Origin: an uncultured Oscillospiraceae bacterium
GTDB taxonomy: Bacteria > Bacillota > Clostridia > Oscillospirales > Ruminococcaceae
NCBI GenBank assembly: GCA_934481445.1
Contig: CAKSPC010000001.1
Coordinates: 1-64,000, forward strand
DNA: 64,000 nt
Reading direction: 5' to 3'
The position numbers and the translations under genes are program-made. How positions within the stretch are numbered: position 1 is the stretch's first letter; each line of letters opens with the position of its first letter. The notes under the pieces are model-generated. The model ran no database searches. It was not told the origin of the DNA and saw only the letters and a program-made list of their open reading frames with translations. Shown one piece after another: positions 1 to 64,000 of this stretch.

Positions 1-43
1 TGGTTAAGCTGGGGGTTATCTTTGCTTTTTGTATACACTAATG

Positions 44-70
44 CGACCGCCTTTTGGGGCGGTCTTTATT
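44..70 (+). terminator. Terminator-like hairpin in repeat copy 1
   Basis: ACCGCC (46-51) pairs with GGCGGT (58-63), followed by CTTTATTATT. The gene it would end lies left of the window, so its use as a terminator is inferred. Confidence 0.5.
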
Positions 71-74
71 ATTG

Positions 75-131
75 AAATGGCATCGTTTTTCATTTCGCTT
101 CGCGAAACCTTGAAAAACGACGCGGGCGCCT
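75..131. repeat. Structured intergenic repeat, short form
   Basis: Outer arms TCGTTTTTCA (83-92) and TGAAAAACGA (111-120) are perfectly complementary, and between them TTTCGC (93-98) and GCGAAA (102-107) form an inner hairpin. The left flank and left arm match the element at 15213 over about 28 bases, and the right arm continues into the same ACGCGGGC tail. The shared outer stem with a different inner part suggests that structure rather than sequence is kept. Confidence 0.65.
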
Positions 132-267
132 TGGTTAGGCTGGGGTTTATCTTTGCTTTTTGTATACACTAATGCGACTGCCTTTCGGGGCGGTATTTAT
201 TTTACTGTGTGATTTCATATTGCTTTAACCAACTTGATGTCCACATTACAATCATAATTGAAACAAT

Positions 268-300
268 AAAAAAACCGCCCAAAAAAGGCGGTCTTTTTAT
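268..300. terminator. Bidirectional terminator after tRNA-Ser
   Basis: ACCGCC (274-279) pairs with GGCGGT (287-292) with an A-run on the left and a T-run on the right, so it can work on both strands. On the minus strand it lies just downstream of tRNA-Ser. Confidence 0.7.
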
Positions 301-310
301 GTGAATTGGC

Positions 311-398
311 GGAGAACGAGGGATTTGAACCCTCGCGCCGGTTTTAGCCGACCTACTCCCTTAGCAGGGGAGCCCCTTCACCACTTGGGTAGTTCTCC
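311..398 (-). tRNA. tRNA-Ser (GCT)
   Basis: The 88-nt minus-strand sequence starts GGAGAAC and ends in the complementary arm. It has the long variable arm of a class II tRNA, a T-loop GGTTCAAATCC, and an anticodon stem CTCCC/GGGAG with loop CTGCTAA, giving anticodon GCT (reads AGC/AGU serine codons). CCA is not encoded. A consensus promoter lies upstream at 432-460 and a hairpin terminator downstream at 268-300, so it is a single-gene transcription unit. Confidence 0.96.
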
Positions 399-431
399 AA
401 ATGCTGAAAAGCAATCTTAATCACGCATATT

Positions 432-460
432 ATTATATCACCAACAGGTTCATTTGTCAA
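432..460 (-). promoter_or_regulatory. Promoter of tRNA-Ser
   Basis: On the minus strand, TTGACA (460-455) and TATAAT (437-432) are separated by 17 bases: a perfect sigma-A-type promoter ending 33 bases before the tRNA. Confidence 0.85.
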
Positions 461-512
461 GTACCTTTTTGAAAAAATTTATTAATTCCGTGAATTACTC
501 GCCAAAAGCAGC

Positions 513-541
513 AAAAACCGCAGAGCAGCAACGCTCCGCGG
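513..541 (-). terminator. Terminator of the sigma/anti-sigma operon
   Basis: Minus-strand stem CCGCGGAGC (541-533) with GCTCTGCGG (526-518), loop GTTGCT, followed by TTTTT. It begins 12 bases after the stop of the 699-aa gene. Confidence 0.8.
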
Positions 542-552
542 CCTTAATATTT

Positions 553-2652
553 TTAATTTGTTTCGACATCAACAACGCCTGCTTCGGTCTGCGCTGTCAA
601 ATCCGAAAAATCGTCGAGGTTAACATCCGCCGACATCTGCTCGCCGTCAGTCCACTCGGCATGGAGCGTGCCGTCAGATATTGTCAGCGACGGCTCGGAA
701 AATTCCCACTGCACCTCGGAAAGGTGTATCGTTCCTGCTATTTTTCCACCGGAATACGCAGCAGCACATACCCACCCGTCCGCTGTTCCGAGGACATACA
801 GCGAATCGCCGTCGCAGCTGTACGCCACGTCGTTAAGGCGGTATTCGGAGCGTCCCTCGGCATTCAGCTCATACATTATGCTGTCATTATTCGAGTAGTA
901 ATAGACTTGCATTAGCACGCCGGCATCTGTATATTCCTCAACAAGATAATAATATCCGTTTTCGGTGATACCTGCGCGGATACCATCGCTGTTTAATGCA
1001 ACAGCCCTTTCGACGTCCGCAATACGCCATCCGCCCTGATTGTAAACAAAGGATATCGCCGCGGAAACCGGATCATCGCTGCCCTCGTTGGTGTAATCCA
1101 GCATCACAACAACCGCTTCGTCGCTCCGGCTTAGTATGTAGTAGGGTGCGCCTCCGTTCACACATGGCATACCCTCGCACTCTATATTGTTCTCAACGGA
1201 ATCAAACAGATATACAAGCTCATCGCCGCAATCCGCGAGGAACTTATAAAGTCCCAGCCTTGTCACCTCGCCGCGCTCGGGAAGCTCGTGCGAAGCCTCT
1301 GCAACTTTATTGTATACTGCATAAGGCTCACCGCCTATAACATTGTCGGCATAGCAGTACATTTTTTCGGGTTCGTCGGTATAAACGGCATATGTAACGC
1401 CATCTTTGCGGTACGGAATGACGCTAGTCGCATTCTCGCCTAAAGTTTCGGCAATCATATAAATGCAGCTTCTTCCATCAGGACTCACGGTGTTTCCAAA
1501 ACCGTTGTACCTGCTAATTCCGCTCTCAAAAAAGTCCTCGGTATAAGACAGCGTAAAGCTCTCCTTGGGATCGGCGGCGTTTTCCCACTCGCCAATGAAC
1601 CATTTATCGTAGTTATCAACGACACCGCTGTACATTACATTGCCCGTGTAGTATGCTCTTCCTGCCTCGTCGGTCAGGTACCAGCCCCACGAACCGCCGT
1701 CATCTATGGTTATTTCAGCGTAGATAAGCCGGGTTTCATCAATATTTTCAGTATTACCGAAAAGGAAGCCGACAACCAATTTGCTGTCATCCCGGGATAT
1801 CAGCTTCGGAGCCTCATATCCATCCTCAGTAAAACCGATAAGCGACCAGGTGTTGCCCTCATTGTCGTTGTATTTCCCGCTCTCCACATCGCTGTACACG
1901 GTGGTGAGCACTCCGCGTAGATCATCGTCGAGCCTGCGGACAGCCGCGCAGGACAGGTAATTCCCTGCGGTTATCTCTCTGTCCTCGTCCGTTCCCTCGG
2001 ATACACGGTCGTAAACATCGCTGTAATACACCTTTTCGATAACCGAGCCTACGTTGTCATAAAGATACATATGCTCCGTATCGTCCTTGGGGATAAAGCA
2101 CACCTGAGATTTTCCGTCGGACATGGATATCATGTAATAGCCGTCGTCCTTTTCGTAAACAGAGTGAAGTCCGCCGTAAAAAGCGAGGTTTGTACTGCTG
2201 CCGATGTAGGAATATTCCGTAACCTCAGCAGTGTTCGACGACTGCCATCCGCCGATGAAAAAAGTTTCGAATATATCATAATCTATATTGTAATTATATA
2301 TATCCGAAATCTGTATCGGAGAGTTGTCAAAATCGGATTTATACAGCGTAACGCCCGAGCTGCCTGCGCTGCGCGCCGAATCCGCCGTTTCTATCACATT
2401 CCTGTGCGGGGAATTCATCCAGACTGCCGCGCCGACCGCGCCTACGACCAGCACCGCCGCCGCGGAAATGCCCCATGCCCGGATATTTTTCCTTTTGTAT
2501 GTTTTTCTTTCGGTGCGGAATTCAATGCCCTTTTCGGAGTGAGCATTCCCGTCATCCTCGCACGCGCGCAGCATTTCTGCCGCCTCGGCGGTGAATTTCT
2601 CGTCTATACCGCCAAGCGCTTCGTCCCACATTCTTTTGTTCTTATCCTGCAT
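553..2652 (-). CDS. Large single-pass membrane protein, probable anti-sigma factor
   Basis: The 699-aa protein has a charged cytoplasmic N-terminus (about 1-56), one membrane helix (about 57-79) and a very large extracytoplasmic region. It follows an ECF sigma gene by 45 bases on the same strand. That arrangement is typical of an anti-sigma factor that holds the sigma factor at the membrane, so the role is inferred from topology and position, not from a recognised domain. The outer part seems to hold two related modules (about 127-212 and 346-450), each starting FxxxxFIGxW-like and ending near a YxxDNV motif, then a beta-rich C-terminal region that may be a propeller. No catalytic motif is evident. 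The ligand is unknown. Confidence 0.7.
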   Translation of the reverse strand: MQDKNKRMWDEALGGIDEKFTAEAAEMLRACEDDGNAHSEKGIEFRTERKTYKRKNIRAWGISAAAVLVVGAVGAAVWMNSPHRNVIETADSARSAGSSGVTLYKSDFDNSPIQISDIYNYNIDYDIFETFFIGGWQSSNTAEVTEYSYIGSSTNLAFYGGLHSVYEKDDGYYMISMSDGKSQVCFIPKDDTEHMYLYDNVGSVIEKVYYSDVYDRVSEGTDEDREITAGNYLSCAAVRRLDDDLRGVLTTVYSDVESGKYNDNEGNTWSLIGFTEDGYEAPKLISRDDSKLVVGFLFGNTENIDETRLIYAEITIDDGGSWGWYLTDEAGRAYYTGNVMYSGVVDNYDKWFIGEWENAADPKESFTLSYTEDFFESGISRYNGFGNTVSPDGRSCIYMIAETLGENATSVIPYRKDGVTYAVYTDEPEKMYCYADNVIGGEPYAVYNKVAEASHELPERGEVTRLGLYKFLADCGDELVYLFDSVENNIECEGMPCVNGGAPYYILSRSDEAVVVMLDYTNEGSDDPVSAAISFVYNQGGWRIADVERAVALNSDGIRAGITENGYYYLVEEYTDAGVLMQVYYYSNNDSIMYELNAEGRSEYRLNDVAYSCDGDSLYVLGTADGWVCAAAYSGGKIAGTIHLSEVQWEFSEPSLTISDGTLHAEWTDGEQMSADVNLDDFSDLTAQTEAGVVDVETN

Positions 2653-2697
2653 GACGTGCCTCCTTTCCTGCCGATAAATGCGCCGTATATGTATATC

Positions 2698-3243
2698 TCA
2701 AACCTCGACGCCCCTTTCCAAAAGGAATTTCCCGAGTGCGTCGCGGGTGCGCGAAAGCCGCGTTTTGACGGCGGTTTCCGTCATTCCTACCGACTTTGCT
2801 ATCTGTTTTACCGACATATTGTAATAATATCTTGCCACGAAAATGCTTCTGCCCTTCTGGTTCTGCTTTGAAAGGAACTCGTTGATGAGAATGGTTATCT
2901 GCCTGCTCTCATAGTCGCTTTCAACAGTTCTGTCGGCCGGAAGCACCTCCGCAAGTTCATCGTAAAGTTCATCGCAGGAATGCCGCTTTGCCTTTGAATA
3001 CGCGTTGATGGCCGCATTGCGCACCGCGGCGCAGATATAGCCGCACAGCGACTGCGGCCGCGCGGGAGGAATGGCGTTCCACACGCTCATATACGCGGCG
3101 TTGACGATCTCTTCGGCGTCCTCGCTGTTGGCGAGAATATTCATGGCTATCTGCCGACAAAGCTTCCCATACTTGTCGTGAAGCTCCGTCAGCCCCTGCT
3201 CTGACCTTGCAAAAAGCAGTTCTATAATGCCGCTGTCCTGCAA
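2698..3243 (-). CDS. ECF-type RNA polymerase sigma factor
   Basis: The 181-aa protein has the two-domain layout of extracytoplasmic-function sigma factors: a region 2 helix set (about 8-75, with DAEEIVNAAYMSVWNAI for core and -10 binding) and a region 4 helix-turn-helix (about 120-175, MSVKQIAKSVGMTETAVKTR) for -35 binding. No start ATG is present; the chosen start is TTG at 3243, five bases after a GGGGGAG ribosome site. The next gene is its likely membrane-bound anti-sigma factor. The signal and target genes cannot be read from the window. Confidence 0.88.
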   Translation of the reverse strand: MQDSGIIELLFARSEQGLTELHDKYGKLCRQIAMNILANSEDAEEIVNAAYMSVWNAIPPARPQSLCGYICAAVRNAAINAYSKAKRHSCDELYDELAEVLPADRTVESDYESRQITILINEFLSKQNQKGRSIFVARYYYNMSVKQIAKSVGMTETAVKTRLSRTRDALGKFLLERGVEV

Positions 3244-3265
3244 GTATGCTCCCCCCTCTGTTTAT

Positions 3266-3306
3266 TATGACAATCCCAAACCCCGAAAGGTTACAGAATG
3301 GTTACA
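3266..3306 (-). promoter_or_regulatory. Possible autoregulated ECF promoter
   Basis: Upstream of the sigma gene the minus strand carries TGTAACC twice (3306-3300 and 3295-3289), 11 bases apart, and GTCATAAT (3271-3264) about 17 bases after the second copy. A TGTAAC -35 with a GTC-type -10 is the usual shape of ECF promoters, and ECF genes often control themselves. This is inference. Confidence 0.35.
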
Positions 3307-3315
3307 AGTTTTTTT

Positions 3316-3347
3316 GAAAAAGGCGCCGATATTTTCTATCAGCGCCC
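3316..3347 (-). terminator. Terminator of the SulP gene
   Basis: Minus-strand GGCGCTGATA and TATCGGCGCC form a stem with a GAAAA loop, followed by TTTTTC, starting nine bases after the sulP stop codon. Confidence 0.8.
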
Positions 3348-3355
3348 AAACATTA

Positions 3356-5008
3356 TCATGCTTCTGCAAGTTCCTTGTTTTCAAGACTCTTGATAGCCGC
3401 GACTGCGTCCCAGTAGAAATGCTCCATGCCTATGCGCTCGCGGAAGCCCTCTCTGTCCATCATCTCGGCAACGGCGTCCTGAACGCCCGTAAACGAAACC
3501 TGCGTTCCCTTTTCAAGCAGGACGTTGTACAGCCGCTCCAGCTCCTGTAAGGACATATCGTCCGCCGTGGGAACGCCGCGCATGGAAAGGATGACCTGCG
3601 TTGCGCCCTCAAGGCTCGTGAGCGCAGAAACAAGCTTTTCCTGCGTGCCGAAGAAAAGCGGACCCGACAGGTAAACGACCTTGAATTCTTCATGGTGCCC
3701 CGACTTTACCTTGCCCTCAAGCTTGCTTTCGTCTATATCGCTGGTGACAACGCGCAGCTCGCAGCTCTTCACAACGAACACCAGCATCGCAGCAATAACG
3801 CCGATAACAATTGCAATGGTAAGGTCGAACACAACAGTCGCAATCATGGTTATAACATACTGAAGTATCGAGGACTTGAATTTCTTCTTGAAAATAGACC
3901 TTATCGCAGGCCACTCATTCATTCTGAATGCGGTCACCATAAGCACTCCCGCCAGCGCCGCCAGCGGAATGCGCTTCATAACGCCGCCGAGCAGGAACAT
4001 CGAAAGTATCAGAACAATAGAATGGAACACGCTTACAAGTCTTGTCTTTCCGCCGGACTTTATCGCAATGGAGGTCCTGGCAATTGCCGCCGTGGCGGGC
4101 ACGCCTCCCAGCAGCGGGATTATCATGTTGCCGATACCCTGCGCGATAAGCTCGCGCTGTGCGTCGAGGGTCTCACCCTTCATCTTGCCCGCAGACGCGC
4201 CGCAGAGCAGGCTCTCTATCATACCCAGCGCCGCAATGGATACCGCAGGGATGATAAGGCTTGTGATGTGCTCGAGGTCAAAGCCGCTCCTGATGATGGA
4301 GCCGTCCGTAACAAGGCTCTGCGGGATAGCGCCGACCTCTTTTACGGTGCCCTCTTCAAAGAATATCATGTTCACGATAAGCGCAACGATAATGCCGACC
4401 AGCGAGGACGGAACTACGGCGTTCCATTTTTTCGGGTAGATTACCATTATAATTACTACCATCGCGCCGAACATTACTGCCAGCCAGTCGGGGCTGAAGC
4501 TTCCCGTGCCGTTGAAGTAGGAGGCTATCTTCTGTATCTGATTTTCGCCAACCGATTTTGTGCCGAAGAAGTTGTCGATCTGCCCCAGCGCAATAATTAT
4601 CGCGATACCGGACGTAAACCCCGTGATAACGGGCGCGGGGAGATAACTTACAAGCCTGCCGACCTTGCATACAGCGGCAACGATAAGTATCGCGCCGGAG
4701 ATAAAACCTGCGGTGAGCACGCCCGAAATGCCGTACTGCGCCGAAACCGACAGCAATATAGCCGCCATCGCGCCCGTCGGACCGGATATCTGATATGACG
4801 CGCCGGAAAGCACGCCGATAACGATGCCCGCAACGATCGCGGTGATAAGACCCGACGCAGCGTCCGCGCCCGAGCTTACGCCGAATGCCAGCGCAAGCGG
4901 AAGCGCTACCGCCGCAACGGTAAGTCCCGCCATAAGATCCTGAGAAAGAGTCTTGCCATTGTAGCCCTTAAACTCGCTCTTTAAATCGGATAGGTATTTC
5001 TTAAACAT
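3356..5008 (-). CDS. SulP family anion permease with STAS domain
   Basis: The 550-aa protein matches the SLC26/SulP build: an N-terminal transporter part with many hydrophobic helices (about 20-430), including the family-typical SGASYQISGPTGAMAAILLS segment, and a cytoplasmic STAS domain at the C-terminus (about 440-540). It would move sulfate, bicarbonate or another small anion across the cytoplasmic membrane; the substrate cannot be assigned. The ATG at 5008 is preferred over the in-frame TTG at 5014 because GAGG lies seven bases upstream of it. It is a single-gene unit with its own consensus promoter (5067-5095) and terminator. Confidence 0.93.
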   Translation of the reverse strand: MFKKYLSDLKSEFKGYNGKTLSQDLMAGLTVAAVALPLALAFGVSSGADAASGLITAIVAGIVIGVLSGASYQISGPTGAMAAILLSVSAQYGISGVLTAGFISGAILIVAAVCKVGRLVSYLPAPVITGFTSGIAIIIALGQIDNFFGTKSVGENQIQKIASYFNGTGSFSPDWLAVMFGAMVVIIMVIYPKKWNAVVPSSLVGIIVALIVNMIFFEEGTVKEVGAIPQSLVTDGSIIRSGFDLEHITSLIIPAVSIAALGMIESLLCGASAGKMKGETLDAQRELIAQGIGNMIIPLLGGVPATAAIARTSIAIKSGGKTRLVSVFHSIVLILSMFLLGGVMKRIPLAALAGVLMVTAFRMNEWPAIRSIFKKKFKSSILQYVITMIATVVFDLTIAIVIGVIAAMLVFVVKSCELRVVTSDIDESKLEGKVKSGHHEEFKVVYLSGPLFFGTQEKLVSALTSLEGATQVILSMRGVPTADDMSLQELERLYNVLLEKGTQVSFTGVQDAVAEMMDREGFRERIGMEHFYWDAVAAIKSLENKELAEA

Positions 5009-5066
5009 TTCCAAACCTCGTTTTTACGGGCGCACACGCCCTTATTTTAAACAAACAAACATATTT

Positions 5067-5095
5067 ATTATATACCCGACGCGGAATTATGTCAA
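5067..5095 (-). promoter_or_regulatory. Promoter of the SulP gene
   Basis: Minus-strand TTGACA (5095-5090), a 17-base spacer and TATAAT (5072-5067): a full consensus match 59 bases before the start codon. Confidence 0.85.
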
Positions 5096-5174
5096 TTACA
5101 AGTATCACATAAAATGCGGTTGAAAACGAGGTTATTTGTTGGTTATTGCACAAAAGGAATATCCGCTGTGAAGT

Positions 5175-6377
5175 TTATTCGCTTGTTACATTGGCGGTCA
5201 CGCTTAATGCTCCGAGCGGGTCGACCTTATCGGGTATAAGCGAATACATCTTGTATGCCGCTGCTTCCGTGAGGTCGTAGCGGTACCAGCTCATATCCTC
5301 CTGCGTCTGCATCCACACCATGACGCCCTGCCAGCCGTTTTCATATGCGGAGCGGTACTTTTCATAAAGCGTCATGCCGCTTTCCTTTTCGTCGTCGTTG
5401 CTGGTTTCGCCGATAAGGCAGGGCTTGTCGGTGTCGATACCGAACTCCTCGGGAGTAACGTTAAACGGGAAGCCGAAGTACGGCTTTTCCCACATATAGT
5501 AATGCGTGCTGTAGAAATCCACCGTTGCGTTGTCAAGGCCCGTAAGCTCCCTGAGATAGTCGTCGGCGATCTTGTCGCCCTCGTACTTTGCGGAGTTATA
5601 CTTTATAATACCCATGCCGACTGTAACAGGCGTCGAGCAGGTGTCATGGATAACGGACGCGCACTTTCCGAAGAAATAGCTGAGGTCGTCCCAGCCTATC
5701 TGACCGCACTCGTCGTTTTCATGCACCCAGTCCGGCTCGTTCATTATATCAATGGAGAAGAGGTATTTCTCCTCGCCGAAGCGCTCGCAGAACTCCCTTA
5801 CGTACTTCTCTGCAAAGCTGTCGCAGCCATCCTTGTTGGTTATCATGCCGCGGAAATTCTCCCCGGCTGTGCCCGAACTCTTGAAGTGGTCGAACGAAAG
5901 CAGCGTCGCCATAACATATACATGATGCTTCTCGGCGATCTCAAACAGCTTCGCGACGTCGTCCCAGTGGTTGCTGTTTATGCCCTTTACAACGACGTTT
6001 CCGTCCTCGCCCTGCTTGAACTGGACTGTTCCGCCGCCGTCGCAGTTGAGCCATATTCTTGTGGCGTTAATGCCGTCGGAAGCAAGCTGCGCGAAAGTGC
6101 TGTCCCAGAAATCGTAATCCATGTTGCCGATGAAATCGTTCCATCTGTGCCACGGAGTGTTAACGCCGTTTATCCAGAGTTCCTTGCCGTCTACCATGAA
6201 CTTGTTGCCCTCAATATAAACTTTGGCGTTAAGGTTTTCAGCGGTATCCTCAACAACGGAGGACGTATCATCGGAAACGGTCGCCTCGGAGGACGCGCCG
6301 TTCTTTGCGCAGCCGGAAGAAAGCAGCATTGCAGCAGTAAGGACTGCAGCGGTCATCTTCTTAAAACAATTTTTCAC
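5175..6377 (-). CDS. Secreted lipoprotein glycoside hydrolase, GH5-like (mannanase type)
   Basis: A lipoprotein signal peptide ends in the lipobox LSSGC, so the enzyme is probably anchored outside the cell. The mature part resembles GH5 endo-beta-mannosidases: a (beta/alpha)8 barrel with the acid/base in DIMNEPDW and the probable nucleophile in LIGETSN, plus WxxWN and DFYSTHYY motifs. Beta-mannan is the likely substrate, though other beta-glucans are possible. The start chosen is GTG at 6377, seven bases after GAGAGG; an ATG at 6392 and longer readings would overlap the upstream GH13 gene. The 11-base gap to that gene suggests co-transcription. Confidence 0.82.
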   Translation of the reverse strand: MKNCFKKMTAAVLTAAMLLSSGCAKNGASSEATVSDDTSSVVEDTAENLNAKVYIEGNKFMVDGKELWINGVNTPWHRWNDFIGNMDYDFWDSTFAQLASDGINATRIWLNCDGGGTVQFKQGEDGNVVVKGINSNHWDDVAKLFEIAEKHHVYVMATLLSFDHFKSSGTAGENFRGMITNKDGCDSFAEKYVREFCERFGEEKYLFSIDIMNEPDWVHENDECGQIGWDDLSYFFGKCASVIHDTCSTPVTVGMGIIKYNSAKYEGDKIADDYLRELTGLDNATVDFYSTHYYMWEKPYFGFPFNVTPEEFGIDTDKPCLIGETSNDDEKESGMTLYEKYRSAYENGWQGVMVWMQTQEDMSWYRYDLTEAAAYKMYSLIPDKVDPLGALSVTANVTSE

Positions 6378-6388
6378 TCTGTAACCTC

Positions 6389-7924
6389 TCATATTTCTGC
6401 AATAAGTGCCGAGCAGCCGCCCATAACAGCCGTGCCGCCGTTCACATCGACATCGCCTACGGTATAGAGCACTTTCTTGGCGTCGCATTCAACGAACTCG
6501 CTCTGCGCCGAGGGATTTATAACTACCATAACTCGCTGCCCCTCGCCCTCGCGGATGTAGGACATCGGGTAGCCGTCGGACAGCCATGTTATGCTTCCGC
6601 GGCTTTGCAGCGCGGGATTTGCCTGCCTTACGGCGATAAGGCGCTTCACTTCGGAATATACCGAGTTTTCGTCCGCCATTTCCGTCTGCGCATTGATGGT
6701 TTTGTATTCCTCATGAATGGGAATATAGAGCTTATCGGCTCTTGCGGAGGAAAATCCCGCGTTAAGTCCGCCGCTCCACTGCATGGGAGAGCGGGAGCCT
6801 GTCCTGCCATATCCGCCCTCGACGGAGGTCAGCCCCTCGACATACTTCATGCCGAGCTCATCGCCGTAATAGATGAACGGCGCGCCGGGCATCGTCAGCA
6901 GGAATGTAAACGCAGTCTTTATCTCGTCGGTGTCAAGATGGCGCGCCAGGCGATCCATATCGTGGTTGCCCGAGGGGATACAGATAAGTCCCCTGCCGTC
7001 GGTCTTTTCGTAGTTTTCCTTGTATTTCGCGATGAACTCTGCGGCGTTTCCCTTTCCCTTTTTGGAGAAGTAGGGCTTGGCGCAGCGGAAGAGGTCGTTG
7101 TAGTGCGACGGGCCGAAATGCAGCAGAAAATCCATATGGAAGCCGCCAAGCAGCGACTTATCAGGCTCGCCCCACTCCGAAACCATCGCGGCGTTCGGGT
7201 ATTCTTCGTCAAGGAACGCGCGGAAATCCTGCCACAGCGCAACGGTGCCCTTTCCGTCGGGATCGTTCTTCACCAGCGAACCCGCCATATCCACGCGGAA
7301 GCCGTCGCAGCCCGCATTCAGCCAGAAACGCATAACATCTTTCATAGCTTCGCGGGTCGCAAGTGGACCGGGCGCATCCATGGGCTGCTGCCACGGGCGC
7401 TCTGCCTTATAATAACCGTAATTCAGCGCAGGCTGCATGGAGAAGAAATTCAATGCCGCGCTGCCGTCGCGCTGCGACATTCCGCGAAGGCAGGGCAGCG
7501 AGCCCGTATCTTCCCAGATGGAGTCGGACCATATGTAGCGGTCGGAATACTCGTTGCGCTCGGGCTTAGAGGACTCGACGAACCACTCATGCTTCGAGGA
7601 AGTGTGCCCCGGCACAAGGTCGAGGATAATGTGCATTCCGCGCTTGTGCACTTCGCCGAAAACTCTTATAAGGTCTTCGTTGGTGCCGTACCGCGGCGCG
7701 GCGGTGCAGTAATCCTGCACATCGTATCCCGCGTCCCCAAAGGGCGAGAGAAAACACGGGTTTAACCATATCGCATTGCAGCCAAGCTCTTTTATATAGT
7801 CAAGCTTTTCGATGATGCCGTTGAAATCTCCTATGCCGTCCGCGTTTGTATCGCGAAAGCTCTGCGGGTATATTTCATAGAACACTGCGTTGTCCAGCCA
7901 CGGGACGTTGTTTTTCTTATCCAT
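6389..7924 (-). CDS. GH13 alpha-amylase family enzyme
   Basis: The 511-aa protein carries the four conserved GH13 regions: DLVPGHTS, GFRVDMAGSL (nucleophile Asp), MVSEWGEPD (acid/base Glu) and GNHDMDR (transition-state Asp). No signal peptide is present, so it acts in the cytoplasm, as expected for an alpha-glucosidase that handles imported maltodextrins or isomalto-oligosaccharides. Exact specificity cannot be read; family members include oligo-1,6-glucosidase, trehalose-6-phosphate hydrolase and trehalose synthase. ATG at 7924 follows CGGAGG. It heads a two-gene unit with the GH5 lipoprotein. Confidence 0.88.
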   Translation of the reverse strand: MDKKNNVPWLDNAVFYEIYPQSFRDTNADGIGDFNGIIEKLDYIKELGCNAIWLNPCFLSPFGDAGYDVQDYCTAAPRYGTNEDLIRVFGEVHKRGMHIILDLVPGHTSSKHEWFVESSKPERNEYSDRYIWSDSIWEDTGSLPCLRGMSQRDGSAALNFFSMQPALNYGYYKAERPWQQPMDAPGPLATREAMKDVMRFWLNAGCDGFRVDMAGSLVKNDPDGKGTVALWQDFRAFLDEEYPNAAMVSEWGEPDKSLLGGFHMDFLLHFGPSHYNDLFRCAKPYFSKKGKGNAAEFIAKYKENYEKTDGRGLICIPSGNHDMDRLARHLDTDEIKTAFTFLLTMPGAPFIYYGDELGMKYVEGLTSVEGGYGRTGSRSPMQWSGGLNAGFSSARADKLYIPIHEEYKTINAQTEMADENSVYSEVKRLIAVRQANPALQSRGSITWLSDGYPMSYIREGEGQRVMVVINPSAQSEFVECDAKKVLYTVGDVDVNGGTAVMGGCSALIAEI

Positions 7925-8002
7925 AAAAAACCTCCGATATATTTTTGAGCCAAACGATAAAAATTCAGCTTATAAACAGCAAAAAAATTATCCGCCAGTT
8001 GT

Positions 8003-8031
8003 ATTTTAACATATAAAAGACATAATATCAA
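8003..8031 (-). promoter_or_regulatory. Promoter of the GH13-GH5 unit
   Basis: Minus-strand TTGATA (8031-8026), 17-base spacer and TAAAAT (8008-8003), about 80 bases before the GH13 start. It differs from the consensus at two positions. Confidence 0.6.
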
Positions 8032-8139
8032 TAGAATTTTAATAAATTGAATTAAAGAAAGACGTATTATTTAGTATTTTTTACCATCAAAGTGCAATAA
8101 AGATTGTTTTGCCACATCCAACGTGTCACATAATCATAT

Positions 8140-8185
8140 CGTATCAATTATAATAATAAAAGGGACGAATGTTGAGCGGACATTC
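8140..8185 (+). promoter_or_regulatory. Possible -10 box and operator before the XRE gene
   Basis: TATAAT (8149-8154) has no clear -35 partner. Thirteen bases on, GAATGT (8167-8172) and ACATTC (8180-8185) form an inverted repeat where a repressor could bind, perhaps the XRE protein itself. Otherwise the gap from 7925 to 8224 holds only A/T-rich sequence. Confidence 0.3.
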
Positions 8186-8224
8186 ATAAAAAACAAAAAC
8201 ATTATTTTTTAAGGAGTAGTTGAA

Positions 8225-8470
8225 ATGTTTAACAATAGAACAGCCGACGGAAGAAACAACATCTGCGGAGTAAAGGTTGCAAAGCTCAGAAAAAATCTGA
8301 AGATCTCGCAGCGCCAGCTCGCCGACAATCTGCAGGTCATCAACCTTGACATTGACAAGAACGCTGTACAGCGTATCGAATCCGGCCAGAGATTCGTGAC
8401 CGATATTGAACTTATCTCCCTTGCTAAGATATTCGACGTTTCCATTGAAGAACTTCTCAAAAAGGACTGA
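8225..8470 (+). CDS. Small XRE-family DNA-binding regulator
   Basis: The 81-aa protein is essentially one Cro/C1-type helix-turn-helix domain: KVAKLRKNLKISQRQLADNL forms the first helices and DIDKNAVQRIESGQR the recognition region, followed by the typical LISLAKIFDVSIEELL tail. It has no ligand domain. Start ATG follows AAGGAG at good spacing. It stands alone between divergent and convergent neighbours, so its targets are unknown; autoregulation through the inverted repeat upstream is possible. Confidence 0.88.
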   Translation: MFNNRTADGRNNICGVKVAKLRKNLKISQRQLADNLQVINLDIDKNAVQRIESGQRFVTDIELISLAKIFDVSIEELLKKD

Positions 8471-8515
8471 GCGAAACAACCGTCCCTTCACAGAGCCGCT
8501 GCTTTGTTCATAACT

Positions 8516-8552
8516 ATAAAAAAATCCCCATCGTTGAATGGGGATTTTTTAT
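8516..8552. terminator. Bidirectional terminator between XRE and VanY genes
   Basis: ATCCCCAT and ATGGGGAT form a perfect stem with loop CGTTGA, flanked by an A-run and a T-run. It fits termination of both convergent genes. Confidence 0.85.
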
Positions 8553-8562
8553 TTATGCATGC

Positions 8563-9522
8563 TCAGCGATCGATGCAGAAAAACTCCTCCAGCGTGAGCC
8601 CGCTGTCATGCACCATTTTCGCAAGGCTGACGCCAAGGTAACGAACGTGCCACGGTTCGTAGATATATCCTGTGATGCTTTCGCCGTCTTTCGGATAGCG
8701 GATGATAAAGCCGTACTTCCAGCAGTTTGCCGCCAGCCATTTTCCCTCGGCGGTATCCGCGTAGCTTCTCTTCAGCGAGGTTATGTCCATCGCAAGCCCC
8801 GTCTGGTGCTCGCTGTGGCCGGGCTGCGCGGAATAGCGCGAGGCGGTCGCTTCACCGTCTATGCTGCACCAGTATTTGTATACCTGCTGCTGCTTTTCGT
8901 ATGAGCGAAATCCCGAGATGATCGACATATCATACCCCGAGGCTTCTTTCATCTTTACATAAGCCGAGTACGCCGACCTTAAAAGCCCGCTGCCGTAGTC
9001 CTCGGGAAGTCCGTATTCCCTGTTCACGATGATAACGCCGCCGACGGTAGTCACGCCGTCCACGGTGACGGGTTTCGGCGGGACTATCTTCGCTGTTACG
9101 GCGCCGACGCATTTTATATGGTCGAAATCGCATTTCAGTTCAATGCTGCCCCTGCCCTTTATAATGCCGTTTTCGCCTATGACAAGCTTTCCCTTGAGTC
9201 TGAGCACGCTTCCGCTCATAAGCTTCAGTTTTCCGCTTACGTTAACGCTGCCGCCGTCGTTTACGATGATCTTTCCCTTATTATAAACAGCGCCGCCGTC
9301 GCTGCATTTAAGCGTGCCTTTTATCGTAAGCGTGACCCCGGGACGGATGTATAGCTCGCCGCCGTCCTTTACTCGCAGCGTATCCCCTGCGGCAACGGTC
9401 ATATCTTCTTTTATAACAAGCTTGTCGGATACGTTTGTGACCCTTGCGCTGACGCTTTTCCCGCTGAAAAGAAACAGTATCGTCAGAACGCAGCACATCA
9501 CTGCGGACAGAATTTTTTTCAT
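8563..9522 (-). CDS. Secreted D-alanyl-D-alanine carboxypeptidase, VanY/M15B type
   Basis: The 319-aa protein has an N-terminal signal peptide (MKKILSAVMCC start, cleavage near SVSA), a repetitive beta-strand region (about 30-135) and a C-terminal M15 peptidase domain. The zinc motif is visible as PGHSEHQTGLAMDI, with SGFRSYEKQQQVY before it and EPWHVRYLG after it. It should trim the terminal D-Ala of peptidoglycan stem peptides at the cell surface. The N-terminal part has short repeats of the kind GGxxxIxxGxxLxIxGxL, like a small beta-solenoid, and may be a spacer or wall-binding module. Confidence 0.88.
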   Translation of the reverse strand: MKKILSAVMCCVLTILFLFSGKSVSARVTNVSDKLVIKEDMTVAAGDTLRVKDGGELYIRPGVTLTIKGTLKCSDGGAVYNKGKIIVNDGGSVNVSGKLKLMSGSVLRLKGKLVIGENGIIKGRGSIELKCDFDHIKCVGAVTAKIVPPKPVTVDGVTTVGGVIIVNREYGLPEDYGSGLLRSAYSAYVKMKEASGYDMSIISGFRSYEKQQQVYKYWCSIDGEATASRYSAQPGHSEHQTGLAMDITSLKRSYADTAEGKWLAANCWKYGFIIRYPKDGESITGYIYEPWHVRYLGVSLAKMVHDSGLTLEEFFCIDR

Positions 9523-9624
9523 TGAGTTATCCCTCCATCCGGCATAAAAGCCAAAACCGAATATCTGATGTTATCTACATTATAATAATATTATTCATGT
9601 TTGTCAATAACTTTTAAAAACCTG

Positions 9625-9653
9625 TTTACAAACATAGTCGAATATGATAAAAT
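9625..9653 (+). promoter_or_regulatory. Promoter of the LuxR/MalT-like gene
   Basis: TTTACA (9625-9630), 17-base spacer, TAAAAT (9648-9653). The ATG at 9644 lies inside this promoter, which supports the GTG start at 9677. Confidence 0.6.
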
Positions 9654-9676
9654 TATGGCAAAGGGAGGCGAATGCT

Positions 9677-12250
9677 GTGAAAGACAATGCTCTTACCAAT
9701 AAAATTTACATTCCGCCAAGGTTTTATGCCAGGCTTGAACGCATTTATACCGACAAGGCGACCGTAGTTTCCGCCCCCGTTGGCTGCGGAAAGACCACAA
9801 TGGTAAGAGAATTCATCTCCCGCTCTAGGAAAAACGGCATGTCCTGCCGATTTATACGCTCCGCGAAAAGCGTCAGCGACTGCTTTTCGCAGGTGTGCCG
9901 CATCGTGCTGGGGCACGAGGCATTCTCCCCGGAAACGGACGGTCAGTTCACGGCGCTAAGGCACGAAACCGCCCTCGCAAATGCAGACAACGTGTTAATC
10001 GTCGTTGACTGCCACTATGTCGCAGAGGCGTTCCTTGAGAACCTGCGCGCAGCGGAGCTGTTTATTAAGAGCAGCAGCGCGCGGCTCGTTATAATATCAG
10101 ACAACTTACACAACACGCACATTGACGCCGCAAAGGCGCTTGGCATTTCCGTCATAACCGAAAGCGACCTTAAATTCACTCCGTCCGAGGTGGAGGAATA
10201 CTTCCGCTACTGCTCCGTGGAATGCAATGATATTGAGAAAATTTCCGCCCTCGCCGACGGACAGGCAATACGGCTTAAACTCTGTCTGAAGCTTGCTTCT
10301 CTTGGCGTCACACCGGAAAGCGGCAGTGTCACGGAGCTCGCCGCGCAATACATGCAGGCCGCTATGACTCGGGAAGAACTGGGCGCATTCATCTGCGCCG
10401 CGTCCATTGATAATATAAGCGACGATTATCTGCATTCGCTCGTCAGCTCCGGGAGTCTTACGGATTACTTCGGGAGCGGTGCTTTCCGGGAGGATTTTTT
10501 CCTGCAGTTTCTCCGCACGTTTGGCGGCAGCACGGGGCTATGCAGATTTAACGCCAAAACGCGCATCTTCACAGTTCATCCCTGCTTAAAGGATTACATA
10601 TCGGGATACACCTCTTCGCTTCCGCAGGATGTCAGGAGCGCGCTGAAAATATGCATGGCGCGACAGTATCTCAAGCAGCAGAAATTCTATTATGCTTTCT
10701 GTGAATTCTTCCTTGCCGGCGACTACAATGCCGCAGCGGAATGCTCGAACTCCCAGCCGATATCGCTGCGCGACCTGCTGGACACAAAGAAAACGCTTAC
10801 GGAATTTATCGAGAAATGCCCGCTGAACAACAAGGAACTTATCCCACGATACCTCCGCGTGCTTGCAATGCTTATGCTGACATCGGAAAAAAACAACCTG
10901 CGCGGCAACTTCAGGCGCGCCATCGAACATATCTCCGCATCGCCCGAATACGACGCGAAAGAACGCCGCAGGATGCTTTCGTATGCCTATGCCCTCCGAA
11001 CCTACGAGGACTTCTTCTTTGTGGAACGAATGGGCAACCACATAAAGCGGGCATATGAATATTTTGACGGCACGGGTTCGCTGTCCTCGCCGTTTTATAC
11101 ATGGAATATGTATGTGCCGTCGCTTTTCGGACTTATCCACAACTACGCGCTGAGCCTTAAAACCGAGCGCGAACAGTTCGGCAGATTTCACACCATGTAC
11201 AGCGAGATACTTAATCACGGCAAATTCATCCTGGATTACTACAACGCCGAATCGGCTTATTTTACGGGGGATCTCGCCCTTGCGGACAGCATGACGACAA
11301 AACTGCTTGAGTTTTGCAAGGGCAGGGCAAACGACGCGCCGCGGCTCATCGGACTGCTTATGCTGGGCAAGACAGCGGTTTTTTCCGGGGAATACGAAAC
11401 GTATGAGCGCATTGAAAACTCTATTTCGGATATCCTGCACAAAACCGAGGAATACGAGGTTTACATGATGGCAAAAATGAGCCTTGCCATGCTGGATATG
11501 ACCTGTGGAAACATAAAATACAGCGCGTTTTTCGCCTGCTGCAAGGACGACGAGGAAATAAGGCTGAACCGATTTGCCGCGCCGTATTACTGCCTGATAT
11601 CGGCGCTGTACAGACTTTCCCTCGGCATGGTGGACAGGATACTCGAAAACGAACAATACTGCTTCTCAATAACCGACGAGGTGCGAAACGGCACAGTGCG
11701 GCATCAGCTGTATATAATCATCGCCGAAGCTCTCTTTATAAGCGGAAACGACGAAGCCGCCGCGCGGTATGCCGAAAAGGCCCTCGGCGTTATCGAAGGC
11801 ACATCCATTTATATGCCTGCCGCGGAGGTGCTTGTCCACTGCCGCAAAACGCGGGCGTATTATCAGCACAACACCCCCGAAAGCGCCGTTGTGCTGCGCG
11901 CGTGCAGGGCGGCGGAGAAATTCATCCTCGGCTCGGACACCATCCTCACCTACAAGCTGACGAAAATCCGCCGAAAAACGCCTGCGCCGCACTGTGCAAA
12001 GCCGCAGCCGCCCGAGGATTTCAGCGCCGCAAAGCAGCTCGGACTTACAAAAAAGGAATATGCAGTTTCCTCGCTGGCGGCACAGTCGCTTTCAAACGAG
12101 GAGATATCACAAAAGCTTTCGATAAGCATAGACAGCGTGAAAGGCTGCCTGAAACGCACTTTCGCGAAAACTGGGGTACGCTCCCGCAACGGGCTGGAGG
12201 CGCTTTTCGCCGCGCATACTTCACCCGAGAAGAACAAAAACAAGCGCTAA
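9677..12250 (+). CDS. MalT/LAL-type LuxR transcriptional regulator
   Basis: The 857-aa protein has an N-terminal ATPase with Walker A APVGCGKT and a Walker B-like LIVVDCHYV, a long helical TPR-like middle (about 330-780) and a C-terminal LuxR helix-turn-helix (about 800-850: LTKKEYAVSSLAAQSLSNEE, then IDSVKGCLKRTFAKTG). This layout is the LAL/MalT family: ATP-dependent activators that respond to a small molecule. GTG at 9677 has GGGAGG eight bases upstream; the in-frame ATG at 9644 falls within the promoter. Targets and inducer are unknown; the neighbouring sugar enzymes are one candidate, but they are not adjacent. Confidence 0.85.
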   Translation: MKDNALTNKIYIPPRFYARLERIYTDKATVVSAPVGCGKTTMVREFISRSRKNGMSCRFIRSAKSVSDCFSQVCRIVLGHEAFSPETDGQFTALRHETALANADNVLIVVDCHYVAEAFLENLRAAELFIKSSSARLVIISDNLHNTHIDAAKALGISVITESDLKFTPSEVEEYFRYCSVECNDIEKISALADGQAIRLKLCLKLASLGVTPESGSVTELAAQYMQAAMTREELGAFICAASIDNISDDYLHSLVSSGSLTDYFGSGAFREDFFLQFLRTFGGSTGLCRFNAKTRIFTVHPCLKDYISGYTSSLPQDVRSALKICMARQYLKQQKFYYAFCEFFLAGDYNAAAECSNSQPISLRDLLDTKKTLTEFIEKCPLNNKELIPRYLRVLAMLMLTSEKNNLRGNFRRAIEHISASPEYDAKERRRMLSYAYALRTYEDFFFVERMGNHIKRAYEYFDGTGSLSSPFYTWNMYVPSLFGLIHNYALSLKTEREQFGRFHTMYSEILNHGKFILDYYNAESAYFTGDLALADSMTTKLLEFCKGRANDAPRLIGLLMLGKTAVFSGEYETYERIENSISDILHKTEEYEVYMMAKMSLAMLDMTCGNIKYSAFFACCKDDEEIRLNRFAAPYYCLISALYRLSLGMVDRILENEQYCFSITDEVRNGTVRHQLYIIIAEALFISGNDEAAARYAEKALGVIEGTSIYMPAAEVLVHCRKTRAYYQHNTPESAVVLRACRAAEKFILGSDTILTYKLTKIRRKTPAPHCAKPQPPEDFSAAKQLGLTKKEYAVSSLAAQSLSNEEISQKLSISIDSVKGCLKRTFAKTGVRSRNGLEALFAAHTSPEKNKNKR

Positions 12251-12490
12251 TATCAGCTTCATGTCCGCCTTTTCGTTAAGAAGCAGGAATATCACCGCGC
12301 AAATCAGCAGCGCGTCCCTGTCGTGCAGCAATCCTGAAATTGGATCGTTCCTGCGCGGCGGCATGGGGCGGGCGTTATTATGACCATGCGGGCATTCCGC
12401 GCGGGTGATTTCCTGCGCAGCTTCACATGGAATGTCCTCGCGGGGCGGCTCCCCGCCGTACAGCGTGGACTGTGTTGTGCTCCATACCAT
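12221..12490 (-). CDS. Small uncharacterised protein with hydrophobic C-terminus
   Basis: The 89-aa protein has a Pro/Arg/His-rich N-terminal half and a C-terminal half (LLHDRDALLICAVIFLLLNE, then a second hydrophobic stretch) that could form two short membrane segments. I do not recognise a named family. GGAGG lies seven bases before the ATG, and it is the last of three same-strand small genes. Its 3' end overlaps the convergent LuxR gene by 30 bases, with no terminator between them. Confidence 0.65.
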   Translation of the reverse strand: MVWSTTQSTLYGGEPPREDIPCEAAQEITRAECPHGHNNARPMPPRRNDPISGLLHDRDALLICAVIFLLLNEKADMKLILALVFVLLG

Positions 12491-12505
12491 GTTGCCACCT
12501 CCGAA

Positions 12506-12826
12506 TCAGAACAGCCTGCCAAGCAGCCCGCTTTCTTTTAGCACGGGCAGCAGCGCGAAAAGCTTCATGAATTTTACCGCCGCGTCTATTTTGGCGCGGT
12601 TTTCCTCCCGCAGCAGCGGCTTCAGCGCCAGAAGAAAACGCTCGTTGTCGTCGTGACGGTTCATGCTTTCCATCATGCCCATCAGCTTTATCAGCATATC
12701 AGCGTCCAGCCCGTCGAACAGACCGCCGCCCTGACTGCTATCCTGCCCGGTCTGCGGCTGTTCGCCCTGCGTTTCTTCCTCGGGTTCCTCCGCCAGCGCA
12801 CGGAGGATATCTTCAATATTTTCCAT
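12506..12826 (-). CDS. Small uncharacterised acidic/helical protein
   Basis: The 106-aa protein has an acidic, Gln/Gly-rich N-terminus (about 1-40) and a helical C-terminal part (MLIKLMGMMESMNRHDDNER, then KPLLREENRAKIDAAVKFMK). No known domain is recognised. A GGAGG site precedes the ATG by six bases. It lies between two other small genes with gaps of 15-20 bases, so the three are probably one operon. A complex or shared role is likely but not visible. Confidence 0.7.
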   Translation of the reverse strand: MENIEDILRALAEEPEEETQGEQPQTGQDSSQGGGLFDGLDADMLIKLMGMMESMNRHDDNERFLLALKPLLREENRAKIDAAVKFMKLFALLPVLKESGLLGRLF

Positions 12827-12846
12827 GCGCCGCCTCCGTTACAGTG

Positions 12847-13080
12847 TCATTTTCCGCCGAGCAATCTCATGATATCCTCGGGGGATGAAGCATTTTTCAG
12901 CTTTGTCATAAGCTCCTTATTCGCAAGCACGGCGCGAAGCTTCTCCCTGTCGGACTTCGAAAGACCCGAGGCGAGCATTTTCATGTCGCCTTTCTCCAGC
13001 GTCTGCCTAAGCTGATCAGAGCTTACGCCAAGCTTTCCGCCGGCTGCTTTTAACAATTTTTCGTAATTGCTGTCTGTCAT
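12847..13080 (-). CDS. Small uncharacterised helical protein
   Basis: The 77-aa soluble, charged protein is predicted to be all helical, with a KLGVSSDQLRQTLEKGDM segment and an ending EDIMRLLGGK. I cannot assign a family. It is the first gene of the three-gene cluster and has a strong GGAGG ribosome site eight bases before the ATG. Similar short proteins are, to my recollection, common in Clostridia without a known role; that is not something I can check here. Confidence 0.7.
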   Translation of the reverse strand: MTDSNYEKLLKAAGGKLGVSSDQLRQTLEKGDMKMLASGLSKSDREKLRAVLANKELMTKLKNASSPEDIMRLLGGK

Positions 13081-13221
13081 GATGATGACCTCCGTAAATA
13101 TATTGTGAAAAACTGCCGAAAAATCATCAATACCCCTTTTCTTCTTATTGATTTTATGATATAATATATAAAAAAAGAACTTGAACAGCTTTTTTACGAC
13201 TGTTCCCGAAAGGAAATATCA

Positions 13222-13737
13222 ATGAAAATTCTGGTAGTATCGGATACGCACAGGAATTTTTCCGTGCTTGACGAAACCGTAAACGACAATCTTGACGCCG
13301 ATGTTATCATACATCTCGGTGACGGCGACAACGAATTCCGCGATGTAAGCAATCTCCACCCCGAAAAGGCGATGGTGTTCGTCGGCGGCAACTGCGACTA
13401 CGGCGGGATGCACAAGCTTTCGCAGGTTGTAACGGTGAGCGGATACAAAATCTTCTGCTGCCACGGCCATGTTCAGAACGTTGCAATGGGTCTTGAGCGG
13501 CTCATAAGCGACGCGAAGAAAAACGACTGCAAGATAGCGCTGTACGGTCATACTCACGTTTACCGCACCGACAAGATAAACGACGTTTATGTTATGAACC
13601 CAGGCAGCCTTTCCTCCCCGAGAAACGGCAATCCACCGACCTATGGCATAATCGAACTCAGCAGCAGCGGCGAGATAACCATGAACATCGTAACCGCAAA
13701 GCAGCCCGGCGCGGAGGAAACGACGGAAAAGAAATGA
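13222..13737 (+). CDS. Metallophosphoesterase, YfcE/MJ0936 type
   Basis: The 171-aa protein shows the full set of dinuclear-metal motifs: SDTHRN, HLGDGD, GGNCD, CCHGH and GHTHVY. Members of this compact family hydrolyse phosphodiesters in vitro; physiological substrates are mostly unknown. Start ATG follows GAAAGGA. It overlaps birA by four bases (ATGA), so translation of the two is probably coupled. A hairpin GAACAG/CTGTTC lies just upstream (13184-13206), of unclear use. Confidence 0.92.
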   Translation: MKILVVSDTHRNFSVLDETVNDNLDADVIIHLGDGDNEFRDVSNLHPEKAMVFVGGNCDYGGMHKLSQVVTVSGYKIFCCHGHVQNVAMGLERLISDAKKNDCKIALYGHTHVYRTDKINDVYVMNPGSLSSPRNGNPPTYGIIELSSSGEITMNIVTAKQPGAEETTEKK

Positions 13738-14462
13738 AAGATTTCCTCATCATTGACAAAGTGGATTCCACCAACAGCTACATCCGGCGCAGCATTGCCG
13801 ACCTGCCAGATCTTTTCGCCGTTACGGCGGGAATGCAGACCGCCGGACGCGGCAGGCGCGGGCACGACTGGCTGGCGGACGACGGAATGCTGCCGCTGTC
13901 TATTCTGATAAAGGACCCCGTATCCCCCGAAACGCTGACGCTTCGGGCGGGCGTTGCCGTGTGCGAAGCCATCGAGAAATTCTACGCGGGCGGCTCGCTT
14001 CACGCGGGCATAAAGTGGCCGAACGACGTCATCATAAATTCCCGCAAGGTCTGTGGTATTCTATGCGAAAGCGTGTGCATCGGTGACAAAATAAATATTA
14101 TCTGCGGAATAGGCGTAAACTTAGCACAGGAAGAAAGCTTTTTCAAATCCGCGGGGATACCGCACGGAGCGTCGCTGAAAATGCTTACGGGCACGGCGCC
14201 CGACCGCAACTCGCTTGCCGAAGAGATAGTTTCGAACATGAGGAAACTCTGCGGCTGCGAATTTAAGGACGTATATGAAAGATACAAGCAGCGCTGCCTT
14301 AACCTCGGAAAGGACGTAAGGATAATCGGCGAAAGCGGCGAGCGTACTGCGTTTGCGCTGGACATCGCGCCGAACGGGTTTCTTGTCTGCAAGGACGAAA
14401 GCGGCTTTTTCGAGGTGAACTCCGGAGAGGTCAGCGTGCGCGGGCTTATGGACTATATCTGA
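13734..14462 (+). CDS. birA: Biotin--[acetyl-CoA-carboxylase] ligase
   Basis: The 242-aa protein activates biotin with ATP and attaches it to the carboxyl carrier protein of acetyl-CoA carboxylase and similar enzymes. Visible motifs are DSTNSYIRR, AGRGRRGHDW (biotinyl-5'-AMP loop) and IKWPNDV, with the small C-terminal domain after about residue 190. The N-terminal DNA-binding domain of bifunctional BirA is absent, so this is a ligase only and not a biotin repressor. It sits between the phosphoesterase and a CYTH gene in a short operon. Confidence 0.95.
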   Translation: MKDFLIIDKVDSTNSYIRRSIADLPDLFAVTAGMQTAGRGRRGHDWLADDGMLPLSILIKDPVSPETLTLRAGVAVCEAIEKFYAGGSLHAGIKWPNDVIINSRKVCGILCESVCIGDKINIICGIGVNLAQEESFFKSAGIPHGASLKMLTGTAPDRNSLAEEIVSNMRKLCGCEFKDVYERYKQRCLNLGKDVRIIGESGERTAFALDIAPNGFLVCKDESGFFEVNSGEVSVRGLMDYI

Positions 14463-14475
14463 GGGCGGAACGATA

Positions 14476-15030
14476 ATGATAGAAAACGAATTCAAGGTCA
14501 TGCTGACGGAAGCGCAGTACGAAAAGGTGCTTGCCATGTTTGAGTGGGACAGCTCCGCCATGCAGGTGAACAATTACTATGACACAAGGGATCTCGCGCT
14601 TTCGTCGGCGCACATAACCGTGCGCGTACGCGAAAAGGGCGGGCGGTATTTTCTTCAGATGAAGCTGCCGAACGGGGCGGATTTCTCGCGAATCGAGCTT
14701 GAAAAGGAGCTTGAAAATATCCCCGAAGAAATTTCATCTGAAGTGCTGAACGGACTTGCAGGGCGGTATATTTCAGATCTTCCCGATGTGCGCAGGCTGG
14801 GCGCATTATCCACGCTGCGGAATGTGAAACGTATATACGGTGCGGAAATCGACCTCGACAAAAGCGAATATTTCGGAAAGGTAGACCACGAGCTTGAGGT
14901 AGAATTCACCGACGAATCTGCCGCTCGGGATATCATGGAGAAGATATGCGGCGCCGCCGAAATATCCCGCAACGGGGATGTCTGCACGGGAAAAATACAT
15001 CGTTTTCTTGCAGAATACAGAAAAAATTGA
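14476..15030 (+). CDS. CYTH domain protein (triphosphate tunnel enzyme)
   Basis: The 184-aa protein begins IENEFKVML, which holds the ExExK signature of CYTH domains, and continues with alternating charged strands such as ITVRVREKGGRYFLQMK and a late VDHELEVEF, as in tunnel-shaped beta barrels. Family members hydrolyse inorganic triphosphate, thiamine triphosphate or make cAMP; bacterial stand-alone forms are most often triphosphatases. It is the last gene of the operon and is followed directly by the promoter of tRNA-Leu. Confidence 0.85.
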   Translation: MIENEFKVMLTEAQYEKVLAMFEWDSSAMQVNNYYDTRDLALSSAHITVRVREKGGRYFLQMKLPNGADFSRIELEKELENIPEEISSEVLNGLAGRYISDLPDVRRLGALSTLRNVKRIYGAEIDLDKSEYFGKVDHELEVEFTDESAARDIMEKICGAAEISRNGDVCTGKIHRFLAEYRKN

Positions 15031-15038
15031 TTTTGGTA

Positions 15039-15067
15039 TTGACAATTCACTCTAAAAGTTGTATAAT
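15039..15067 (+). promoter_or_regulatory. Promoter of tRNA-Leu
   Basis: TTGACA (15039-15044), 17-base spacer, TATAAT (15062-15067); the tRNA begins 18 bases later. Perfect consensus. Confidence 0.92.
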
Positions 15068-15084
15068 ATTATTGCTGTGAATTT

Positions 15085-15171
15085 GCTGCTGTGGCGAAAT
15101 CGGCAGACGCAAGGGACTTAAAATCCCTCGGTGGAAACACCGTACCGGTTCAAGTCCGGTCAGCAGCACCA
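15085..15171 (+). tRNA. tRNA-Leu (TAA)
   Basis: Acceptor arms GCTGCTG and CAGCAGC enclose a class II tRNA with a long variable arm. The anticodon stem AGGGA/TCCCT has loop CTTAAAA, giving anticodon TAA (UUA/UUG leucine codons). The T-arm reads CCGGTTCAAGTCCGG. The CCA end is encoded (15169-15171), unlike in the tRNA-Ser of this window. Confidence 0.97.
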
Positions 15172-15181
15172 GATTTCAATA

Positions 15182-15214
15182 AAAATACCGCCTTATAGGG
15201 GCGGTATTTTTATT
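15182..15214 (+). terminator. Terminator of tRNA-Leu
   Basis: AAAATACCGCC (15182-15192) pairs with GGCGGTATTTT (15200-15210) and is followed by TATT. It lies 11 bases after the tRNA. Confidence 0.85.
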
Positions 15215-15290
15215 GAAATGGCATCGTTTTTCATTTCGCAGTCGGAGCGACTGCGATTTTGCTTGCGCAAAACCATGAAAAACGACGCGG
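15213..15290. repeat. Structured intergenic repeat, long form (three-way fold)
   Basis: The outer stem is TCGTTTTTCAT (15224-15234) with ATGAAAAACGA (15275-15285). Inside are two perfect hairpins: CGCAGTCG/CGACTGCG with loop GAG (15237-15255) and TTTTGC/GCAAAA with loop TTGC (15257-15272). The outer arms and flanks match the element at 75-131 near tRNA-Ser, where only one inner hairpin is present. There is no open reading frame or transposase. Confidence 0.7.
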
Positions 15291-15530
15291 GCACCTGCTT
15301 TACCGTGGGGTGGTTTTTTTTGTTATAAATGACTTCGGCTTCGCCTTGTCAGCCGGAGCGACTGCGATTTTGCTTACGCAAAACCATGAAAAACGACGCG
15401 GGCACCTGCTTTAACGTGGGGTGGTTTTTTTTATTTTTGTTATAAATGACTTCGGCTTCGCCTTGTCAGTTGGGGGAGCTACGAAATAAAAAGTGCAATG
15501 CGGCTGATTTACCGTGGGGCGGATTTTTTA
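15245..15530. repeat. Degenerate tandem repeats after the structured element
   Basis: The segment from GGAGCGACTGCG to the T-run near 15320 is repeated at an offset of 111 bases, and the TGTTATAAATGACTTCGGC segment recurs at an offset of 117 (15321 and 15438). A third partial copy of the ACCGTGGGGCGG motif lies at 15511. The second unit keeps the two inner hairpins and the right outer arm but has lost the left outer arm. No gene is visible between 15172 and 15634. Confidence 0.65.
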
Positions 15531-15634
15531 TGTTGGAATTACATCATTGATAAAAAATTTCGGATAATTGTTAAAATTATAAGCAAAAAAGGTTGAATTT
15601 ACGCGGATTATGGAGTAAAATAAAATCAAATGGG

Positions 15635-15800
15635 ACTGTCGGTGCTCCCCGAAAAGGGAGATAATAGGGAAACAGGTGCAAGACCTGTGCAGTCACGCTG
15701 CCGTAAGGGGCAGCCTTTCTCCATGCGCGCGGCGCGGCCACTGATTTTTCGGGAAGGCGGAGATGGGCGCTTATCCCCGAGCCGGAATACCTGCCGACAA
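15635..15800 (+). promoter_or_regulatory. Cobalamin riboswitch
   Basis: The leader shows the conserved cobalamin aptamer: P1 arms TGTCGG (15637-15642) and CCGACA (15793-15798), the AATAGGGAA-like segment near 15663, the ACGCTGCCGTAAG core near 15695, GGCCACTG (15736-15743) with GGGAAGGC after it, and the B12-box-like AGCCGGAATACCTGCC (15780-15795). It precedes cobT and the whole cob operon, so binding of adenosylcobalamin should lower expression. Confidence 0.93.
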
Positions 15801-15882
15801 ACTATCCCGCGCGGCTCTGCGAGCGACGGAGATGCGCAAAAGAGTCGGGCGGTTGTCCGGCTGCTTTTTGCGTGCAGATTTT

Positions 15883-15922
15883 ACCGTATGCTTGATCAAG
15901 TCGGGCATACGGTTTTGCTTTA
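15883..15922 (+). terminator. Probable expression-platform terminator of the riboswitch
   Basis: ACCGTATGC (15883-15891) pairs with GCATACGGT (15905-15913), followed by TTTGCTTTAT. It lies between aptamer and cobT, as expected for a transcription-attenuation switch. The T-run is interrupted, so the mechanism is inferred. Confidence 0.55.
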
Positions 15923-15963
15923 TATTGCCCGGCCTGAAAACAGAGCCAAATTCGGAGGAAAAA

Positions 15964-16992
15964 ATGAGATTTGACAAAACTGCGGAGAACGCCGCGAAAC
16001 TCCGCTGGAACAGCATTGCAAAGCCACTCGGCGGACTTGGTGTGCTGGAGGACATGATATCAGAAATCGCAGGAATGCGCGGAACGCCCGATGTTGCGCT
16101 GAAACACAGAACAGCGGTGATATTGTGCGCAGACAACGGCGTTGTCCGCGAGGGCGTAAGCCAGTCTGACAGCAGCGTTACCGCCGCCGTGGCAAAGGAG
16201 ATCGCACAGGGCAGGTCGAGCGTTAATCTCCTTGCGAAGCAGTTCGGCGCGGAGGTCATCACGGTGGATATCGGCATGAATACAGACGCTGACGATGAGC
16301 GTATTCTTAACCGAAAAATCGCTTACGGCACCGATAATATTGCCGTTGGCGCGGCGATGACCCGCGGACAGGCAGAAGCGGCGATAAATGTCGGAAAAGC
16401 GCTTGCGCATAAGCTGTGCGAAAACGGCGCGGATATCATAATCACGGGAGAAATGGGTATAGGAAACACCACTACATCCGCCGCGATAGCCTCCGTTATC
16501 CTCGGCATTCCGCCGGAGCGTGCGGCGGGGCGCGGCGCGGGGCTTGACAGCGCGGGTCTTGTCCGAAAGGCCGAGGTGATACGCCGCGCTGTTTCCGTAA
16601 ATCACCCCGACCCGGGCGACCCCATCGACATTCTTTCAAAACTCGGCGGATACGACATCGCGGGGATGGCGGGGCTGTTTCTCGGCGGGGAGGAACGCGG
16701 CGTGCCAGTCGTTATCGACGGCGTGATATCCTGCGTAGCCGCCTGTCTTGCGGAAATGATATCGCCGACCTGCCGCGATTTCATGCTGCCGTCGCATATT
16801 TCAAACGAGCCTGCGGCGCGGCTTCTGCTCGAAAAACTCGAACTGAAAGCGCCGATAACCGCGGGGCTTCATCTTGGCGAGGGCACGGGCGGAGTAATGC
16901 TTCTGCCGCTGCTGGACGGCGCCCTTGCGGTTTACAACGATGCGCACAGATTTGATGAAATGAACCTCGATAATTACAAGGAGCTTAAATGA
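15964..16992 (+). CDS. cobT: Nicotinate-nucleotide--dimethylbenzimidazole phosphoribosyltransferase
   Basis: The 342-aa enzyme makes alpha-ribazole phosphate, the lower-ligand precursor of cobalamin. Visible family features are KPLGGLGVLEDM near the N-terminus, CADNGVVREGVSQS, GEMGIGNTTTSAAI, a DPIDILSKLGGYDIAGM segment, and the late LGEGTGGVMLLP loop. The reading frame is open far upstream through the riboswitch, but ATG at 15964, right after GGAGG, is the real start. It overlaps cobU by four bases. Confidence 0.95.
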   Translation: MRFDKTAENAAKLRWNSIAKPLGGLGVLEDMISEIAGMRGTPDVALKHRTAVILCADNGVVREGVSQSDSSVTAAVAKEIAQGRSSVNLLAKQFGAEVITVDIGMNTDADDERILNRKIAYGTDNIAVGAAMTRGQAEAAINVGKALAHKLCENGADIIITGEMGIGNTTTSAAIASVILGIPPERAAGRGAGLDSAGLVRKAEVIRRAVSVNHPDPGDPIDILSKLGGYDIAGMAGLFLGGEERGVPVVIDGVISCVAACLAEMISPTCRDFMLPSHISNEPAARLLLEKLELKAPITAGLHLGEGTGGVMLLPLLDGALAVYNDAHRFDEMNLDNYKELK

Positions 16993-17516
16993 TAATTCTG
17001 ATAACAGGCGGCTCGAAGTGCGGGAAATCCTCCGCAGCGGAGAGCCTGCTGAACGGCTTCGCGGGAAAAAAATACTACATCGCCGCCATGGAGCCATACG
17101 GCGAGGATGCCCTCCGCGCCATAGCCCGCCACCGCGAAATGCGCCGCGGAAAAGGCTTTGAAACCATCGAACGGCCGCGGGATATCGGCGGGTTAATGCT
17201 CCACGAAAGCGGACTTCCCCACTGTGCCCTGCTGGAGTGTCTGACTACTCTCTGCGCAAACGAAATGTTCATCCCGGGCGGGATAACCGACCCATCCGAA
17301 AAGATAATACAAGGCATAAAAAAACTTGCGGCGCAGAACGAAAAGCTTGTGATAGTCACCAACGAGGTCGCCGCCGACGGGATAGAATACCCCGCCGAAA
17401 CCATGGAATACATCCGAATTATGAGCCGCCTGAACTCCCGTGTTGCGGCGCTTGCGGATACGGTGACAGAGTGCGTCTGCGGGATACCGCTGACGCTGAA
17501 AGGAGAACTGAAATGA
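16989..17516 (+). CDS. cobU: Adenosylcobinamide kinase / adenosylcobinamide-phosphate guanylyltransferase
   Basis: The 175-aa protein phosphorylates adenosylcobinamide and then transfers GMP to it. Its P-loop is GGSKCGKSSAAE. The family continues with YIAAMEP, then ARHREMRRGKGFETIE (containing the guanylyl-accepting His region), LLECLTTLCANE and VIVTNEVAADGIEYP. The length is normal. It overlaps both neighbours by four bases, so it is part of a tightly coupled operon. Confidence 0.95.
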   Translation: MIILITGGSKCGKSSAAESLLNGFAGKKYYIAAMEPYGEDALRAIARHREMRRGKGFETIERPRDIGGLMLHESGLPHCALLECLTTLCANEMFIPGGITDPSEKIIQGIKKLAAQNEKLVIVTNEVAADGIEYPAETMEYIRIMSRLNSRVAALADTVTECVCGIPLTLKGELK

Positions 17517-18286
17517 CCCTGCTGAAGTCCCTCGCCTGCGCATTTCTGATGTACTCCCGCATACCCATGCCGCAGGTGGAATGGAAAGAGGAAAACCGCC
17601 GCTACTCGCTGGCGCTGTTCCCTTTTGTCGGCGCTGTCATCGGCGGGCTTATAGTTTTGTGGACATACGTCTGCGGGCTGCTGGGCGCGGGAAAATGGCT
17701 CTACGCGGCGGTGTGCTGCGTTATTCCGATTGCGGTCACGGGGGGAATCCACGCGGACGGCTTCTGCGACGTCACCGACGCGAAATCGTCCTACGCGTCC
17801 AAGGAAAAGAAGCTTGAAATAATGAGCGACCCGCATATCGGCTCGTTCGCCGTTATATACACGATACTTTATTTTCTGCTGCAATTCGGGCTGTTTTCGG
17901 AGACAGACGGAATGCGCGCGGCTCTGATTCCCGCCTGCGGATATGTGCTTTCGCGGGCGCTCAGCGGGATGGCGGCGGTGACATTCAAATGCGCGAAAAA
18001 GGACGGGACTTTGCAGAGCTTCGTGAAGCCCGCGCACAGGCGCAATTCCGTGATAATTCTCGCTGCGGAGGCCTGCGCGGCGGCTGTGGGAATGCTTTTT
18101 GCAAACCCGATCTGCGGCGCGGCGGCAATAATCGCGGCGGGAGTTTCGATGCTGTATTACCGCGTTTCTTCCTACAAAAATTTCGGCGGGATAACCGGAG
18201 ATACCGCGGGGCATTTCTTGCAGATATGCGAACTGGCGCAGCTTGGCGCGGCGGTACTTGCGGAACTTATTACGGAGGTATTATGA
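17513..18286 (+). CDS. cobS: Adenosylcobinamide-GDP ribazoletransferase
   Basis: The 257-aa integral membrane enzyme joins adenosylcobinamide-GDP with alpha-ribazole (phosphate) to give cobalamin (phosphate). The signature GGIHADGFCDVTDA, followed by KKLEIMSDPHIGSF, is clear, and most of the rest is hydrophobic helix. The start is ATG at 17513, which overlaps the cobU stop; longer readings upstream lie within cobU. Confidence 0.95.
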   Translation: MTLLKSLACAFLMYSRIPMPQVEWKEENRRYSLALFPFVGAVIGGLIVLWTYVCGLLGAGKWLYAAVCCVIPIAVTGGIHADGFCDVTDAKSSYASKEKKLEIMSDPHIGSFAVIYTILYFLLQFGLFSETDGMRAALIPACGYVLSRALSGMAAVTFKCAKKDGTLQSFVKPAHRRNSVIILAAEACAAAVGMLFANPICGAAAIIAAGVSMLYYRVSSYKNFGGITGDTAGHFLQICELAQLGAAVLAELITEVL

Positions 18287-18669
18287 TACTTATCACGGGC
18301 GGCGCATTCAGCGGCAAGACCGAGTTTGCAATGCGCACATTCAACCTTAATGAAACGGATATTTCGGACGGCGGCGAATGCAGTTCTGAAGAGGTGCTTT
18401 CCTGCCGCGCGGTGAAGAACTTTCAGCTTCTGGTGAAGCGCTTCGGCATTGACAGCGGCGCCGAATTTGCAGAAAAAATATACGTCTGCAACCCCGAAAT
18501 TATCGTTATAACAAACGAAATAGGCAGCGGGATAATCCCGATGGAAAAGGCAGACCGCATATGGCGCGAGGAAACGGGCCGCGCCTGCTGCGTCATCGCG
18601 GGGCATTCTGAAGCAGTGGTAAGAATGTGCTGCGGAATACCCACGGTGATAAAGGGGGTGCTTTCGTGA
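18283..18669 (+). CDS. Short CobU-like NTPase, second copy in the operon
   Basis: The 128-aa protein starts MILITGGAFSGKTEFAMRTF, with a P-loop like that of CobU, and ends with IIVITNEIGSGIIPMEKADR and CCGIPTVIKGVLS, which align with the C-terminal part of CobU. It lacks the middle part (the RHxxRR-like guanylylation region) and is about 50 residues shorter. It overlaps cobS and cobC by four bases each, so it is an intact operon gene and not debris. It may be a kinase-only or accessory protein. Confidence 0.85.
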   Translation: MILITGGAFSGKTEFAMRTFNLNETDISDGGECSSEEVLSCRAVKNFQLLVKRFGIDSGAEFAEKIYVCNPEIIVITNEIGSGIIPMEKADRIWREETGRACCVIAGHSEAVVRMCCGIPTVIKGVLS

Positions 18670-19229
18670 AGATAAATCTCATCCGCCACGGCATGACTGC
18701 GGGAAACCTTGAAAAACGCTACATCGGAACGACCGACGAGCCCCTCTGCCCCGAGGGCATATCCGCGCTGACGGACAGAACATACCCCGACTGCGGCGTG
18801 CTGATTTGCAGCCCGATGAAGCGCTGCATACAGACCGCCGAGATACTGTTTCCGAGCGCCGAGCCGCTGATATACAACGAGCTTTGCGAGTGCGATTTCG
18901 GGGATTTTGAGGGGAAAAACTACAAGGAATTAAGCGACGTCCCCGCCTATCAGCTATGGATAGACAGCGGCGGAACGCTTCCGTTCCCGAACGGCGAGGA
19001 CCCCAAGGATTTTAAAAAGCGCTGCTGTGCGGAATTCCTGCGGGCGGTGGGCGAAAACTCCTCCGCCGATACGCTGACATTCGTTGTCCACGGCGGCACG
19101 ATAATGTCCGTTATGGAAAAATTTGCGCTGCCGCACAAGGGATATTACAGCTGGCAATGCGCCAACGGCTGCGGTTTTTCCGCCGTATTTGGCGGAGAAA
19201 AACTGACTGATATTTCGGAGATAAAATGA
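18666..19229 (+). CDS. cobC: Alpha-ribazole phosphatase, histidine phosphatase family
   Basis: The 187-aa protein has the catalytic LIRHGMTAGNLEKRYIG motif at the N-terminus, a CSPMKRCIQTAEIL segment, the acid region NELCECDFGDFEGK and the second histidine in VVHGGTIMSVM. In this context it should dephosphorylate alpha-ribazole phosphate or cobalamin phosphate. The start is GTG at 18666, which overlaps the preceding stop as GTGA. Confidence 0.9.
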   Translation: MKINLIRHGMTAGNLEKRYIGTTDEPLCPEGISALTDRTYPDCGVLICSPMKRCIQTAEILFPSAEPLIYNELCECDFGDFEGKNYKELSDVPAYQLWIDSGGTLPFPNGEDPKDFKKRCCAEFLRAVGENSSADTLTFVVHGGTIMSVMEKFALPHKGYYSWQCANGCGFSAVFGGEKLTDISEIK

Positions 19230-20194
19230 AAATTCTGATTGCTGTTCTGCCGCTTCCGGCGGGATTTCTGCTGGACTGCCTGCTCGGCGACCCATATTCC
19301 CTGCCGCACCCGATACGGCTTATCGGGCGGCTTATCTCCGCGCTGGAAAAGTGGGTGCGGAAAACCTTTGAAAATCACCTTGTTTCGGGCGGAGCCGTAC
19401 TTGCGGTGATAGTTCTGATTTTATCAACAGCAGTGCCGCTGGCTCTTCTTATACTATGCTACCGAGTGAACGTGTGGCTTGGGGCGGCGGTGGAAAGTGT
19501 GCTGTGTTACTATATGCTCGCGGCGCGGTGCCTGCGGGATGAAAGCATGAAGGTGCACCGCGCATTCCTCGAAAATGACACCGAAAAAGCACGGCGCGCC
19601 GTTTCCATGATAGTCGGCAGGGACACGAAGCCCCTGGACAAAAACGGAATAATCCGCGCAGCCGTTGAAACCGTCGCGGAGAATACTTCCGACGGAGTTA
19701 CCGCTCCGATGCTTTACATGGGACTTGGCGGCGCGGTGCTCGGATTCTTCTACAAGGCGGCAAACACAATGGATTCCATGATAGGCTACACCAGCGAGAA
19801 GTATCTGCAAATCGGCAGATTTGCCGCAAAGCTGGACGACGTTCTGAATTTCATCCCGTCACGGCTGACGGCGCTGCTGATGATTTTTTCCGCGGGAATA
19901 ATGCGCATGGACATCAAAAACGCATGGAAAATCTGGCGCCGCGACCGCCGCAAGCACGCAAGCCCAAACTCTGCACAGACGGAAGCGGTGTGCGCGGGAG
20001 CGCTTGACGTGCGGCTCGCGGGGGACGCCTATTATTTCGGAGAGCTGCACAAAAAGCCGTTTATCGGCGACGATATCCGCGAAATCAAAAACGAGGACAT
20101 CCGCCGTGCAAATCGGCTTATGTACTGCACATCCGTGCTTATGCTGATAATATGCACGGCGCTTCGGTCAGTATTATGGGGAGTGATTTTTTGA
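19226..20194 (+). CDS. cbiB: Adenosylcobinamide-phosphate synthase
   Basis: The 322-aa membrane protein couples adenosylcobyric acid with aminopropanol phosphate (CbiB/CobD family). Typical parts are LLDCLLGDPYSLPHPIRLIG near the start, VSMIVGRDTKPLD, AAVETVAENTSDGVTAPM, and AANTMDSMIGY. It has about five hydrophobic segments. It overlaps cobC and the next gene by four bases each. Confidence 0.95.
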   Translation: MKILIAVLPLPAGFLLDCLLGDPYSLPHPIRLIGRLISALEKWVRKTFENHLVSGGAVLAVIVLILSTAVPLALLILCYRVNVWLGAAVESVLCYYMLAARCLRDESMKVHRAFLENDTEKARRAVSMIVGRDTKPLDKNGIIRAAVETVAENTSDGVTAPMLYMGLGGAVLGFFYKAANTMDSMIGYTSEKYLQIGRFAAKLDDVLNFIPSRLTALLMIFSAGIMRMDIKNAWKIWRRDRRKHASPNSAQTEAVCAGALDVRLAGDAYYFGELHKKPFIGDDIREIKNEDIRRANRLMYCTSVLMLIICTALRSVLWGVIF

Positions 20195-21228
20195 ACAGAT
20201 ACAGCCACGGCGGGGACATTTATTCCCGCCATGTGGAGCATGATTTTTCCGCGAACATAAACCCGCTGGGGCTTCATGAAAGCATTGTTTCTGCGGCGGC
20301 GGAAGCGCTTTCCCGCTGCGAGAGCTACCCCGACCCGAACTGCCGCGAACTTACCGCCGCAATATCCTCGCAGGAGGGCGTCCCTGCCGAAAACATCGTC
20401 TGCGGAAACGGCGCGGCTGATCTTATCTACCGTATAGTTTCGGCATTGAAACCGCGCACTTCCCTGCTTTGCGCTCCGACTTTCAGCGAGTATGAAAAGG
20501 CGCTGAAAGAGCACGGCTGCACCGTTAAGAAGCATTATCTCAAGCGCGAAAACTGCTTTGCGCTGACGGAAGAAATTCTCGGGGATATCACTGCCGACAC
20601 GGACATTCTTTTTCTATGCACGCCGAACAATCCCACGGGGATAACTATACCGCGGGAGCTTATGCGCAGGATATCCGAAAAATGCAGCGAAACAGGGACG
20701 TTTCTTGTGGTGGACGAGTGCTTTCTTGATTTTGTGGAGAACGGCGCGGAGCTTTCTGCGAAGCCGCTTTTGAACGAAAAATCCGCGGTGCTGAAAGCGT
20801 TCACGAAAATGTACGCCATGGCGGGAATGCGGCTCGGTTACGCGATTTTTGGCAGCAAGAAAACCGCCGCAAAGGCTGCCGAAGCGGGTCAGGCATGGAG
20901 CGTTTCCACCCCCGCGCAGGCGGCGGGGATCGCCGCGCTGAAACTGAACGGATATGCTGAAAAAACATCGAAAATCATCAGCGGCGAGCGCGATTATTTA
21001 AGCGCGGGGCTGCGTTCGATGGGGTTTGAAATCATCCCGTCCGAGGCGAATTTTATCCTGTTCCGCTGCGGTGTTCCCCTTGACAAAATGCTGATACAGC
21101 GCGGGATCGCAATAAGAAACTGCGGGAATTACGACGTACCGGGAAGCGGGTGGTACCGCATCGCCGTAAGGCTCCGCGGGGAAAACGAACTGCTTCTTGC
21201 GGCGATACGGGATGTTCTCAAGGGATAA
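20191..21228 (+). CDS. cobD: Threonine-phosphate decarboxylase
   Basis: This PLP enzyme of the class I/II aminotransferase fold makes (R)-1-amino-2-propanol phosphate, the partner substrate of CbiB. It starts with the typical YSHGGDIY and DFSANINPLG, and the PLP lysine lies in AFTKMYAMAGMRLGYAIFG. The start is uncertain. TTG at 20191 overlaps the cbiB stop (TTGA) and has GGGGAG seven bases before it, in line with the other four-base overlaps; ATG at 20176 is the main alternative. Confidence 0.92.
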   Translation: MNRYSHGGDIYSRHVEHDFSANINPLGLHESIVSAAAEALSRCESYPDPNCRELTAAISSQEGVPAENIVCGNGAADLIYRIVSALKPRTSLLCAPTFSEYEKALKEHGCTVKKHYLKRENCFALTEEILGDITADTDILFLCTPNNPTGITIPRELMRRISEKCSETGTFLVVDECFLDFVENGAELSAKPLLNEKSAVLKAFTKMYAMAGMRLGYAIFGSKKTAAKAAEAGQAWSVSTPAQAAGIAALKLNGYAEKTSKIISGERDYLSAGLRSMGFEIIPSEANFILFRCGVPLDKMLIQRGIAIRNCGNYDVPGSGWYRIAVRLRGENELLLAAIRDVLKG

Positions 21229-21270
21229 GGCGACAATGAAAGCTGTTATATAAAAACTTGAGGAGGAAAA

Positions 21271-21792
21271 ATGGGACTTTTACACATTTACTGCGGCGAC
21301 GGCAAAGGCAAGACCACCGCTGCGATAGGGCTTGCGGTAAGGGCTGCGGGCGCAGGGATGAGGGTGCATATAATCCAGCTTCTGAAAGGCTCGGACAGCG
21401 CCGAAATTTCCGTTCTGCGTAGCATTCCTAACATAACGCTTGAACGTTGCGACAGGAATTACGGCTTCGTCTGGGACATGACGGACGAGGATAAAAAAGG
21501 CATTACCGAATGCCACGACGCGCTGCTTGAAAAGGGTTATTCCCTCGCCCGTTCGGGAAAGATTGATATGCTGATCATCGACGAATTCAACGCGGCATAC
21601 AAATGCGGTCTGCTTGACAAAAATGCAGCCGAAAAATTCCTTACGGAAAAATTCGGCGACACCGAGCTTATTATAACAGGCCGCGACCCCGCGGAAATAT
21701 TTATAAATGCAGCGGATTATGTCAGCGAGATAAAATGCATTAAGCACCCCTACGAAAAAGGTATAAACGCCCGCAGGGGTATAGAATACTGA
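21271..21792 (+). CDS. cobO: Cob(I)yrinic acid a,c-diamide adenosyltransferase
   Basis: The 173-aa BtuR/CobO-type enzyme attaches the adenosyl group to cob(I)alamin-type corrinoids. The P-loop is YCGDGKGKTTAAIGLAVRA near the N-terminus, and MLIIDEFNAA forms the Walker B part. It follows cobD by 42 bases with its own GAGGAGG site, the only non-overlapping junction in the cluster. Ring-building genes (cbi) and cobyric acid synthase are not in this window. Confidence 0.93.
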   Translation: MGLLHIYCGDGKGKTTAAIGLAVRAAGAGMRVHIIQLLKGSDSAEISVLRSIPNITLERCDRNYGFVWDMTDEDKKGITECHDALLEKGYSLARSGKIDMLIIDEFNAAYKCGLLDKNAAEKFLTEKFGDTELIITGRDPAEIFINAADYVSEIKCIKHPYEKGINARRGIEY

Positions 21793-21813
21793 ATTAAGCG
21801 CGGCAGGCGTCCC

Positions 21814-21936
21814 TCAGCCGTCGAGCCTTCGGTACTCGCTCGGGGTAACGCCGAGCACGGAGCGGAACGCCGCCGCAAATTTCGTGGTTGACGAACCAAC
21901 GCCCGGAACGACGGAGATACCGTTTTTTCCCCGCGG
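21814..21936 (-). pseudogene. Remnant of an AraC-family regulator (C-terminal end)
   Basis: Forty minus-strand codons between an in-frame TAG (21939-21937) and a TGA (21816-21814) read GVGSSTTKFAAAFRSVLG followed by VTPSEYRRLDG, the hallmark second helix-turn-helix and end of AraC regulators. There is no start codon, no upstream domain and no room for one: sequence upstream is broken by stops and a terminator. It is probably what is left of a decayed gene. Confidence 0.75.
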
Positions 21937-21987
21937 CTATCGCAGCATGGGAGAACGCCGCTCTTTTGTTTCTTTTGTCGAATTGCA

Positions 21988-22027
21988 CAAAACGAGCGGC
22001 GCATTTGCTGTGCCGCTCGTTTTTTAT
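21988..22027. terminator. Bidirectional terminator between cob and suf operons
   Basis: AAACGAGCGGC and GCCGCTCGTTT pair around an 11-base loop, with A- and T-runs outside, and lie between the converging cob and suf transcripts. Confidence 0.8.
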
Positions 22028-22091
22028 ATTATTAATGATGCCGCCCGAACAATAATGGTCACTGCACATCTGACGCACAGTAATCGAATAA

Positions 22092-22514
22092 TTATTTCTT
22101 CAGCGCTTCCGAAAGCGTGCGCCAGCCGAGCACCGCGCACTTTACGCGGGCGGGCATATGCGCGATTTCTTTCAGCGCGGAGGCTTCCTCAAGGCTGTCA
22201 ATTTCCTCGTCGGTGGCTGTGCCGCGTATCATTTTCATGAAAACGTCGCCCATCGCCAGCGCCTCTTCCTTTTTCTTTCCGATTATCATTCCGAGCATGA
22301 TATCCGTTGAAGCCTGCGATATCGCGCAGCCGTCGCCGACGAATGCGCCGTCAGCGATAACGTCGCCGTCCAGCTTGAGCTTGAGCTGTATCTCGTCGCC
22401 GCAGCTGGGGTTAACGCCGTCGAGGACGATATCCGCGTCGGCAATGTCGTGCTTGTAATCGGGGCGGATATTATGCTCCGTCAGAACTTCGTTGTAAAAA
22501 TTCTTATTCTCCAT
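22092..22514 (-). CDS. sufU: Iron-sulfur cluster assembly protein SufU
   Basis: The 140-aa NifU-like protein has the three cysteine sites of SufU: NPSCGDEI, GDGCAISQAS and RVKCAVLGW. In Gram-positive bacteria SufU receives sulfur from SufS through a zinc-bound active site and passes it to SufBCD. It is the last gene of the leftward suf operon and overlaps sufS by 11 bases. Confidence 0.95.
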   Translation of the reverse strand: MENKNFYNEVLTEHNIRPDYKHDIADADIVLDGVNPSCGDEIQLKLKLDGDVIADGAFVGDGCAISQASTDIMLGMIIGKKKEEALAMGDVFMKMIRGTATDEEIDSLEEASALKEIAHMPARVKCAVLGWRTLSEALKK

Positions 22515-23715
22515 AGCCCATTCTCTCCCTTACGCTTGCAAGGCTCTTTATCAGCCTTTCCGCTTCCTCAACGGTGTTGTAGAACATAAAGCTTGCCCTT
22601 ACCGACGAGCTTATGCCGAGGTGATTGAGCAGCGGCTGCGCGCAGTGGTGTCCCGCGCGGATATCAACGCCGTCCGCCGCGAGTATCTCGCTTACGTCAT
22701 GCGGGTGCACGCCGTCAACGGTGAAGGTGATTATTCCTGTATGTTCCCCGGGATCATCCGAGCCGATGATATTGATATGAGGAATCTTTTTAAGCCCCTC
22801 CAGTGCATGAGCCGTTACTTCCAGCTCCCGCGCGTGCATTTCTTCAAAGCCTATGCCCTGAATATAGCGTATCGCCGCGGCAAGGCCTGCCGCTCCCGCC
22901 GCATTGACGGTTCCCGCCTCGAACTTGTGCGGAAGCTCCGCATAAACGGCGCTGTCGCGCTTTACGGTGGCTATCATCTCTCCGCCGTAAAGGAACGGGG
23001 GCATTTCTTCGAGCAGATCGCGCCTGCCATAGAGCACGCCTATTCCCATGGGACCAAACAGCTTGTGCCCCGAAAACGCAAGGAAATCCACACCAAGCCC
23101 GCGAACATCCACAGCCATATGCGGAACGCTCTGCGCGCCGTCACATACCATAACAGCGCCCTTTGCATGAGCAAGCTGCGCCAGCTCCTTTATGGGGTTT
23201 ACCCTGCCGATTACATTTGAAACCTGCGCACAGGCAACTATCTTCGTTTTTTCGGTGATAAGCGCCGCGGCTTTATCGAGGTCGATGGAGCCGTCCTGCT
23301 CGCAGTCGATGAACACCAGCTTTGCTCCTGTCATGCGGGAAGCCATCTGCCACGGGAGCAGGTCGCTGTGGTGCTCGGTTATGGAAACGACGATCTCATC
23401 CCCGCTTTTCAGGTGCGACAGCGCGTAGCTGTATGCGATAAGGTTGATGCTCTCGGTGGTGTTCCGCGTGAAAATTATTTCCTCCGTGCTCTCCGCATTG
23501 ATGAACGCGCGGACGGTTTCGCGGGCGTCTTCGTATATTTCCGTTGCGGACACGCTGAGCGGGTAGTTTCCGCGCAGCGGGTTCGCATTGTGGTTAAGGT
23601 AAAAATCATTCACCGCGTCGATGACGCACTGCGGGCGCTGGGATGTCGCGGCGTTATCAAGATATGCGTCGCTGCTGCTCATCAGCAGAGGAAAATCGGT
23701 TCTGTAGTTCTTCAA
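22504..23715 (-). CDS. sufS: Cysteine desulfurase SufS
   Basis: The 403-aa group II cysteine desulfurase has the PLP lysine in AFSGHKLFGPMGIG and the active cysteine in DIRAGHHCAQPLL. It strips sulfur from cysteine for Fe-S cluster building. TRNTTESINLIAYSY and VCDGAQSVPHM are also typical. It overlaps sufD by four bases and sufU by 11. Confidence 0.96.
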   Translation of the reverse strand: MKNYRTDFPLLMSSSDAYLDNAATSQRPQCVIDAVNDFYLNHNANPLRGNYPLSVSATEIYEDARETVRAFINAESTEEIIFTRNTTESINLIAYSYALSHLKSGDEIVVSITEHHSDLLPWQMASRMTGAKLVFIDCEQDGSIDLDKAAALITEKTKIVACAQVSNVIGRVNPIKELAQLAHAKGAVMVCDGAQSVPHMAVDVRGLGVDFLAFSGHKLFGPMGIGVLYGRRDLLEEMPPFLYGGEMIATVKRDSAVYAELPHKFEAGTVNAAGAAGLAAAIRYIQGIGFEEMHARELEVTAHALEGLKKIPHINIIGSDDPGEHTGIITFTVDGVHPHDVSEILAADGVDIRAGHHCAQPLLNHLGISSSVRASFMFYNTVEEAERLIKSLASVRERMGYGE

Positions 23716-24635
23716 TCTCCCAGCGCCTCCTTGAGTTCGTTTTCTACCGCCGCTGCAAGCTCCTCGCTGCCCGAAAGCTTCGCAACGCGCTCCACCGCCG
23801 CGCGCGCCATCATGTTTTCGGCGTCATCGCGGCTGATACCGCGGCTTTCGAGATAGAAAAGCGTTGCTTCATCCAGCTCGCCGATGGTCGCGCCGTGGTT
23901 GCCCTGCACGTTTTCCTCCGCGCAGAGGATAACCGGCACCGTCTTGTTCACAACATTTTCGCCCAGCATGAGCACGGTTTCAAGCTCGTCGCCGGTGGAA
24001 TCCGCGGAGCCGTTCTTGAAATCTATCGTGCCGCGGAAAACCTTTTCGGCATTATCCTTGAGGGCGCCGTCCGCCTTAATTTCACAGGCGGTTTTCTGCC
24101 CGAAATGATTTACGACAAGGTTCATATCAAGCTTCTGCTTTTTCTGCACGAGGTAGCCGATATCATTCCTGAAGCAGCTTCCGTTTCCGATAAGCTCTAT
24201 CATATCGTCCGCGTAGACATCTCCCCCGCCGACGATGATGCGGATAAGCTCTGCGGAACCGTTCTCCGCAGCGTTTCCGCTTACGGTATTGTAAAGCATT
24301 CCGCCGTCCTTGGTGTTAAGGAACTGAACAAGGCGGATCCTTGCGTTTTTCTTTATGTCAAGCTCGGTTTTTACCGCAAGCTTTCCCGCGCCGCCGAGGT
24401 GCATGAACACCGTAAGAGTGCTGTTTTCCTCCGCACGAAGTGTGATTTTTTCTTCGGAATAACCGTCGGTGCCCTGCGCGGTGACGCTCGCCCGCTCTTC
24501 CCTGCCTCCCACGGCGGAAAACTCGCGGACGGGCAGCTTTTCTGCGCTGTTATCCCATTCTATTTCAGCCTCATTAACGCCGAGGAATTTCCATGTCCTT
24601 GAGGGCAGGCTGTTTACTTTAATTTTTTCGGTCAT
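23712..24635 (-). CDS. sufD: Fe-S cluster assembly protein SufD
   Basis: The 307-aa protein is a SufB/SufD-type beta-helix protein, shorter than many SufD. Recognisable are GNHGATIGELDEATLFYLES and the end ISRDDAENMMARAAVERVA. It forms the SufBC2D scaffold with SufB and the ATPase SufC. It starts 19 bases after the sufB stop. Confidence 0.92.
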   Translation of the reverse strand: MTEKIKVNSLPSRTWKFLGVNEAEIEWDNSAEKLPVREFSAVGGREERASVTAQGTDGYSEEKITLRAEENSTLTVFMHLGGAGKLAVKTELDIKKNARIRLVQFLNTKDGGMLYNTVSGNAAENGSAELIRIIVGGGDVYADDMIELIGNGSCFRNDIGYLVQKKQKLDMNLVVNHFGQKTACEIKADGALKDNAEKVFRGTIDFKNGSADSTGDELETVLMLGENVVNKTVPVILCAEENVQGNHGATIGELDEATLFYLESRGISRDDAENMMARAAVERVAKLSGSEELAAAVENELKEALGD

Positions 24636-24654
24636 AATTCTGCTCCTCTCGGTA

Positions 24655-26061
24655 TCAGCCTATGCTGCCTTTCATTTCAAGGCGGATAAGATTGTTCATT
24701 TCTATTGCATATTCCATCGGAAGTTCCTTGGATACGTTATCCGCAAAGCCGCTTACGATAAGCGCCCTTGCTTCCTCCTCGGTCATCCCGCGGGACATGA
24801 GATAGAACACCGCGTCGCCGCTTATGCTGCCTATCTTCGCCTCGTGACCCACCGCCGCGGTGCTGTTCCTGATATCCATTGCGGGCACGGTATCCGAGCG
24901 GGACTCGCTGTCCAGCATGAGCGACTGGCAGGAAACGGAGGACTTCGCGTGGTCAGCCTTCTTGTTTACGACCACGCTGCTTCTGAACGTGCTTATTCCG
25001 CCGCCCTTGCTGATGGAGCGGGTGTTCATATAGGACGTCGTGTCGGGAGCCGCATGTACTACCTTTGCGCCGGTATCGAGGTTCTGACCCGTGCTTGCGA
25101 ACGTAACGCCGGTAAATTCCATCTTTGCGCCGCGGCCGTTGAGAATGCTCATCGGGTAAAGACATCCGACATGAGAACCGAACGAACCCGATACCCACTC
25201 GACAACTCCGCCCTCTTCAACGATGGCGCGCTTGGTGTTGAGGTTGTACATATTCTTCGACCAGTTTTCGATGGTGGAATAGCGCAGCTTTGCGTTCTTC
25301 TTTACGAACAGTTCAACGCAGCCTGCGTGGAGGTTCGCAACGTTGTATTTCGGCGCGGAACATCCCTCTATGAAGTGCAGGCTCGCGCCCTCGTCCACGA
25401 TGATGAGCGTATGCTCGAACTGACCCGCGCCCTTTGCGTTAAGGCGGAAGTAGCTCTGCAGCGGGATGGAAACCTCGGTATTCTTAGGCACATACACAAA
25501 CGAGCCGCCCGACCACACCGCGCCGTGCAGCGCCGCGAACTTATGGTCGTGCGGGGTGACGAGCTTCATGAAATGCTCGTGCACCATCTCGGAGTATTCG
25601 CCCGTGAGGGCGCTTTCCATATCGGTATAAACGACGCCCTGCGCAGCAACATCGCTCTTTACGTTGTGATAGACAAGCTCGGAATCGTACTGCGCGCCGA
25701 CGCCCGCCAGCGACTTGCGCTCCGCCTGCGGTATACCAAGGCGCTCAAAGGTTTCCTTGATGTCCTGCGGAACGCTGTCCCAGTCGCCCTGCATTTTGGT
25801 GTTGGGGCGGACGTAGGTGGCTATCTTGTCGATGTTAAGTCCCTCGATAGAGGGTCCCCAGTCGGGGATGGGGGTGTTGTTGTAAATCTCGAGGGATTTA
25901 AGGCGGAATTCGCGCATCCACTCGGGGTCGTGCTTTTCTTCGGAAAGCTTCTCGACTAGCTCTGGGGTAAGTCCCTCCGCAAGGCGGTAGCTGTCCTTTT
26001 CTTCATCGCGGATATCATAGACGCTTCTGTCGATATCCTCAACATAGCTTTTCTCTGCCAT
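24655..26061 (-). CDS. sufB: Fe-S cluster assembly protein SufB
   Basis: The 468-aa scaffold protein shows the family motifs PDWGPSIEGLN, FVYVPKNTEVSIPLQSYFR, EGCSAPKYNVANLHAGCVE and GHEAKIGSISGDAVFYLMSR. Clusters are built on it before transfer. The frame is open to 26091 in sufC, but ATG at 26061 after GGGGAGG gives the usual start, MAEKSYVEDID. Confidence 0.96.
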   Translation of the reverse strand: MAEKSYVEDIDRSVYDIRDEEKDSYRLAEGLTPELVEKLSEEKHDPEWMREFRLKSLEIYNNTPIPDWGPSIEGLNIDKIATYVRPNTKMQGDWDSVPQDIKETFERLGIPQAERKSLAGVGAQYDSELVYHNVKSDVAAQGVVYTDMESALTGEYSEMVHEHFMKLVTPHDHKFAALHGAVWSGGSFVYVPKNTEVSIPLQSYFRLNAKGAGQFEHTLIIVDEGASLHFIEGCSAPKYNVANLHAGCVELFVKKNAKLRYSTIENWSKNMYNLNTKRAIVEEGGVVEWVSGSFGSHVGCLYPMSILNGRGAKMEFTGVTFASTGQNLDTGAKVVHAAPDTTSYMNTRSISKGGGISTFRSSVVVNKKADHAKSSVSCQSLMLDSESRSDTVPAMDIRNSTAAVGHEAKIGSISGDAVFYLMSRGMTEEEARALIVSGFADNVSKELPMEYAIEMNNLIRLEMKGSIG

Positions 26062-26077
26062 TTTCAGACCTCCCCGC

Positions 26078-26815
26078 TCAGACAGCCGCAAAGCCGTTCT
26101 CGTTTACTTCGCTTACAAGCTCCGCGCCGCCGTTCTTTACGATAACGCCCTTTTCCATGACGTGCGCGGCGTCCACGGTGAGGGATTCAAGAATGCGCGT
26201 GCTGTGCGTGATGATAAGGAGGGTGCCGTTGCAGCGCTCCTGATATAGCTTTATGCCCGCGGAAACTGTGCGCACCGCGTCAACGTCAAGACCCGAGTCG
26301 GTTTCATCGAGAATTGCAAGCGACGGCTCCAGCATGAGCATCTGGAGTATTTCAGCCTTTTTCTTCTCGCCGCCGGAAAAGCCTGCGTTAAGGTCGCGCT
26401 CGGCATAGCTTTCGTCCATGGAAAGCTGCGCCATGGTTTCGGCAAGCTTCTTCTTATATGCGAAAAGCTTTATACGCTCGCCTGTTTTATACTCAAGCGC
26501 GCTTCTGATAAAAGCGCTGAGGGTCACGCCGGGGACTTCCAGCGGGTTCTGGAAGGACAGGAAAATGCCCTTCTTTGCGCGCTCATTTACGGGGAGGTCG
26601 GTGATGTCCTCGCCGTTGAAGAATATCTTACCCGATGTGATGGTGTAGGCGGGGTTGCCCATTATCGCGTAGCCGAGGGTGGATTTGCCCGTGCCGTTGG
26701 GTCCCATGAGGACATGAGTTTCGCCCCTGCCCGCGGAAAGGTCTACGCCCCTTAAAATCTCCTTTTCGCCCGCGCTGACATGAAGTCCTTCTACGGAAAG
26801 AATTTTATTGTCCAT
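26078..26815 (-). CDS. sufC: Fe-S assembly ATPase SufC
   Basis: The 245-aa ABC-type ATPase has Walker A GPNGTGKST, signature FSGGEKKKAEILQM and Walker B LAILDETDSGLDVDAV, all typical of SufC, which powers cluster assembly on SufB-SufD. It has no membrane partner. It overlaps the rrf2 gene by 11 bases and precedes sufB by 16. Confidence 0.96.
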   Translation of the reverse strand: MDNKILSVEGLHVSAGEKEILRGVDLSAGRGETHVLMGPNGTGKSTLGYAIMGNPAYTITSGKIFFNGEDITDLPVNERAKKGIFLSFQNPLEVPGVTLSAFIRSALEYKTGERIKLFAYKKKLAETMAQLSMDESYAERDLNAGFSGGEKKKAEILQMLMLEPSLAILDETDSGLDVDAVRTVSAGIKLYQERCNGTLLIITHSTRILESLTVDAAHVMEKGVIVKNGGAELVSEVNENGFAAV

Positions 26816-27257
26816 CTTTGTTGCTCTCCTTATTATTTTCTGTTTTGCAGTCCGTGCCGTTTACGAGCTCATCAAGCGTGTAGCCGTAAAGGAACGTGTT
26901 TATATGTTCCGAAAGCTGCTTCCAGAACTTGAACGTGCAGCACATTTCTGTCCTGACGCATTTTTTCTCGTCTTCCCCCGTGCAGGCGGCGGGCTCAAGC
27001 GTACCCTCCACAGCCTCGAGAATTTCGCCGACGCTGTATTTCTCGGGCGGACGGAGCAGTCTGTATCCGCCGTTTTTGCCCGAAACGCTGTCCACAAGGC
27101 CGTTTTTCGCAAGGGAGGTCATTATGCTCTCGAGGAACTTCCTCGATATCCCCTGCCTGTCCGACATTTCCTTGAGGGGGATGTATTCACCGCTGTCGTG
27201 CGAAGCGAGCTCCGCCATCACCCGCAGCGCGTATCTTCCTTTCGCAGAAACAAGCAT
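26805..27257 (-). CDS. Rrf2-family regulator of the suf operon
   Basis: The 150-aa protein has the Rrf2 winged helix (about 1-80: KGRYALRVMAELA, RQGISRKFLESIM, NGGYRLLR) and a cysteine-rich segment (about 93-108, CTGEDEKKCVRTEMCC) that could bind a [2Fe-2S] cluster. It is the first gene of the suf operon, so it very likely senses cluster supply and represses the operon, like IscR/SufR. The C-terminal tail is polar. Confidence 0.9.
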   Translation of the reverse strand: MLVSAKGRYALRVMAELASHDSGEYIPLKEMSDRQGISRKFLESIMTSLAKNGLVDSVSGKNGGYRLLRPPEKYSVGEILEAVEGTLEPAACTGEDEKKCVRTEMCCTFKFWKQLSEHINTFLYGYTLDELVNGTDCKTENNKESNKDGQ

Positions 27258-27282
27258 ATCTGTTTCCTTTCCTATAAAATCA

Positions 27283-27310
27283 GTAGGAGTATCAGATATG
27301 ATTCACCTAC
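27283..27310 (-). promoter_or_regulatory. Possible Rrf2 operator
   Basis: GTAGG (27283-27287) and CCTAC (27306-27310) form an inverted repeat, with further symmetric bases inside (GTAGGAG and CACCTAC), between the promoter and the rrf2 start. Binding here would block transcription. It has not been compared with known operators. Confidence 0.4.
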
Positions 27311-27319
27311 CATTCATAT

Positions 27320-27348
27320 ATGTTATCACATTATCGCCTATTTGTCAA
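27320..27348 (-). promoter_or_regulatory. Promoter of the suf operon
   Basis: Minus-strand TTGACA (27348-27343), 17-base spacer and TAACAT (27325-27320). The start codon is about 63 bases downstream, leaving a short leader with the inverted repeat. Confidence 0.7.
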
Positions 27349-27437
27349 TAGAATTTTCGTATTTTCGGCGAATTCTCTGCTTATTATTGCCCGCGGCGCG
27401 GCGATGATACATTTTGCCGCTTTTTATCACAAACGGG

Positions 27438-27466
27438 TTGACAAAAGGCGGCGGTGGTGATATAAT
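27438..27466 (+). promoter_or_regulatory. Promoter of the hisS operon
   Basis: TTGACA (27438-27443), 17-base spacer, TATAAT (27461-27466): a perfect consensus promoter that would start the RNA about 25 bases before the leader peptide. Confidence 0.88.
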
Positions 27467-27498
27467 AATTGTATAAGGACATTTTAAGGAGTAAAGCC

Positions 27499-27537
27499 AT
27501 GTTTCGTATACATCATCACTGCGCAGAATACCGATAA
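27499..27537 (+). CDS. Histidine leader peptide (MFRIHHHCAEYR)
   Basis: A 12-codon reading frame, ATG (27499) to TAA (27535-27537), encodes MFRIHHHCAEYR with three histidine codons in a row. AAGGAG lies seven bases before the ATG, directly downstream of a consensus promoter. It is followed by a hairpin ATGCCC/GGGCAT (27538-27555) and a terminator (27593-27614) before hisS. The layout matches a ribosome-mediated attenuator: ribosomes stalled at the histidine codons would change RNA folding. Expression of the peptide is inferred. Confidence 0.72.
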   Translation: MFRIHHHCAEYR

Positions 27538-27592
27538 ATGCCCCTGTTCGGGCATGAAATTATTTCTGTGCCTGCGATAAAGATCAAGCTTC

Positions 27593-27617
27593 ACGGGTGC
27601 AGCCCGTTTTTTTGTTT
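27593..27617 (+). terminator. Attenuator terminator before hisS
   Basis: ACGGG (27593-27597) pairs with CCCGT (27603-27607), followed by seven T. The CGGGC of the hairpin at 27538-27555 could pair with GCCCG of this stem, and CGCAG inside the leader (27522-27526) with CTGCG (27572-27576), giving the alternative folds an attenuator needs. Confidence 0.6.
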
Positions 27618-27648
27618 TTAAAACCAAATCGAAAGGACAACATAAACC

Positions 27649-28869
27649 ATGAAGATCAAAGCCGTAAAAGGAACCCGGGATTACCTCCCCCGTGAGGCAG
27701 AGCTCCGCGAGAGCATCCGCCAGACCATCTCCGACATCTACCGCGCAAACGGATTTCAGCGCATAATGACCCCCGCCATCGAGGACATTGAAAACCTCGA
27801 CAAGAGCGACGGCGGCGACAATCTCAACCTTATCTTCAAGATACTCAAGCGCGGCGACAAGCTCGAAAAGGCGCTTACAAACGGCGGCGAGCTGTGCGAC
27901 ATGGGTCTTAGATATGACCTCACCCTGCCGCTGACGCGCTATTTCTCCGCAAACCGCCAGAACCTTACAATGCCCTTTAAGGTAATCCAGATGGACAAGG
28001 TATACCGCGCCGAAAACCCGCAGAAGGGCCGCCTGCGCGAGTTCATGCAGTGCGACATCGACGTTATCGGCGACCCCACCCCCGAGTGCGAAACCGAGCT
28101 TATCGCCGTTACGGCAAAGGCGCTGCTGGCGCTGGATATCGGAGCATTCACCGTGCGCGTTAACGACCGTGCAGTGCTGAACCGCCTGCTCTCCGTCATG
28201 GGATTTGAAGACAAGGATCTGATGTCCGTATGCGTAAGCTTTGACAAGCTGGACAAAATAGGAACAGAGGGCGTTATAGCGGAGCTCCGCGAAAAGGGCT
28301 ACGCCGAGTCCGCCGTGAACAACTTCGCGGATGTGCTTTCGCAGCTCCCGCTGACCGCAGAAAAGGTCGCGGAGATCATCAACGACCCCGAGTGCACCGA
28401 CAGACTCACCACCATAATCGCAGACAGCGAGAAGATCGCCGCGGGACGCTACGGCATTGAATTTGACATCTCCCTTGTACGCGGACAGGGCTACTACACC
28501 GGCACGGTTTTCGAGGTAAGAAGCGAGAACTTCGGCAGCTCCGTTGCGGGCGGCGGAAGATACGACAAGCTTATCGGCAAGTTCGTCGGCGAGGATATCC
28601 CTGCCTGCGGCTTCTCCATCGGATTTGAAAGAATATTCAGCATCCTCTCCGACATGAACCGCGCCGCTTCCGAAAAGGCTAAGATCGCCCTGCTGTACGA
28701 CGATGACTTCATGGCGGCATACAACAAGGCGGAAGAGCTCCGCGCGGAATATGACGTTGCGCTCTGCCGCAAGCCGAAGAAGCTCAAGCCCATGCTTGAC
28801 AGACTGATGAACTGCGGCTTCGCGGGATTTGCCTACGCCGACGGAAATATCAGGCTTTTTGAAAACTGA
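27649..28869 (+). CDS. hisS: Histidyl-tRNA synthetase
   Basis: The 406-aa class II synthetase charges tRNA-His. It begins with KAVKGTRDYLPREAE (motif 1 region), has motif 2 as VYRAENPQKGRLREFMQCDID, histidine-binding LVRGQGYYTGTVFEV, motif 3 GGGRYDKL and GFSIGFERI, and a C-terminal anticodon-binding domain (about 320-406). The motif 2 arginine context (YRAENPQKGR) differs from the common FRYERPQKGR, and the HisA motif has QG where LD is usual; this could hint at a HisZ-like paralogue, but the length with an anticodon domain favours HisS. It sits behind the histidine attenuator and leads an operon. Confidence 0.82.
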   Translation: MKIKAVKGTRDYLPREAELRESIRQTISDIYRANGFQRIMTPAIEDIENLDKSDGGDNLNLIFKILKRGDKLEKALTNGGELCDMGLRYDLTLPLTRYFSANRQNLTMPFKVIQMDKVYRAENPQKGRLREFMQCDIDVIGDPTPECETELIAVTAKALLALDIGAFTVRVNDRAVLNRLLSVMGFEDKDLMSVCVSFDKLDKIGTEGVIAELREKGYAESAVNNFADVLSQLPLTAEKVAEIINDPECTDRLTTIIADSEKIAAGRYGIEFDISLVRGQGYYTGTVFEVRSENFGSSVAGGGRYDKLIGKFVGEDIPACGFSIGFERIFSILSDMNRAASEKAKIALLYDDDFMAAYNKAEELRAEYDVALCRKPKKLKPMLDRLMNCGFAGFAYADGNIRLFEN

Positions 28870-28886
28870 CGACACGGAGGTATTTT

Positions 28887-29855
28887 ATGAATAAGATACT
28901 TCTTATCGGGGAGCCGATGGAACTGCTCACCTCGGAGGAGGGCGCTTCCCTCGCGGAAGCGGAGAATTTTCGCGCCTCGGTTTCGGGGGCGGAGCTTAAC
29001 ACCGCAACGGGGCTTTCCCGCCTTGGGTGCAGCACTGTGTATGTCACCCGCCTCGGCGACGACCCGAGAGCCGAAAGGATACGCGCCTATATCCGCCGAA
29101 ACGGCATAGACGGCTCGCATATCATCACCGATCCCCTGCACCAGACCGGTGCAATGACAAAACGCAAATCCACCGACGGGATGCATGAGATACATTACTA
29201 CCGCCAGTGCTCCGCGGCTTCCTACCTCTGCGAAAAGGATGTGGAGGACATTGACCTCGGAGGGTTCCGCGCGATGTATTTTTCGGGAATATTCCCGACG
29301 ATATCCGCTTCTGCGGCGCAGGCGGCAAGGCACCTTGTAAAGCGCGCCCGCGAGGAGGACGTCACCGTGATATTCGACCCGAACCTCCGCTGCCAGCTCT
29401 GGACGGACGACGCTGACACCATCGCGCTGCTAAATGAATTTGCCGCGGCGGCGGACGTGTTCCTCCCCAGCCTTAAGGAAGCCGAAAAGCTCTGCGGCCT
29501 TAACGACCCCGAGAAAATTGCCGACCATTACCTTTCCCTCGGCACGAAAAAAGTAGTTGTAAAGCTTGGCAAGCACGGCGCGTTCTACAAGAGCCATGTC
29601 GAAAGCGGCGTTGCCCCCACGTTCCGCGCGGACGAGGTAGTCGATACCGTAGGCGCGGGGGATGGATTTGCTGCGGGACTTATCAGCGGCATCTGCGAGG
29701 AGATTCCCCTCGGCGAAGCCGTAGTCCGCGCGAACGCAGTTGGCTGTATACAGATACAGAACGCCAGCGACAACGAAGGTCTGCCCACAATGAACGAGCT
29801 TCGCGAATATATGCTGGACCACAGATTTGTTGTGGACGGCTGCAACGATTTCTGA
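28887..29855 (+). CDS. PfkB-family sugar kinase, KDG-kinase-like
   Basis: The 322-aa ribokinase-fold kinase has the PfkB signature 2 as DTVGAGDGFAAGLISG and an N-terminal sugar site SGAELNTATGLSRLG. The closest family by feel is 2-dehydro-3-deoxygluconokinase, phosphorylating a sugar acid with ATP, but fructokinase cannot be ruled out. ATG follows GGAGG. It lies 17 bases after hisS and 17 before the HAD gene, so it is probably in the same transcript. Confidence 0.85.
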   Translation: MNKILLIGEPMELLTSEEGASLAEAENFRASVSGAELNTATGLSRLGCSTVYVTRLGDDPRAERIRAYIRRNGIDGSHIITDPLHQTGAMTKRKSTDGMHEIHYYRQCSAASYLCEKDVEDIDLGGFRAMYFSGIFPTISASAAQAARHLVKRAREEDVTVIFDPNLRCQLWTDDADTIALLNEFAAAADVFLPSLKEAEKLCGLNDPEKIADHYLSLGTKKVVVKLGKHGAFYKSHVESGVAPTFRADEVVDTVGAGDGFAAGLISGICEEIPLGEAVVRANAVGCIQIQNASDNEGLPTMNELREYMLDHRFVVDGCNDF

Positions 29856-29872
29856 CCATCGGAGGAGAGCGC

Positions 29873-31447
29873 ATGACACTGTACGCCACCGACCTTGACG
29901 GAACGCTGCTGCGCTCCGATATGACCATATCAGACAGCGCCGCCGAAAGGCTGAACTCGCTTATCGACAACGGCGTTATGTTCACCTATGCCACCGCGCG
30001 CTCATTCAACAGTGCCGCGCCGCTTCTCGGAAAGATCAATTTCAAATGCCCCGCTGTAACGTTCAACGGGGTTTTTGTCGTTGACCCGAAAACCGGCGAG
30101 CACATCATCGAAAACGTATTTTCCGCCGAAAGCTTTGAAACCGCGAAGCGGTATTTCATCGAAAACAACCTCGCACCGATGGTTTATTCCTACATTGACG
30201 GGCGGGAACGGGTGTCCTACATAGAAAGCCGCGTGGATGAAGTGCGCGGTTATGTCGAAAGCAGGCGCGGGGACAGGCGGCTTCGCGCCGCAAAGGGATA
30301 CGACGACCTGTTCGACGGGAACGTTTTCTATTTTACGCTGTTCGACCCGCCTGTTCCTACCGAAATACTCGACAGGACGTTCTGCGCCGAAAACGGATTT
30401 TCCCGCACATACATCAAGGACACATACGAAGACATGATGTGGTACGAAATATTCTGCGCGGGGGCGGATAAAGCGAGCGCGGTCGCGCAGGTGAAAAAGC
30501 TGGTCGGGGCGGAGGAAGTCGTGTGCTTCGGGGACAACAGCAACGATATCTCCATGGTAAGCGCGGCGGATATCGGCGTCGCCGTAGGGAATGCGAACGA
30601 GGCGCTGAAAAACGCCGCGGACATCATCATCGGCAGTAACAACGAGGACGCCGTTGCCGAGTTCATCGAACGGCGGGAGGGTGCAGCGGACAGCCGATTT
30701 TCCGCCGCACTGAAAAAGGCGCTTGTGCGGGAAAGGGGAATGCACGGCTCCGTCGGCACGCAGAACGAAAAACTCATCCATGCGGTTTTAAAAAACTACT
30801 ACGCCCCCTATGCCGACGAGCAGGAGATCAAGCTCGGGAAATACTTCGCGGACGCCGTGAGCGAAAACGGCATTTTCGAGATACAGACCCGCTCGCTGTA
30901 TGTACTCAAGGATAAGCTTCGGGAATTTCTCGGCGCGGCGCACGTTACCGTTGTTCACCCTGTCGACGCTGACATACGCACACTGTACATAAACCGCGAA
31001 AGCGGCGAGGTCATCAAGGAAACGACCCGCCGCCGCGTGAACCCGAAAATGAAGATATTCGAGGAACTGTATTCCATACGCGAGTTTCTGCCGAACGAAA
31101 ACCTGTCGCTTATCATAACGCGGCTCAGCGTTGACAAGACGGTGCATTTTTCCGGGGACGAAATACCCGGAATGCGCAGCAGGAGCGCACGCAAAAAGCT
31201 TACGATACAGAAAATCCCCCGCGGCATTGTTGAGGAAATCACGCTGGAACGCCCCGAGGATTATCTGAGGTGGCTGCCCGAGGGGCTTCCCGAAAGCTTC
31301 ACGAAAAAGCAGTTCTGCGCCGCCGCGAAAGAATCATCCGCTTCGCTAAGACTTGAGGTGCTGCGTGCAGCGGGGATAATTTCGCAGGTCGGCAAGGCGG
31401 GACGAAGCTACCTGTACACAGTTTCATACGGAAAGGAGCAGCTATGA
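29873..31447 (+). CDS. HAD hydrolase fused to a nuclease-like C-terminal domain
   Basis: Residues 1 to about 262 are a Cof-type HAD phosphatase: nucleophile motif ATDLDGTLL, a C2-type cap, and CFGDNSNDISM at the end. Such enzymes dephosphorylate sugar phosphates or cofactors. Residues about 285-524 form a second domain that resembles stand-alone clostridial proteins known to me only as uncharacterised: TQNEKLIHAVLKNYY, then IKLGKYFADAV and IFEIQTRS (a D-x(n)-ExQ pattern like PD-(D/E)XK nucleases), and a winged-helix-like end (FTKKQFCAAA to QVGKAGRSYLYT). It overlaps addB by four bases. The fusion is uninterrupted, with no frameshift. Confidence 0.82.
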   Translation: MTLYATDLDGTLLRSDMTISDSAAERLNSLIDNGVMFTYATARSFNSAAPLLGKINFKCPAVTFNGVFVVDPKTGEHIIENVFSAESFETAKRYFIENNLAPMVYSYIDGRERVSYIESRVDEVRGYVESRRGDRRLRAAKGYDDLFDGNVFYFTLFDPPVPTEILDRTFCAENGFSRTYIKDTYEDMMWYEIFCAGADKASAVAQVKKLVGAEEVVCFGDNSNDISMVSAADIGVAVGNANEALKNAADIIIGSNNEDAVAEFIERREGAADSRFSAALKKALVRERGMHGSVGTQNEKLIHAVLKNYYAPYADEQEIKLGKYFADAVSENGIFEIQTRSLYVLKDKLREFLGAAHVTVVHPVDADIRTLYINRESGEVIKETTRRRVNPKMKIFEELYSIREFLPNENLSLIITRLSVDKTVHFSGDEIPGMRSRSARKKLTIQKIPRGIVEEITLERPEDYLRWLPEGLPESFTKKQFCAAAKESSASLRLEVLRAAGIISQVGKAGRSYLYTVSYGKEQL

Positions 31448-34400
31448 CGAAATTTATCATCGGAAAGGCGAATTTTGATATTTCGGAAAAAATACGCGCG
31501 GAGATAGTTTCGCTTATCAAAAACAGCGCCGCTCCGCAGAATATCATCTACATCGTCCCAGACCAGTTCGAGTTTGAAACCGAAAAATCCGTCTACCGCG
31601 CGCTGAAATCAGAGGGGCTTCTCGGGCAGTCCGAGCAGGTGCATATCCGCACGTTCTCTTCCCTTTCGGAGGAGCTGATAAAGCTTCTCGGCGACAAGAA
31701 ACCCACCGCCGACGACATCGCCAAAAACATAATCATGCACCGCGTTATCAAGGAAAACAAGGACAGCCTGCGGGCATTCTCACGCATTGCGGAGCGGGCG
31801 GGTTTCTGCGAGAAAATGCTCCAGACCGTCACCATGCTCAAGACCGCGGGCATATCCCCCGACGACCTCTCGGACGAGAAGCTTGACGCAGAAAAAAATC
31901 TCCCCGACGGCGCAAAAAGTATCCGCGACTACGCCCTGCTGCGCACGAAGCTTTCTGATGTTGGACTTATCTACCGGAGCTATAACGCGCGGCTGACAAA
32001 GGATTATTTCGACAGCCTTGACCTCACCGCCGCTGCCGCCGACCTTATCACAAATTCCGACTATATTTTGTTCGACGACGCGCAGATATTCATTGACGGC
32101 TTTAATGATTTCACGATAAGCCAGCTTCATTTCCTCTCGAATGTTATCGCCGTGGCAGACAACGTTACTTTCGGATTTGTCACCGAGTACCCCACCCGCC
32201 GCGAAACGCTGTTTTCCACGATAAACGGGCAGATCTCCCGCCTGAAACAGGCCGCCGGGGAAAACGGAAGCGAAACTGTGTTCGTCACCGACGGGCTTTC
32301 CGACAGGTATCCCGAAAACAGCCCACTGCACGCCCTTACGGACAATATTTTCGGCAGGAAAAAGGCGGTCTGCGGGGCGGATGGTCACGTTGAGCTGATA
32401 AGCGCCGCGGACGTCAGCGAGGAGCTTGATTTCACCGCCGCGAGGATAAAGCAGCTTGCGCAGGAAAAGGGTCTGCGCTACCGCGACGTAGCCGTACTCT
32501 GCACCGACCCGAAGGCATACCGAAGCTATGTTCTCAATTCATTCGAGAAATACGGCGTGCCCGTTTTCTGTGATATTCCCGAGCCGATACTGTATCATCC
32601 GCTGGTGAATTTCGTGATGTCGCTGCTGAATGTGCTGAACGAATTTTCGACGGAAACGGTGCTCAGCTACGTCAAAACGGGATTTCTCAGCCGCCGCGGC
32701 GAGGACGGAAAACGCCATGCGCTCTCAAAAAAGGATATCGACACATTTGAGAATTACATCTTTGAATGGGCGATAAGCGGCGCGGCGCTGCGCGTGCCGT
32801 TTGACATCAGGAAGCCCGATTACACCGTAAAGGAAATGAACGAGGATATCCGAGCGGTGTTTGAAAAGCGCCTTAATGAGCCCGAGGAGATACGCAAAGC
32901 CGTCGTAGAACCCGTGCTGAAGCTGCGCGAAAGCCTTAAAGGCGCAGACGGTGCGGAAATGACCGAGCGCATTTTCGGTTTCATTATGGAGGAAATAGAC
33001 GTCAACAGCGCCCTTTTCAGCCGCTACAACGACGCCAGGGGGAAGATAAGCGACCCATCACTCGTCAACACTTATCAGCGCCTGTGGGATACCATCGCGG
33101 GGATATTCGACGCGCTGTATCATGGGCTGCGGGGGGATAGAATATCGCTTTCCGATTACACGCGGCTGTTTCGCGACATCTGCGCGGGCACTACCCTTGC
33201 GAAGCCGCCGCAGTTTCTCGACAGCGTGCTCGTCGGGGACATAAACAGAACCCGCACCGCGAATGTCAGGGCGGTGTTCATCATCGGCGCTTCGGCGGAT
33301 ACATTTCCCGCCCCCGCCGAAAACGACGGAGTTTTCTCCGCATTTGAAACGGACGTCATCCGCGAGAACATAACTCATATCGAAAGCGTCAACCCCGACG
33401 GCTGCTGCATAAAAAGCACCGGGGAGCTGTACTGCCTTTCGTTTTACCGCGCGTACAGGGCACTTTCGCAGCCGTCGGAATTTCTGTGCGTTTCCTGCCC
33501 CGAAACGGATATTTCGGGTAGGCAGATACAGCGCTCCGAGGTTATAGACAGGCTCACCGCGCTGTTTACTGACACATCCGTAAAACGCGCCGCAGACGGC
33601 GGAGACCTGCTTTTCTGCCGCTCAAAAGAAGCAGCGAAGCAGCGATATGCCGCGGGGATATACTCGGGCACGCATGAAAACTCCGTGCTTGCCGCCGTGC
33701 TGGAACGCTCCGGCGGGGAGGATTTCGTCCGCAGGCTGGAGGGCGTAAAAAAATCGCGCCTGTCCGACAAGGCGGCGGAGCGCATAATGCCGCCGTTTAT
33801 AGCTTCCATGCTGCTTCCGCGGGAGATATCCGCGACAAAAACCGAAAACCTTAATCTCTGCCGATTTATGTACCTGTGCCTTAACGGGCTGAGGGTACGG
33901 CAGATTATTCAGCGAAACTTCAATGCGGGTCAGCGCGGAAATGCTGTGCACTTTATCATGCAGCGGGTGCTGGAAAGCTACCGCGGCGCCATGAACGAGT
34001 TTTTCGGGCTGGACCGCGGCGGGATAAACGCGCTGGTGCGGAAATATCTCACCGAATACAGGCAGCGCGAAATGACCGCCAACATCACCGACGACAAGCG
34101 GTTCGAGTACCTTTACGACAACATAGCCGCCGCCGCGACGGACGTGCTGATAGTAACGCAGGCGGAATTTGCCGCGCGGGAATACCGCCCCGAGTTCTTC
34201 GAGCTCAACATCGCGGAACGCGGCAGCCACACTTATTACGCCGAGGACACCTCGCATTCCGTCACCCCGCCGCCTGCGGAGCTGTTCTCCGAAAAAAGCG
34301 AAGCCGCTCCCCCGCCCCCGGACGAGATAATATACGGCGAGCAGCTCACCCTCGACACCATGCCGCTGGAAGTGGACATAAACGGAAACGACCGCGTGAA

Positions 34401-35124
34401 TATCACGGGGGTTATCGACCGCGTGGATATATTTTCCCATGGGGACAAGAGTTTTCTGCGCGTTGTGGACTACAAGACGGGCACGAGGACATTCACTCGG
34501 CACAACGCGGAATACGGCATTAATGCGCAGATGCTTATGTACCTTTTCGCGCTTTGTGATGCAAACAAGAACTGCCTGCCCGGCGGCGTCAGCTATACCC
34601 CCGCGAAAATTTCAGGAGCGCTCGGCGACAGGACGGGAGCGTTCACGATTCTTTCCGCCGCGCACAGGCAGAGCGGAATGTATGTTTCCGACGAGGACAC
34701 CACCGAGGAAATGAACCGCTACGCCGACTCGGTGATAGACGGCGTTGCCCGCGAAAACGGCGCAGAAACAATTCCCGATGACAAGCGTGCCAGGGAGCGC
34801 GCGAAGTACCTCCCACCGGAGGAAAACATCATGGAGCGCGAAACGGATTTCGAGGAGTTCAGGCAGAAAGTCATGGGAACGCTGCGGGATAATCTCAACA
34901 CGGTGTTCGGCGGAGATTTCACCGCCATGCCGCTGAAGTACAACGAGCGCATCACCCGCCCCGACGGAAAGGCTTTCAACAAGTGCAAAAAGCCCTGCGA
35001 CTACTGCCATTTCTCGGCAATATGCGGAAACGGCGGCAGGGAGTACATCGACGTCGCAAAGGCGGAAAAGTCCCTGAAGGAAGAGAAAAAATCAAAGAAA
35101 AAATCAGCAAAGGAGGAGAAGTAA
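31444..35124 (+). CDS. addB: ATP-dependent helicase/nuclease subunit B
   Basis: The 1226-aa protein is AddB: UvrD-like inactive helicase N-terminal part and a C-terminal RecB-type nuclease (about 1010-1130, with VVDYKTGTRTF holding the catalytic DxK-like motif). The Fe-S cluster cysteines are present: C806 in NLCRFMYLC and C1185, C1188, C1194 in CKKPCDYCHFSAIC. With AddA it processes double-strand DNA ends for recombination. The N-terminus KFIIGKANFDISEK lacks the GxxGxGKT loop seen in many AddB. The C-terminal tail is Lys-rich. The gene overlaps the HAD gene and abuts addA. Confidence 0.95.
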   Translation: MTKFIIGKANFDISEKIRAEIVSLIKNSAAPQNIIYIVPDQFEFETEKSVYRALKSEGLLGQSEQVHIRTFSSLSEELIKLLGDKKPTADDIAKNIIMHRVIKENKDSLRAFSRIAERAGFCEKMLQTVTMLKTAGISPDDLSDEKLDAEKNLPDGAKSIRDYALLRTKLSDVGLIYRSYNARLTKDYFDSLDLTAAAADLITNSDYILFDDAQIFIDGFNDFTISQLHFLSNVIAVADNVTFGFVTEYPTRRETLFSTINGQISRLKQAAGENGSETVFVTDGLSDRYPENSPLHALTDNIFGRKKAVCGADGHVELISAADVSEELDFTAARIKQLAQEKGLRYRDVAVLCTDPKAYRSYVLNSFEKYGVPVFCDIPEPILYHPLVNFVMSLLNVLNEFSTETVLSYVKTGFLSRRGEDGKRHALSKKDIDTFENYIFEWAISGAALRVPFDIRKPDYTVKEMNEDIRAVFEKRLNEPEEIRKAVVEPVLKLRESLKGADGAEMTERIFGFIMEEIDVNSALFSRYNDARGKISDPSLVNTYQRLWDTIAGIFDALYHGLRGDRISLSDYTRLFRDICAGTTLAKPPQFLDSVLVGDINRTRTANVRAVFIIGASADTFPAPAENDGVFSAFETDVIRENITHIESVNPDGCCIKSTGELYCLSFYRAYRALSQPSEFLCVSCPETDISGRQIQRSEVIDRLTALFTDTSVKRAADGGDLLFCRSKEAAKQRYAAGIYSGTHENSVLAAVLERSGGEDFVRRLEGVKKSRLSDKAAERIMPPFIASMLLPREISATKTENLNLCRFMYLCLNGLRVRQIIQRNFNAGQRGNAVHFIMQRVLESYRGAMNEFFGLDRGGINALVRKYLTEYRQREMTANITDDKRFEYLYDNIAAAATDVLIVTQAEFAAREYRPEFFELNIAERGSHTYYAEDTSHSVTPPPAELFSEKSEAAPPPPDEIIYGEQLTLDTMPLEVDINGNDRVNITGVIDRVDIFSHGDKSFLRVVDYKTGTRTFTRHNAEYGINAQMLMYLFALCDANKNCLPGGVSYTPAKISGALGDRTGAFTILSAAHRQSGMYVSDEDTTEEMNRYADSVIDGVARENGAETIPDDKRARERAKYLPPEENIMERETDFEEFRQKVMGTLRDNLNTVFGGDFTAMPLKYNERITRPDGKAFNKCKKPCDYCHFSAICGNGGREYIDVAKAEKSLKEEKKSKKKSAKEEK

Positions 35125-38100
35125 ATGCCGTTTGAATACACCGAACAGCAGAAAAAGGTGATCCTCTCCCCCATCGACCGAAGCACAGTCGTCACCGCCG
35201 CCGCAGGCAGCGGAAAAACCACCCTGCTGGTCGACAGGATAATCCGTATTCTTTCCGACAGGGACATGAACATCCCCGCCGATTCCCTCGCGATAATGAC
35301 GTTCACGCGAAACGCCGCAGACAGCCTTCGCATGAAGATAAACAGAAAGCTCAACGAACGGCTGGAGCAGCTCGAGGACGGCGAAAACGAGGAGTTTCGC
35401 AGCTACCTTGCCGACCAGGTGATAAAGCTGCGCTCGGCTTCGATAGGCACGATAGATTCGTTCTGCATAAACATCATCCGCGAGAATGTGCAGATATTCG
35501 ACCTGCCGATGAATTTCACCGTGGCGGACAACGCGAAAAAAGCCGCCATGCAGGCGCAGGCAATGCAGTCCGTGACCGCCCTGCTGTACGGAGGCAGCGA
35601 CGCCGACGGAAACACCGTCACCCCCGAGGAGCGCGACGCGCTGTTCTTTACGTTCAGCTTTGAAACCGACGACGCGCTTCAGAATGCGATAAAGGACACG
35701 GCTGAAACACTGAGTTCATACTACGGCGCGGAGGACTGGCTCGACGGCGAAGCGGCGGCAAACGCCGACCTTTCCGCCCTCGGGAAAAAGTACCTGCCCG
35801 TGATGATAATGAACTACGAAAAGATTCTGCACAAGGCAATGCTGGAGCTTGGCAGGCTCGGCGGGATAAACTCCGAACTTACCGATTTCCTCGCCCGCGA
35901 ACGGGACAACGCCTCCCTCAGCGGCAAGGACGCCGCCGCGCAGACCATCGGCGAGGTCATCAGCGGATACAATATGTACTACCTCGGCTGCGCGCAGGCG
36001 GCGGAGCTTGTAAGGGGCGCGCTGAATGATCTCCGCGAAACGAGCACGCTGGAAGCGCTGGATAAATTCGTAACGACCATCGCAGGGATAACAAATACCG
36101 CGGATCTGCCGCGAAAAGGCCCCAAAAGCGAGCTTCGCAAGAAATTCACCGAAAGCAAGAATAAATTCACGAAGCTTGTCGAAGCAATGCGCGCCGTGCC
36201 GTTCAGCCTTGAGGAAGAGCGCGGGATGATAGAACAGCAGAGCGAAGTCACGGCGACGTTCGTAATGCTTGTAAAATGCTACATCAAGACCTACACCGCC
36301 CTCAAGACCTCGTCGGGGTATGTGGATTTCTGCGACTGCGAGCTTATGCTCCTCGACAGGCTGAAAAACGACGAGGATTTTCGGCGGCAGCTTTCCGACA
36401 GATTTAACTGCATCATCGTGGATGAATTTCAGGACTCCAACGATGTGCAGGCGGAAATATTCAAGCTGGTTTCCAACGGGAAAAACAACCTGTTCTATGT
36501 CGGGGATGTAAAGCAGGCGATATACACCTTCCGCGGCGGAAACCCGCGTATCATGGCGGCACTGTGCGACGGCGCGGACGGCTTCGACGTGATACCGCTG
36601 AACAAAAACTTCCGCAGCCGCCGCACCGTCGTGGACTGCGTCAACGCCCTGTTTTCGGGGATAATGACGCGGGAATACGGCGACGTCGACTACGAAAACA
36701 ACGCGCAGCTTGAATACGGCGCGGATTACCCCGAAATCCCGCAGGAAAAACGCGCAGACTACGCCGCGGAGATTTATATGCTCGACCTGCCCGAGCTTGA
36801 GCGCGAGCCCGACAGCGACCTCGGTGATATAAGGCAGGCGCACTTCGTGGCGGGGAAAATCAGGCAGCTTTACAAAGGCGGCTTCGAGGTTTCCGACGGA
36901 AAGGGCGGAATGCGCCCCTGCAGATACTCGGATTTTTCGATACTGCTGCGCAAAAACGGCTCTATTAAAGAATATAAAGAAGCGCTTGACCTCGCGGAAA
37001 TACCGTCGCTGACCCCGGGCGGGCGGGATTTCCTCGAATCGGAGGAGATAGCGCTGATGATGGACCTGCTGAATGTTATCGACAATCCCCTGCGGGACGA
37101 GGAATTCCTGCGGGTGCTGATGTCGCCGATATACGGCGCTTCCGCGGCGGACATGGCGAAGATACGCCTCGGCGCGCTGGGCTTCACGGACGAGGATATA
37201 CTTAACAACGAGGGGACGATAAAGCCTATTTCAAAGCTGCTGCGTTATTTCTCGCTGTACGGCTGCCTTAACTACTGCATACGCGCGGCGGAAAACGACC
37301 GCGATCTCCCCGACGACACCGACACCGCCGCAGAAGCTGCGGATTCCTCCACAAGGGCGCAGCAGGCGGAAGCGGAGCTTGCGGGGCGTGGAATAAGACG
37401 CGTTATCCCGTCGGATATACTGCGGTTTTCGGAGGACATACACAGATACCGCTTCTTTAAAGGAAGCTGCTCCGTCGAAAGCCTTATCAGAAAAATTTAC
37501 AGCGAAACGGATATTCTTTCGATAGTTTCCGCCTACGACGCGGGAAAACAGCGCGTTGCAAACCTCCGCCTGCTGCGAAAATACGCAGCGGATTTTGAAG
37601 AGCGCGACGGCGGCTCGCTGGGCGATTTTATACGCTACATCACCAACACAAAGGCTTACAAGCAGCGCATGGAGGAAGCCGGCGTGCCCGAGGACGCGGG
37701 CAATGCCGTAAGGATAATGACGTTCCACGCCAGCAAGGGTCTTGAAATGCCGATATGCATTCTCGCGGAGCTGGACTACAAATTCTCGCTCAACGACGCC
37801 CGCGGCACGGTGATAATGAACCACGAAGCGGGGCTGGCGATAAACTATGTCGACAGGAAACAGCGCTATAAGTCGGGCACCCTCGGCACGGAAGCGCTGA
37901 AAATACTCAACAAGGAAAAGATGTACGGCGAGGAGCTCCGCCTGCTTTACGTTGCGGCGACCCGCGCGCAGGAGAAGCTTATCATGGTCGGAGCGAGCAG
38001 CAGGCCGCCCGAGGAATACCTCATGACGGAAAACGACCCGCAGGACGCTTTCAGAACCATCTCGCCGTTCCAGTGGATACTTTCATCCATGCTGCGGTAC

Positions 38101-39048
38101 TGCAAAACGGAGCAGCTTCCGTTCTTCGCGGAGGGCTCCCCGCTGACGCTTTACAAAAAAGGCACCGCCGAGCCGATGAACACCGTTATACTCCGCGAGG
38201 AGATAAGCGAGGAGGAGATAATTTCCGCGGAAATAACCGAGCCGCAGGACGGTGCGGAAGCCTCCCCCATGCCCGATACGAGCGGCGTTTCCGAAGATGA
38301 AATTTCCGCGCTGACCTCCGTAATGACATACGAATACCCATACAAAAGCGACACGGAGCAGCAGTCCAAATACGCCGTCACCGAGCTTGCGCACCGGGGC
38401 GACGAGCTGTTCAACGAAACCGTGGTGTATCTCACGAAACCGTCGTTCTACGGCAAAAAAGCCGACAGCACCGACACCGCGAACGCCACGGGCAAGGAGA
38501 TCGGCGACGCGTACCATCACATCATGGAGCATTTCCCCTTCGGAGATATCGCGCAGGCGCAGACCGACGACGAACGTTTGCGCGTCACGGAGGATGTAAT
38601 AAATCGCCTTGCCGATGAGGGCAGAATAACGCCGCGGGAAAGCGTGCTGGTCATACCCGAGAGGATAGCGGCGTTTTTCGCGGGGGAACTTGGCCGGCGG
38701 ATGCTGAAAAGCCCGCGGGTGGAGCGCGAAAAGGCGTTCTACGCGGAACTTCCCGCAAACAAATTCGACCCGGACTGCGGCGGCGAAGTCAGCATTCAGG
38801 GACGGACGGATATGTATTTCTACGAGGACGGCGAAATCATCCTTGTGGACTATAAGAGCGACAGCCCCGCAAACCTCGAAAAGGAAAAGCTGAACTACGC
38901 AAAGCAGCTCAGCATTTACTCCGATATTCTCCCCGAGGTCACGGGGGTAAATGTAAAACAAATGTACATCTACGCTTTCTCAACGGGTGAAGCGCTGGAT
39001 GTGGAAGAAATAATGAAAGAAAGCGAGCACAATGAACAGAAAAATTAA
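35125..39048 (+). CDS. addA: ATP-dependent helicase/nuclease subunit A
   Basis: The 1307-aa superfamily 1 helicase-nuclease has Walker A TAAAGSGKTTLLVDRI, Walker B VDEFQDSN, the motif VKQAIYTFRGGNP, a late helicase motif MTFHASKGLEMPICILAEL and VAATRAQEKLIM, and a C-terminal nuclease domain with ILVDYKSD. It forms AddAB, the Gram-positive counterpart of RecBCD. ATG follows AAGGAGGAG and starts right after the addB stop. An acidic insert lies around 1035-1060. Confidence 0.96.
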   Translation: MPFEYTEQQKKVILSPIDRSTVVTAAAGSGKTTLLVDRIIRILSDRDMNIPADSLAIMTFTRNAADSLRMKINRKLNERLEQLEDGENEEFRSYLADQVIKLRSASIGTIDSFCINIIRENVQIFDLPMNFTVADNAKKAAMQAQAMQSVTALLYGGSDADGNTVTPEERDALFFTFSFETDDALQNAIKDTAETLSSYYGAEDWLDGEAAANADLSALGKKYLPVMIMNYEKILHKAMLELGRLGGINSELTDFLARERDNASLSGKDAAAQTIGEVISGYNMYYLGCAQAAELVRGALNDLRETSTLEALDKFVTTIAGITNTADLPRKGPKSELRKKFTESKNKFTKLVEAMRAVPFSLEEERGMIEQQSEVTATFVMLVKCYIKTYTALKTSSGYVDFCDCELMLLDRLKNDEDFRRQLSDRFNCIIVDEFQDSNDVQAEIFKLVSNGKNNLFYVGDVKQAIYTFRGGNPRIMAALCDGADGFDVIPLNKNFRSRRTVVDCVNALFSGIMTREYGDVDYENNAQLEYGADYPEIPQEKRADYAAEIYMLDLPELEREPDSDLGDIRQAHFVAGKIRQLYKGGFEVSDGKGGMRPCRYSDFSILLRKNGSIKEYKEALDLAEIPSLTPGGRDFLESEEIALMMDLLNVIDNPLRDEEFLRVLMSPIYGASAADMAKIRLGALGFTDEDILNNEGTIKPISKLLRYFSLYGCLNYCIRAAENDRDLPDDTDTAAEAADSSTRAQQAEAELAGRGIRRVIPSDILRFSEDIHRYRFFKGSCSVESLIRKIYSETDILSIVSAYDAGKQRVANLRLLRKYAADFEERDGGSLGDFIRYITNTKAYKQRMEEAGVPEDAGNAVRIMTFHASKGLEMPICILAELDYKFSLNDARGTVIMNHEAGLAINYVDRKQRYKSGTLGTEALKILNKEKMYGEELRLLYVAATRAQEKLIMVGASSRPPEEYLMTENDPQDAFRTISPFQWILSSMLRYCKTEQLPFFAEGSPLTLYKKGTAEPMNTVILREEISEEEIISAEITEPQDGAEASPMPDTSGVSEDEISALTSVMTYEYPYKSDTEQQSKYAVTELAHRGDELFNETVVYLTKPSFYGKKADSTDTANATGKEIGDAYHHIMEHFPFGDIAQAQTDDERLRVTEDVINRLADEGRITPRESVLVIPERIAAFFAGELGRRMLKSPRVEREKAFYAELPANKFDPDCGGEVSIQGRTDMYFYEDGEIILVDYKSDSPANLEKEKLNYAKQLSIYSDILPEVTGVNVKQMYIYAFSTGEALDVEEIMKESEHNEQKN

Positions 39049-40300
39049 AAGCATCATTTCCGTCTGCGCGGCAGCCCTGACAGCGGCTTCGGCGTCCTCC
39101 GCCGCATTCGCGGACAGCGCGGGATTTGTTTCCGAGGGCGAACTTGCGCGCCCCGTAAAGGCTCCCTACGATACGAAATACGTCAACATCCAGTGGAGCA
39201 CCGACGAGGCGGAAACCGCTGGCGTGCCCATCGCGGAGGGGGAGCATTTTCTCTTCCCCGTCGGGAATAAGATAAACAAAATCGCCGAAAGCAGCGGCGA
39301 GATACTCGGCACGGCGGAGCTTTCCGAAAAGGTATCCGAAAACTGCCGCGGCGCCGTGCTGGACGAAACGATGATACAGCCCACCCGCACTTCCCTCTAC
39401 GCGATAAACACCGCGGATATGTCCGTAAAATCATCCAAAAGCTTTGGCGGGAACATCTCGACAGACGTTGCCCTGAGCGGGAACTACGCGTATTTCGGCG
39501 TAGAAGCCGAAGTGGGAAGCACGTTCTACTGCGTTGATTTTACGAACGGTTTCTCGGTCGTGTGGGAATATGACAGCGACAGCGCCGTTACATCCACCTC
39601 GGAAAACACGGGGCACGTTATCTTCGGCACGGGGACAAAGCTGGTGGTTCACGAAAAGGACGGCAACGGCTTTGTTGAAACGGACATCGGCGCAGACATA
39701 GCCGCAGCGCCCCTCGCGGGAGAATACGCGGTGTATATCCCCGCGACGGACGGAAACCTCTACAAGCTGCGCCTTAACGACGACGGCACCATGGAGGAGG
39801 ATTCGCTCCAGTCCTGCAAGGTGGGCGAAGAGCCCTCCACCCCTGCGGTCTTCAACGGGCGGCTTTATATCACTTCCGCGGACGGATTTTTCATCATCGA
39901 CAGCCTTAACATGGAGATAATAGAAAAATTCACCGACATGAAGGGCGGCTCTGCGCCGTTTGTCTGCTACGGAAACGGCCCGAGGGTGTATACCGTCGCA
40001 CCGATGGACGGATACTGGTGTATGTTCACCGTGTATGACCCCGGCGAGGGCGTCGACCCCGAGGAAACAAAGCTTGCAAAGCTTGAGAATTTCGAGGGCG
40101 GAAAACACGCGGTATCAAACGCGGGCACGCTTTGCTTCCGCGACGGATACGGCAGGCTCTACGCGCTCACAGTGGCGGAATACAGTATATTCTACATTGT
40201 GCTGAAGCTGGTGCTGCTGCTTGTGCTGGTGGTGCTGATAGTGCTGTGGCTGCGGTTTGTAATTAAAAAGCGAATCAAGGACAAATCTAAATTCTTATAA
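39032..40300 (+). CDS. Membrane-anchored PQQ-like beta-propeller protein
   Basis: The 422-aa protein has a signal peptide (MNRKIKSIISVCAAALTAAS, cleavage near AFA), an outer region with PQQ-type repeats (for example GNYAYFGVEAEVGSTFYCVD, GTGTKLVVHEKDG, YAVYIPATDGNLYKLRL) and a C-terminal membrane helix (about 384-408) with a positive tail. It would be a surface beta-propeller. It resembles the BamB-like fold, but no enzyme function is evident. The start lies within addA (17-base overlap), so it is translationally coupled to a DNA-repair gene for no obvious reason. Confidence 0.8.
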   Translation: MNRKIKSIISVCAAALTAASASSAAFADSAGFVSEGELARPVKAPYDTKYVNIQWSTDEAETAGVPIAEGEHFLFPVGNKINKIAESSGEILGTAELSEKVSENCRGAVLDETMIQPTRTSLYAINTADMSVKSSKSFGGNISTDVALSGNYAYFGVEAEVGSTFYCVDFTNGFSVVWEYDSDSAVTSTSENTGHVIFGTGTKLVVHEKDGNGFVETDIGADIAAAPLAGEYAVYIPATDGNLYKLRLNDDGTMEEDSLQSCKVGEEPSTPAVFNGRLYITSADGFFIIDSLNMEIIEKFTDMKGGSAPFVCYGNGPRVYTVAPMDGYWCMFTVYDPGEGVDPEETKLAKLENFEGGKHAVSNAGTLCFRDGYGRLYALTVAEYSIFYIVLKLVLLLVLVVLIVLWLRFVIKKRIKDKSKFL

Positions 40301-40316
40301 TTCGGAGGAGAACAAC

Positions 40317-41180
40317 ATGGAAATAACAATTTCGAACGGAGATTGCTCCGCAAAAATCGTATCCAAGGGCGCGGAGCTGAAGTCCCTGCGCGTGGGCGGA
40401 AGAGAGCTTATGTGGCGCGCCGACCCCGCATTCTGGGGCAAGACCTCTCCCCTGCTTTTCCCGATGATAGGCACGCTGAAAGACGGCAAGACCATCATCA
40501 ACGGAAAGGAATGCCGCATAACAAAGCACGGCTTCGCCCGCGACCTTGAGCTCACCCCCGAGGTGATAACTCCCACCAGCGCGATGTTCTCGCTGGAGCA
40601 GAGCGACTACACAAAGGAAATGTACCCGTTTGATTTCAAGTTTACGGTACGATACACCATCAAGGCGGACGGGCTGACCGTCACCTACCGCGTTAAGAAC
40701 AACAGCGCGGAAGATATGCCGTTCTGCATAGGCGCTCACCCCGCGTTTGCCTGCGATGGTGAGTTCACCGACTACCGCCTTGAATTTGCAAAGATCGAAA
40801 CCGCCGAGTGCCCGCTGTACGACCTCTCCACGGGACTGCACCGGGAGCACGACCGCAGAAAGCTCATCGAAAACGACACGGTGCTTCCGCTGACGCACGA
40901 GATGTTCTACGATGATGTATGCTATTTCGACGATATACGCTCCCGCTCAGTAACGCTGTTCGACAAGGAAAACCGCGGCGTCCGCGTGGATTTTCCCGAT
41001 TTCACGAGCCTTGGCGTATGGCAGGCAAAGGACGCGCCGTTTATCTGCATTGAACCCTGGTGCGGCTCGGCGGATTTCGACGACTGCACGGGCGTTTTCG
41101 CGGAGAAGCGCGGGATAGAAATACTGAAGCCCGGCGAAGAAAAGGCATTCACTTATTCTATGACTGCCGTTGGGAAATAA
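40317..41180 (+). CDS. Aldose 1-epimerase family protein (LacX/YeaD-like)
   Basis: The 287-aa protein belongs to the GalM-like sugar mutarotase superfamily. Useful marks are KGAELKSLRVGGRELMWRAD near the start, TKHGFARDLEL and CIGAHPAFACDGEF, with catalytic histidines expected in the latter two. It should interconvert anomers of a sugar or sugar phosphate in the cytoplasm. It is the last gene of the hisS-addAB transcript, with ATG after GGAGG. Confidence 0.88.
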   Translation: MEITISNGDCSAKIVSKGAELKSLRVGGRELMWRADPAFWGKTSPLLFPMIGTLKDGKTIINGKECRITKHGFARDLELTPEVITPTSAMFSLEQSDYTKEMYPFDFKFTVRYTIKADGLTVTYRVKNNSAEDMPFCIGAHPAFACDGEFTDYRLEFAKIETAECPLYDLSTGLHREHDRRKLIENDTVLPLTHEMFYDDVCYFDDIRSRSVTLFDKENRGVRVDFPDFTSLGVWQAKDAPFICIEPWCGSADFDDCTGVFAEKRGIEILKPGEEKAFTYSMTAVGK

Positions 41181-41189
41181 CACAAACAG

Positions 41190-41226
41190 AAGCGGCTGAC
41201 CCATCAACGGGCAGCCGCATTTTTTA
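41190..41226. terminator. Terminator between epimerase and histidine kinase genes
   Basis: GCGGCTG (41192-41198) and CCC (41200-41202) pair with GGG (41209-41211) and CAGCCGC (41212-41218), with one bulged A, followed by a T-run. It ends the rightward operon; the kinase stop lies at its edge. Confidence 0.8.
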
Positions 41227-42744
41227 TTCCTGCTCCTTATTTTCGTGAGCGTCATACTCATCGGGCTTGAGCTCCGCCTTTTCCAGCGAGAGCCTGCGCT
41301 GCTTTACGGGCTTCGGCTGCTCGGGCGCGGGGACGTACTCGGGCGCCTCGAACCAGAACGTGCTGCCCTCGCCGACCTTGCTGTCGGCGCCGTATGCGAA
41401 GCCGTGCTGCTCCAGCACGCTCTTTACGATGGAAAGACCTATTCCGCTGCCCATCTTCGCGCGCTTGTGGGTGCCGTTGCGCTCGCTGACCTTGTAATAT
41501 CTGTCCCAGATATATGGCAGATACTCGGGGGAAATTCCGTCGCCGTGGTCGATGACCTCAAAGCGGACGACCCCGCCCTCCTTACGGTAAAGCTTGACGA
41601 TGACCGTGTTGTCGTCCCCGGTATAAGTAACGGCGTTGTTGATGAGGTTATACACCACCTGCTCCAGCTTCGTGATGTCGGCGGTTATCATAACGTGTTC
41701 ATCCGCCTGAAGGTCGATGATAATGCCGTCGTTTACTTTCATGATATCAAAGCGGGATATTACCCCCGAAAGCCGCTCGGAAAGGTCAAATGTTTCCATG
41801 TGCATTTCGGTGACGCCAGCCTGCAGCTTCGACAGATCAAGTATATCGTTGACGAGGGACGAAAGCCTGTCGGTTTCGTCGATGATGATTTTAAGGTGCT
41901 TTTCGCGCTTTTCGGGATTATCGCCGGAGAGGTCGCGTATCATCTCGGCGTACGCCTTTATCATGGTAAGCGGCGTGCGCAGGTCGTGCGAGATGTTCGC
42001 CATCAGCTCGCGGCGCAGGTCGTCGGATTTCGCGATCTCCCTTGAAGCAGACTGCAGCGTCGCGGTGAGCTGCTTTATTTCGGCGTAATCATTCTTTTCC
42101 TCTTCTATCTCGAACTTGCCCTGCGGCAGGCTCTTGGCGGCGTTGTTTATGCGGATGATGGGTTCGGAAACCTTATTCGCGAACAGCGCGGACATGAACA
42201 CCGTAAGTATCATCATGATTATCCCGACGAAGAAGAACTGCCGCACGAATATGCTTACCGTTGTACCTATCGGCTGGAGGTAGCTGCAAATGAAAACATA
42301 AGCATCGGGGTTCTCGCGGTCGCTGCCGATATAGCTTCCGACCATCAGCACGGTGTTATCCTCCGCCTCGTCCTTGAAGCGGCGGTAGACCATGCCGGTA
42401 TCGCTTTCGCGTACCTCGCTGCGGTAGTTTTCCTTGGCAATCACCGCCAGCGAAACGCTTCCGCCGAGCCTGTTCGCAACATACGAATAGCCCGTAGTCG
42501 GGAAGTATATCTCGATGTACATCTTCTTTTCGGCTGCTTCGTCGTTGACTATCCCGCCGATATCGTCGCTGTACCAGTGCGAGCGTATCTCGATGAGCGC
42601 CTCGCTTATTTCGTAGGTTTTCATCCACTCATAGAAGCTCGGGAACATCGCGATAAGGAAAACATATGTGAACGCCAGCATCGCGATAACGACTATTTCA
42701 AACCGCGCCCACACCCTGTATTTAATGCTGCGGAAAAAATTCAT
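41224..42744 (-). CDS. Two-component sensor histidine kinase
   Basis: The 506-aa membrane kinase has helices at about 17-37 and 178-203 around a roughly 140-residue outer sensor domain, then HAMP, a HisKA domain with ELMANISHDLRTPLTMIKAY (phospho-His near 252) and an ATPase domain with NLINNAVTYTGDD, DHGDGISPE and GSGIGLSIVKSVLEQHG. The tail is charged. It partners the response regulator two bases upstream. The signal is unknown. Confidence 0.93.
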   Translation of the reverse strand: MNFFRSIKYRVWARFEIVVIAMLAFTYVFLIAMFPSFYEWMKTYEISEALIEIRSHWYSDDIGGIVNDEAAEKKMYIEIYFPTTGYSYVANRLGGSVSLAVIAKENYRSEVRESDTGMVYRRFKDEAEDNTVLMVGSYIGSDRENPDAYVFICSYLQPIGTTVSIFVRQFFFVGIIMMILTVFMSALFANKVSEPIIRINNAAKSLPQGKFEIEEEKNDYAEIKQLTATLQSASREIAKSDDLRRELMANISHDLRTPLTMIKAYAEMIRDLSGDNPEKREKHLKIIIDETDRLSSLVNDILDLSKLQAGVTEMHMETFDLSERLSGVISRFDIMKVNDGIIIDLQADEHVMITADITKLEQVVYNLINNAVTYTGDDNTVIVKLYRKEGGVVRFEVIDHGDGISPEYLPYIWDRYYKVSERNGTHKRAKMGSGIGLSIVKSVLEQHGFAYGADSKVGEGSTFWFEAPEYVPAPEQPKPVKQRRLSLEKAELKPDEYDAHENKEQE

Positions 42745-42746
42745 GC

Positions 42747-43427
42747 TTATGCCTCGAATTTATATCCAAGTCCGCGCAGGGTCACGATGAACTTGCGGTA
42801 CGGGCCGAGATTGTTTCGCAGCATCTTGATGTGCGTGTCGATGGTGCGGTCGTCGCCGAAGAAGTCATACCCCCATACTTCCTCGAGAAGCTTGTTTCGC
42901 GTAAGGGCGATGTTCTTGTTCCTTACAAGATAGAACAGCAGGTCGTATTCCTTCGGGGTGAGATTCGCCTTTACGCCGTCGATATACACGTCGCGGGAGG
43001 TGAAGTTTATCTCCAGCCCCTCGAACTTCTCGGTTTCGGGGGCGGCCGCTGCGGGAGCTGCGGCGGCGGAATTGCGCTTTACTATGGCGTTTATCCTCGC
43101 CATTACCTCCTTCGGGGAGAAAGGCTTTACAACGTAGTCGTCTATGCCCAGCTCAAACCCGAACAGCTTGTCGTACTCCTCGCCGCGGGCGGAAAGCATC
43201 AGCACGGGGGTCTGCTTGAACTTGCGTATTTCCTTGCAGGCGGAATATCCGTCCACGCGGGGCATCATGACATCCATAACGATGATGTCGTAGTCGTTTG
43301 CCTTTGCCATTTCGATTGCCTGCATACCGTCGCACGCTTCGTCAACGGTGTGCCCTTCAAACTCCGCGTATTCCTTTATTACCTCGCGGATGTTTTCCTC
43401 ATCGTCAACAACAAGTATTCTGTACAT
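42747..43427 (-). CDS. OmpR/PhoB-type response regulator
   Basis: The 226-aa protein has a receiver domain (VVDDEEN acidic pocket, phospho-Asp52 in VMDVMMPRVDG, Lys near 101 in VVKPFSPKE), a short Ala/Pro-rich linker and a winged-helix DNA-binding domain with LTPKEYDLLFYLVRN, RNKLLEEVWGYDF and VDTHI-like DRTIDTHIKMLRNNLG. ATG at 43427 is used, nine bases after AGGAG; an in-frame ATG at 43436 would leave no spacer. It is co-transcribed with the kinase gene. Confidence 0.94.
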   Translation of the reverse strand: MYRILVVDDEENIREVIKEYAEFEGHTVDEACDGMQAIEMAKANDYDIIVMDVMMPRVDGYSACKEIRKFKQTPVLMLSARGEEYDKLFGFELGIDDYVVKPFSPKEVMARINAIVKRNSAAAAPAAAAPETEKFEGLEINFTSRDVYIDGVKANLTPKEYDLLFYLVRNKNIALTRNKLLEEVWGYDFFGDDRTIDTHIKMLRNNLGPYRKFIVTLRGLGYKFEA

Positions 43428-43538
43428 AAGCTGCATCTCCTTTTGTCATATCATAAAATAATTTCTTTTCATAATAAAAACAAAGCCAAGAAATCGGCGT
43501 TCAATTCGTATGAAAAGAACGCCTAAAAGGGGAAGAAA

Positions 43539-43579
43539 TCATGAATATTCGGGGTCGTTCTCCCGACCACATCATGATT
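43539..43579. other. Hairpin in the gap upstream of the two-component genes
   Basis: ATCATGA (43539-43545) pairs with TCATGAT (43573-43579), with an inner GGTCG/CGACC pair. It lies between the response regulator start and the HATPase stop; it may terminate the HATPase transcript, though there is no clean T-run. Confidence 0.3.
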
Positions 43580-43630
43580 ATACGCCGCGAAAATGAAAAC
43601 AGCGTGACAACACAATGAATGTTTTCAAAA

Positions 43631-44731
43631 TCAGCTGTTTTCCCCGAAAAACTCCGCGACCTCGCGCATTTTCGTTTCGACGATATCGGGAATGCCCGTG
43701 TCGTAGTAAACATAAGAATACTGCTCAAGCGCAACATCCGCGGAAAGCTCGCTTATCGGCGACGGTAACGTAAGCTTTACGCACATTCTTCCGCCGTCGT
43801 CCTCCATGTAGAACCTGCCGCCGCTTTCCTCGGCGAAGCGCCTTATTATCGGTATTCCCCAGCCTATGCGCTGATAGCTGAAGTTTACATTGACGTCCTC
43901 CGAAAAATCCTTTTCGGTGAACATTATGTTGTCGTTTGTGAACTTGAACTCAACAAAGCTGCGCCTGCCCGAATTTATGCGATATACCGCCAGCATCGGC
44001 ACGCTTTCCCGCGGGGAATAGAGCAGCGCGTTCTGCACGGCGTTCACAAGCGCGGCGATGGCGTGCTTGCAGTCCGCGTTGATGAACAGCCCGCCCTCGT
44101 CGCAAAGGAACTCCACCCGCCTGCCGCATTTCGCGAGAGCCGCGTTGCAGCGCTTTATCAGCGTGGCGGACAGCGCCGCCGCGTCAAGCGTTACGGCGTC
44201 ACGTTCTCCAAAGACCATATTGGTGTATTCATACGCGTTTTTGGTGACGGAGCCGATGTTTGATATAGCGCGCTGCGCCGCGGCTATCTGTTCCGTTTCT
44301 TCGTCCGCGGGGTGAAGCTGCTTCAGCGCGTTCGTGCTTTTCCAAAGACCTGCAAGGTTGTATTCCAGCGCATTGAAAACCGGCATGACCTTTGCAAGCA
44401 GATCTGTGTCCGCCGCAATTCTTACCGCCTCGTCGCCGCCGATGAACTCGCAGATATACTGCCACGGGTCGCCGAATTCATTTTTCAGCGGCGTTATCCT
44501 CGCGCAGTAAAATTCGTCGCGGATAAGCACCCGCAGCAGCGTTACGGAATGCATGGGATAATCCAGCTTGTCGCGGACGATGTTCTGCAGCGCCATTCCT
44601 TCCGAGAAAAGCTCGGGGCTGCCGCTCCATGTGCAGGCAAGCGTTCTGTCAAGCAGCGCCGCCGCGCGGGACTGACCGCCGTATATTTCTTTCAGCAGCG
44701 AAAGCGCTGCGTTTTCCTGTTTTGCGTCCAT
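43631..44731 (-). CDS. Orphan histidine-kinase-type ATPase domain protein
   Basis: The 366-aa soluble protein ends in a GHKL ATPase domain: N box ALVNAVQNALLYS, and a G-box-like GWGIPIIRRFAEESGG. A helical part before it (about 120-170) resembles a dimerisation domain, but the usual HExxxP-type phosphohistidine motif is absent. The N-terminal 120 residues could be a PAS-like sensor. No membrane segment or cognate regulator is adjacent. It lies ten bases after pepF. It may be a degenerate kinase or an ATPase with another role. Confidence 0.75.
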   Translation of the reverse strand: MDAKQENAALSLLKEIYGGQSRAAALLDRTLACTWSGSPELFSEGMALQNIVRDKLDYPMHSVTLLRVLIRDEFYCARITPLKNEFGDPWQYICEFIGGDEAVRIAADTDLLAKVMPVFNALEYNLAGLWKSTNALKQLHPADEETEQIAAAQRAISNIGSVTKNAYEYTNMVFGERDAVTLDAAALSATLIKRCNAALAKCGRRVEFLCDEGGLFINADCKHAIAALVNAVQNALLYSPRESVPMLAVYRINSGRRSFVEFKFTNDNIMFTEKDFSEDVNVNFSYQRIGWGIPIIRRFAEESGGRFYMEDDGGRMCVKLTLPSPISELSADVALEQYSYVYYDTGIPDIVETKMREVAEFFGENS

Positions 44732-44740
44732 TTATCTCCG

Positions 44741-46537
44741 TCAGTTCATGAGCTCTTCCATCTCGTCGAGCAGCGTTCCGAAAAGCTTCAGCGCGCTCTC
44801 CACGGGCTGCTTGGACGTCATATCCACGCCCGCGCCCTTCAGCAGCGAGATGGGATCCTTCGAGCAGCCGCCGCTCAGAAATCCGATATAATCCTTTACG
44901 GCGGGAGCGCCCTCATTCAGTATCCGCTGCGAAAGCGCTATCGCCGCGGAAAATCCCGTTGCGTACTGATATACATAGTAGTCGTAATAGAAATGCGGTA
45001 TTCTCGCCCATTCCATATCAAGCTCGCTGTCGATGATAAGGTCGTCGCCGTAATACTGCCTGTTCAGCTCGCGGTACATTTCGCACAGCGATTCTGCGGT
45101 AAGGCTCTCGCCGTTTTCCGCCTTCCGGTTTATCATAAGCTCAAATTCCGCGAACATCGTCTGGCGGTAAAGCGTGGTTCTGAACTGCTCGAGGAAATAG
45201 TTGATGAGATACGCGCGGCGCTTCTTGTCGTCCGTGCTGCGCAGCAGGTGCTGCATAAGCAGGCTCTCGTTGCAGGTGGAAGCCACCTCGGCTACGAAAA
45301 TGACATAATCCGCATAGGCAACGGGCTGATTTGTGTTGGAGAGGTAGGAGTGTATCGCGTGACCCATCTCGTGCGCCAGCGTAAATTCACTGTCGAGGGT
45401 GTCCTTGTGGTTCAGCAGAACGAACGGATGAACCCTCGCGCCGGCGGAATATGCGCCGCTGCGCTTGCCCTCGTTTTCGTATACGTCTATCCAGCGCTGC
45501 TCAAGTCCCTTGCGGAATATCGCGCGGTAGTCCTCGCCCATGGGCGCGAGGGAATCGTATACCTCCTGCTTTGCCTGCCCGAAAGGTATCTTTATATCAA
45601 GGTCGTTCACAAGCGGCGTGTAGAGGTCGTATGCGTGAAGCTCGTCAACGCCGAGGAGCTTTTTGCGCAGCTTTACATAGCGGTGCATATAGCCCATGTT
45701 GTCGTGAACGGCTTCGATAAGGCGGCTGTAAACCTCCACGGGGACTTCGTTCCTGTCCAGCGCGGCTTCGAGGGTGTCGGAATATTTACGCGCCCGCGCG
45801 CTGAACACCAGCGTCTTTACCTGCGAGGAAAGCACCGCCGCAGAAGTGTTCTTGAAGCCTTCGTAAACGTGATACAGCGACTCGAAAGCGGACTTTCTGA
45901 GAACTCTGTCGCTGCTCTGCACCAGCGGGATATAGCTTCCGTGTGTTACCTGATGTGCGTTTCCGTCCTTGTCGACGGCGTCGGGGAATTTCAGGTCGGC
46001 GTCGTTGAACATCGAGAAGATGTTGTCGGGGCTGCCTGCCATCTCCCCCGTAAGAGCCATGATGCGCTCCTCCGCCTCGGAAAGGATATGCGCCCTGCGG
46101 CGGCGGATGCTGTCGAAAGTACGCTTGTACAATTCAAGCCCGCCCTGCTCCTTGTAGAAATGCTCCATATCATCATCGGATATCGAAAGCAGCTCGGGCG
46201 TCACAAACGAAGCCGCCCCCGCTATCTCAACGTAAAGCATCTCGACGCGGCTCACCATATCCTGATACTTTGCAACGCGGGTGTCCTCGTCGTTCTTTCT
46301 CTGCGCGTAGTTTACAAGGCTGTCCAGCAGCACGGAAAGCTCGTCGTCAAGCTTCATGTATTCCAGAAGCTTTTCGGAGGACGTGCTGAGAAGTCCCTTG
46401 TACGTCGCTATTTTTTCCGCAAAGGACTTCGCCTTGGCGTAGTCGGCTTCCCATAACTCGTCCGTGGCGTAGATATCTTCAATTGACCACTTATTTTCTG
46501 CGGCGATCTCCTGCCGCTGAGGTATTCTCTCTGACAT
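44741..46537 (-). CDS. pepF: Oligoendopeptidase F
   Basis: The 598-aa M3B zinc peptidase has the HExxH motif in LAHEMGHAIHSYLSN and the downstream glutamate in FVAEVASTCNESLLM. It degrades short peptides in the cytoplasm. Family marks at the N-terminus (KWSIEDIYATDELWEADY) fix the start at ATG 46537; the frame is open further upstream into the next gene, but without a ribosome site. It follows a membrane protein gene by 20 bases. Confidence 0.95.
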   Translation of the reverse strand: MSERIPQRQEIAAENKWSIEDIYATDELWEADYAKAKSFAEKIATYKGLLSTSSEKLLEYMKLDDELSVLLDSLVNYAQRKNDEDTRVAKYQDMVSRVEMLYVEIAGAASFVTPELLSISDDDMEHFYKEQGGLELYKRTFDSIRRRRAHILSEAEERIMALTGEMAGSPDNIFSMFNDADLKFPDAVDKDGNAHQVTHGSYIPLVQSSDRVLRKSAFESLYHVYEGFKNTSAAVLSSQVKTLVFSARARKYSDTLEAALDRNEVPVEVYSRLIEAVHDNMGYMHRYVKLRKKLLGVDELHAYDLYTPLVNDLDIKIPFGQAKQEVYDSLAPMGEDYRAIFRKGLEQRWIDVYENEGKRSGAYSAGARVHPFVLLNHKDTLDSEFTLAHEMGHAIHSYLSNTNQPVAYADYVIFVAEVASTCNESLLMQHLLRSTDDKKRRAYLINYFLEQFRTTLYRQTMFAEFELMINRKAENGESLTAESLCEMYRELNRQYYGDDLIIDSELDMEWARIPHFYYDYYVYQYATGFSAAIALSQRILNEGAPAVKDYIGFLSGGCSKDPISLLKGAGVDMTSKQPVESALKLFGTLLDEMEELMN

Positions 46538-46557
46538 GGTTATCTCCTTATAATAAA

Positions 46558-47115
46558 TTATTTCATGCGTTTCTGAATTTTCGGGCGGAGCATTTTCTCG
46601 TAAAACGGGAAAAACAGTCCCAAAAAAATATCGTATGCGACGAATGCAACAGCGCCCAGTCCCAGCAGACCGAGGGAGCCGAATTGACCCCACTCGCCCA
46701 TTTCTTCAAGAAGCTGCGTCATGTTGAAAAGGTATATCAGCAGCAGATAGCAGCTCACCGCGCCCGCCGCATATACCCCGAGCTTTGCCGCCCAGCGCAG
46801 CACGCCGAGCTTTATCCGCATGAAATACTGCCGCACGATCGGGTAATATCCCAGCAGGAAAATGAACATCATCGACGCTTCGTAATTCGGCGTGAAAAGC
46901 ATCGTGAGAAGTCCCACGGCAAGGTAGCTTATCAGCCCGTATTTAACGCCGAGCCTGTCACGCACGACCCATATGAGCACCCCGGCCACCGCAGGGCTTA
47001 CATACTCGAAGGACGGTATCATGCTGAGAAAGAACATCATCGCCAGCGCCAGGCCGCACATAATGCCGCACAGGGATACGATGTAGCTTATCTGCGGCTT
47101 CTGCTTTTCGGACAT
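46558..47115 (-). CDS. Multi-pass membrane protein of unknown function
   Basis: The 185-aa protein has about five hydrophobic segments (near 12-32, 35-50, 55-75, 80-95, 105-130, 145-170) and a positive tail (LRPKIQKRMK). The compact size and the early helix pattern resemble substrate-binding S components of ECF transporters, but I cannot confirm this. It starts one base after the tyrA stop and precedes pepF, so the three probably share a transcript. Confidence 0.7.
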   Translation of the reverse strand: MSEKQKPQISYIVSLCGIMCGLALAMMFFLSMIPSFEYVSPAVAGVLIWVVRDRLGVKYGLISYLAVGLLTMLFTPNYEASMMFIFLLGYYPIVRQYFMRIKLGVLRWAAKLGVYAAGAVSCYLLLIYLFNMTQLLEEMGEWGQFGSLGLLGLGAVAFVAYDIFLGLFFPFYEKMLRPKIQKRMK

Positions 47116-47116
47116 A

Positions 47117-47971
47117 TTATCTGCGCTCCTGACCGTAAAATTCCATGCTCTTTTCCTTGCGCTCTCTGCCTACCCTGAGAAGCTCGCGCAGGGTGTCGAT
47201 ATCCTCGTTCACCATTGCGTCACGGTACTGCTCGAGTGAGTGGATGATGGTGTTGACCTCAAAAAGCAGCGCTTCCTTGTTGCACATGAACAGGCTCGAC
47301 CACATCTCCTCGTTGAGGTATGCAACACGCGTGAGGTCAAGAAAGCTTCCCGCTGAAAATCCGTCCGCGCGGAAAAGCGACGGACTCTTTACATACGCAT
47401 TGGAAACAACGTGCGCAAGCTGCGATGTATAGGCGATGTTAGCGTCGTGCTGCTCGGGTGTTGCAATGACTACCTGACCGAAATTCATGCAGGCGCCGAG
47501 GGTGGAAACAAGATCTATCGCGATCTGCGGGGTGCTTGCGGTTGGGGTTATGATGAAGCTTGCTTTCTTGAAAAGGTCGGGGGTGGCATAATCGAAGCCG
47601 GAATGCTCGGTACCCGCCATGGGGTGCGTTCCGATGAAGATAACGCCCTTTTCCTCCAGAATGGGGGTGCAGTTTCTTACGATATAGCCCTTGATACCGC
47701 AGATATCCATAACGATGGAGCCCTTGCGGAACTTATCCGCGTGCTCCTTAACGAAATTAACGATGGCAACGGGATACAGCGCGACGATGGTAAGGTTCGC
47801 CTCGCCGAGCCTGTCGGGGGTAATTTCCTCATCAATGGCGCCGGTGTCAAGCGCCTTTGCTATAGTTTCCTTGTCGGTGTCTATTCCCATGATATGGTGG
47901 AACGTATTTGCCTTGAGAGCCTTGCATATCGAGCCGCCGATAAGTCCAAGGCCTACTACTGCTATATTCAT
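47117..47971 (-). CDS. tyrA: Prephenate dehydrogenase
   Basis: The 284-aa NAD-dependent enzyme converts prephenate to 4-hydroxyphenylpyruvate for tyrosine. The Rossmann motif is VVGLGLIGGSICKAL, and GTHPMAGTEHSGFDYA holds active-site residues. No chorismate mutase or ACT domain is fused. It is the first gene of a leftward operon with a membrane protein, pepF and an orphan ATPase, behind a strong promoter. Confidence 0.95.
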   Translation of the reverse strand: MNIAVVGLGLIGGSICKALKANTFHHIMGIDTDKETIAKALDTGAIDEEITPDRLGEANLTIVALYPVAIVNFVKEHADKFRKGSIVMDICGIKGYIVRNCTPILEEKGVIFIGTHPMAGTEHSGFDYATPDLFKKASFIITPTASTPQIAIDLVSTLGACMNFGQVVIATPEQHDANIAYTSQLAHVVSNAYVKSPSLFRADGFSAGSFLDLTRVAYLNEEMWSSLFMCNKEALLFEVNTIIHSLEQYRDAMVNEDIDTLRELLRVGRERKEKSMEFYGQERR

Positions 47972-48012
47972 TTTTGATAATGTCCTTTCGGAATAATATT
48001 TTTACAAATATC

Positions 48013-48041
48013 ATTATACACCATATCTCCGGAAATTTCAA
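48013..48041 (-). promoter_or_regulatory. Promoter of the tyrA operon
   Basis: Minus-strand TTGAAA (48041-48036), 17-base spacer and TATAAT (48018-48013), about 40 bases before tyrA. Confidence 0.8.
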
Positions 48042-48090
48042 CCTGTTTGCGCAATTTTAAAAGAATGTAACTCATATCGCACAAACTGCG

Positions 48091-48096
48091 TATAAT
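48091..48096 (+). promoter_or_regulatory. -10 box before asnB
   Basis: TATAAT lies 30 bases before the asnB ATG, divergent from the tyrA promoter. The -35 region is weak. Confidence 0.4.
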
Positions 48097-48125
48097 AAAG
48101 GAGTAAATCTGAAAGGAGAATGTCT

Positions 48126-49262
48126 ATGTGCGGAATTGCGGGACAGATAAGCTTTAAGGAAAATATGCGCTGCATGGGCGGAGTTTTCGCGGAGATGAGC
48201 AGGGCGCTCACCCCGCGGGGACCCGACGCCGACGGAGAATACTGTGACGACAACGCGTATCTTGTTCACCGCCGCCTTATCGTCATCGACCCCGAAAATG
48301 GAAGGCAGCCCATGTCGAGCGGGGACTGCACGCTGGTTTACAACGGCGAGCTGTACAACACCGAGGAGATACGAAGCGAACTGAAAAGCCGCGGGGTGAA
48401 GTTCATCGGGCACTCGGACACGGAGGTCGTGCTGAAGGCATATATGGAATACGGCGAGGAATGCGTCGGGATGTTCAACGGGATATTCGCGTTTGCGGTA
48501 TGGGACAGCCGCAGGCGGAAACTGTTTCTCGCCCGCGACAGGATAGGCGTAAAGCCGCTGTACTACTCGCTTATCGACGGCGGGATAGTTTTCGCCAGCG
48601 AAATAAAGGCGCTGCTGAAGCATCCGAAGATCACGCCGGTCGTAACGAGCGAGGGCGCGGCGCAGATAATGCTGATAGGCCCCGCCTGCGTAACGGGCAG
48701 CGGAGTATTCCGCGATATATCGGAGCTGCCTGCGGCGTTCTGCGCGGAATTTACGGAGGACGGTCTTGAAACGCGGCGGTACTGGTCGCTGAAAGCCGCG
48801 CCGCACACCGAAAGCTTTGAGGAAACCGCGGAGCACATCCGCGGGCTTATCACCGACGCCGTTAAGCGGCAGCTTGTAAGCGATGTGCCGCTGTGCTGCT
48901 TCCTTTCGGGGGGACTTGACAGCAGCATTATCTCCGCGATAGCCGCAAAAGAATTTGCAGAGCGCGGCGAGAGGCTTTCGACGTGGTCGATAGACTACAA
49001 GGATAACCACGCTAACTTTCGTGCAAGCTCGTTCCAGCCCGACGAGGACGCACCGTGGATAGTGCGCATGGCGGAATATATCGGGTCGGAGCACACGGAT
49101 GTCGTGCTGGATACCCCCGCCCTTGCGGAAGCCCTCGACGACGCGGTTTACGCCCGCGACCTGCCGGGCATGGCGGATGTGGACAGCTCGCTGTGGCTGT
49201 TCTGCCGCGAGATAAAGAAGAGGTTTTCCGTGGCGCTGAGTGGGGAATGCGCGGATGAGTAA
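48126..49262 (+). pseudogene. asnB: asnB 5' part, cut by prophage insertion
   Basis: The remaining 378 codons encode the glutaminase domain of glutamine-dependent asparagine synthetase (Cys2 after the initiator in MCGIAGQISF, RRLIVIDPENG, VYNGELYN) and the first part of the synthetase domain with the PP-loop FLSGGLDSSIIS. Intact proteins of this type usually have about 500-630 residues. The frame ends SGECADE-stop, exactly within the conserved motif that normally continues IFGGYPW, and phage genes begin right after. The start ATG at 48126 keeps the nucleophile as residue 2; another ATG lies six bases earlier. The product would have glutaminase residues but no complete synthetase. Confidence 0.88.
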
Positions 49263-49275
49263 AACCTTACACGTT
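49240..49275. other. Host-prophage junction (att site) in asnB
   Basis: Homology to asnB stops at or just after GCGGATGAG (49250-49258), followed by TAAAACC with no further similarity. The crossover core should lie within these bases. The partner junction is outside the window, so the exact core cannot be set. Confidence 0.6.
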
Positions 49276-49323
49276 AACACTTATAAAAAGCACTGCCCCC
49301 AACTGCAAACAATGCCCGCCCAT

Positions 49324-49361
49324 AAAAAAACGCCCCCGAGCCGCAACGCGACCCGGGGGCG
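49324..49361 (-). terminator. Terminator of the phage late operon
   Basis: CGCCCCCG (49331-49338) and CGGGGGCG (49354-49361) form a strong stem followed on the minus strand by TTTTTTT, ten bases after the amidase stop. It also protects asnB from antisense reading. Confidence 0.88.
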
Positions 49362-49370
49362 AAACTATTT

Positions 49371-50093
49371 TTATGCTTCGATAACGAACGCAGCAAACCC
49401 CGCCTTGCGGACGGACTTTGCAAAGTTGTCGGCATTGGTCCTGATTGCAAACGCTCCTGTCTGTACACGGTACAGTTTGCCGACCGTTACGACCATCGCG
49501 CCAAATCCCGCGGCGCGAACCTTTTTGGCGTAGTTCTCAGCGTTCTCGCGGGCGCTAAACGCCCCCACCTGCACGCGATAAAGCTTTTTCGCGGGAGGCT
49601 TTGTTGTTATCCTCTCGTGGAGAGCCGCCCAGCGTGTAGCGTCGACGTAGTAGGCGGGGCAGTGCTTGCCCGTAAGGTCATAGTGCCGTACAACATTGCT
49701 TGCGCCGATTTTGTACTTGTCCATCAGATAAAGCACAAGCTCGTTCAGCGCGGCAATGGACGCCTCCTCAAACTTGCCCGCAGAGTCCTTGTAGCATACC
49801 TCGATATGTATCGTGCCGTAATTTTTGCCGCTCGCGGCATAGGCTATCTCATTATCGGGTATGATACGGATGATTTTACCCTCCATGCCTACTACATACT
49901 GTGTGCTTGTCCAGCTGCCGGGCTTATCCTTAAATACGCCCGCCGCGACATTTACGTAAAACTGTGCGAGCTCATCGGCGGTAGCGCCGCAGTCACCCGT
50001 ATAATGCACGGCAATACGCCTGGGCACGGATGTTTTTTGCGGACGGTTGTAGATGTTTTCGTCGATGATTTTATCAATGATCTCCATCGCCAT
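49371..50093 (-). CDS. Phage endolysin: N-acetylmuramoyl-L-alanine amidase with two SPOR-like repeats
   Basis: The 240-aa protein has an Amidase_2 domain (about 25-155): zinc ligands are expected in AVHYTGD, IHIEVCYK and TGKHCPAY. The C-terminus has two SPOR-like repeats, KLYRVQVGAFSARENAENYA and KLYRVQTGAFAIRTNADNFA, which bind peptidoglycan. The start is ATG at 50093 or 50087, both inside the holin gene; an in-frame reading to 50147 has no ribosome site. It cuts the cell wall for lysis after the holin opens the membrane. Confidence 0.88.
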   Translation of the reverse strand: MAMEIIDKIIDENIYNRPQKTSVPRRIAVHYTGDCGATADELAQFYVNVAAGVFKDKPGSWTSTQYVVGMEGKIIRIIPDNEIAYAASGKNYGTIHIEVCYKDSAGKFEEASIAALNELVLYLMDKYKIGASNVVRHYDLTGKHCPAYYVDATRWAALHERITTKPPAKKLYRVQVGAFSARENAENYAKKVRAAGFGAMVVTVGKLYRVQTGAFAIRTNADNFAKSVRKAGFAAFVIEA

Positions 50094-50292
50094 CACCGCC
50101 CTTGCTTGCGCCATCGGCAAGGCCCTCACCGATGACATATCCAACAACGGCCGCGCCGCTGAGGATACAGCCGCTAACCGTTTCCGCCACCTCGGACGAG
50201 CCGCCGAATGCGACGATCATACCCGCGATAAATCCTGCGAGCGCGACCCAAAGCTTACGGCTTGTTAACTTCCTTTTCCAATCAATCTTCAT
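50074..50292 (-). CDS. Phage holin
   Basis: The 72-aa protein has two membrane helices (about 14-32 and 40-58) and a short Asp/Gly-rich tail. RKLWVALAGFIAGMIVAFG is typical of small phage holins of the phi LC3 type. It lies directly before the endolysin gene and overlaps it by about 20 bases, as in a lysis cassette. Confidence 0.88.
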   Translation of the reverse strand: MKIDWKRKLTSRKLWVALAGFIAGMIVAFGGSSEVAETVSGCILSGAAVVGYVIGEGLADGASKGGDGDGDH

Positions 50293-50641
50293 GGTGTACC
50301 TCCTTGTCTGTCGGCAGAGCTATTACCTGCTTGTACAGCTCTGTCATTGTCCCATTACCGCCGAGCGCGTGATAGCTCTCGTATATCCTTGTAAGCGCTT
50401 CCCGCGCATATACAGGGCAGTATTCCTTGTCCATGTACTTTTCGTGCGAACGGATGATCTCCGCTCGCAGAAGCGACTGTAAGCCGCTCTCAATCTGCTG
50501 GGTGCGGTCATTTTCGCGCGCCTCGTTGAGGTCTGCCTGCCGCTTTTTCTCGGCCCTGCGTGCAATTATTGTCGTAAACACAACGTTAAAAATCGTCACG
50601 CAGGCATTGATGATTGCATTGATGACGCTGCTGTCCATCAC
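50282..50641 (-). CDS. Phage protein with N-terminal membrane helix
   Basis: The 119-aa protein has a hydrophobic start (VINAIINACVTIFNVVFTTI) and a charged helical rest, probably coiled coil (about 28-60, RRAEKKRQADLNEARENDRT). It overlaps the holin by 11 bases, so a lysis accessory role (second holin or spanin-like) is possible, but not shown. The start may be GTG at 50641 or ATG at 50638. Confidence 0.75.
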   Translation of the reverse strand: MMDSSVINAIINACVTIFNVVFTTIIARRAEKKRQADLNEARENDRTQQIESGLQSLLRAEIIRSHEKYMDKEYCPVYAREALTRIYESYHALGGNGTMTELYKQVIALPTDKEVHHED

Positions 50642-50745
50642 GGTTTCTCCTCCAACATTTTCTCGACCTGCGCTCTCCAGCGTGCAGGTATATCCTCCAG
50701 CGACATTTCCCCCGCCACAATACGCTTGTAGTATATTTTAGCCAT
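50638..50745 (-). CDS. Small phage protein, CD1375/XkdX-like
   Basis: A 35-codon gene (MAKIYYKRIVAGEMSLEDIP start) with GGAGG upstream. It overlaps the 139-aa gene by eight bases and the next gene by three to four. The pattern YYKRIVAGEMSLEDIP followed by WRAQVEKML fits the short CD1375/XkdX-type phage proteins found after tail-fibre genes; their role is unknown. Confidence 0.7.
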   Translation of the reverse strand: MAKIYYKRIVAGEMSLEDIPARWRAQVEKMLEEKP

Positions 50746-51157
50746 CAACCTCACCTCCTCCGGCAATAAGCTCCGCCAGCTCGCAGAGAGCCGCGTTTGC
50801 GTCACTGATATCCTGCGCCTGCTTAGCCTGCGCAATTTCCAGTGCTGACATCTGCGCAAGCTTGATGTGCACGCACTCCACGCCATTGTAAGTATCAAGC
50901 GTAAGCGCCATCGGAAGCGTGAAATTGAGGTGCACCGCCACACGCTCCACAGCCTGCTTGTCCACCATCTCTGTATAATTGATGGTGATTTCGGACGTTG
51001 CGGCAGGGTCCTGCCAGATAGCTTTAGCTTCCTCCAGCGTGATTTGGTCTGCGGGTATTATGATATCCATGGTTTCACGCACCGCCGACTGATAGTTTTC
51101 CGTATCGCCGTTGATGGTTTTTGTTTCATAAGATTTACCGTGCTTAAATGTTATCAT
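50738..51157 (-). CDS. Phage protein of unknown function
   Basis: The 139-aa soluble protein begins MITFKHGKSYETKTINGDTE and has an Ala-rich helical end. I recognise no domain. It lies between the fibre and lysis genes, where P2-like phages of Clostridia often carry fibre-associated proteins or chaperones. ATG at 51157 overlaps the stop of the 51-aa gene upstream (51156-51154). Confidence 0.75.
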   Translation of the reverse strand: MITFKHGKSYETKTINGDTENYQSAVRETMDIIIPADQITLEEAKAIWQDPAATSEITINYTEMVDKQAVERVAVHLNFTLPMALTLDTYNGVECVHIKLAQMSALEIAQAKQAQDISDANAALCELAELIAGGGEVDG

Positions 51158-51309
51158 GACTGTACCTCCTGTGTGGCTGTGGCGGTGTAAATTGTTTTCT
51201 TAACACCTCCGACATTTGCTGTAATCTTCTGCAATGGCTTCTTTGCGCCCCCGACATTCGCTGTAATCACTTTAAGTTCGCGCTTTATTCCGGCAACATT
51301 TACTTTCAT
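51154..51309 (-). CDS. Small phage protein of three 14-residue repeats
   Basis: The 51-aa protein consists mostly of three related units: VNVAGIKRELKV, ITANVGGAKKPLQK and ITANVGGVKKTIYT. GAGGTG lies five bases before the ATG, the gene fits exactly between the fibre gene (51319) and the 139-aa gene, and the coding signature is the repeat itself. I do not know a family. A role in fibre folding or attachment is a guess. Confidence 0.68.
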   Translation of the reverse strand: MKVNVAGIKRELKVITANVGGAKKPLQKITANVGGVKKTIYTATATQEVQS

Positions 51310-51318
51310 CGCTGCACC

Positions 51319-54054
51319 TCAATACTGCCCGTACCATGCACCAACGGGGCAATTTGTGTCGTCCGGAGCGGCGGTACCAACGCAGGTTTTGTGCAGCCCA
51401 ATCTCTGTAGCTCCGGCGTTTCCCACTGCGTCGTTTACATTACTGCGAGAGATGCCGATAATGCCGTTGCTCACTGTTATATTGGACCCTATCTTAACTC
51501 CGCCATAGTTGCCTGTTCCGGCGTTCGGGAGAGTGTATACCGTATCCGTAAATACTCTCGTACTCCATGCACTCCAAGTCCCGTTTGTGCAAGTGCGGAA
51601 ATACTGCACGTTAAGGTCGCTGACAGTAACATAGGTTTGAATTGCGATATAATCTGTTGAGCCGCACCAACGGACTAACTCCACATCGAGAATAAAAGGA
51701 TTACCTTCGGTCAGCGGTCTATTGCTGATTGCTGAAGAGCCGCCGGCAGTCACGCATATGTAAAACATACTCCTGGGATGTCCTGCCGAAAGGTTGAGGT
51801 CGTTTAAATCTAAGGTTTGTCCCGTGATATCGATACGGTCATATCCTTTTGCGCAAAACGCTCCTGTTGAAGGATTTGCTATGAAGTTTGCGGATTTTAC
51901 AGCACCATTTGTTTCAGCCGTGTCATTAGCGTTTGGCGAGAGGAGAACCCGATAAGCAGCATTGGCGGTGCTGTTATTTTGAGTTACCTTGGTATCTGTA
52001 TTGGTATCTAAATCACCAACTAATTCATACTGTGTGCCATTATAAACGAACTCGTAGGTTCTATTTGCAGCAAGATATCCAGCGCTAATAGCAGCACCGC
52101 GATAATAAATTGCTTTGGCTCCTGTATTGTTTGCGTTGAGGGTTGGGCTGGCAGCTGTATTTGTTACTGTGAATTTGACAGCAACCCTAGCACCGGCTTT
52201 GAGGACAAAACCAGCCAAAGCAACCGTTTTTGCCGCAGTGGCAGCAGCCGTAGAGCAGATTGCATAATGCGATATGTCGGCTGTGCCGTCAAAGGATACC
52301 CCGTCAATTGCTCTTGCCGTATTAAGCCGCTCTGCATTTTGTATATAGCCTCCCAACGTCGCGACAGTCGCACCATCGGGAATAGCAGCCGACAAGTAAT
52401 CCGACATCCACGTTATCGAAATCATGTTTTTGGACTCGCCGCGATAGTAATCGTGGACGGTCCATTTGTCGTTCTTGTCAAGCATATGCACTGCCAGCCG
52501 CCATGTTGATGTACCTGCCTTATAGCAGACGACCCTGTTATTATAGATAGACCCGCCGTAGTACATCAGCGAGGCTATCTCAGGGTCAGCCGTCGCGACA
52601 TTGGTAAATATCAGCACTACTGTGATCGGGCGGCTGCCCCTGTTGCTCATCGTAAAAACAACAGAGTGATTTGCCCACGCTGTCTTGACCGTAATTTCGG
52701 CACAATCATAAAAGCCGCCATGCGTGCCGTCTGTTATTACTCCATGCACATATCTGCTGTCTTTTAAGTATAACGGCCCCGAAATAGTTCCGCCTGCCGT
52801 CAGCATAAAGTCCGCCGCAGACTTGCCGCCGAGGGTTTCGGCGTCGCCGGCGCTTATCCTCTGCCATGCATTCCAGACACCGTTTTCCTTGGAACGAATG
52901 TACTGTTTCCTGTCGCCGCGGGCTGATGTAGCAATCTGAGTTAGCCAGTTCGCACTGTGCACAAATACCTGCACATAAAAATTATTGCTGCTGTTATTGC
53001 CGTCGGGGGCATTGGCAGACGGAGTTGCGGCGTTTCCCTGTATCTCATATATTCCATCATTGACAAGGGTGTCATAATCGCCACCTTCGACGTTGGTTGC
53101 CTTTGCGGGATAAAATTCGTCGGCGTGTTTTCCGTCAACAGTATCCGCATTACCGCCTTTTGCGGGAAGTTCCGTCGGCAAATCGGCTTTGTTAGCCTTT
53201 TCGGCAAGCGCCGCATTGACCACTTTATTCTGCACGGGATTCGCCGAGGAATCCGATAGCGCCGAATCCACCGTGATCTTGTTCGCGCCCGCCGCGATTC
53301 CGTCCAGTTTCTTCTTATCAGCCGCCGACATCATTCCCGCCGCACTCTGCGTTGCCGCCGCGTGCGTGTGGTCGGTATTTGATTTTCCCGCAAGCGCCGC
53401 ATTGACCACTTTATTCTGCACAGGATTCGCCGAGGAATCCGATAGCGCCGAATCCACCGTGATCTTGTTCGCGCCCGCCGCGATTCCGTCCAGTTTCTTC
53501 TTATCAGCGGCGGACATCATCCCCGCCGCGCTCTGCGTTGCCGCCGCGTGCGTGTGACTGGTCTTGGAATAGCCCTTAAGTGCGTCCTCAAGATCCTCAT
53601 ACGTCACAAAAACATTGTTTGATATCTGCACAACGATGTTATCGGTGTTTGATACTGCGATGGCCGATGTAAATTCCAGCAAAAATTCTGGGTATTCCGC
53701 CGCCGTCGGGATCTCATCGCCGACTGTATCCTGCATTATTGCAAAAAGCTTTTCCTCGCCGCTTTCCAGCTTTGCAAAAACGCCGACCTGCCTCATTGTC
53801 CGGGTGGTCGTCACGCCCGAGTTTGTAACGCGGATTTTGACATCGACCCCCGCGCCGCTTATCACATTCTTCTGAGCGATCTTAGCCTCGACAGGTATTG
53901 GGGCAGTAAGCGATGTCTGCCTTATCAGCGCCGCCGTGTCGACCGTTCCGCCGCCCAGCGCCGCTCTCGTTATCGTAAGCGTGCCGCCGTTAAGGAGCTG
54001 CACCAGCATATCCAGTCCATCGTTGGTGATCAGTGAATCCTGCCACTTAGCCAT
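51319..54054 (-). CDS. Phage tail fibre protein
   Basis: The 911-aa protein has an N-terminal tail-attachment domain (about 1-155, KWQDSLITNDGLDMLVQLLN start) as in P2-like fibre proteins, then two 62-residue repeats with HTHAAATQSAAGMMSAADKK (about 170-290), a GNADTVDGKHADEFYPA collar-like motif, and a long beta-rich distal part. It should bind the host surface. The end, about 690-911, resembles a receptor-binding tip, with a Cys-containing last segment (TEIGLHKTCVGTAAPDDTNC). Confidence 0.88.
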   Translation of the reverse strand: MAKWQDSLITNDGLDMLVQLLNGGTLTITRAALGGGTVDTAALIRQTSLTAPIPVEAKIAQKNVISGAGVDVKIRVTNSGVTTTRTMRQVGVFAKLESGEEKLFAIMQDTVGDEIPTAAEYPEFLLEFTSAIAVSNTDNIVVQISNNVFVTYEDLEDALKGYSKTSHTHAAATQSAAGMMSAADKKKLDGIAAGANKITVDSALSDSSANPVQNKVVNAALAGKSNTDHTHAAATQSAAGMMSAADKKKLDGIAAGANKITVDSALSDSSANPVQNKVVNAALAEKANKADLPTELPAKGGNADTVDGKHADEFYPAKATNVEGGDYDTLVNDGIYEIQGNAATPSANAPDGNNSSNNFYVQVFVHSANWLTQIATSARGDRKQYIRSKENGVWNAWQRISAGDAETLGGKSAADFMLTAGGTISGPLYLKDSRYVHGVITDGTHGGFYDCAEITVKTAWANHSVVFTMSNRGSRPITVVLIFTNVATADPEIASLMYYGGSIYNNRVVCYKAGTSTWRLAVHMLDKNDKWTVHDYYRGESKNMISITWMSDYLSAAIPDGATVATLGGYIQNAERLNTARAIDGVSFDGTADISHYAICSTAAATAAKTVALAGFVLKAGARVAVKFTVTNTAASPTLNANNTGAKAIYYRGAAISAGYLAANRTYEFVYNGTQYELVGDLDTNTDTKVTQNNSTANAAYRVLLSPNANDTAETNGAVKSANFIANPSTGAFCAKGYDRIDITGQTLDLNDLNLSAGHPRSMFYICVTAGGSSAISNRPLTEGNPFILDVELVRWCGSTDYIAIQTYVTVSDLNVQYFRTCTNGTWSAWSTRVFTDTVYTLPNAGTGNYGGVKIGSNITVSNGIIGISRSNVNDAVGNAGATEIGLHKTCVGTAAPDDTNCPVGAWYGQY
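53204..53557. repeat. 186-bp tandem repeat in the fibre gene
   Basis: Two copies (53204-53389 and 53390-53557, the latter partial) differ at only a few bases. The unit of 186 bases is 62 codons, so changes in copy number keep the frame. Confidence 0.85.
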
Positions 54055-54631
54055 AGTTCTTCACCTCGCTGCGTATTCTCTTTATCATTCCGCACGGACG
54101 TATCGCCGTTTTTATGGGGACATCCGTGGAAACACCAACCTCAAAAATCGTTTCTTCCAAAACGCTCCGCGCGTTTTTGTAATAGTCCACCTTCTGGAGG
54201 ACGCGATCTCTCTTTTCGCGGTCATTCGACGAATCGTAGATAACCACTTTGAAATGATACGGCTCCCCGCCGTATTCGTTCCATTCCAGCACGCGGACAT
54301 CTTCGTAAATGCCCCGCAGCGCCGTTTCGACCGCATATTTTGTGCCCTTGTACTTGTGTATGCGTATGCACTCCTTGACCGTCTGCCGCTTGGAGCTGAT
54401 GGGCGCGTCGATCTCATACCACTGTATCTTGAGATCAACGGCAAGGATGTCCAGCACCTCCTCGGGAAGCTCGTCCACGTTCGGGAATACAGAAACGCAG
54501 GCAGTTTCCCCAACGACCTTGATAAGCTTCCCCGCTATTACATCCGCAAGCTTTTTAAGCCTTTCCTCCCGGGAAAGCGAGTAAGGAAACGCCGTCAGCA
54601 GCGCTTCCTTTTCCGAAACAAGCCTATTCAT
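54047..54631 (-). CDS. Phage tail protein I (gpI-like)
   Basis: The 194-aa protein matches the P2 gpI family: LAVDLKIQWYEID-like start of the conserved part, then IRIHKYKGTKYAVETALRGI and WNEYGGEPYHFKVVI. It is part of the baseplate. It overlaps the baseplate J gene and the fibre gene by eight bases each, the common I-H order. Confidence 0.9.
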   Translation of the reverse strand: MNRLVSEKEALLTAFPYSLSREERLKKLADVIAGKLIKVVGETACVSVFPNVDELPEEVLDILAVDLKIQWYEIDAPISSKRQTVKECIRIHKYKGTKYAVETALRGIYEDVRVLEWNEYGGEPYHFKVVIYDSSNDREKRDRVLQKVDYYKNARSVLEETIFEVGVSTDVPIKTAIRPCGMIKRIRSEVKNYG

Positions 54632-55778
54632 CCTCGTATCCTCCGTTTGTGATCACCGCTTTTGCAATGTCCGTGTGCGCCACCTGCGGTGTGAGATGAT
54701 CCGACCCGTCGCGAAGAGCAGTAAACACGGGCGACTTTATCTCAACGCGCTTTGCGCCCGTGCCGCTCAACAGCCACATAAGCCGTGACGGGTTGATATC
54801 CCTCCCGATTTTTTTACACTGCCAGTCCGCATATTCGCTGATGGCTCCGCGAATAGCCGCCTCAATGTCCGCCGCCGATTTCTCCGTGCTGCGGTCAATG
54901 TAGTATGTAAGCTCTATCTTAAATTCGACCACCACAGGGTCGAGGACCTCCACCACATCCGTAAGCGGTCTGACCTTATCGTCATTGCAGGCGGCAAGGA
55001 TAGCGTTCTTCGTGCCGTCGTCGGCGATCTCGCCGTCGCTCATTATCGCAAAAATATCCACATACCCGGGCTTATCCTTGGGGTTTATCGCACAAACATC
55101 CGCAATGCTCGTCGATACCGATTTCGCGTGATATTCATACGCTCCCTTCGGGCCTGCCGTGCTGAATGCTTCAAGCCCCGCCCTCATCAGCTCGTAGTAT
55201 TCCTCGTCGGTTGCCTGTTCCGCGCCGCCGTGGGAAGTATCGGTGTTCGCACAGGACGCGTAATACATCACCTTATCGATATCCACAAGCACATTTATCT
55301 GCCCGGGCACATACCCGTTTCCGACCGTGCCCTCCGTTTCGCAGATAACTGTAACATCCGCCGCAGTCGCTCCGATTGCTACCGCCGTATCCTCCGCCGT
55401 CGCCCACATCAGAGTCCCGCTGCTGTCTGTAACTCTTGTCCCCTTTGGTATCGGCACCGCCGTTTCCTGCGCCGCCGACAGCGTAAAGCGCACCACGCAT
55501 TCCGCCGGCGTTGCCTGCGGTCTTGCCACGTTGTAGATCATCTCTCCGAGCGCGTCGAGATTATCTCCCACCGCCCTCGACGGTATATTCTGATTTGCCG
55601 CGTAATTTATCATCACGCGCTGCTGTATGATGATCCCCGCGACCCACCGGATAAACAATTTATCGGGGTCAGCCGGCAACAGCGTGCGCCCTGTGAGCGA
55701 TTCGTAGTTTGCGGTAAGATCCGCGATCACCTCCGCGCTGTCCGTCGGTACAAACTGATAATCAGTCGCTCTGCTCAT
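54624..55778 (-). CDS. Baseplate J-like protein
   Basis: The 384-aa protein is a P2 gpJ/Mu gp47-type baseplate wedge component. Typical parts are AVGDNLDALGEMIYNVARP, IPKGTRVTDSSGTLMW, GTVGNGYVPGQINVLVD and DEEYYELMRAGLEAFSTAGP. It overlaps the W gene by 17 bases and the I gene by eight. Confidence 0.94.
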   Translation of the reverse strand: MSRATDYQFVPTDSAEVIADLTANYESLTGRTLLPADPDKLFIRWVAGIIIQQRVMINYAANQNIPSRAVGDNLDALGEMIYNVARPQATPAECVVRFTLSAAQETAVPIPKGTRVTDSSGTLMWATAEDTAVAIGATAADVTVICETEGTVGNGYVPGQINVLVDIDKVMYYASCANTDTSHGGAEQATDEEYYELMRAGLEAFSTAGPKGAYEYHAKSVSTSIADVCAINPKDKPGYVDIFAIMSDGEIADDGTKNAILAACNDDKVRPLTDVVEVLDPVVVEFKIELTYYIDRSTEKSAADIEAAIRGAISEYADWQCKKIGRDINPSRLMWLLSGTGAKRVEIKSPVFTALRDGSDHLTPQVAHTDIAKAVITNGGYEDE

Positions 55779-56085
55779 CCGATATACTCACCTCCACCGT
55801 TAATATCATCCTGCCGTCCGCCGATTTCTCGAAATACACATCATCGAGCTTTGCCCGCGGCTCGAACTCTTCGAGCGCGTCCGAGATCTCCACGAAAGCC
55901 ATAGCCTCCGCAACATCGATAGGCTTGTCCACAAACTCCATCGGCAGCCCGAATTCTCGGTACATCGGCGCCGTCCCTCGCTTGGTATTGAGCAGGACGG
56001 CGATGTTCTGCAGCACGGAAAGCGGCTCGCTTCCCTGCTGTAAAACCAACGAATAATCATCGCCGGCGCTTACCTTGTACGACAT
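55762..56085 (-). CDS. Baseplate W protein (GPW/gp25-like)
   Basis: The 107-aa protein has the gp25-like lysozyme-fold core without catalytic residues: NIAVLLNTKRGTAPMYREFG, followed by a helix with DALEEFEPRAKLDDVYFE. It forms part of the baseplate wedge with the J protein, whose gene follows. Confidence 0.93.
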   Translation of the reverse strand: MSYKVSAGDDYSLVLQQGSEPLSVLQNIAVLLNTKRGTAPMYREFGLPMEFVDKPIDVAEAMAFVEISDALEEFEPRAKLDDVYFEKSADGRMILTVEVSISDEQSD

Positions 56086-56097
56086 TGCCCCGCCTCC

Positions 56098-56493
56098 TTA
56101 CTTGTTGTATTCTTTGAGCGATATCGCCACCCCCGCGGTTATGAGCTCCGATTTCTTGCCGTAGGTTTTCGCCGTAACTGTAAGATTGGTTATCACCCAG
56201 CGATAGTTTCCTATCGCCTTTTTCCCGATAACAAGCTTAAGCGTTTTGCCGCTCTTTTTGTAATCCTTAAGCTTTTGCAGTTCCTCCTCGACGTCAACGC
56301 CGAGTATCGCCGAAAGCGTCATGTTAAATGAGATCGTGTCCGCGTTGTTTCCCGTAAACTCGATTATCTCGTTCCCGCAATGCCGCTTGTGGCTGCCAAA
56401 CGACGCGGAACTGCTTATCGTAAGCCCCGAAAAAGTTTCGACCTTGTTCGCCGAAACCGTGAAAACCACCTTCCCAAGACTACCGACCTTCAC
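56098..56493 (-). CDS. Phage tail protein U (gpU-like)
   Basis: The 131-aa protein resembles P2 gpU, a tail terminator or completion protein: GLTISSSASFGSHKRHCGNE with a later FTGNNADTISFNMTL and GKKAIGNYRWVITNLTV. Its place between V and W differs from P2 itself, where U lies next to D. It overlaps the V gene by four bases. Confidence 0.8.
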   Translation of the reverse strand: MKVGSLGKVVFTVSANKVETFSGLTISSSASFGSHKRHCGNEIIEFTGNNADTISFNMTLSAILGVDVEEELQKLKDYKKSGKTLKLVIGKKAIGNYRWVITNLTVTAKTYGKKSELITAGVAISLKEYNK

Positions 56494-56867
56494 GTCAATC
56501 CCCCCATGATGATGCCGTCGCCGTTAAAATCATCGTTGTATTCGCACATCACTGTCTGCCCGATAAAAGGCAGCCAGCCGTAAACCCTCACCGTAATTTC
56601 GTGCGTGTGTGAGCTGTCCGGCGAAACTCCCCCTATCTCGTCGGGGTGACTGTTGGTGTATTCCGCGCCGTTATTCAGCCCCCTGTCCGCCGAAGCGTGC
56701 TTCTCGCTGACATCCCATTTCTTCCCGTCAGACGTCAGCGAAAGCGTGATAAATGAGGAATGATTGAGAACAGGCAGCCAGTCCGACACGATGTCCACAT
56801 CGGGAAACTTGACCCTTGCCATCCTCCTTTTAACGTCCACTACTGTGACCGTACCTATCCTGAACAT
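56490..56867 (-). CDS. Baseplate assembly protein V
   Basis: The 125-aa protein has the OB-fold start RIGTVTVVDVKRRMARVKFP and SDWLPVLNHSS of gpV-type spike proteins, then the PDSSHTHEITVRVYGWLPFI segment and GQTVMCEYNDDFNGDGIIMG. It is short and lacks a long beta-helix tip. The frame is open upstream to 57155, but ATG at 56867 gives the right start and follows the D gene by two bases. Confidence 0.9.
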   Translation of the reverse strand: MFRIGTVTVVDVKRRMARVKFPDVDIVSDWLPVLNHSSFITLSLTSDGKKWDVSEKHASADRGLNNGAEYTNSHPDEIGGVSPDSSHTHEITVRVYGWLPFIGQTVMCEYNDDFNGDGIIMGGLT

Positions 56868-56869
56868 TG

Positions 56870-58474
56870 TCAACCTCCGTAAAGTATCTGATTTACCCGC
56901 GCCTGCACCTGCTCGTAGCTGTGTCCTGCGGCTTCCAGCAGCTCCTTGCGCTTGGGATATACGTCCCATTCGCCGCGAATGACCTGCATAGCAAGCTGCT
57001 GTATCTCGTCGTCGCTGTCCGCCTTGCCGCCGCTCGTGCTCTCGCTTTCCGACAGGCACTTTCTTAGCGTGACCTGCGTGGTGTATCCGCCGGAAGATAT
57101 GCTGTGCTTTGCCGTCTTGATGATGTATTTTCCGTCGCCAAAACCAAAATCGCACAATTCCACCGTATTTCCCGCCGCAAGCTTCGGGTCGCCCGGGAAC
57201 GTAAACGTCCCCGTTATCTCAAACTTGTTGTGCAGGCGGAGCAGCTTGTGCGCAAGTTCCTGTGCTTCCGCCTTGCTCGATACCCTCTGCCGCACCTGCA
57301 GGCATTGCTGATTGTCGCTGTTTTCGTTGTAATTGTCCGCGTATTCGGTGGCGGATATGACCGTGCCGCTCGTTGTGGTGTAGGATACCCTGCAAGAGGT
57401 GTAGCAGTTGTTTGTGCCCGTGGACAGCTTGTACTTGGTATAGCCGCCCTCCTCGCCGTACTTTATCTTTTTGACAGCCTTTTTGCCCTCATATGCCGCC
57501 TGGTCAAACACCACAAGTATATTATTTGTGGCTTTGAGAGAGCACCCGGCGTTGTGGCACAGCTTTTGCAGAAATGCAATGTCGGATGTCCGATACTGCT
57601 CCACGCGGGAATACTTTGGATCGTACCCGCTCTCAAAAAGCACACCCATCCTGTTCTGCCGCGCGATCTCACCCGCGATCTCCGAAAGCGTGATATTTTC
57701 CCACGACTTTGACTTTAAGGTCTGCCGCACGGTGTTGCTGTATGACAGCGACGTAGCCTTTATCGTAACGGTCGCAGGCGGACCCTGCGCGTCTATGCTG
57801 TCAAGCTCAAACTGCCCGCAGTCAAGCACAATATCCCTGCCGTCGTTGTTGCCGTTTCTAAGCACGATAACAGCGGAAATTTTAAGTCCCTTGCCCGTCT
57901 GAACTTGCTTTGTATCTGATTTCGTGCCGCTTGATTTTTTGGCCGCCGAAGAGCTCGAAGGGGCGGACGAAGAACTTCCGCCCCCGCCCACGGATTTAAG
58001 GTTGTTGCCCTTAATGTATCCCGTTTTCCCCGAATAGGAGATTTTCGCCCAGCTCGAACAAAACCCGAGCACCGCGACAATAGTGCCGTAGGGCAGTTTG
58101 CCGATGACCTTGTATTTCTCGCCCGCTCCCTTTCGGATGTTTACACCCGTTGAAGCGGTGACCTTGTACCTTGGGTTATCGCTGTTGGTGCCTGAGGATC
58201 CCGACCCCGAAGCCGCAGACGAACTTGTGCCGCTTTCCGGCGCGGCAGATATCACCGAGCCGCCCAGAGCACCGCCCTCAATTATGCTGTTAAGCCATTT
58301 CCGCAGCCATTTGCCGTCGCGGTCCGCAACTTTTATCTGCAGGTCGTCCGCCTCGTCCTCCTCGTTGTCCACATACTCAAACGATATGTACCCTTTGTTG
58401 ACGTAAACCGTGATATCCACGCCGCCGAGTACGACCTGCGTTTCCGCGCGGCGCGCAAGATATTTGTCGCTCAT
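56870..58474 (-). CDS. Late control/hub protein D with an inserted SH3 domain
   Basis: The 534-aa protein is a P2 gpD-type tail hub: LGGVDITVYVNKGYISFEYV at the start and, in the C-terminal half, LTLSEIAGEIARQNRM-like and DIAFLQKLCHNAGCSLK, then KLAAGNTVELCDFGFGDGKY. Unlike typical gpD (350-390 aa), it has an insert at about 85-190: a bacterial SH3 domain (VTASTGVNIRKGAGEKYKVI, then GYIKGNNL) between Ser/Gly-rich linkers. ATG at 58474 overlaps the X stop (ATGA). Confidence 0.9.
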   Translation of the reverse strand: MSDKYLARRAETQVVLGGVDITVYVNKGYISFEYVDNEEDEADDLQIKVADRDGKWLRKWLNSIIEGGALGGSVISAAPESGTSSSAASGSGSSGTNSDNPRYKVTASTGVNIRKGAGEKYKVIGKLPYGTIVAVLGFCSSWAKISYSGKTGYIKGNNLKSVGGGGSSSSAPSSSSAAKKSSGTKSDTKQVQTGKGLKISAVIVLRNGNNDGRDIVLDCGQFELDSIDAQGPPATVTIKATSLSYSNTVRQTLKSKSWENITLSEIAGEIARQNRMGVLFESGYDPKYSRVEQYRTSDIAFLQKLCHNAGCSLKATNNILVVFDQAAYEGKKAVKKIKYGEEGGYTKYKLSTGTNNCYTSCRVSYTTTSGTVISATEYADNYNENSDNQQCLQVRQRVSSKAEAQELAHKLLRLHNKFEITGTFTFPGDPKLAAGNTVELCDFGFGDGKYIIKTAKHSISSGGYTTQVTLRKCLSESESTSGGKADSDDEIQQLAMQVIRGEWDVYPKRKELLEAAGHSYEQVQARVNQILYGG

Positions 58475-58683
58475 CCGCTCGCCCTCTTCCACGGCGGCAG
58501 ATCGTCCGCCGATATCCGCTCCTCAACCTCGGGGACGTCAAGAACCGCTCCCTCCGAAAAGATGTAGACCTCGCGGTATTCGGGGTTTGCGTTGATAAGC
58601 ACGTCCGTAAACTTAACATCGCCATACATCCGGTAGGCAATGCCGTCCCACATATCGCCCTGCTTTGTCGTGTATGTGCTCAT
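58471..58683 (-). CDS. Tail protein X (LysM-like)
   Basis: The 70-aa protein matches the gpX family: KQGDMWDGIAYRMYGD, VLINANPEYREVYIF and VLDVPEVE, a LysM-like fold. It helps tail assembly, probably at the hub or the wall-contact site. It overlaps the tape measure and D genes by four bases each. Confidence 0.93.
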   Translation of the reverse strand: MSTYTTKQGDMWDGIAYRMYGDVKFTDVLINANPEYREVYIFSEGAVLDVPEVEERISADDLPPWKRASG

Positions 58684-61600
58684 GCGTACACACTCCTTTG
58701 CCTGTCGATGCCCGCTTCCTCCAGCGCGTCTTTGACCATGTCCACAAGCCGCTCGGACATCTCCTGCAGCTTATCCTCGGTCGTGCCGCTCACCTCTCCG
58801 TTTATCACAAACTGCGGTGATATAGTGATTTGCGCTCCCGCGCCGCCGCTGCCGAAAAGCAGCGCCTTGGTGTTGTCGGCGTTTATAACTCTTTCCCCGC
58901 CGCGCATCGCCACAAGTTCCGGTCCTTCTTCGCCCACAAGGGCAATGCCCGATTGAGCTGACGATGTGCCGGATGCATACTGCGGTATATTGTCAAATTC
59001 GCGGAAACCGCGAACGCTCCCCTCATATGCCTTATCGGATGCGCTTGCTCCCGCCAGCGCCTGTGCCGCGGCCGCCGCAACGATGTCCGCCGCGTCGGTG
59101 ACCGAGCCCTTTCCCGCAAGGATAGCGTCGGCGTATGCCTGTATCGTAGCCTTTGCCGCCTCTTCCGCCGTGTCGCTCATATTCATGCCTTCCACGGCGT
59201 CCTCCATATCGCTGACGATGCCATCCATCGTGTCGTTGATATCGACCTTGTAATCGGCAAGTGACTTTGAAACCTCTTCCTGTGCCTTTTTCTGCTCCTC
59301 AAAGTTGCGCACCATGGCTTTAAGTTCCTCGTCCGTTGCGTCCGCCATGCCCGCGATCACGTTTACGGAGTCCTTTGAACCGTCCGCAAACGAAGCGATG
59401 ATGTCGCTCAATCCCTCAATATCGCCCGTTCTCCCGGACAGCGATTGGAGATTGTAGTTGTAGTTGTCCCAGTATTCCGCCTGCGATTCCAGCGCGGTGT
59501 TTATTGTGTCAATGCTTGTCGGCAGCGTTTCCTCGGCGTTGGTCCAGAGATTGTATTGCCCGTTAACGCTTTCATAAGCCGCCTGATATGCGTCGTTGTA
59601 TGCCTGCAAAAGCGTGGCCGTCTGCTCCGTGACATCGTTCACCGCAATAGACACAGCGTCATATGCGGATACTGTCTGTTCGGACGCGCCTGCTACAATG
59701 TCGCTGTATTCGACACCTACGCTCTCGCATTCCGCAATCGCCGCATTGACCTCTCTTAAGTCGTTAAGGACTTTCTGCCGCTCCTCCGAAGCCTTATCAA
59801 GGTCGTTCGTGTAATCACTCTTTCCAAAAATACCGCCGAGGAAAGAGTAATCAAGAGTCATTTCCACAAAGCTTCTTTCGCGGAAATACGCCTGCTCGTA
59901 TGCCGTTTCTGCCTTTTCGGCCTGCTCCTGCAATTGCTGCTGTTTTATTGTCAGCTCCGCAAGATTATCATGCGCCGCCTTGTACTTAGCCTGTATGCTT
60001 TCAGAGCCTGCCGCCCTGTCAATAGCGCCGGAAAGGCCGTCCAGCTTTCCCGTCACGTTCTCGACCGTCAGCCCGAGCGTGGGATACATCTCGTTAAGCT
60101 TTTCAAGGATAGGCTGCATAAGAGCTTCCTTGTGCGCCGCCGTTTCCGAGGATACGGCAATATCCTTGAGTTTTGCCGCCAACACCTGCGCCTGCTCCTG
60201 CTGTTCCGCGATGGAGTCCGTGCCCTCGTTATAAGAGGAGAGAAGCTCCGATGTGGAGTCATGCAGCGAATCTATCTCCGCATATAGTTCGGAAACGGAA
60301 AACGACTGCTGCTCAATGGTCGATGTTGCCTCGTCAAGGTCGTATTTAAGTGCCCGTGCTTGATTGGAAGTTTCGCCGAAGGTATCGCAAGCTGTCTGAT
60401 ATTCGCTGTTAAGCTGCTCTACTCTGTTCTGCTGCTCCTGTGATGCCGTCGTAAGCGTCAGCGTTTCGAGCCGTGCCGCCTTGGTCGCCTCGGAATAGCC
60501 GATAAGCCCCGCCGTAAGCGCAACTACCGATATCGCGATAATGCCCGCAGGGTTCGCAAGCATTGCCGCGTTCAGTTTCATCTGCGCTCCCGCCGCCGCA
60601 AACTGCGCCGCCACATTTTTTGACAGGTTGACGTTAAGCAGCATAAGCAATCCGTTTTCACTGGCCTTTAAGCCGATACCCGCCGCTGAAAGAGCATTAG
60701 ATATCTTCTTCGCCGCCGAAAACGCCGCATATCCCGCTACAACAACTCCGATCTCCGCGCCGACCGCCATGATACCCTTTACTACCGCCGGATTTTCCTC
60801 GCAAAATACGTTTATATCAGATATGATCTGCGTACCTGTCTGAGTAAGCCTGCGGAGCTCATCTTCATACAGACTGCCGACGGTCATCTTAAGACCGTCG
60901 GTGGCAGAATCAAGCAGTGTAACATCGCCCTGCAGGTTGTCAAGCTTGATGTCAGCCATCTTCTGCGCCGCGCCCGTGCAGTTGTTTATCTTTTCGGTAA
61001 GCGACTGATAATCAGCTTCCGAAGAATTTATTATCGCAAGCAGACCGTTATATCCTCGCTGTCCCGCAATGGCCATTGCATTCTGAACCCGCTCCGCCTC
61101 GGTCATCTGCTCAAAGTATCCGCGCAGTTCGTTTATGGAGTCGGAGAACCCGTCGATGGTACCATCGGCATTTACCGCCGAATATTCCACCTCTCCGAAA
61201 GCTTCGGCGGTAAGCGTCGCACCGTTGAGTAATCCGTTAAACGTATTTTTCAGCGCAGTTCCCGCAACGGAGCCCTTAACGCCCGCATTTGCCATCAGAC
61301 CTACGCCTACCGCAACATCCTCAATGCTGTATCCGAGCGCGCCTGCTATCGCACCCGCGCCCGAAAATGTTTCTCCCATAACAGCGACATTGGTGTTGCT
61401 GTTTGTGGCGGCCGCCGCAAGTACATCGGCAAAATGCGCGGTATCCTTTGCAGTAAGCCCGAATGCGGTCAGATTGTCTGTAACGATATCCGATACAAGC
61501 GCCAGATCCTCGCCGGAAGCGGCGGCAAGGTTTATCATGCCGTCCATGCCGGAAAGCATTTCGTTTGCGTCCCAGCCCGCCATACCCATGTAGGTCATAG

Positions 61601-62342
61601 CCTCGGCCGATTGGTTCGCCGTGAATGCAGTATCAGCGCCAAGCTGCTTTGCTTTCGCCGACAGTTCTTCCATTTGCAGAGCATTTGCGCCTGAAAGAGC
61701 CTCAACGGTACTCATTGTCCCGTCGAACTCCATCGACACATCAATGCAGTTCTGATATGCGTCCGCGATTTTATTCAGCGCGGTGCCGATTCCCGCCGCC
61801 GCCAAAGCCGCTCCGACAGTTTCAAACGCCGTTGCGCCGACGTCGCCATACTGCTTTGCTTCCTCGGCAGCCTTCTCCTCCTGCTTTGTCAGCTCTTCGA
61901 CCTGCGCCTTCAGACGGTTGCTCTCGCCCGCAAGCTGTTCCATGTTAATGCCCGCTTCGGAGAGATTCTGCCCCATCTGCTGTAAGCGCTGATTTTTGTC
62001 CGCAATGGCCTGTTCCGTGTTCGCAATGCGGTTTTTCAGTTCGACTTCCTTTGCCGCAAGCTGCGCTTCCTGCGCCGTGGTGTCCTCGGTGCTGCCCCTG
62101 AGCTTTGCAAGTCCGCTTTGAGTTATTTCAAGCTGTTTTTGGTATGTAGCAAGCTGCTTTGTTGTCCGCTCGATACCCGCCTGCTGCTTTTGATATGCAG
62201 CAATATCGCTCTGCTGCTTGTTTAGCGTCTGTATCTCCTTTTGGGTCGCCGTAAGTATCTTTTGGGCAGAGTTAAACGTTCCCCTAAAGGTTTCGCCCAT
62301 CTTTGCGCCGAGCTTAAACAGCATTTCATACTGCTTTTCCAT
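58680..62342 (-). CDS. Phage tail tape measure protein
   Basis: The 1220-aa protein sets tail length. It starts with a long helical/coiled-coil part (about 15-165), then the TP901-like core with LGADTAFTANQSAEAMTYMG (about 235-450), two hydrophobic segments (about 520-555, 590-620), more coiled coil, and an end with ALVGEEGPELVAMRGGERVI, common to tape measure proteins. Its length would give a tail of normal size for this group. It begins 17 bases after the chaperone frame. Confidence 0.94.
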   Translation of the reverse strand: MEKQYEMLFKLGAKMGETFRGTFNSAQKILTATQKEIQTLNKQQSDIAAYQKQQAGIERTTKQLATYQKQLEITQSGLAKLRGSTEDTTAQEAQLAAKEVELKNRIANTEQAIADKNQRLQQMGQNLSEAGINMEQLAGESNRLKAQVEELTKQEEKAAEEAKQYGDVGATAFETVGAALAAAGIGTALNKIADAYQNCIDVSMEFDGTMSTVEALSGANALQMEELSAKAKQLGADTAFTANQSAEAMTYMGMAGWDANEMLSGMDGMINLAAASGEDLALVSDIVTDNLTAFGLTAKDTAHFADVLAAAATNSNTNVAVMGETFSGAGAIAGALGYSIEDVAVGVGLMANAGVKGSVAGTALKNTFNGLLNGATLTAEAFGEVEYSAVNADGTIDGFSDSINELRGYFEQMTEAERVQNAMAIAGQRGYNGLLAIINSSEADYQSLTEKINNCTGAAQKMADIKLDNLQGDVTLLDSATDGLKMTVGSLYEDELRRLTQTGTQIISDINVFCEENPAVVKGIMAVGAEIGVVVAGYAAFSAAKKISNALSAAGIGLKASENGLLMLLNVNLSKNVAAQFAAAGAQMKLNAAMLANPAGIIAISVVALTAGLIGYSEATKAARLETLTLTTASQEQQNRVEQLNSEYQTACDTFGETSNQARALKYDLDEATSTIEQQSFSVSELYAEIDSLHDSTSELLSSYNEGTDSIAEQQEQAQVLAAKLKDIAVSSETAAHKEALMQPILEKLNEMYPTLGLTVENVTGKLDGLSGAIDRAAGSESIQAKYKAAHDNLAELTIKQQQLQEQAEKAETAYEQAYFRERSFVEMTLDYSFLGGIFGKSDYTNDLDKASEERQKVLNDLREVNAAIAECESVGVEYSDIVAGASEQTVSAYDAVSIAVNDVTEQTATLLQAYNDAYQAAYESVNGQYNLWTNAEETLPTSIDTINTALESQAEYWDNYNYNLQSLSGRTGDIEGLSDIIASFADGSKDSVNVIAGMADATDEELKAMVRNFEEQKKAQEEVSKSLADYKVDINDTMDGIVSDMEDAVEGMNMSDTAEEAAKATIQAYADAILAGKGSVTDAADIVAAAAAQALAGASASDKAYEGSVRGFREFDNIPQYASGTSSAQSGIALVGEEGPELVAMRGGERVINADNTKALLFGSGGAGAQITISPQFVINGEVSGTTEDKLQEMSERLVDMVKDALEEAGIDRQRSVYA

Positions 62343-62359
62343 TCATCCCACGCCCTTTC

Positions 62360-62880
62360 TTACTTTTCCGATTCCTTGAGGAGATCATTGTGCGCCACGA
62401 TCCACTGCCGGATCTCTTTCAGCGGCTGTGTCAGCCAGAACGAAACAGGCGCATACCCGCACTTTGCCAGCACGAGAATATTACGCCTCAGCGTTTCAAC
62501 GTTGCAGCTCCCAGCAAGAAAAAACGTGCTCTGTTTCTTGCCTGATCAAAGTCTTTGATGGGGATTTTATAAAAGAAATCTACGCCGACAGGCTTTGTAC
62601 AAGCCCTAGCAGCTACGCGAATAAGGTAGTTTCCATCGTTGACAGCACCGAAGTACATGGGCTTTCTCAGCATTCCGAGCTCCTCCTCGATATTCAGCGC
62701 GTCCGCGCCCGTCAGGCTGTCAAAGTCAAACGACAGCTCCGTTATCTCTTCTCCGTTGTAAAGCACGGGCTTTGAAAGGCGCAGCACGTTCTCAACGCTG
62801 GTATCCGCCATCTTGGCAAACTCCTTTTCCACGAGCTCATCCATACTCTCGACCTTTTCGATGTCAGCCGTCTTTGCCAT
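62360..62880 (-). CDS. Tail assembly chaperone, long form by -1 frameshift
   Basis: If ribosomes slip by -1 at the TTTTTTC heptamer (62524-62518), the protein continues in the second frame as LAGSCNVETLRRNILVLAKC and then GYAPVSFWLTQPLKEIRQWI, ending with TAA at 62362-62360. The downstream part FWLTQPLKEIRQW resembles the P2 gpE' / gpGT end (FHWPxxEL-like) and has no start codon of its own, so expression by frameshift is expected. The fused protein would be about 173 residues. Confidence 0.75.
62488..62880 (-). CDS. Tail assembly chaperone, short form
   Basis: The 130-aa protein is the zero-frame product: MAKTADIEKVESMDELVEKE start, DFDSLTGADALNIEEELG middle and an end ARFFLLGAATLKR. It is of the P2 gpE / Mu gp41 type that coats the tape measure during tail assembly. 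ATG at 62880 follows AAGGAGG by about ten bases; a TTG at 62886 is less likely. A slippery site lies 28 bases before the stop. Confidence 0.85.
   Translation of the reverse strand: MAKTADIEKVESMDELVEKEFAKMADTSVENVLRLSKPVLYNGEEITELSFDFDSLTGADALNIEEELGMLRKPMYFGAVNDGNYLIRVAARACTKPVGVDFFYKIPIKDFDQARNRARFFLLGAATLKR
62518..62524 (-). other. -1 ribosomal frameshift slippery site
   Basis: On the minus strand CGT TTT TTC contains T TTT TTC, a canonical X XXY YYZ heptamer in the right phase, within the tail chaperone gene upstream of the tape measure gene. Confidence 0.75.
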
Positions 62881-62952
62881 ATTCAAAATTCCTCCTTAAA
62901 TATAAAAGCTGTCCCCTGCACAGCGCAGGGAACAGCAATCATTATGTGTTAT

Positions 62953-63483
62953 TTAGGACATACCAAGACACTTGCGGATCTCCGCCGCGCGGTCCTTACC
63001 CGTGTGGTCGATGTAGCGGAAATTCAGCGGGTCATACTCGCAGAGCTTCTTGCCGTTCGCGTCTATCTCCGCATAGTAGTGCACCGCATATTCGCCGTTC
63101 ACCGAGATTGGCGACGCGTTCTTGACGGTGCCGCCGGTAAGCTTTTTCGGCACAACGCGCATGATGATCTTTTTCTGCTTTGTTTCCAGCTCGCCGCCGC
63201 TGTAGTTGTAATGCTGGTCAGCACGCCACAGCGAAAGCGTGTGGACGCGCTCCTCCGCAAGGGCATATGCCGCCTCGTTTGTATGGTTAAACTTAAACGT
63301 GGTGGTCATTGCCTTGAGATGCGCCGCCACAGGAACCTCGATCTCGCCGAGAACGCCCGCGCCGCTTACGCTAAATACTTCGTTCTCAAAGTCGGGCAGG
63401 TCGACCTCCGCCACGCCGTAAAACATCTTTTCGTCCTCATATACCGAATAGGCGATTACGCCCTCGTCAACACCATTAGGCAT
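62953..63483 (-). CDS. Phage major tail tube protein (gpFII-like)
   Basis: The 176-aa protein is a P2 FII-type tube subunit: VAEVDLPDFENEVFSVSGAG, GEIEVPVAAHLKAMTTTFKF and LNFRYIDHTGKDRAAEIRKC. It forms the inner tube of the contractile tail. It follows the sheath gene by 17 bases with a GGAGG site. Confidence 0.93.
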   Translation of the reverse strand: MPNGVDEGVIAYSVYEDEKMFYGVAEVDLPDFENEVFSVSGAGVLGEIEVPVAAHLKAMTTTFKFNHTNEAAYALAEERVHTLSLWRADQHYNYSGGELETKQKKIIMRVVPKKLTGGTVKNASPISVNGEYAVHYYAEIDANGKKLCEYDPLNFRYIDHTGKDRAAEIRKCLGMS

Positions 63484-63500
63484 TTAAATTCCTCCTTCCG

Positions 63501-64000
63501 TTAAGAGCCGAGCGCGGCTTCCAGCATATCCACGCTGTACTGGACGTGCATATCTATCTGCTGCGCGGGAATAGGCGATGCCGCCTGACAGTCAAGGCGG
63601 AACATACCGCCCATAAGGTTGGTCACGGGGTTAAGTTCATCGGAATATGCGATCTCGCCGCCGTAAAGCTTTCCCTCCGCCGTAAGTCCGTTGAGCCATG
63701 CGTTAAACGCATTGATGATAGCGTCGCGCAGCGCAGGCGTAAGCGGCTTGTCGATGTACTGCCAGAATGTATTGATAAACGTGTTGCATATCCAGTCCTG
63801 CACGCGGTTCGTGCATATAAACATTCTCGCAACATCGGAAGATTTGGGATAACAGCCGAGATAGTTTCCCCAAAGGGTCCATCCGCCGTTGTTGAGTACG
63901 GTGACAACTCCCGCGGAAACGCTGATAATATCAGCCTGCGGAAGCGACAGAGTGACCTCGGTGCCGTCCGCGCACACCGCAGCGGTGATGGATATCTCCT
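63501..64000 (-). CDS. Phage tail sheath protein, C-terminal part
   Basis: The visible C-terminal 165 residues match P2 FI-type sheath proteins: VSAGVVTVLNNGGWTLWGNY, TNRVQDWICNTFINTFWQYI, and the end AQQIDMHVQYSVDMLEAALG. The gene continues beyond the right edge, so its start is not visible. Contraction of the sheath drives the tube through the host envelope. Confidence 0.92.
   Translation of the reverse strand, partial: EISITAAVCADGTEVTLSLPQADIISVSAGVVTVLNNGGWTLWGNYLGCYPKSSDVARMFICTNRVQDWICNTFINTFWQYIDKPLTPALRDAIINAFNAWLNGLTAEGKLYGGEIAYSDELNPVTNLMGGMFRLDCQAASPIPAQQIDMHVQYSVDMLEAALGS

Follow-up and report, generated by a model that had tools for sequence, protein, structure and literature searches.

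The hisS gene in the window, by which we mean the whole 64,000-nucleotide stretch of Oscillospiraceae DNA analysed here, is very probably controlled by a ribosome-mediated transcription attenuator, through which its expression would follow the supply of charged tRNA-His. An earlier note on this DNA had proposed histidine attenuation in front of hisS, and the proposal is supported by a similar leader at a related locus (L122), by five more distant leaders, by a computed structural switch and by the lack of a T-box match in the window. Along positions 27438-27648 the order is promoter, ribosome site, the 12-codon frame MFRIHHHCAEYR, hairpin and terminator, followed by hisS. The features are as follows, where L001 is the locus with the most similar histidyl-tRNA synthetase (HisRS):

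27438..27466, + strand: sigma-A type promoter, TTGACA-17-TATAAT, with the -35 TTGACA at 27438-27443, a spacer of 17 bases and the -10 TATAAT at 27461-27466 (sequence; also present in L122 and L001)
27486..27491, + strand: ribosome binding site of the leader frame, AAGGAG (sequence; AAGGAG retained in L122)
27499..27537, + strand: leader peptide frame MFRIHHHCAEYR, 12 codons, from the ATG at 27499 to the TAA ending at 27537, stop included (sequence; counterpart MFLLHHHCAEYL in L122)
27511..27519, + strand: three consecutive His codons, CAT CAT CAC, the proposed sensor (sequence; His3 shows a synonymous change from CAC to CAT in L122)
27521..27528, + strand: strand A, GCGCAGAA, predicted partner of D (27564-27571) when not covered by a ribosome (folding)
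27538..27555, + strand: hairpin B:C, ATGCCC/GGGCAT, arms 27538-27543/27550-27555, with B starting right behind the stop codon (folding; L122 differs by one loop change only)
27564..27576, + strand: strand D, TTCTGTGCCTGCG, common partner of A and E, with a TGCC core that is invariant across seven leaders (folding, alignment)
27593..27613, + strand: intrinsic terminator, stem 27593-27598/27602-27607 plus seven T at 27607-27613 (sequence, folding)
27594..27602, + strand: strand E, CGGGTGCAG, overlapping the terminator stem, predicted antiterminator partner of D (27566-27574) (folding; U27569-G27599 becomes U-A in L122)
27649..28869, + strand: hisS, histidyl-tRNA synthetase, 406 aa, the proposed regulated gene (profile search)

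The consensus promoter, the short frame with its own ribosome site and the three His codons before hisS, all named in the earlier note, can be read directly from the sequence, and the frame with its codon run, as known from the sequence, is kept in L122. An intrinsic terminator lies between this frame and hisS. The hairpin stands where it had been placed, and so does the seven-T terminator apart from its end, which had been put one base too far, at 27614 instead of 27613. Neither of the two alternative pairings suggested at the same time occurs in the favoured folds: CGCAG with CTGCG is possible on paper and is absent from the minimum-energy fold, in which the strand concerned, A, forms an 8-pair helix with 27564-27571, and CGGGC with GCCCG, also possible on paper, appears in no window structure printed. 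The antiterminator favoured in predicted folds is instead 27566-27574 with 27594-27602. As a whole, the free leader folds no more stably than shuffled sequences (z -1.09; 28/200). A scan for frames of up to 35 codons with three consecutive His codons (HHH), run on both strands of the window and of 134 loci (135 records in all), gave 7 distinct frames directly upstream of hisS versus 13 elsewhere, in a set in which several loci overlap and some of the hits elsewhere are homologous to one another. The only other such frame in the window lies inside hisS, in a different reading frame.

We propose that transcription would start from the promoter and that a ribosome would translate the 12-codon leader. 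With ample His-tRNA, the ribosome would pass the His codons and release, A would take D, the terminator would form, and transcription would stop before hisS; in some relatives, strand C may take D while the ribosome passes. With His-tRNA in short supply, the ribosome would wait on CAT CAT CAC, covering A; hairpin B:C would form, and D, left free, would pair with E ahead of the second half of the terminator, such that polymerase would continue into hisS. While the frame, its conservation, the complementarity of the strands and a computed switch are shown, we infer that translation of the frame, ribosome stalling, termination and read-through take place in cells.

RNA folding, listed as a check in the earlier note, yields a switch between terminator and antiterminator for both the window and L122. 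Without a ribosome, the window leader is predicted to have A and D paired, enclosing hairpin B:C, and a terminator probability of 0.96. When a ribosome is walked along the leader, the terminator probability is 0.94-0.95 before the His codons, 0.60, 0.46 and 0.23 on His1-3, and 0.06-0.23 from Cys to Glu (0.06-0.09 on Cys8 and Ala9); it is then 0.80 on Tyr, 0.77 on Arg and 0.38 on the stop codon. The fall persists with five footprint sizes, starting between Ile4 and His3, with stop-codon values of 0.38-0.91. Full-leader folding of L122 gives 0.64-0.77 before the His codons and 0.03, 0.11 and 0.02 on His1-3, and again the fall persists with five footprint sizes, its onset lying between Leu4 and His2. 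The L122 terminator probability stays at 0.00-0.26 from His1 through the stop codon, and therefore only release of the ribosome would restore the terminator. Shuffling the spacer produced an equally large switch in 2/100 cases for the window and 1/100 for L122.

The dependence of the antiterminator on ribosome position is thus sharp in the computed folding of the window and present in that of L122; in the other five leaders it is seen only, or nearly only, in cut transcripts. At full-length equilibrium, L026, L027, L030 and L032 show no switch (28, 34, 48 and 22 of 100 shuffles as good, respectively) and L031 shows a small one (0.10; 1/100 shuffles as good), the complete terminator winning everywhere in the former four and nearly so in L031. 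For those four, switching during transcription must therefore be assumed. When leaders were folded without the second half of the terminator, and scored against the ribosome-free state only, a ribosome on the His codons raised the pairing of the terminator's first half with the leader in all seven cases (shuffles as good, of 100: window 7, L122 1, L026 9, L027 0, L030 2, L031 2, L032 0). Only in the window does this rise coincide with the His run; it comes 2-3 codons early in L026, L027, L030 and L031, and in L122 and L032 it begins with the start codon. As the ribosome moves, D changes partner in L026, L027, L031 and L032, and partly in the window, from the frame in the free leader to E at the His run and to C beyond it; the D:C step is absent from the folding of L030 and L122.

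The more distant leaders come from a screen of 80 loci encoding HisRS relatives, in each of which up to 400 bases upstream were searched for His frames (397 bases for L027 and 277 for L041). Five of the 80 have a short upstream frame with at least three consecutive His codons:

L026: MFTIRHHHHRSTHC
L027: MFVLHHHHHHTLKRLEL
L030: MLTLHHHHHSHIHG
L031: MPYIFHHHHSH
L032: MFRHHHRHTSGS

The His runs of these five alignable leaders are 3-6 codons long; L071 and L074 have HH only, near -380. The sixth leader, that of L122, was found among 61 genomes around the genome of L001, and its strands are almost unchanged relative to the window. Identity between the two is 32/39 in the frame, 36/39 over 27538-27576, 14/15 over 27577-27591 and 21/22 over 27592-27613, versus 18/29 in the upstream and 18/35 in the downstream flank (51-62%), so the leader (27499-27613) is better kept than its flanks; the whole alignment, including hisS, is 84% identical. 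Within the frame, codons 3, 4 and 12 differ, in addition to the synonymous change in His3. The change of G27599 to A in L122, which turns the antiterminator U-G into U-A, falls in the terminator loop. L122 (contig 47 of G013) has its hisS split over two frames in the assembly. The leader-bearing relatives include metagenome assemblies, which we count against the attenuator reading.

All seven leaders share the His run and a strand D core of TGCC followed by AT.A.G, and this shared core favours a single origin of the seven. The His run itself serves as strand A in the five distant leaders: CATCATCAC is complementary to GTGATGATG in four of them, with an ATGATG variant in L032. The window position that aligns with this pairing has decayed, with 2 of the first 7 pairs broken, and the helix lies a few bases downstream. 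The earlier note had named conservation of the frame and His run in close relatives as a check, and the outcome is mixed: both are kept, with complementary strands and 3-6 His codons, in L122 and the five distant leaders, and both are lost in L001.

The product of the window gene is, judging from profile scores, a divergent histidyl-tRNA synthetase. Proteins P0002-P0010 are 80-84% identical to it. It exceeds the TIGR00442 cut-off by a small margin (291.2 versus 286.75 bits), and the closest solved structures by sequence are 6nhi, a histidine--tRNA ligase, and chains named cytoplasmic histidine--tRNA ligase. We considered hisZ as an alternative assignment and rejected it, as the HisZ models score below their cut-offs (TIGR00443, 196.2 versus 271.65). 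Each of the ten genomes reached through the loci has a divergent HisRS together with a second, weak family member (22-28% identity) that scores best on HisZ models in 10/10 genomes; among these second members, L091-L094 are over and L095-L100 under the TIGR00443 cut-off, with L096 cut by a contig end. An ordinary HisRS occurs additionally in G007 only (447 aa; TIGR00442, 500.8 bits). In 9/10 genomes, then, no HisRS besides the divergent enzyme was found, in assemblies that may be incomplete.

Similar control could be exerted by a divergent T-box, or another leader that binds tRNA or a ligand, sensing uncharged tRNA-His directly, the short frame being incidental. T-boxes are indeed frequent in the related genomes, with 5-12 matches each at E 0.001 or better in 9/9, every one of which has a match over the cut-off, and one T-box lies directly before the ordinary hisS of G007 (L157 240-1790, contig 26), a genome that also has a His-leader hisS. 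The G007 assembly could be mixed, since the divergent HisRS is confined to G007 among the 61 genomes around it. A loose T-box consensus, used as an upstream pattern in the 80 loci, is found upstream of hisS in four (L049, L051, L054 and L055), all outside the leader clades. We nonetheless regard a T-box or other directly binding leader as extremely unlikely: the RF00230 covariance model finds no T-box at gathering score in the window or in nine loci (L026-L032, L122 and L001), which bears out the absence of the T-box consensus reported earlier; no Rfam family matches 27400-27700 up to E 5; no T-box lies, by coordinates, just upstream of the divergent hisS in nine genomes, although the contig concerned in G003 carries one about 2.7 kb downstream of the gene; and the His codons are retained while other codons of the frame change. 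The His_leader covariance model of Rfam (RF00514) likewise has no match in the window or the nine loci.

Another reading, which we consider very unlikely too, is that a small RNA ends at the terminator, or that the latter is a plain attenuator acting constitutively, with the His frame arising by chance or persisting as a decayed remnant. L001, L028 and L029 lack the frame, and L029 has, by eye, little beyond a terminator, as such a reading would have it; against it stand the conservation of the strands in L122, well over that of the flanks, the existence of seven alignable leaders, and a switch that exceeds those of 98/100 shuffles for the window and 99/100 for L122. Ribosome-dependent control might instead respond to slow translation generally, or to shortage of Cys or Ala, rather than to histidine alone. 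The low terminator probability with a ribosome on Cys8 or Ala9 and the cut-transcript rise that precedes the His run in distant leaders would fit such a sensor, whereas the run is common to all seven leaders, the Cys-Ala-Glu-Tyr tail is found in the window and L122 only, and the downstream gene is hisS; we judge general sensing unlikely, and prefer attenuation on the His codons.

This attenuator has a patchy distribution among HisRS genes. No HHH frame is found within 400 bases upstream in 75/80 HisRS loci (L001, L028, L029, all 24 of L002-L025, and L033-L080). L001, whose HisRS is the closest among the 80 (95% identical), shares the promoter and has a different leader without a His frame. At about 2196-2392 of L001 there is an unrelated leader with terminator-like hairpins of its own, which belongs to no Rfam family (two hits far under gathering score, best E 0.14) and whose fold is not above shuffles (38/200). 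L028 and L029 lack the frame from inside the sister clade, and many of L002-L025 have, by eye, a promoter near the start codon. On a HisRS tree of 47 sequences (the window, L122 and L001-L045), in which L027 forms a long branch, the presence of a leader requires five changes, of which starred branches force four, and 14/500 shuffles need as few. The distribution may reflect one old gain with several losses, or two gains.

Further members of the family were sought in three ways. The pattern CATCATCAC-N55-85-GTGATGATG matched 3 of 395 genomes: G002 and G006, already known, and G362 (L128), where no HHH short frame is present. An RNA model, R1, whose structure excludes the terminator, gave the seven known leaders 72.5-121.6 bits and the next best sequence 18.7 in a run on 80 sources that left out L037, L038, L056-L080, L081-L090, L101-L120, L125-L127, L129, L130, L139 and L140. 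In 148 and 391 genomes, R1 gave 5 and 9 weak hits at 13 different loci, none with an HHH short frame, in runs with 22 or 8 candidates per genome and stricter filters, where the known leaders are absent among the hits listed and sensitivity is therefore uncertain; the two hits inspected, L144 and L149, look like ordinary terminators. HisRS searches matched 9/59, 1/61 and 5/61 relatives at E 1e-100 and 6/394 at 1e-140, and no new leader was recognised among them by the R1 run on 80 sources.

A speculative possibility, which we lean somewhat against, is a lineage-specific cassette with a single origin in Clostridia, comprising the divergent HisRS and a His-codon attenuator in which the His codons of distant leaders would pair with GTGATGATG and so set the terminator. 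It would have spread between genera together with the synthetase and would replace the T-box in T-box-rich genomes; G007 would then run both systems on two synthetases.

The his operon leader of enterobacteria (RF00514) works by alternating strands with His codons as the sensor. The same logic is proposed here, with differences: there is no Rfam match, the His codons form runs of 3-6, A:D would enclose B:C, and the downstream gene encodes a synthetase. Like a T-box (RF00230) of hisS, the leader would raise synthetase output under a shortage of charged tRNA-His; unlike in a T-box, of which there is no match, the proposed sensor is the translating ribosome rather than uncharged tRNA. The earlier note had described histidine attenuation as best known from proteobacterial his operons, a statement that needs correcting, as His leader peptides of Firmicutes have been published (PMC2965389, PMC9413887). 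Naville and Gautheret (2010, PMC2965389) reported a His leader peptide before two genes of bacilli, hisS* and hisZ, with these points in common: a short frame with a His run and a premature terminator precede genes of the HisRS family in Firmicutes, and the ordinary hisS is served by a T-box. Compared by description, those genes are paralogues in Bacillus, whereas here the gene encodes a divergent HisRS of Oscillospiraceae-type Clostridia, with no other HisRS found in 9/10 genomes. Ashniev et al. (2022, PMC9413887) have also described candidate His attenuators, for his operons of the B. cereus group, Peptostreptococcaceae/Lutispora and Erysipelotrichales. These likewise have 3-5 consecutive His codons followed by attenuator, terminator and antiterminator, but precede histidine biosynthesis operons in other lineages, and "hisS" is absent from the main text. 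Because these bacilli (2010) and his-operon (2022) leaders are published, His-codon leaders are already known in Firmicutes, and the window leader is a new example, a further case of a known type. A full-text search covering few subscription papers listed nothing on a hisS attenuator for Oscillospiraceae or Ruminococcaceae. With this leader there is one more computed case, backed by conservation, of a synthetase gene under ribosome-mediated attenuation, in Clostridia whose relatives use T-boxes freely. Kept, changed or lost among close relatives, it forms a small natural series on the swapping of RNA sensors, and G007, with a T-box hisS and a His-leader hisS, would let the two be compared directly within a single cell, provided that its assembly is sound.

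Two other features of the window were noted. A loose scan for further leader peptides gave a single candidate, at 11073 on the minus strand, in which a terminator-like hairpin follows a short frame containing a Lys run; the scan is uninformative on absence, since with its very strict terminator threshold even the His leader escaped it. A cobalamin riboswitch lies at 15623-15812 (106 bits).
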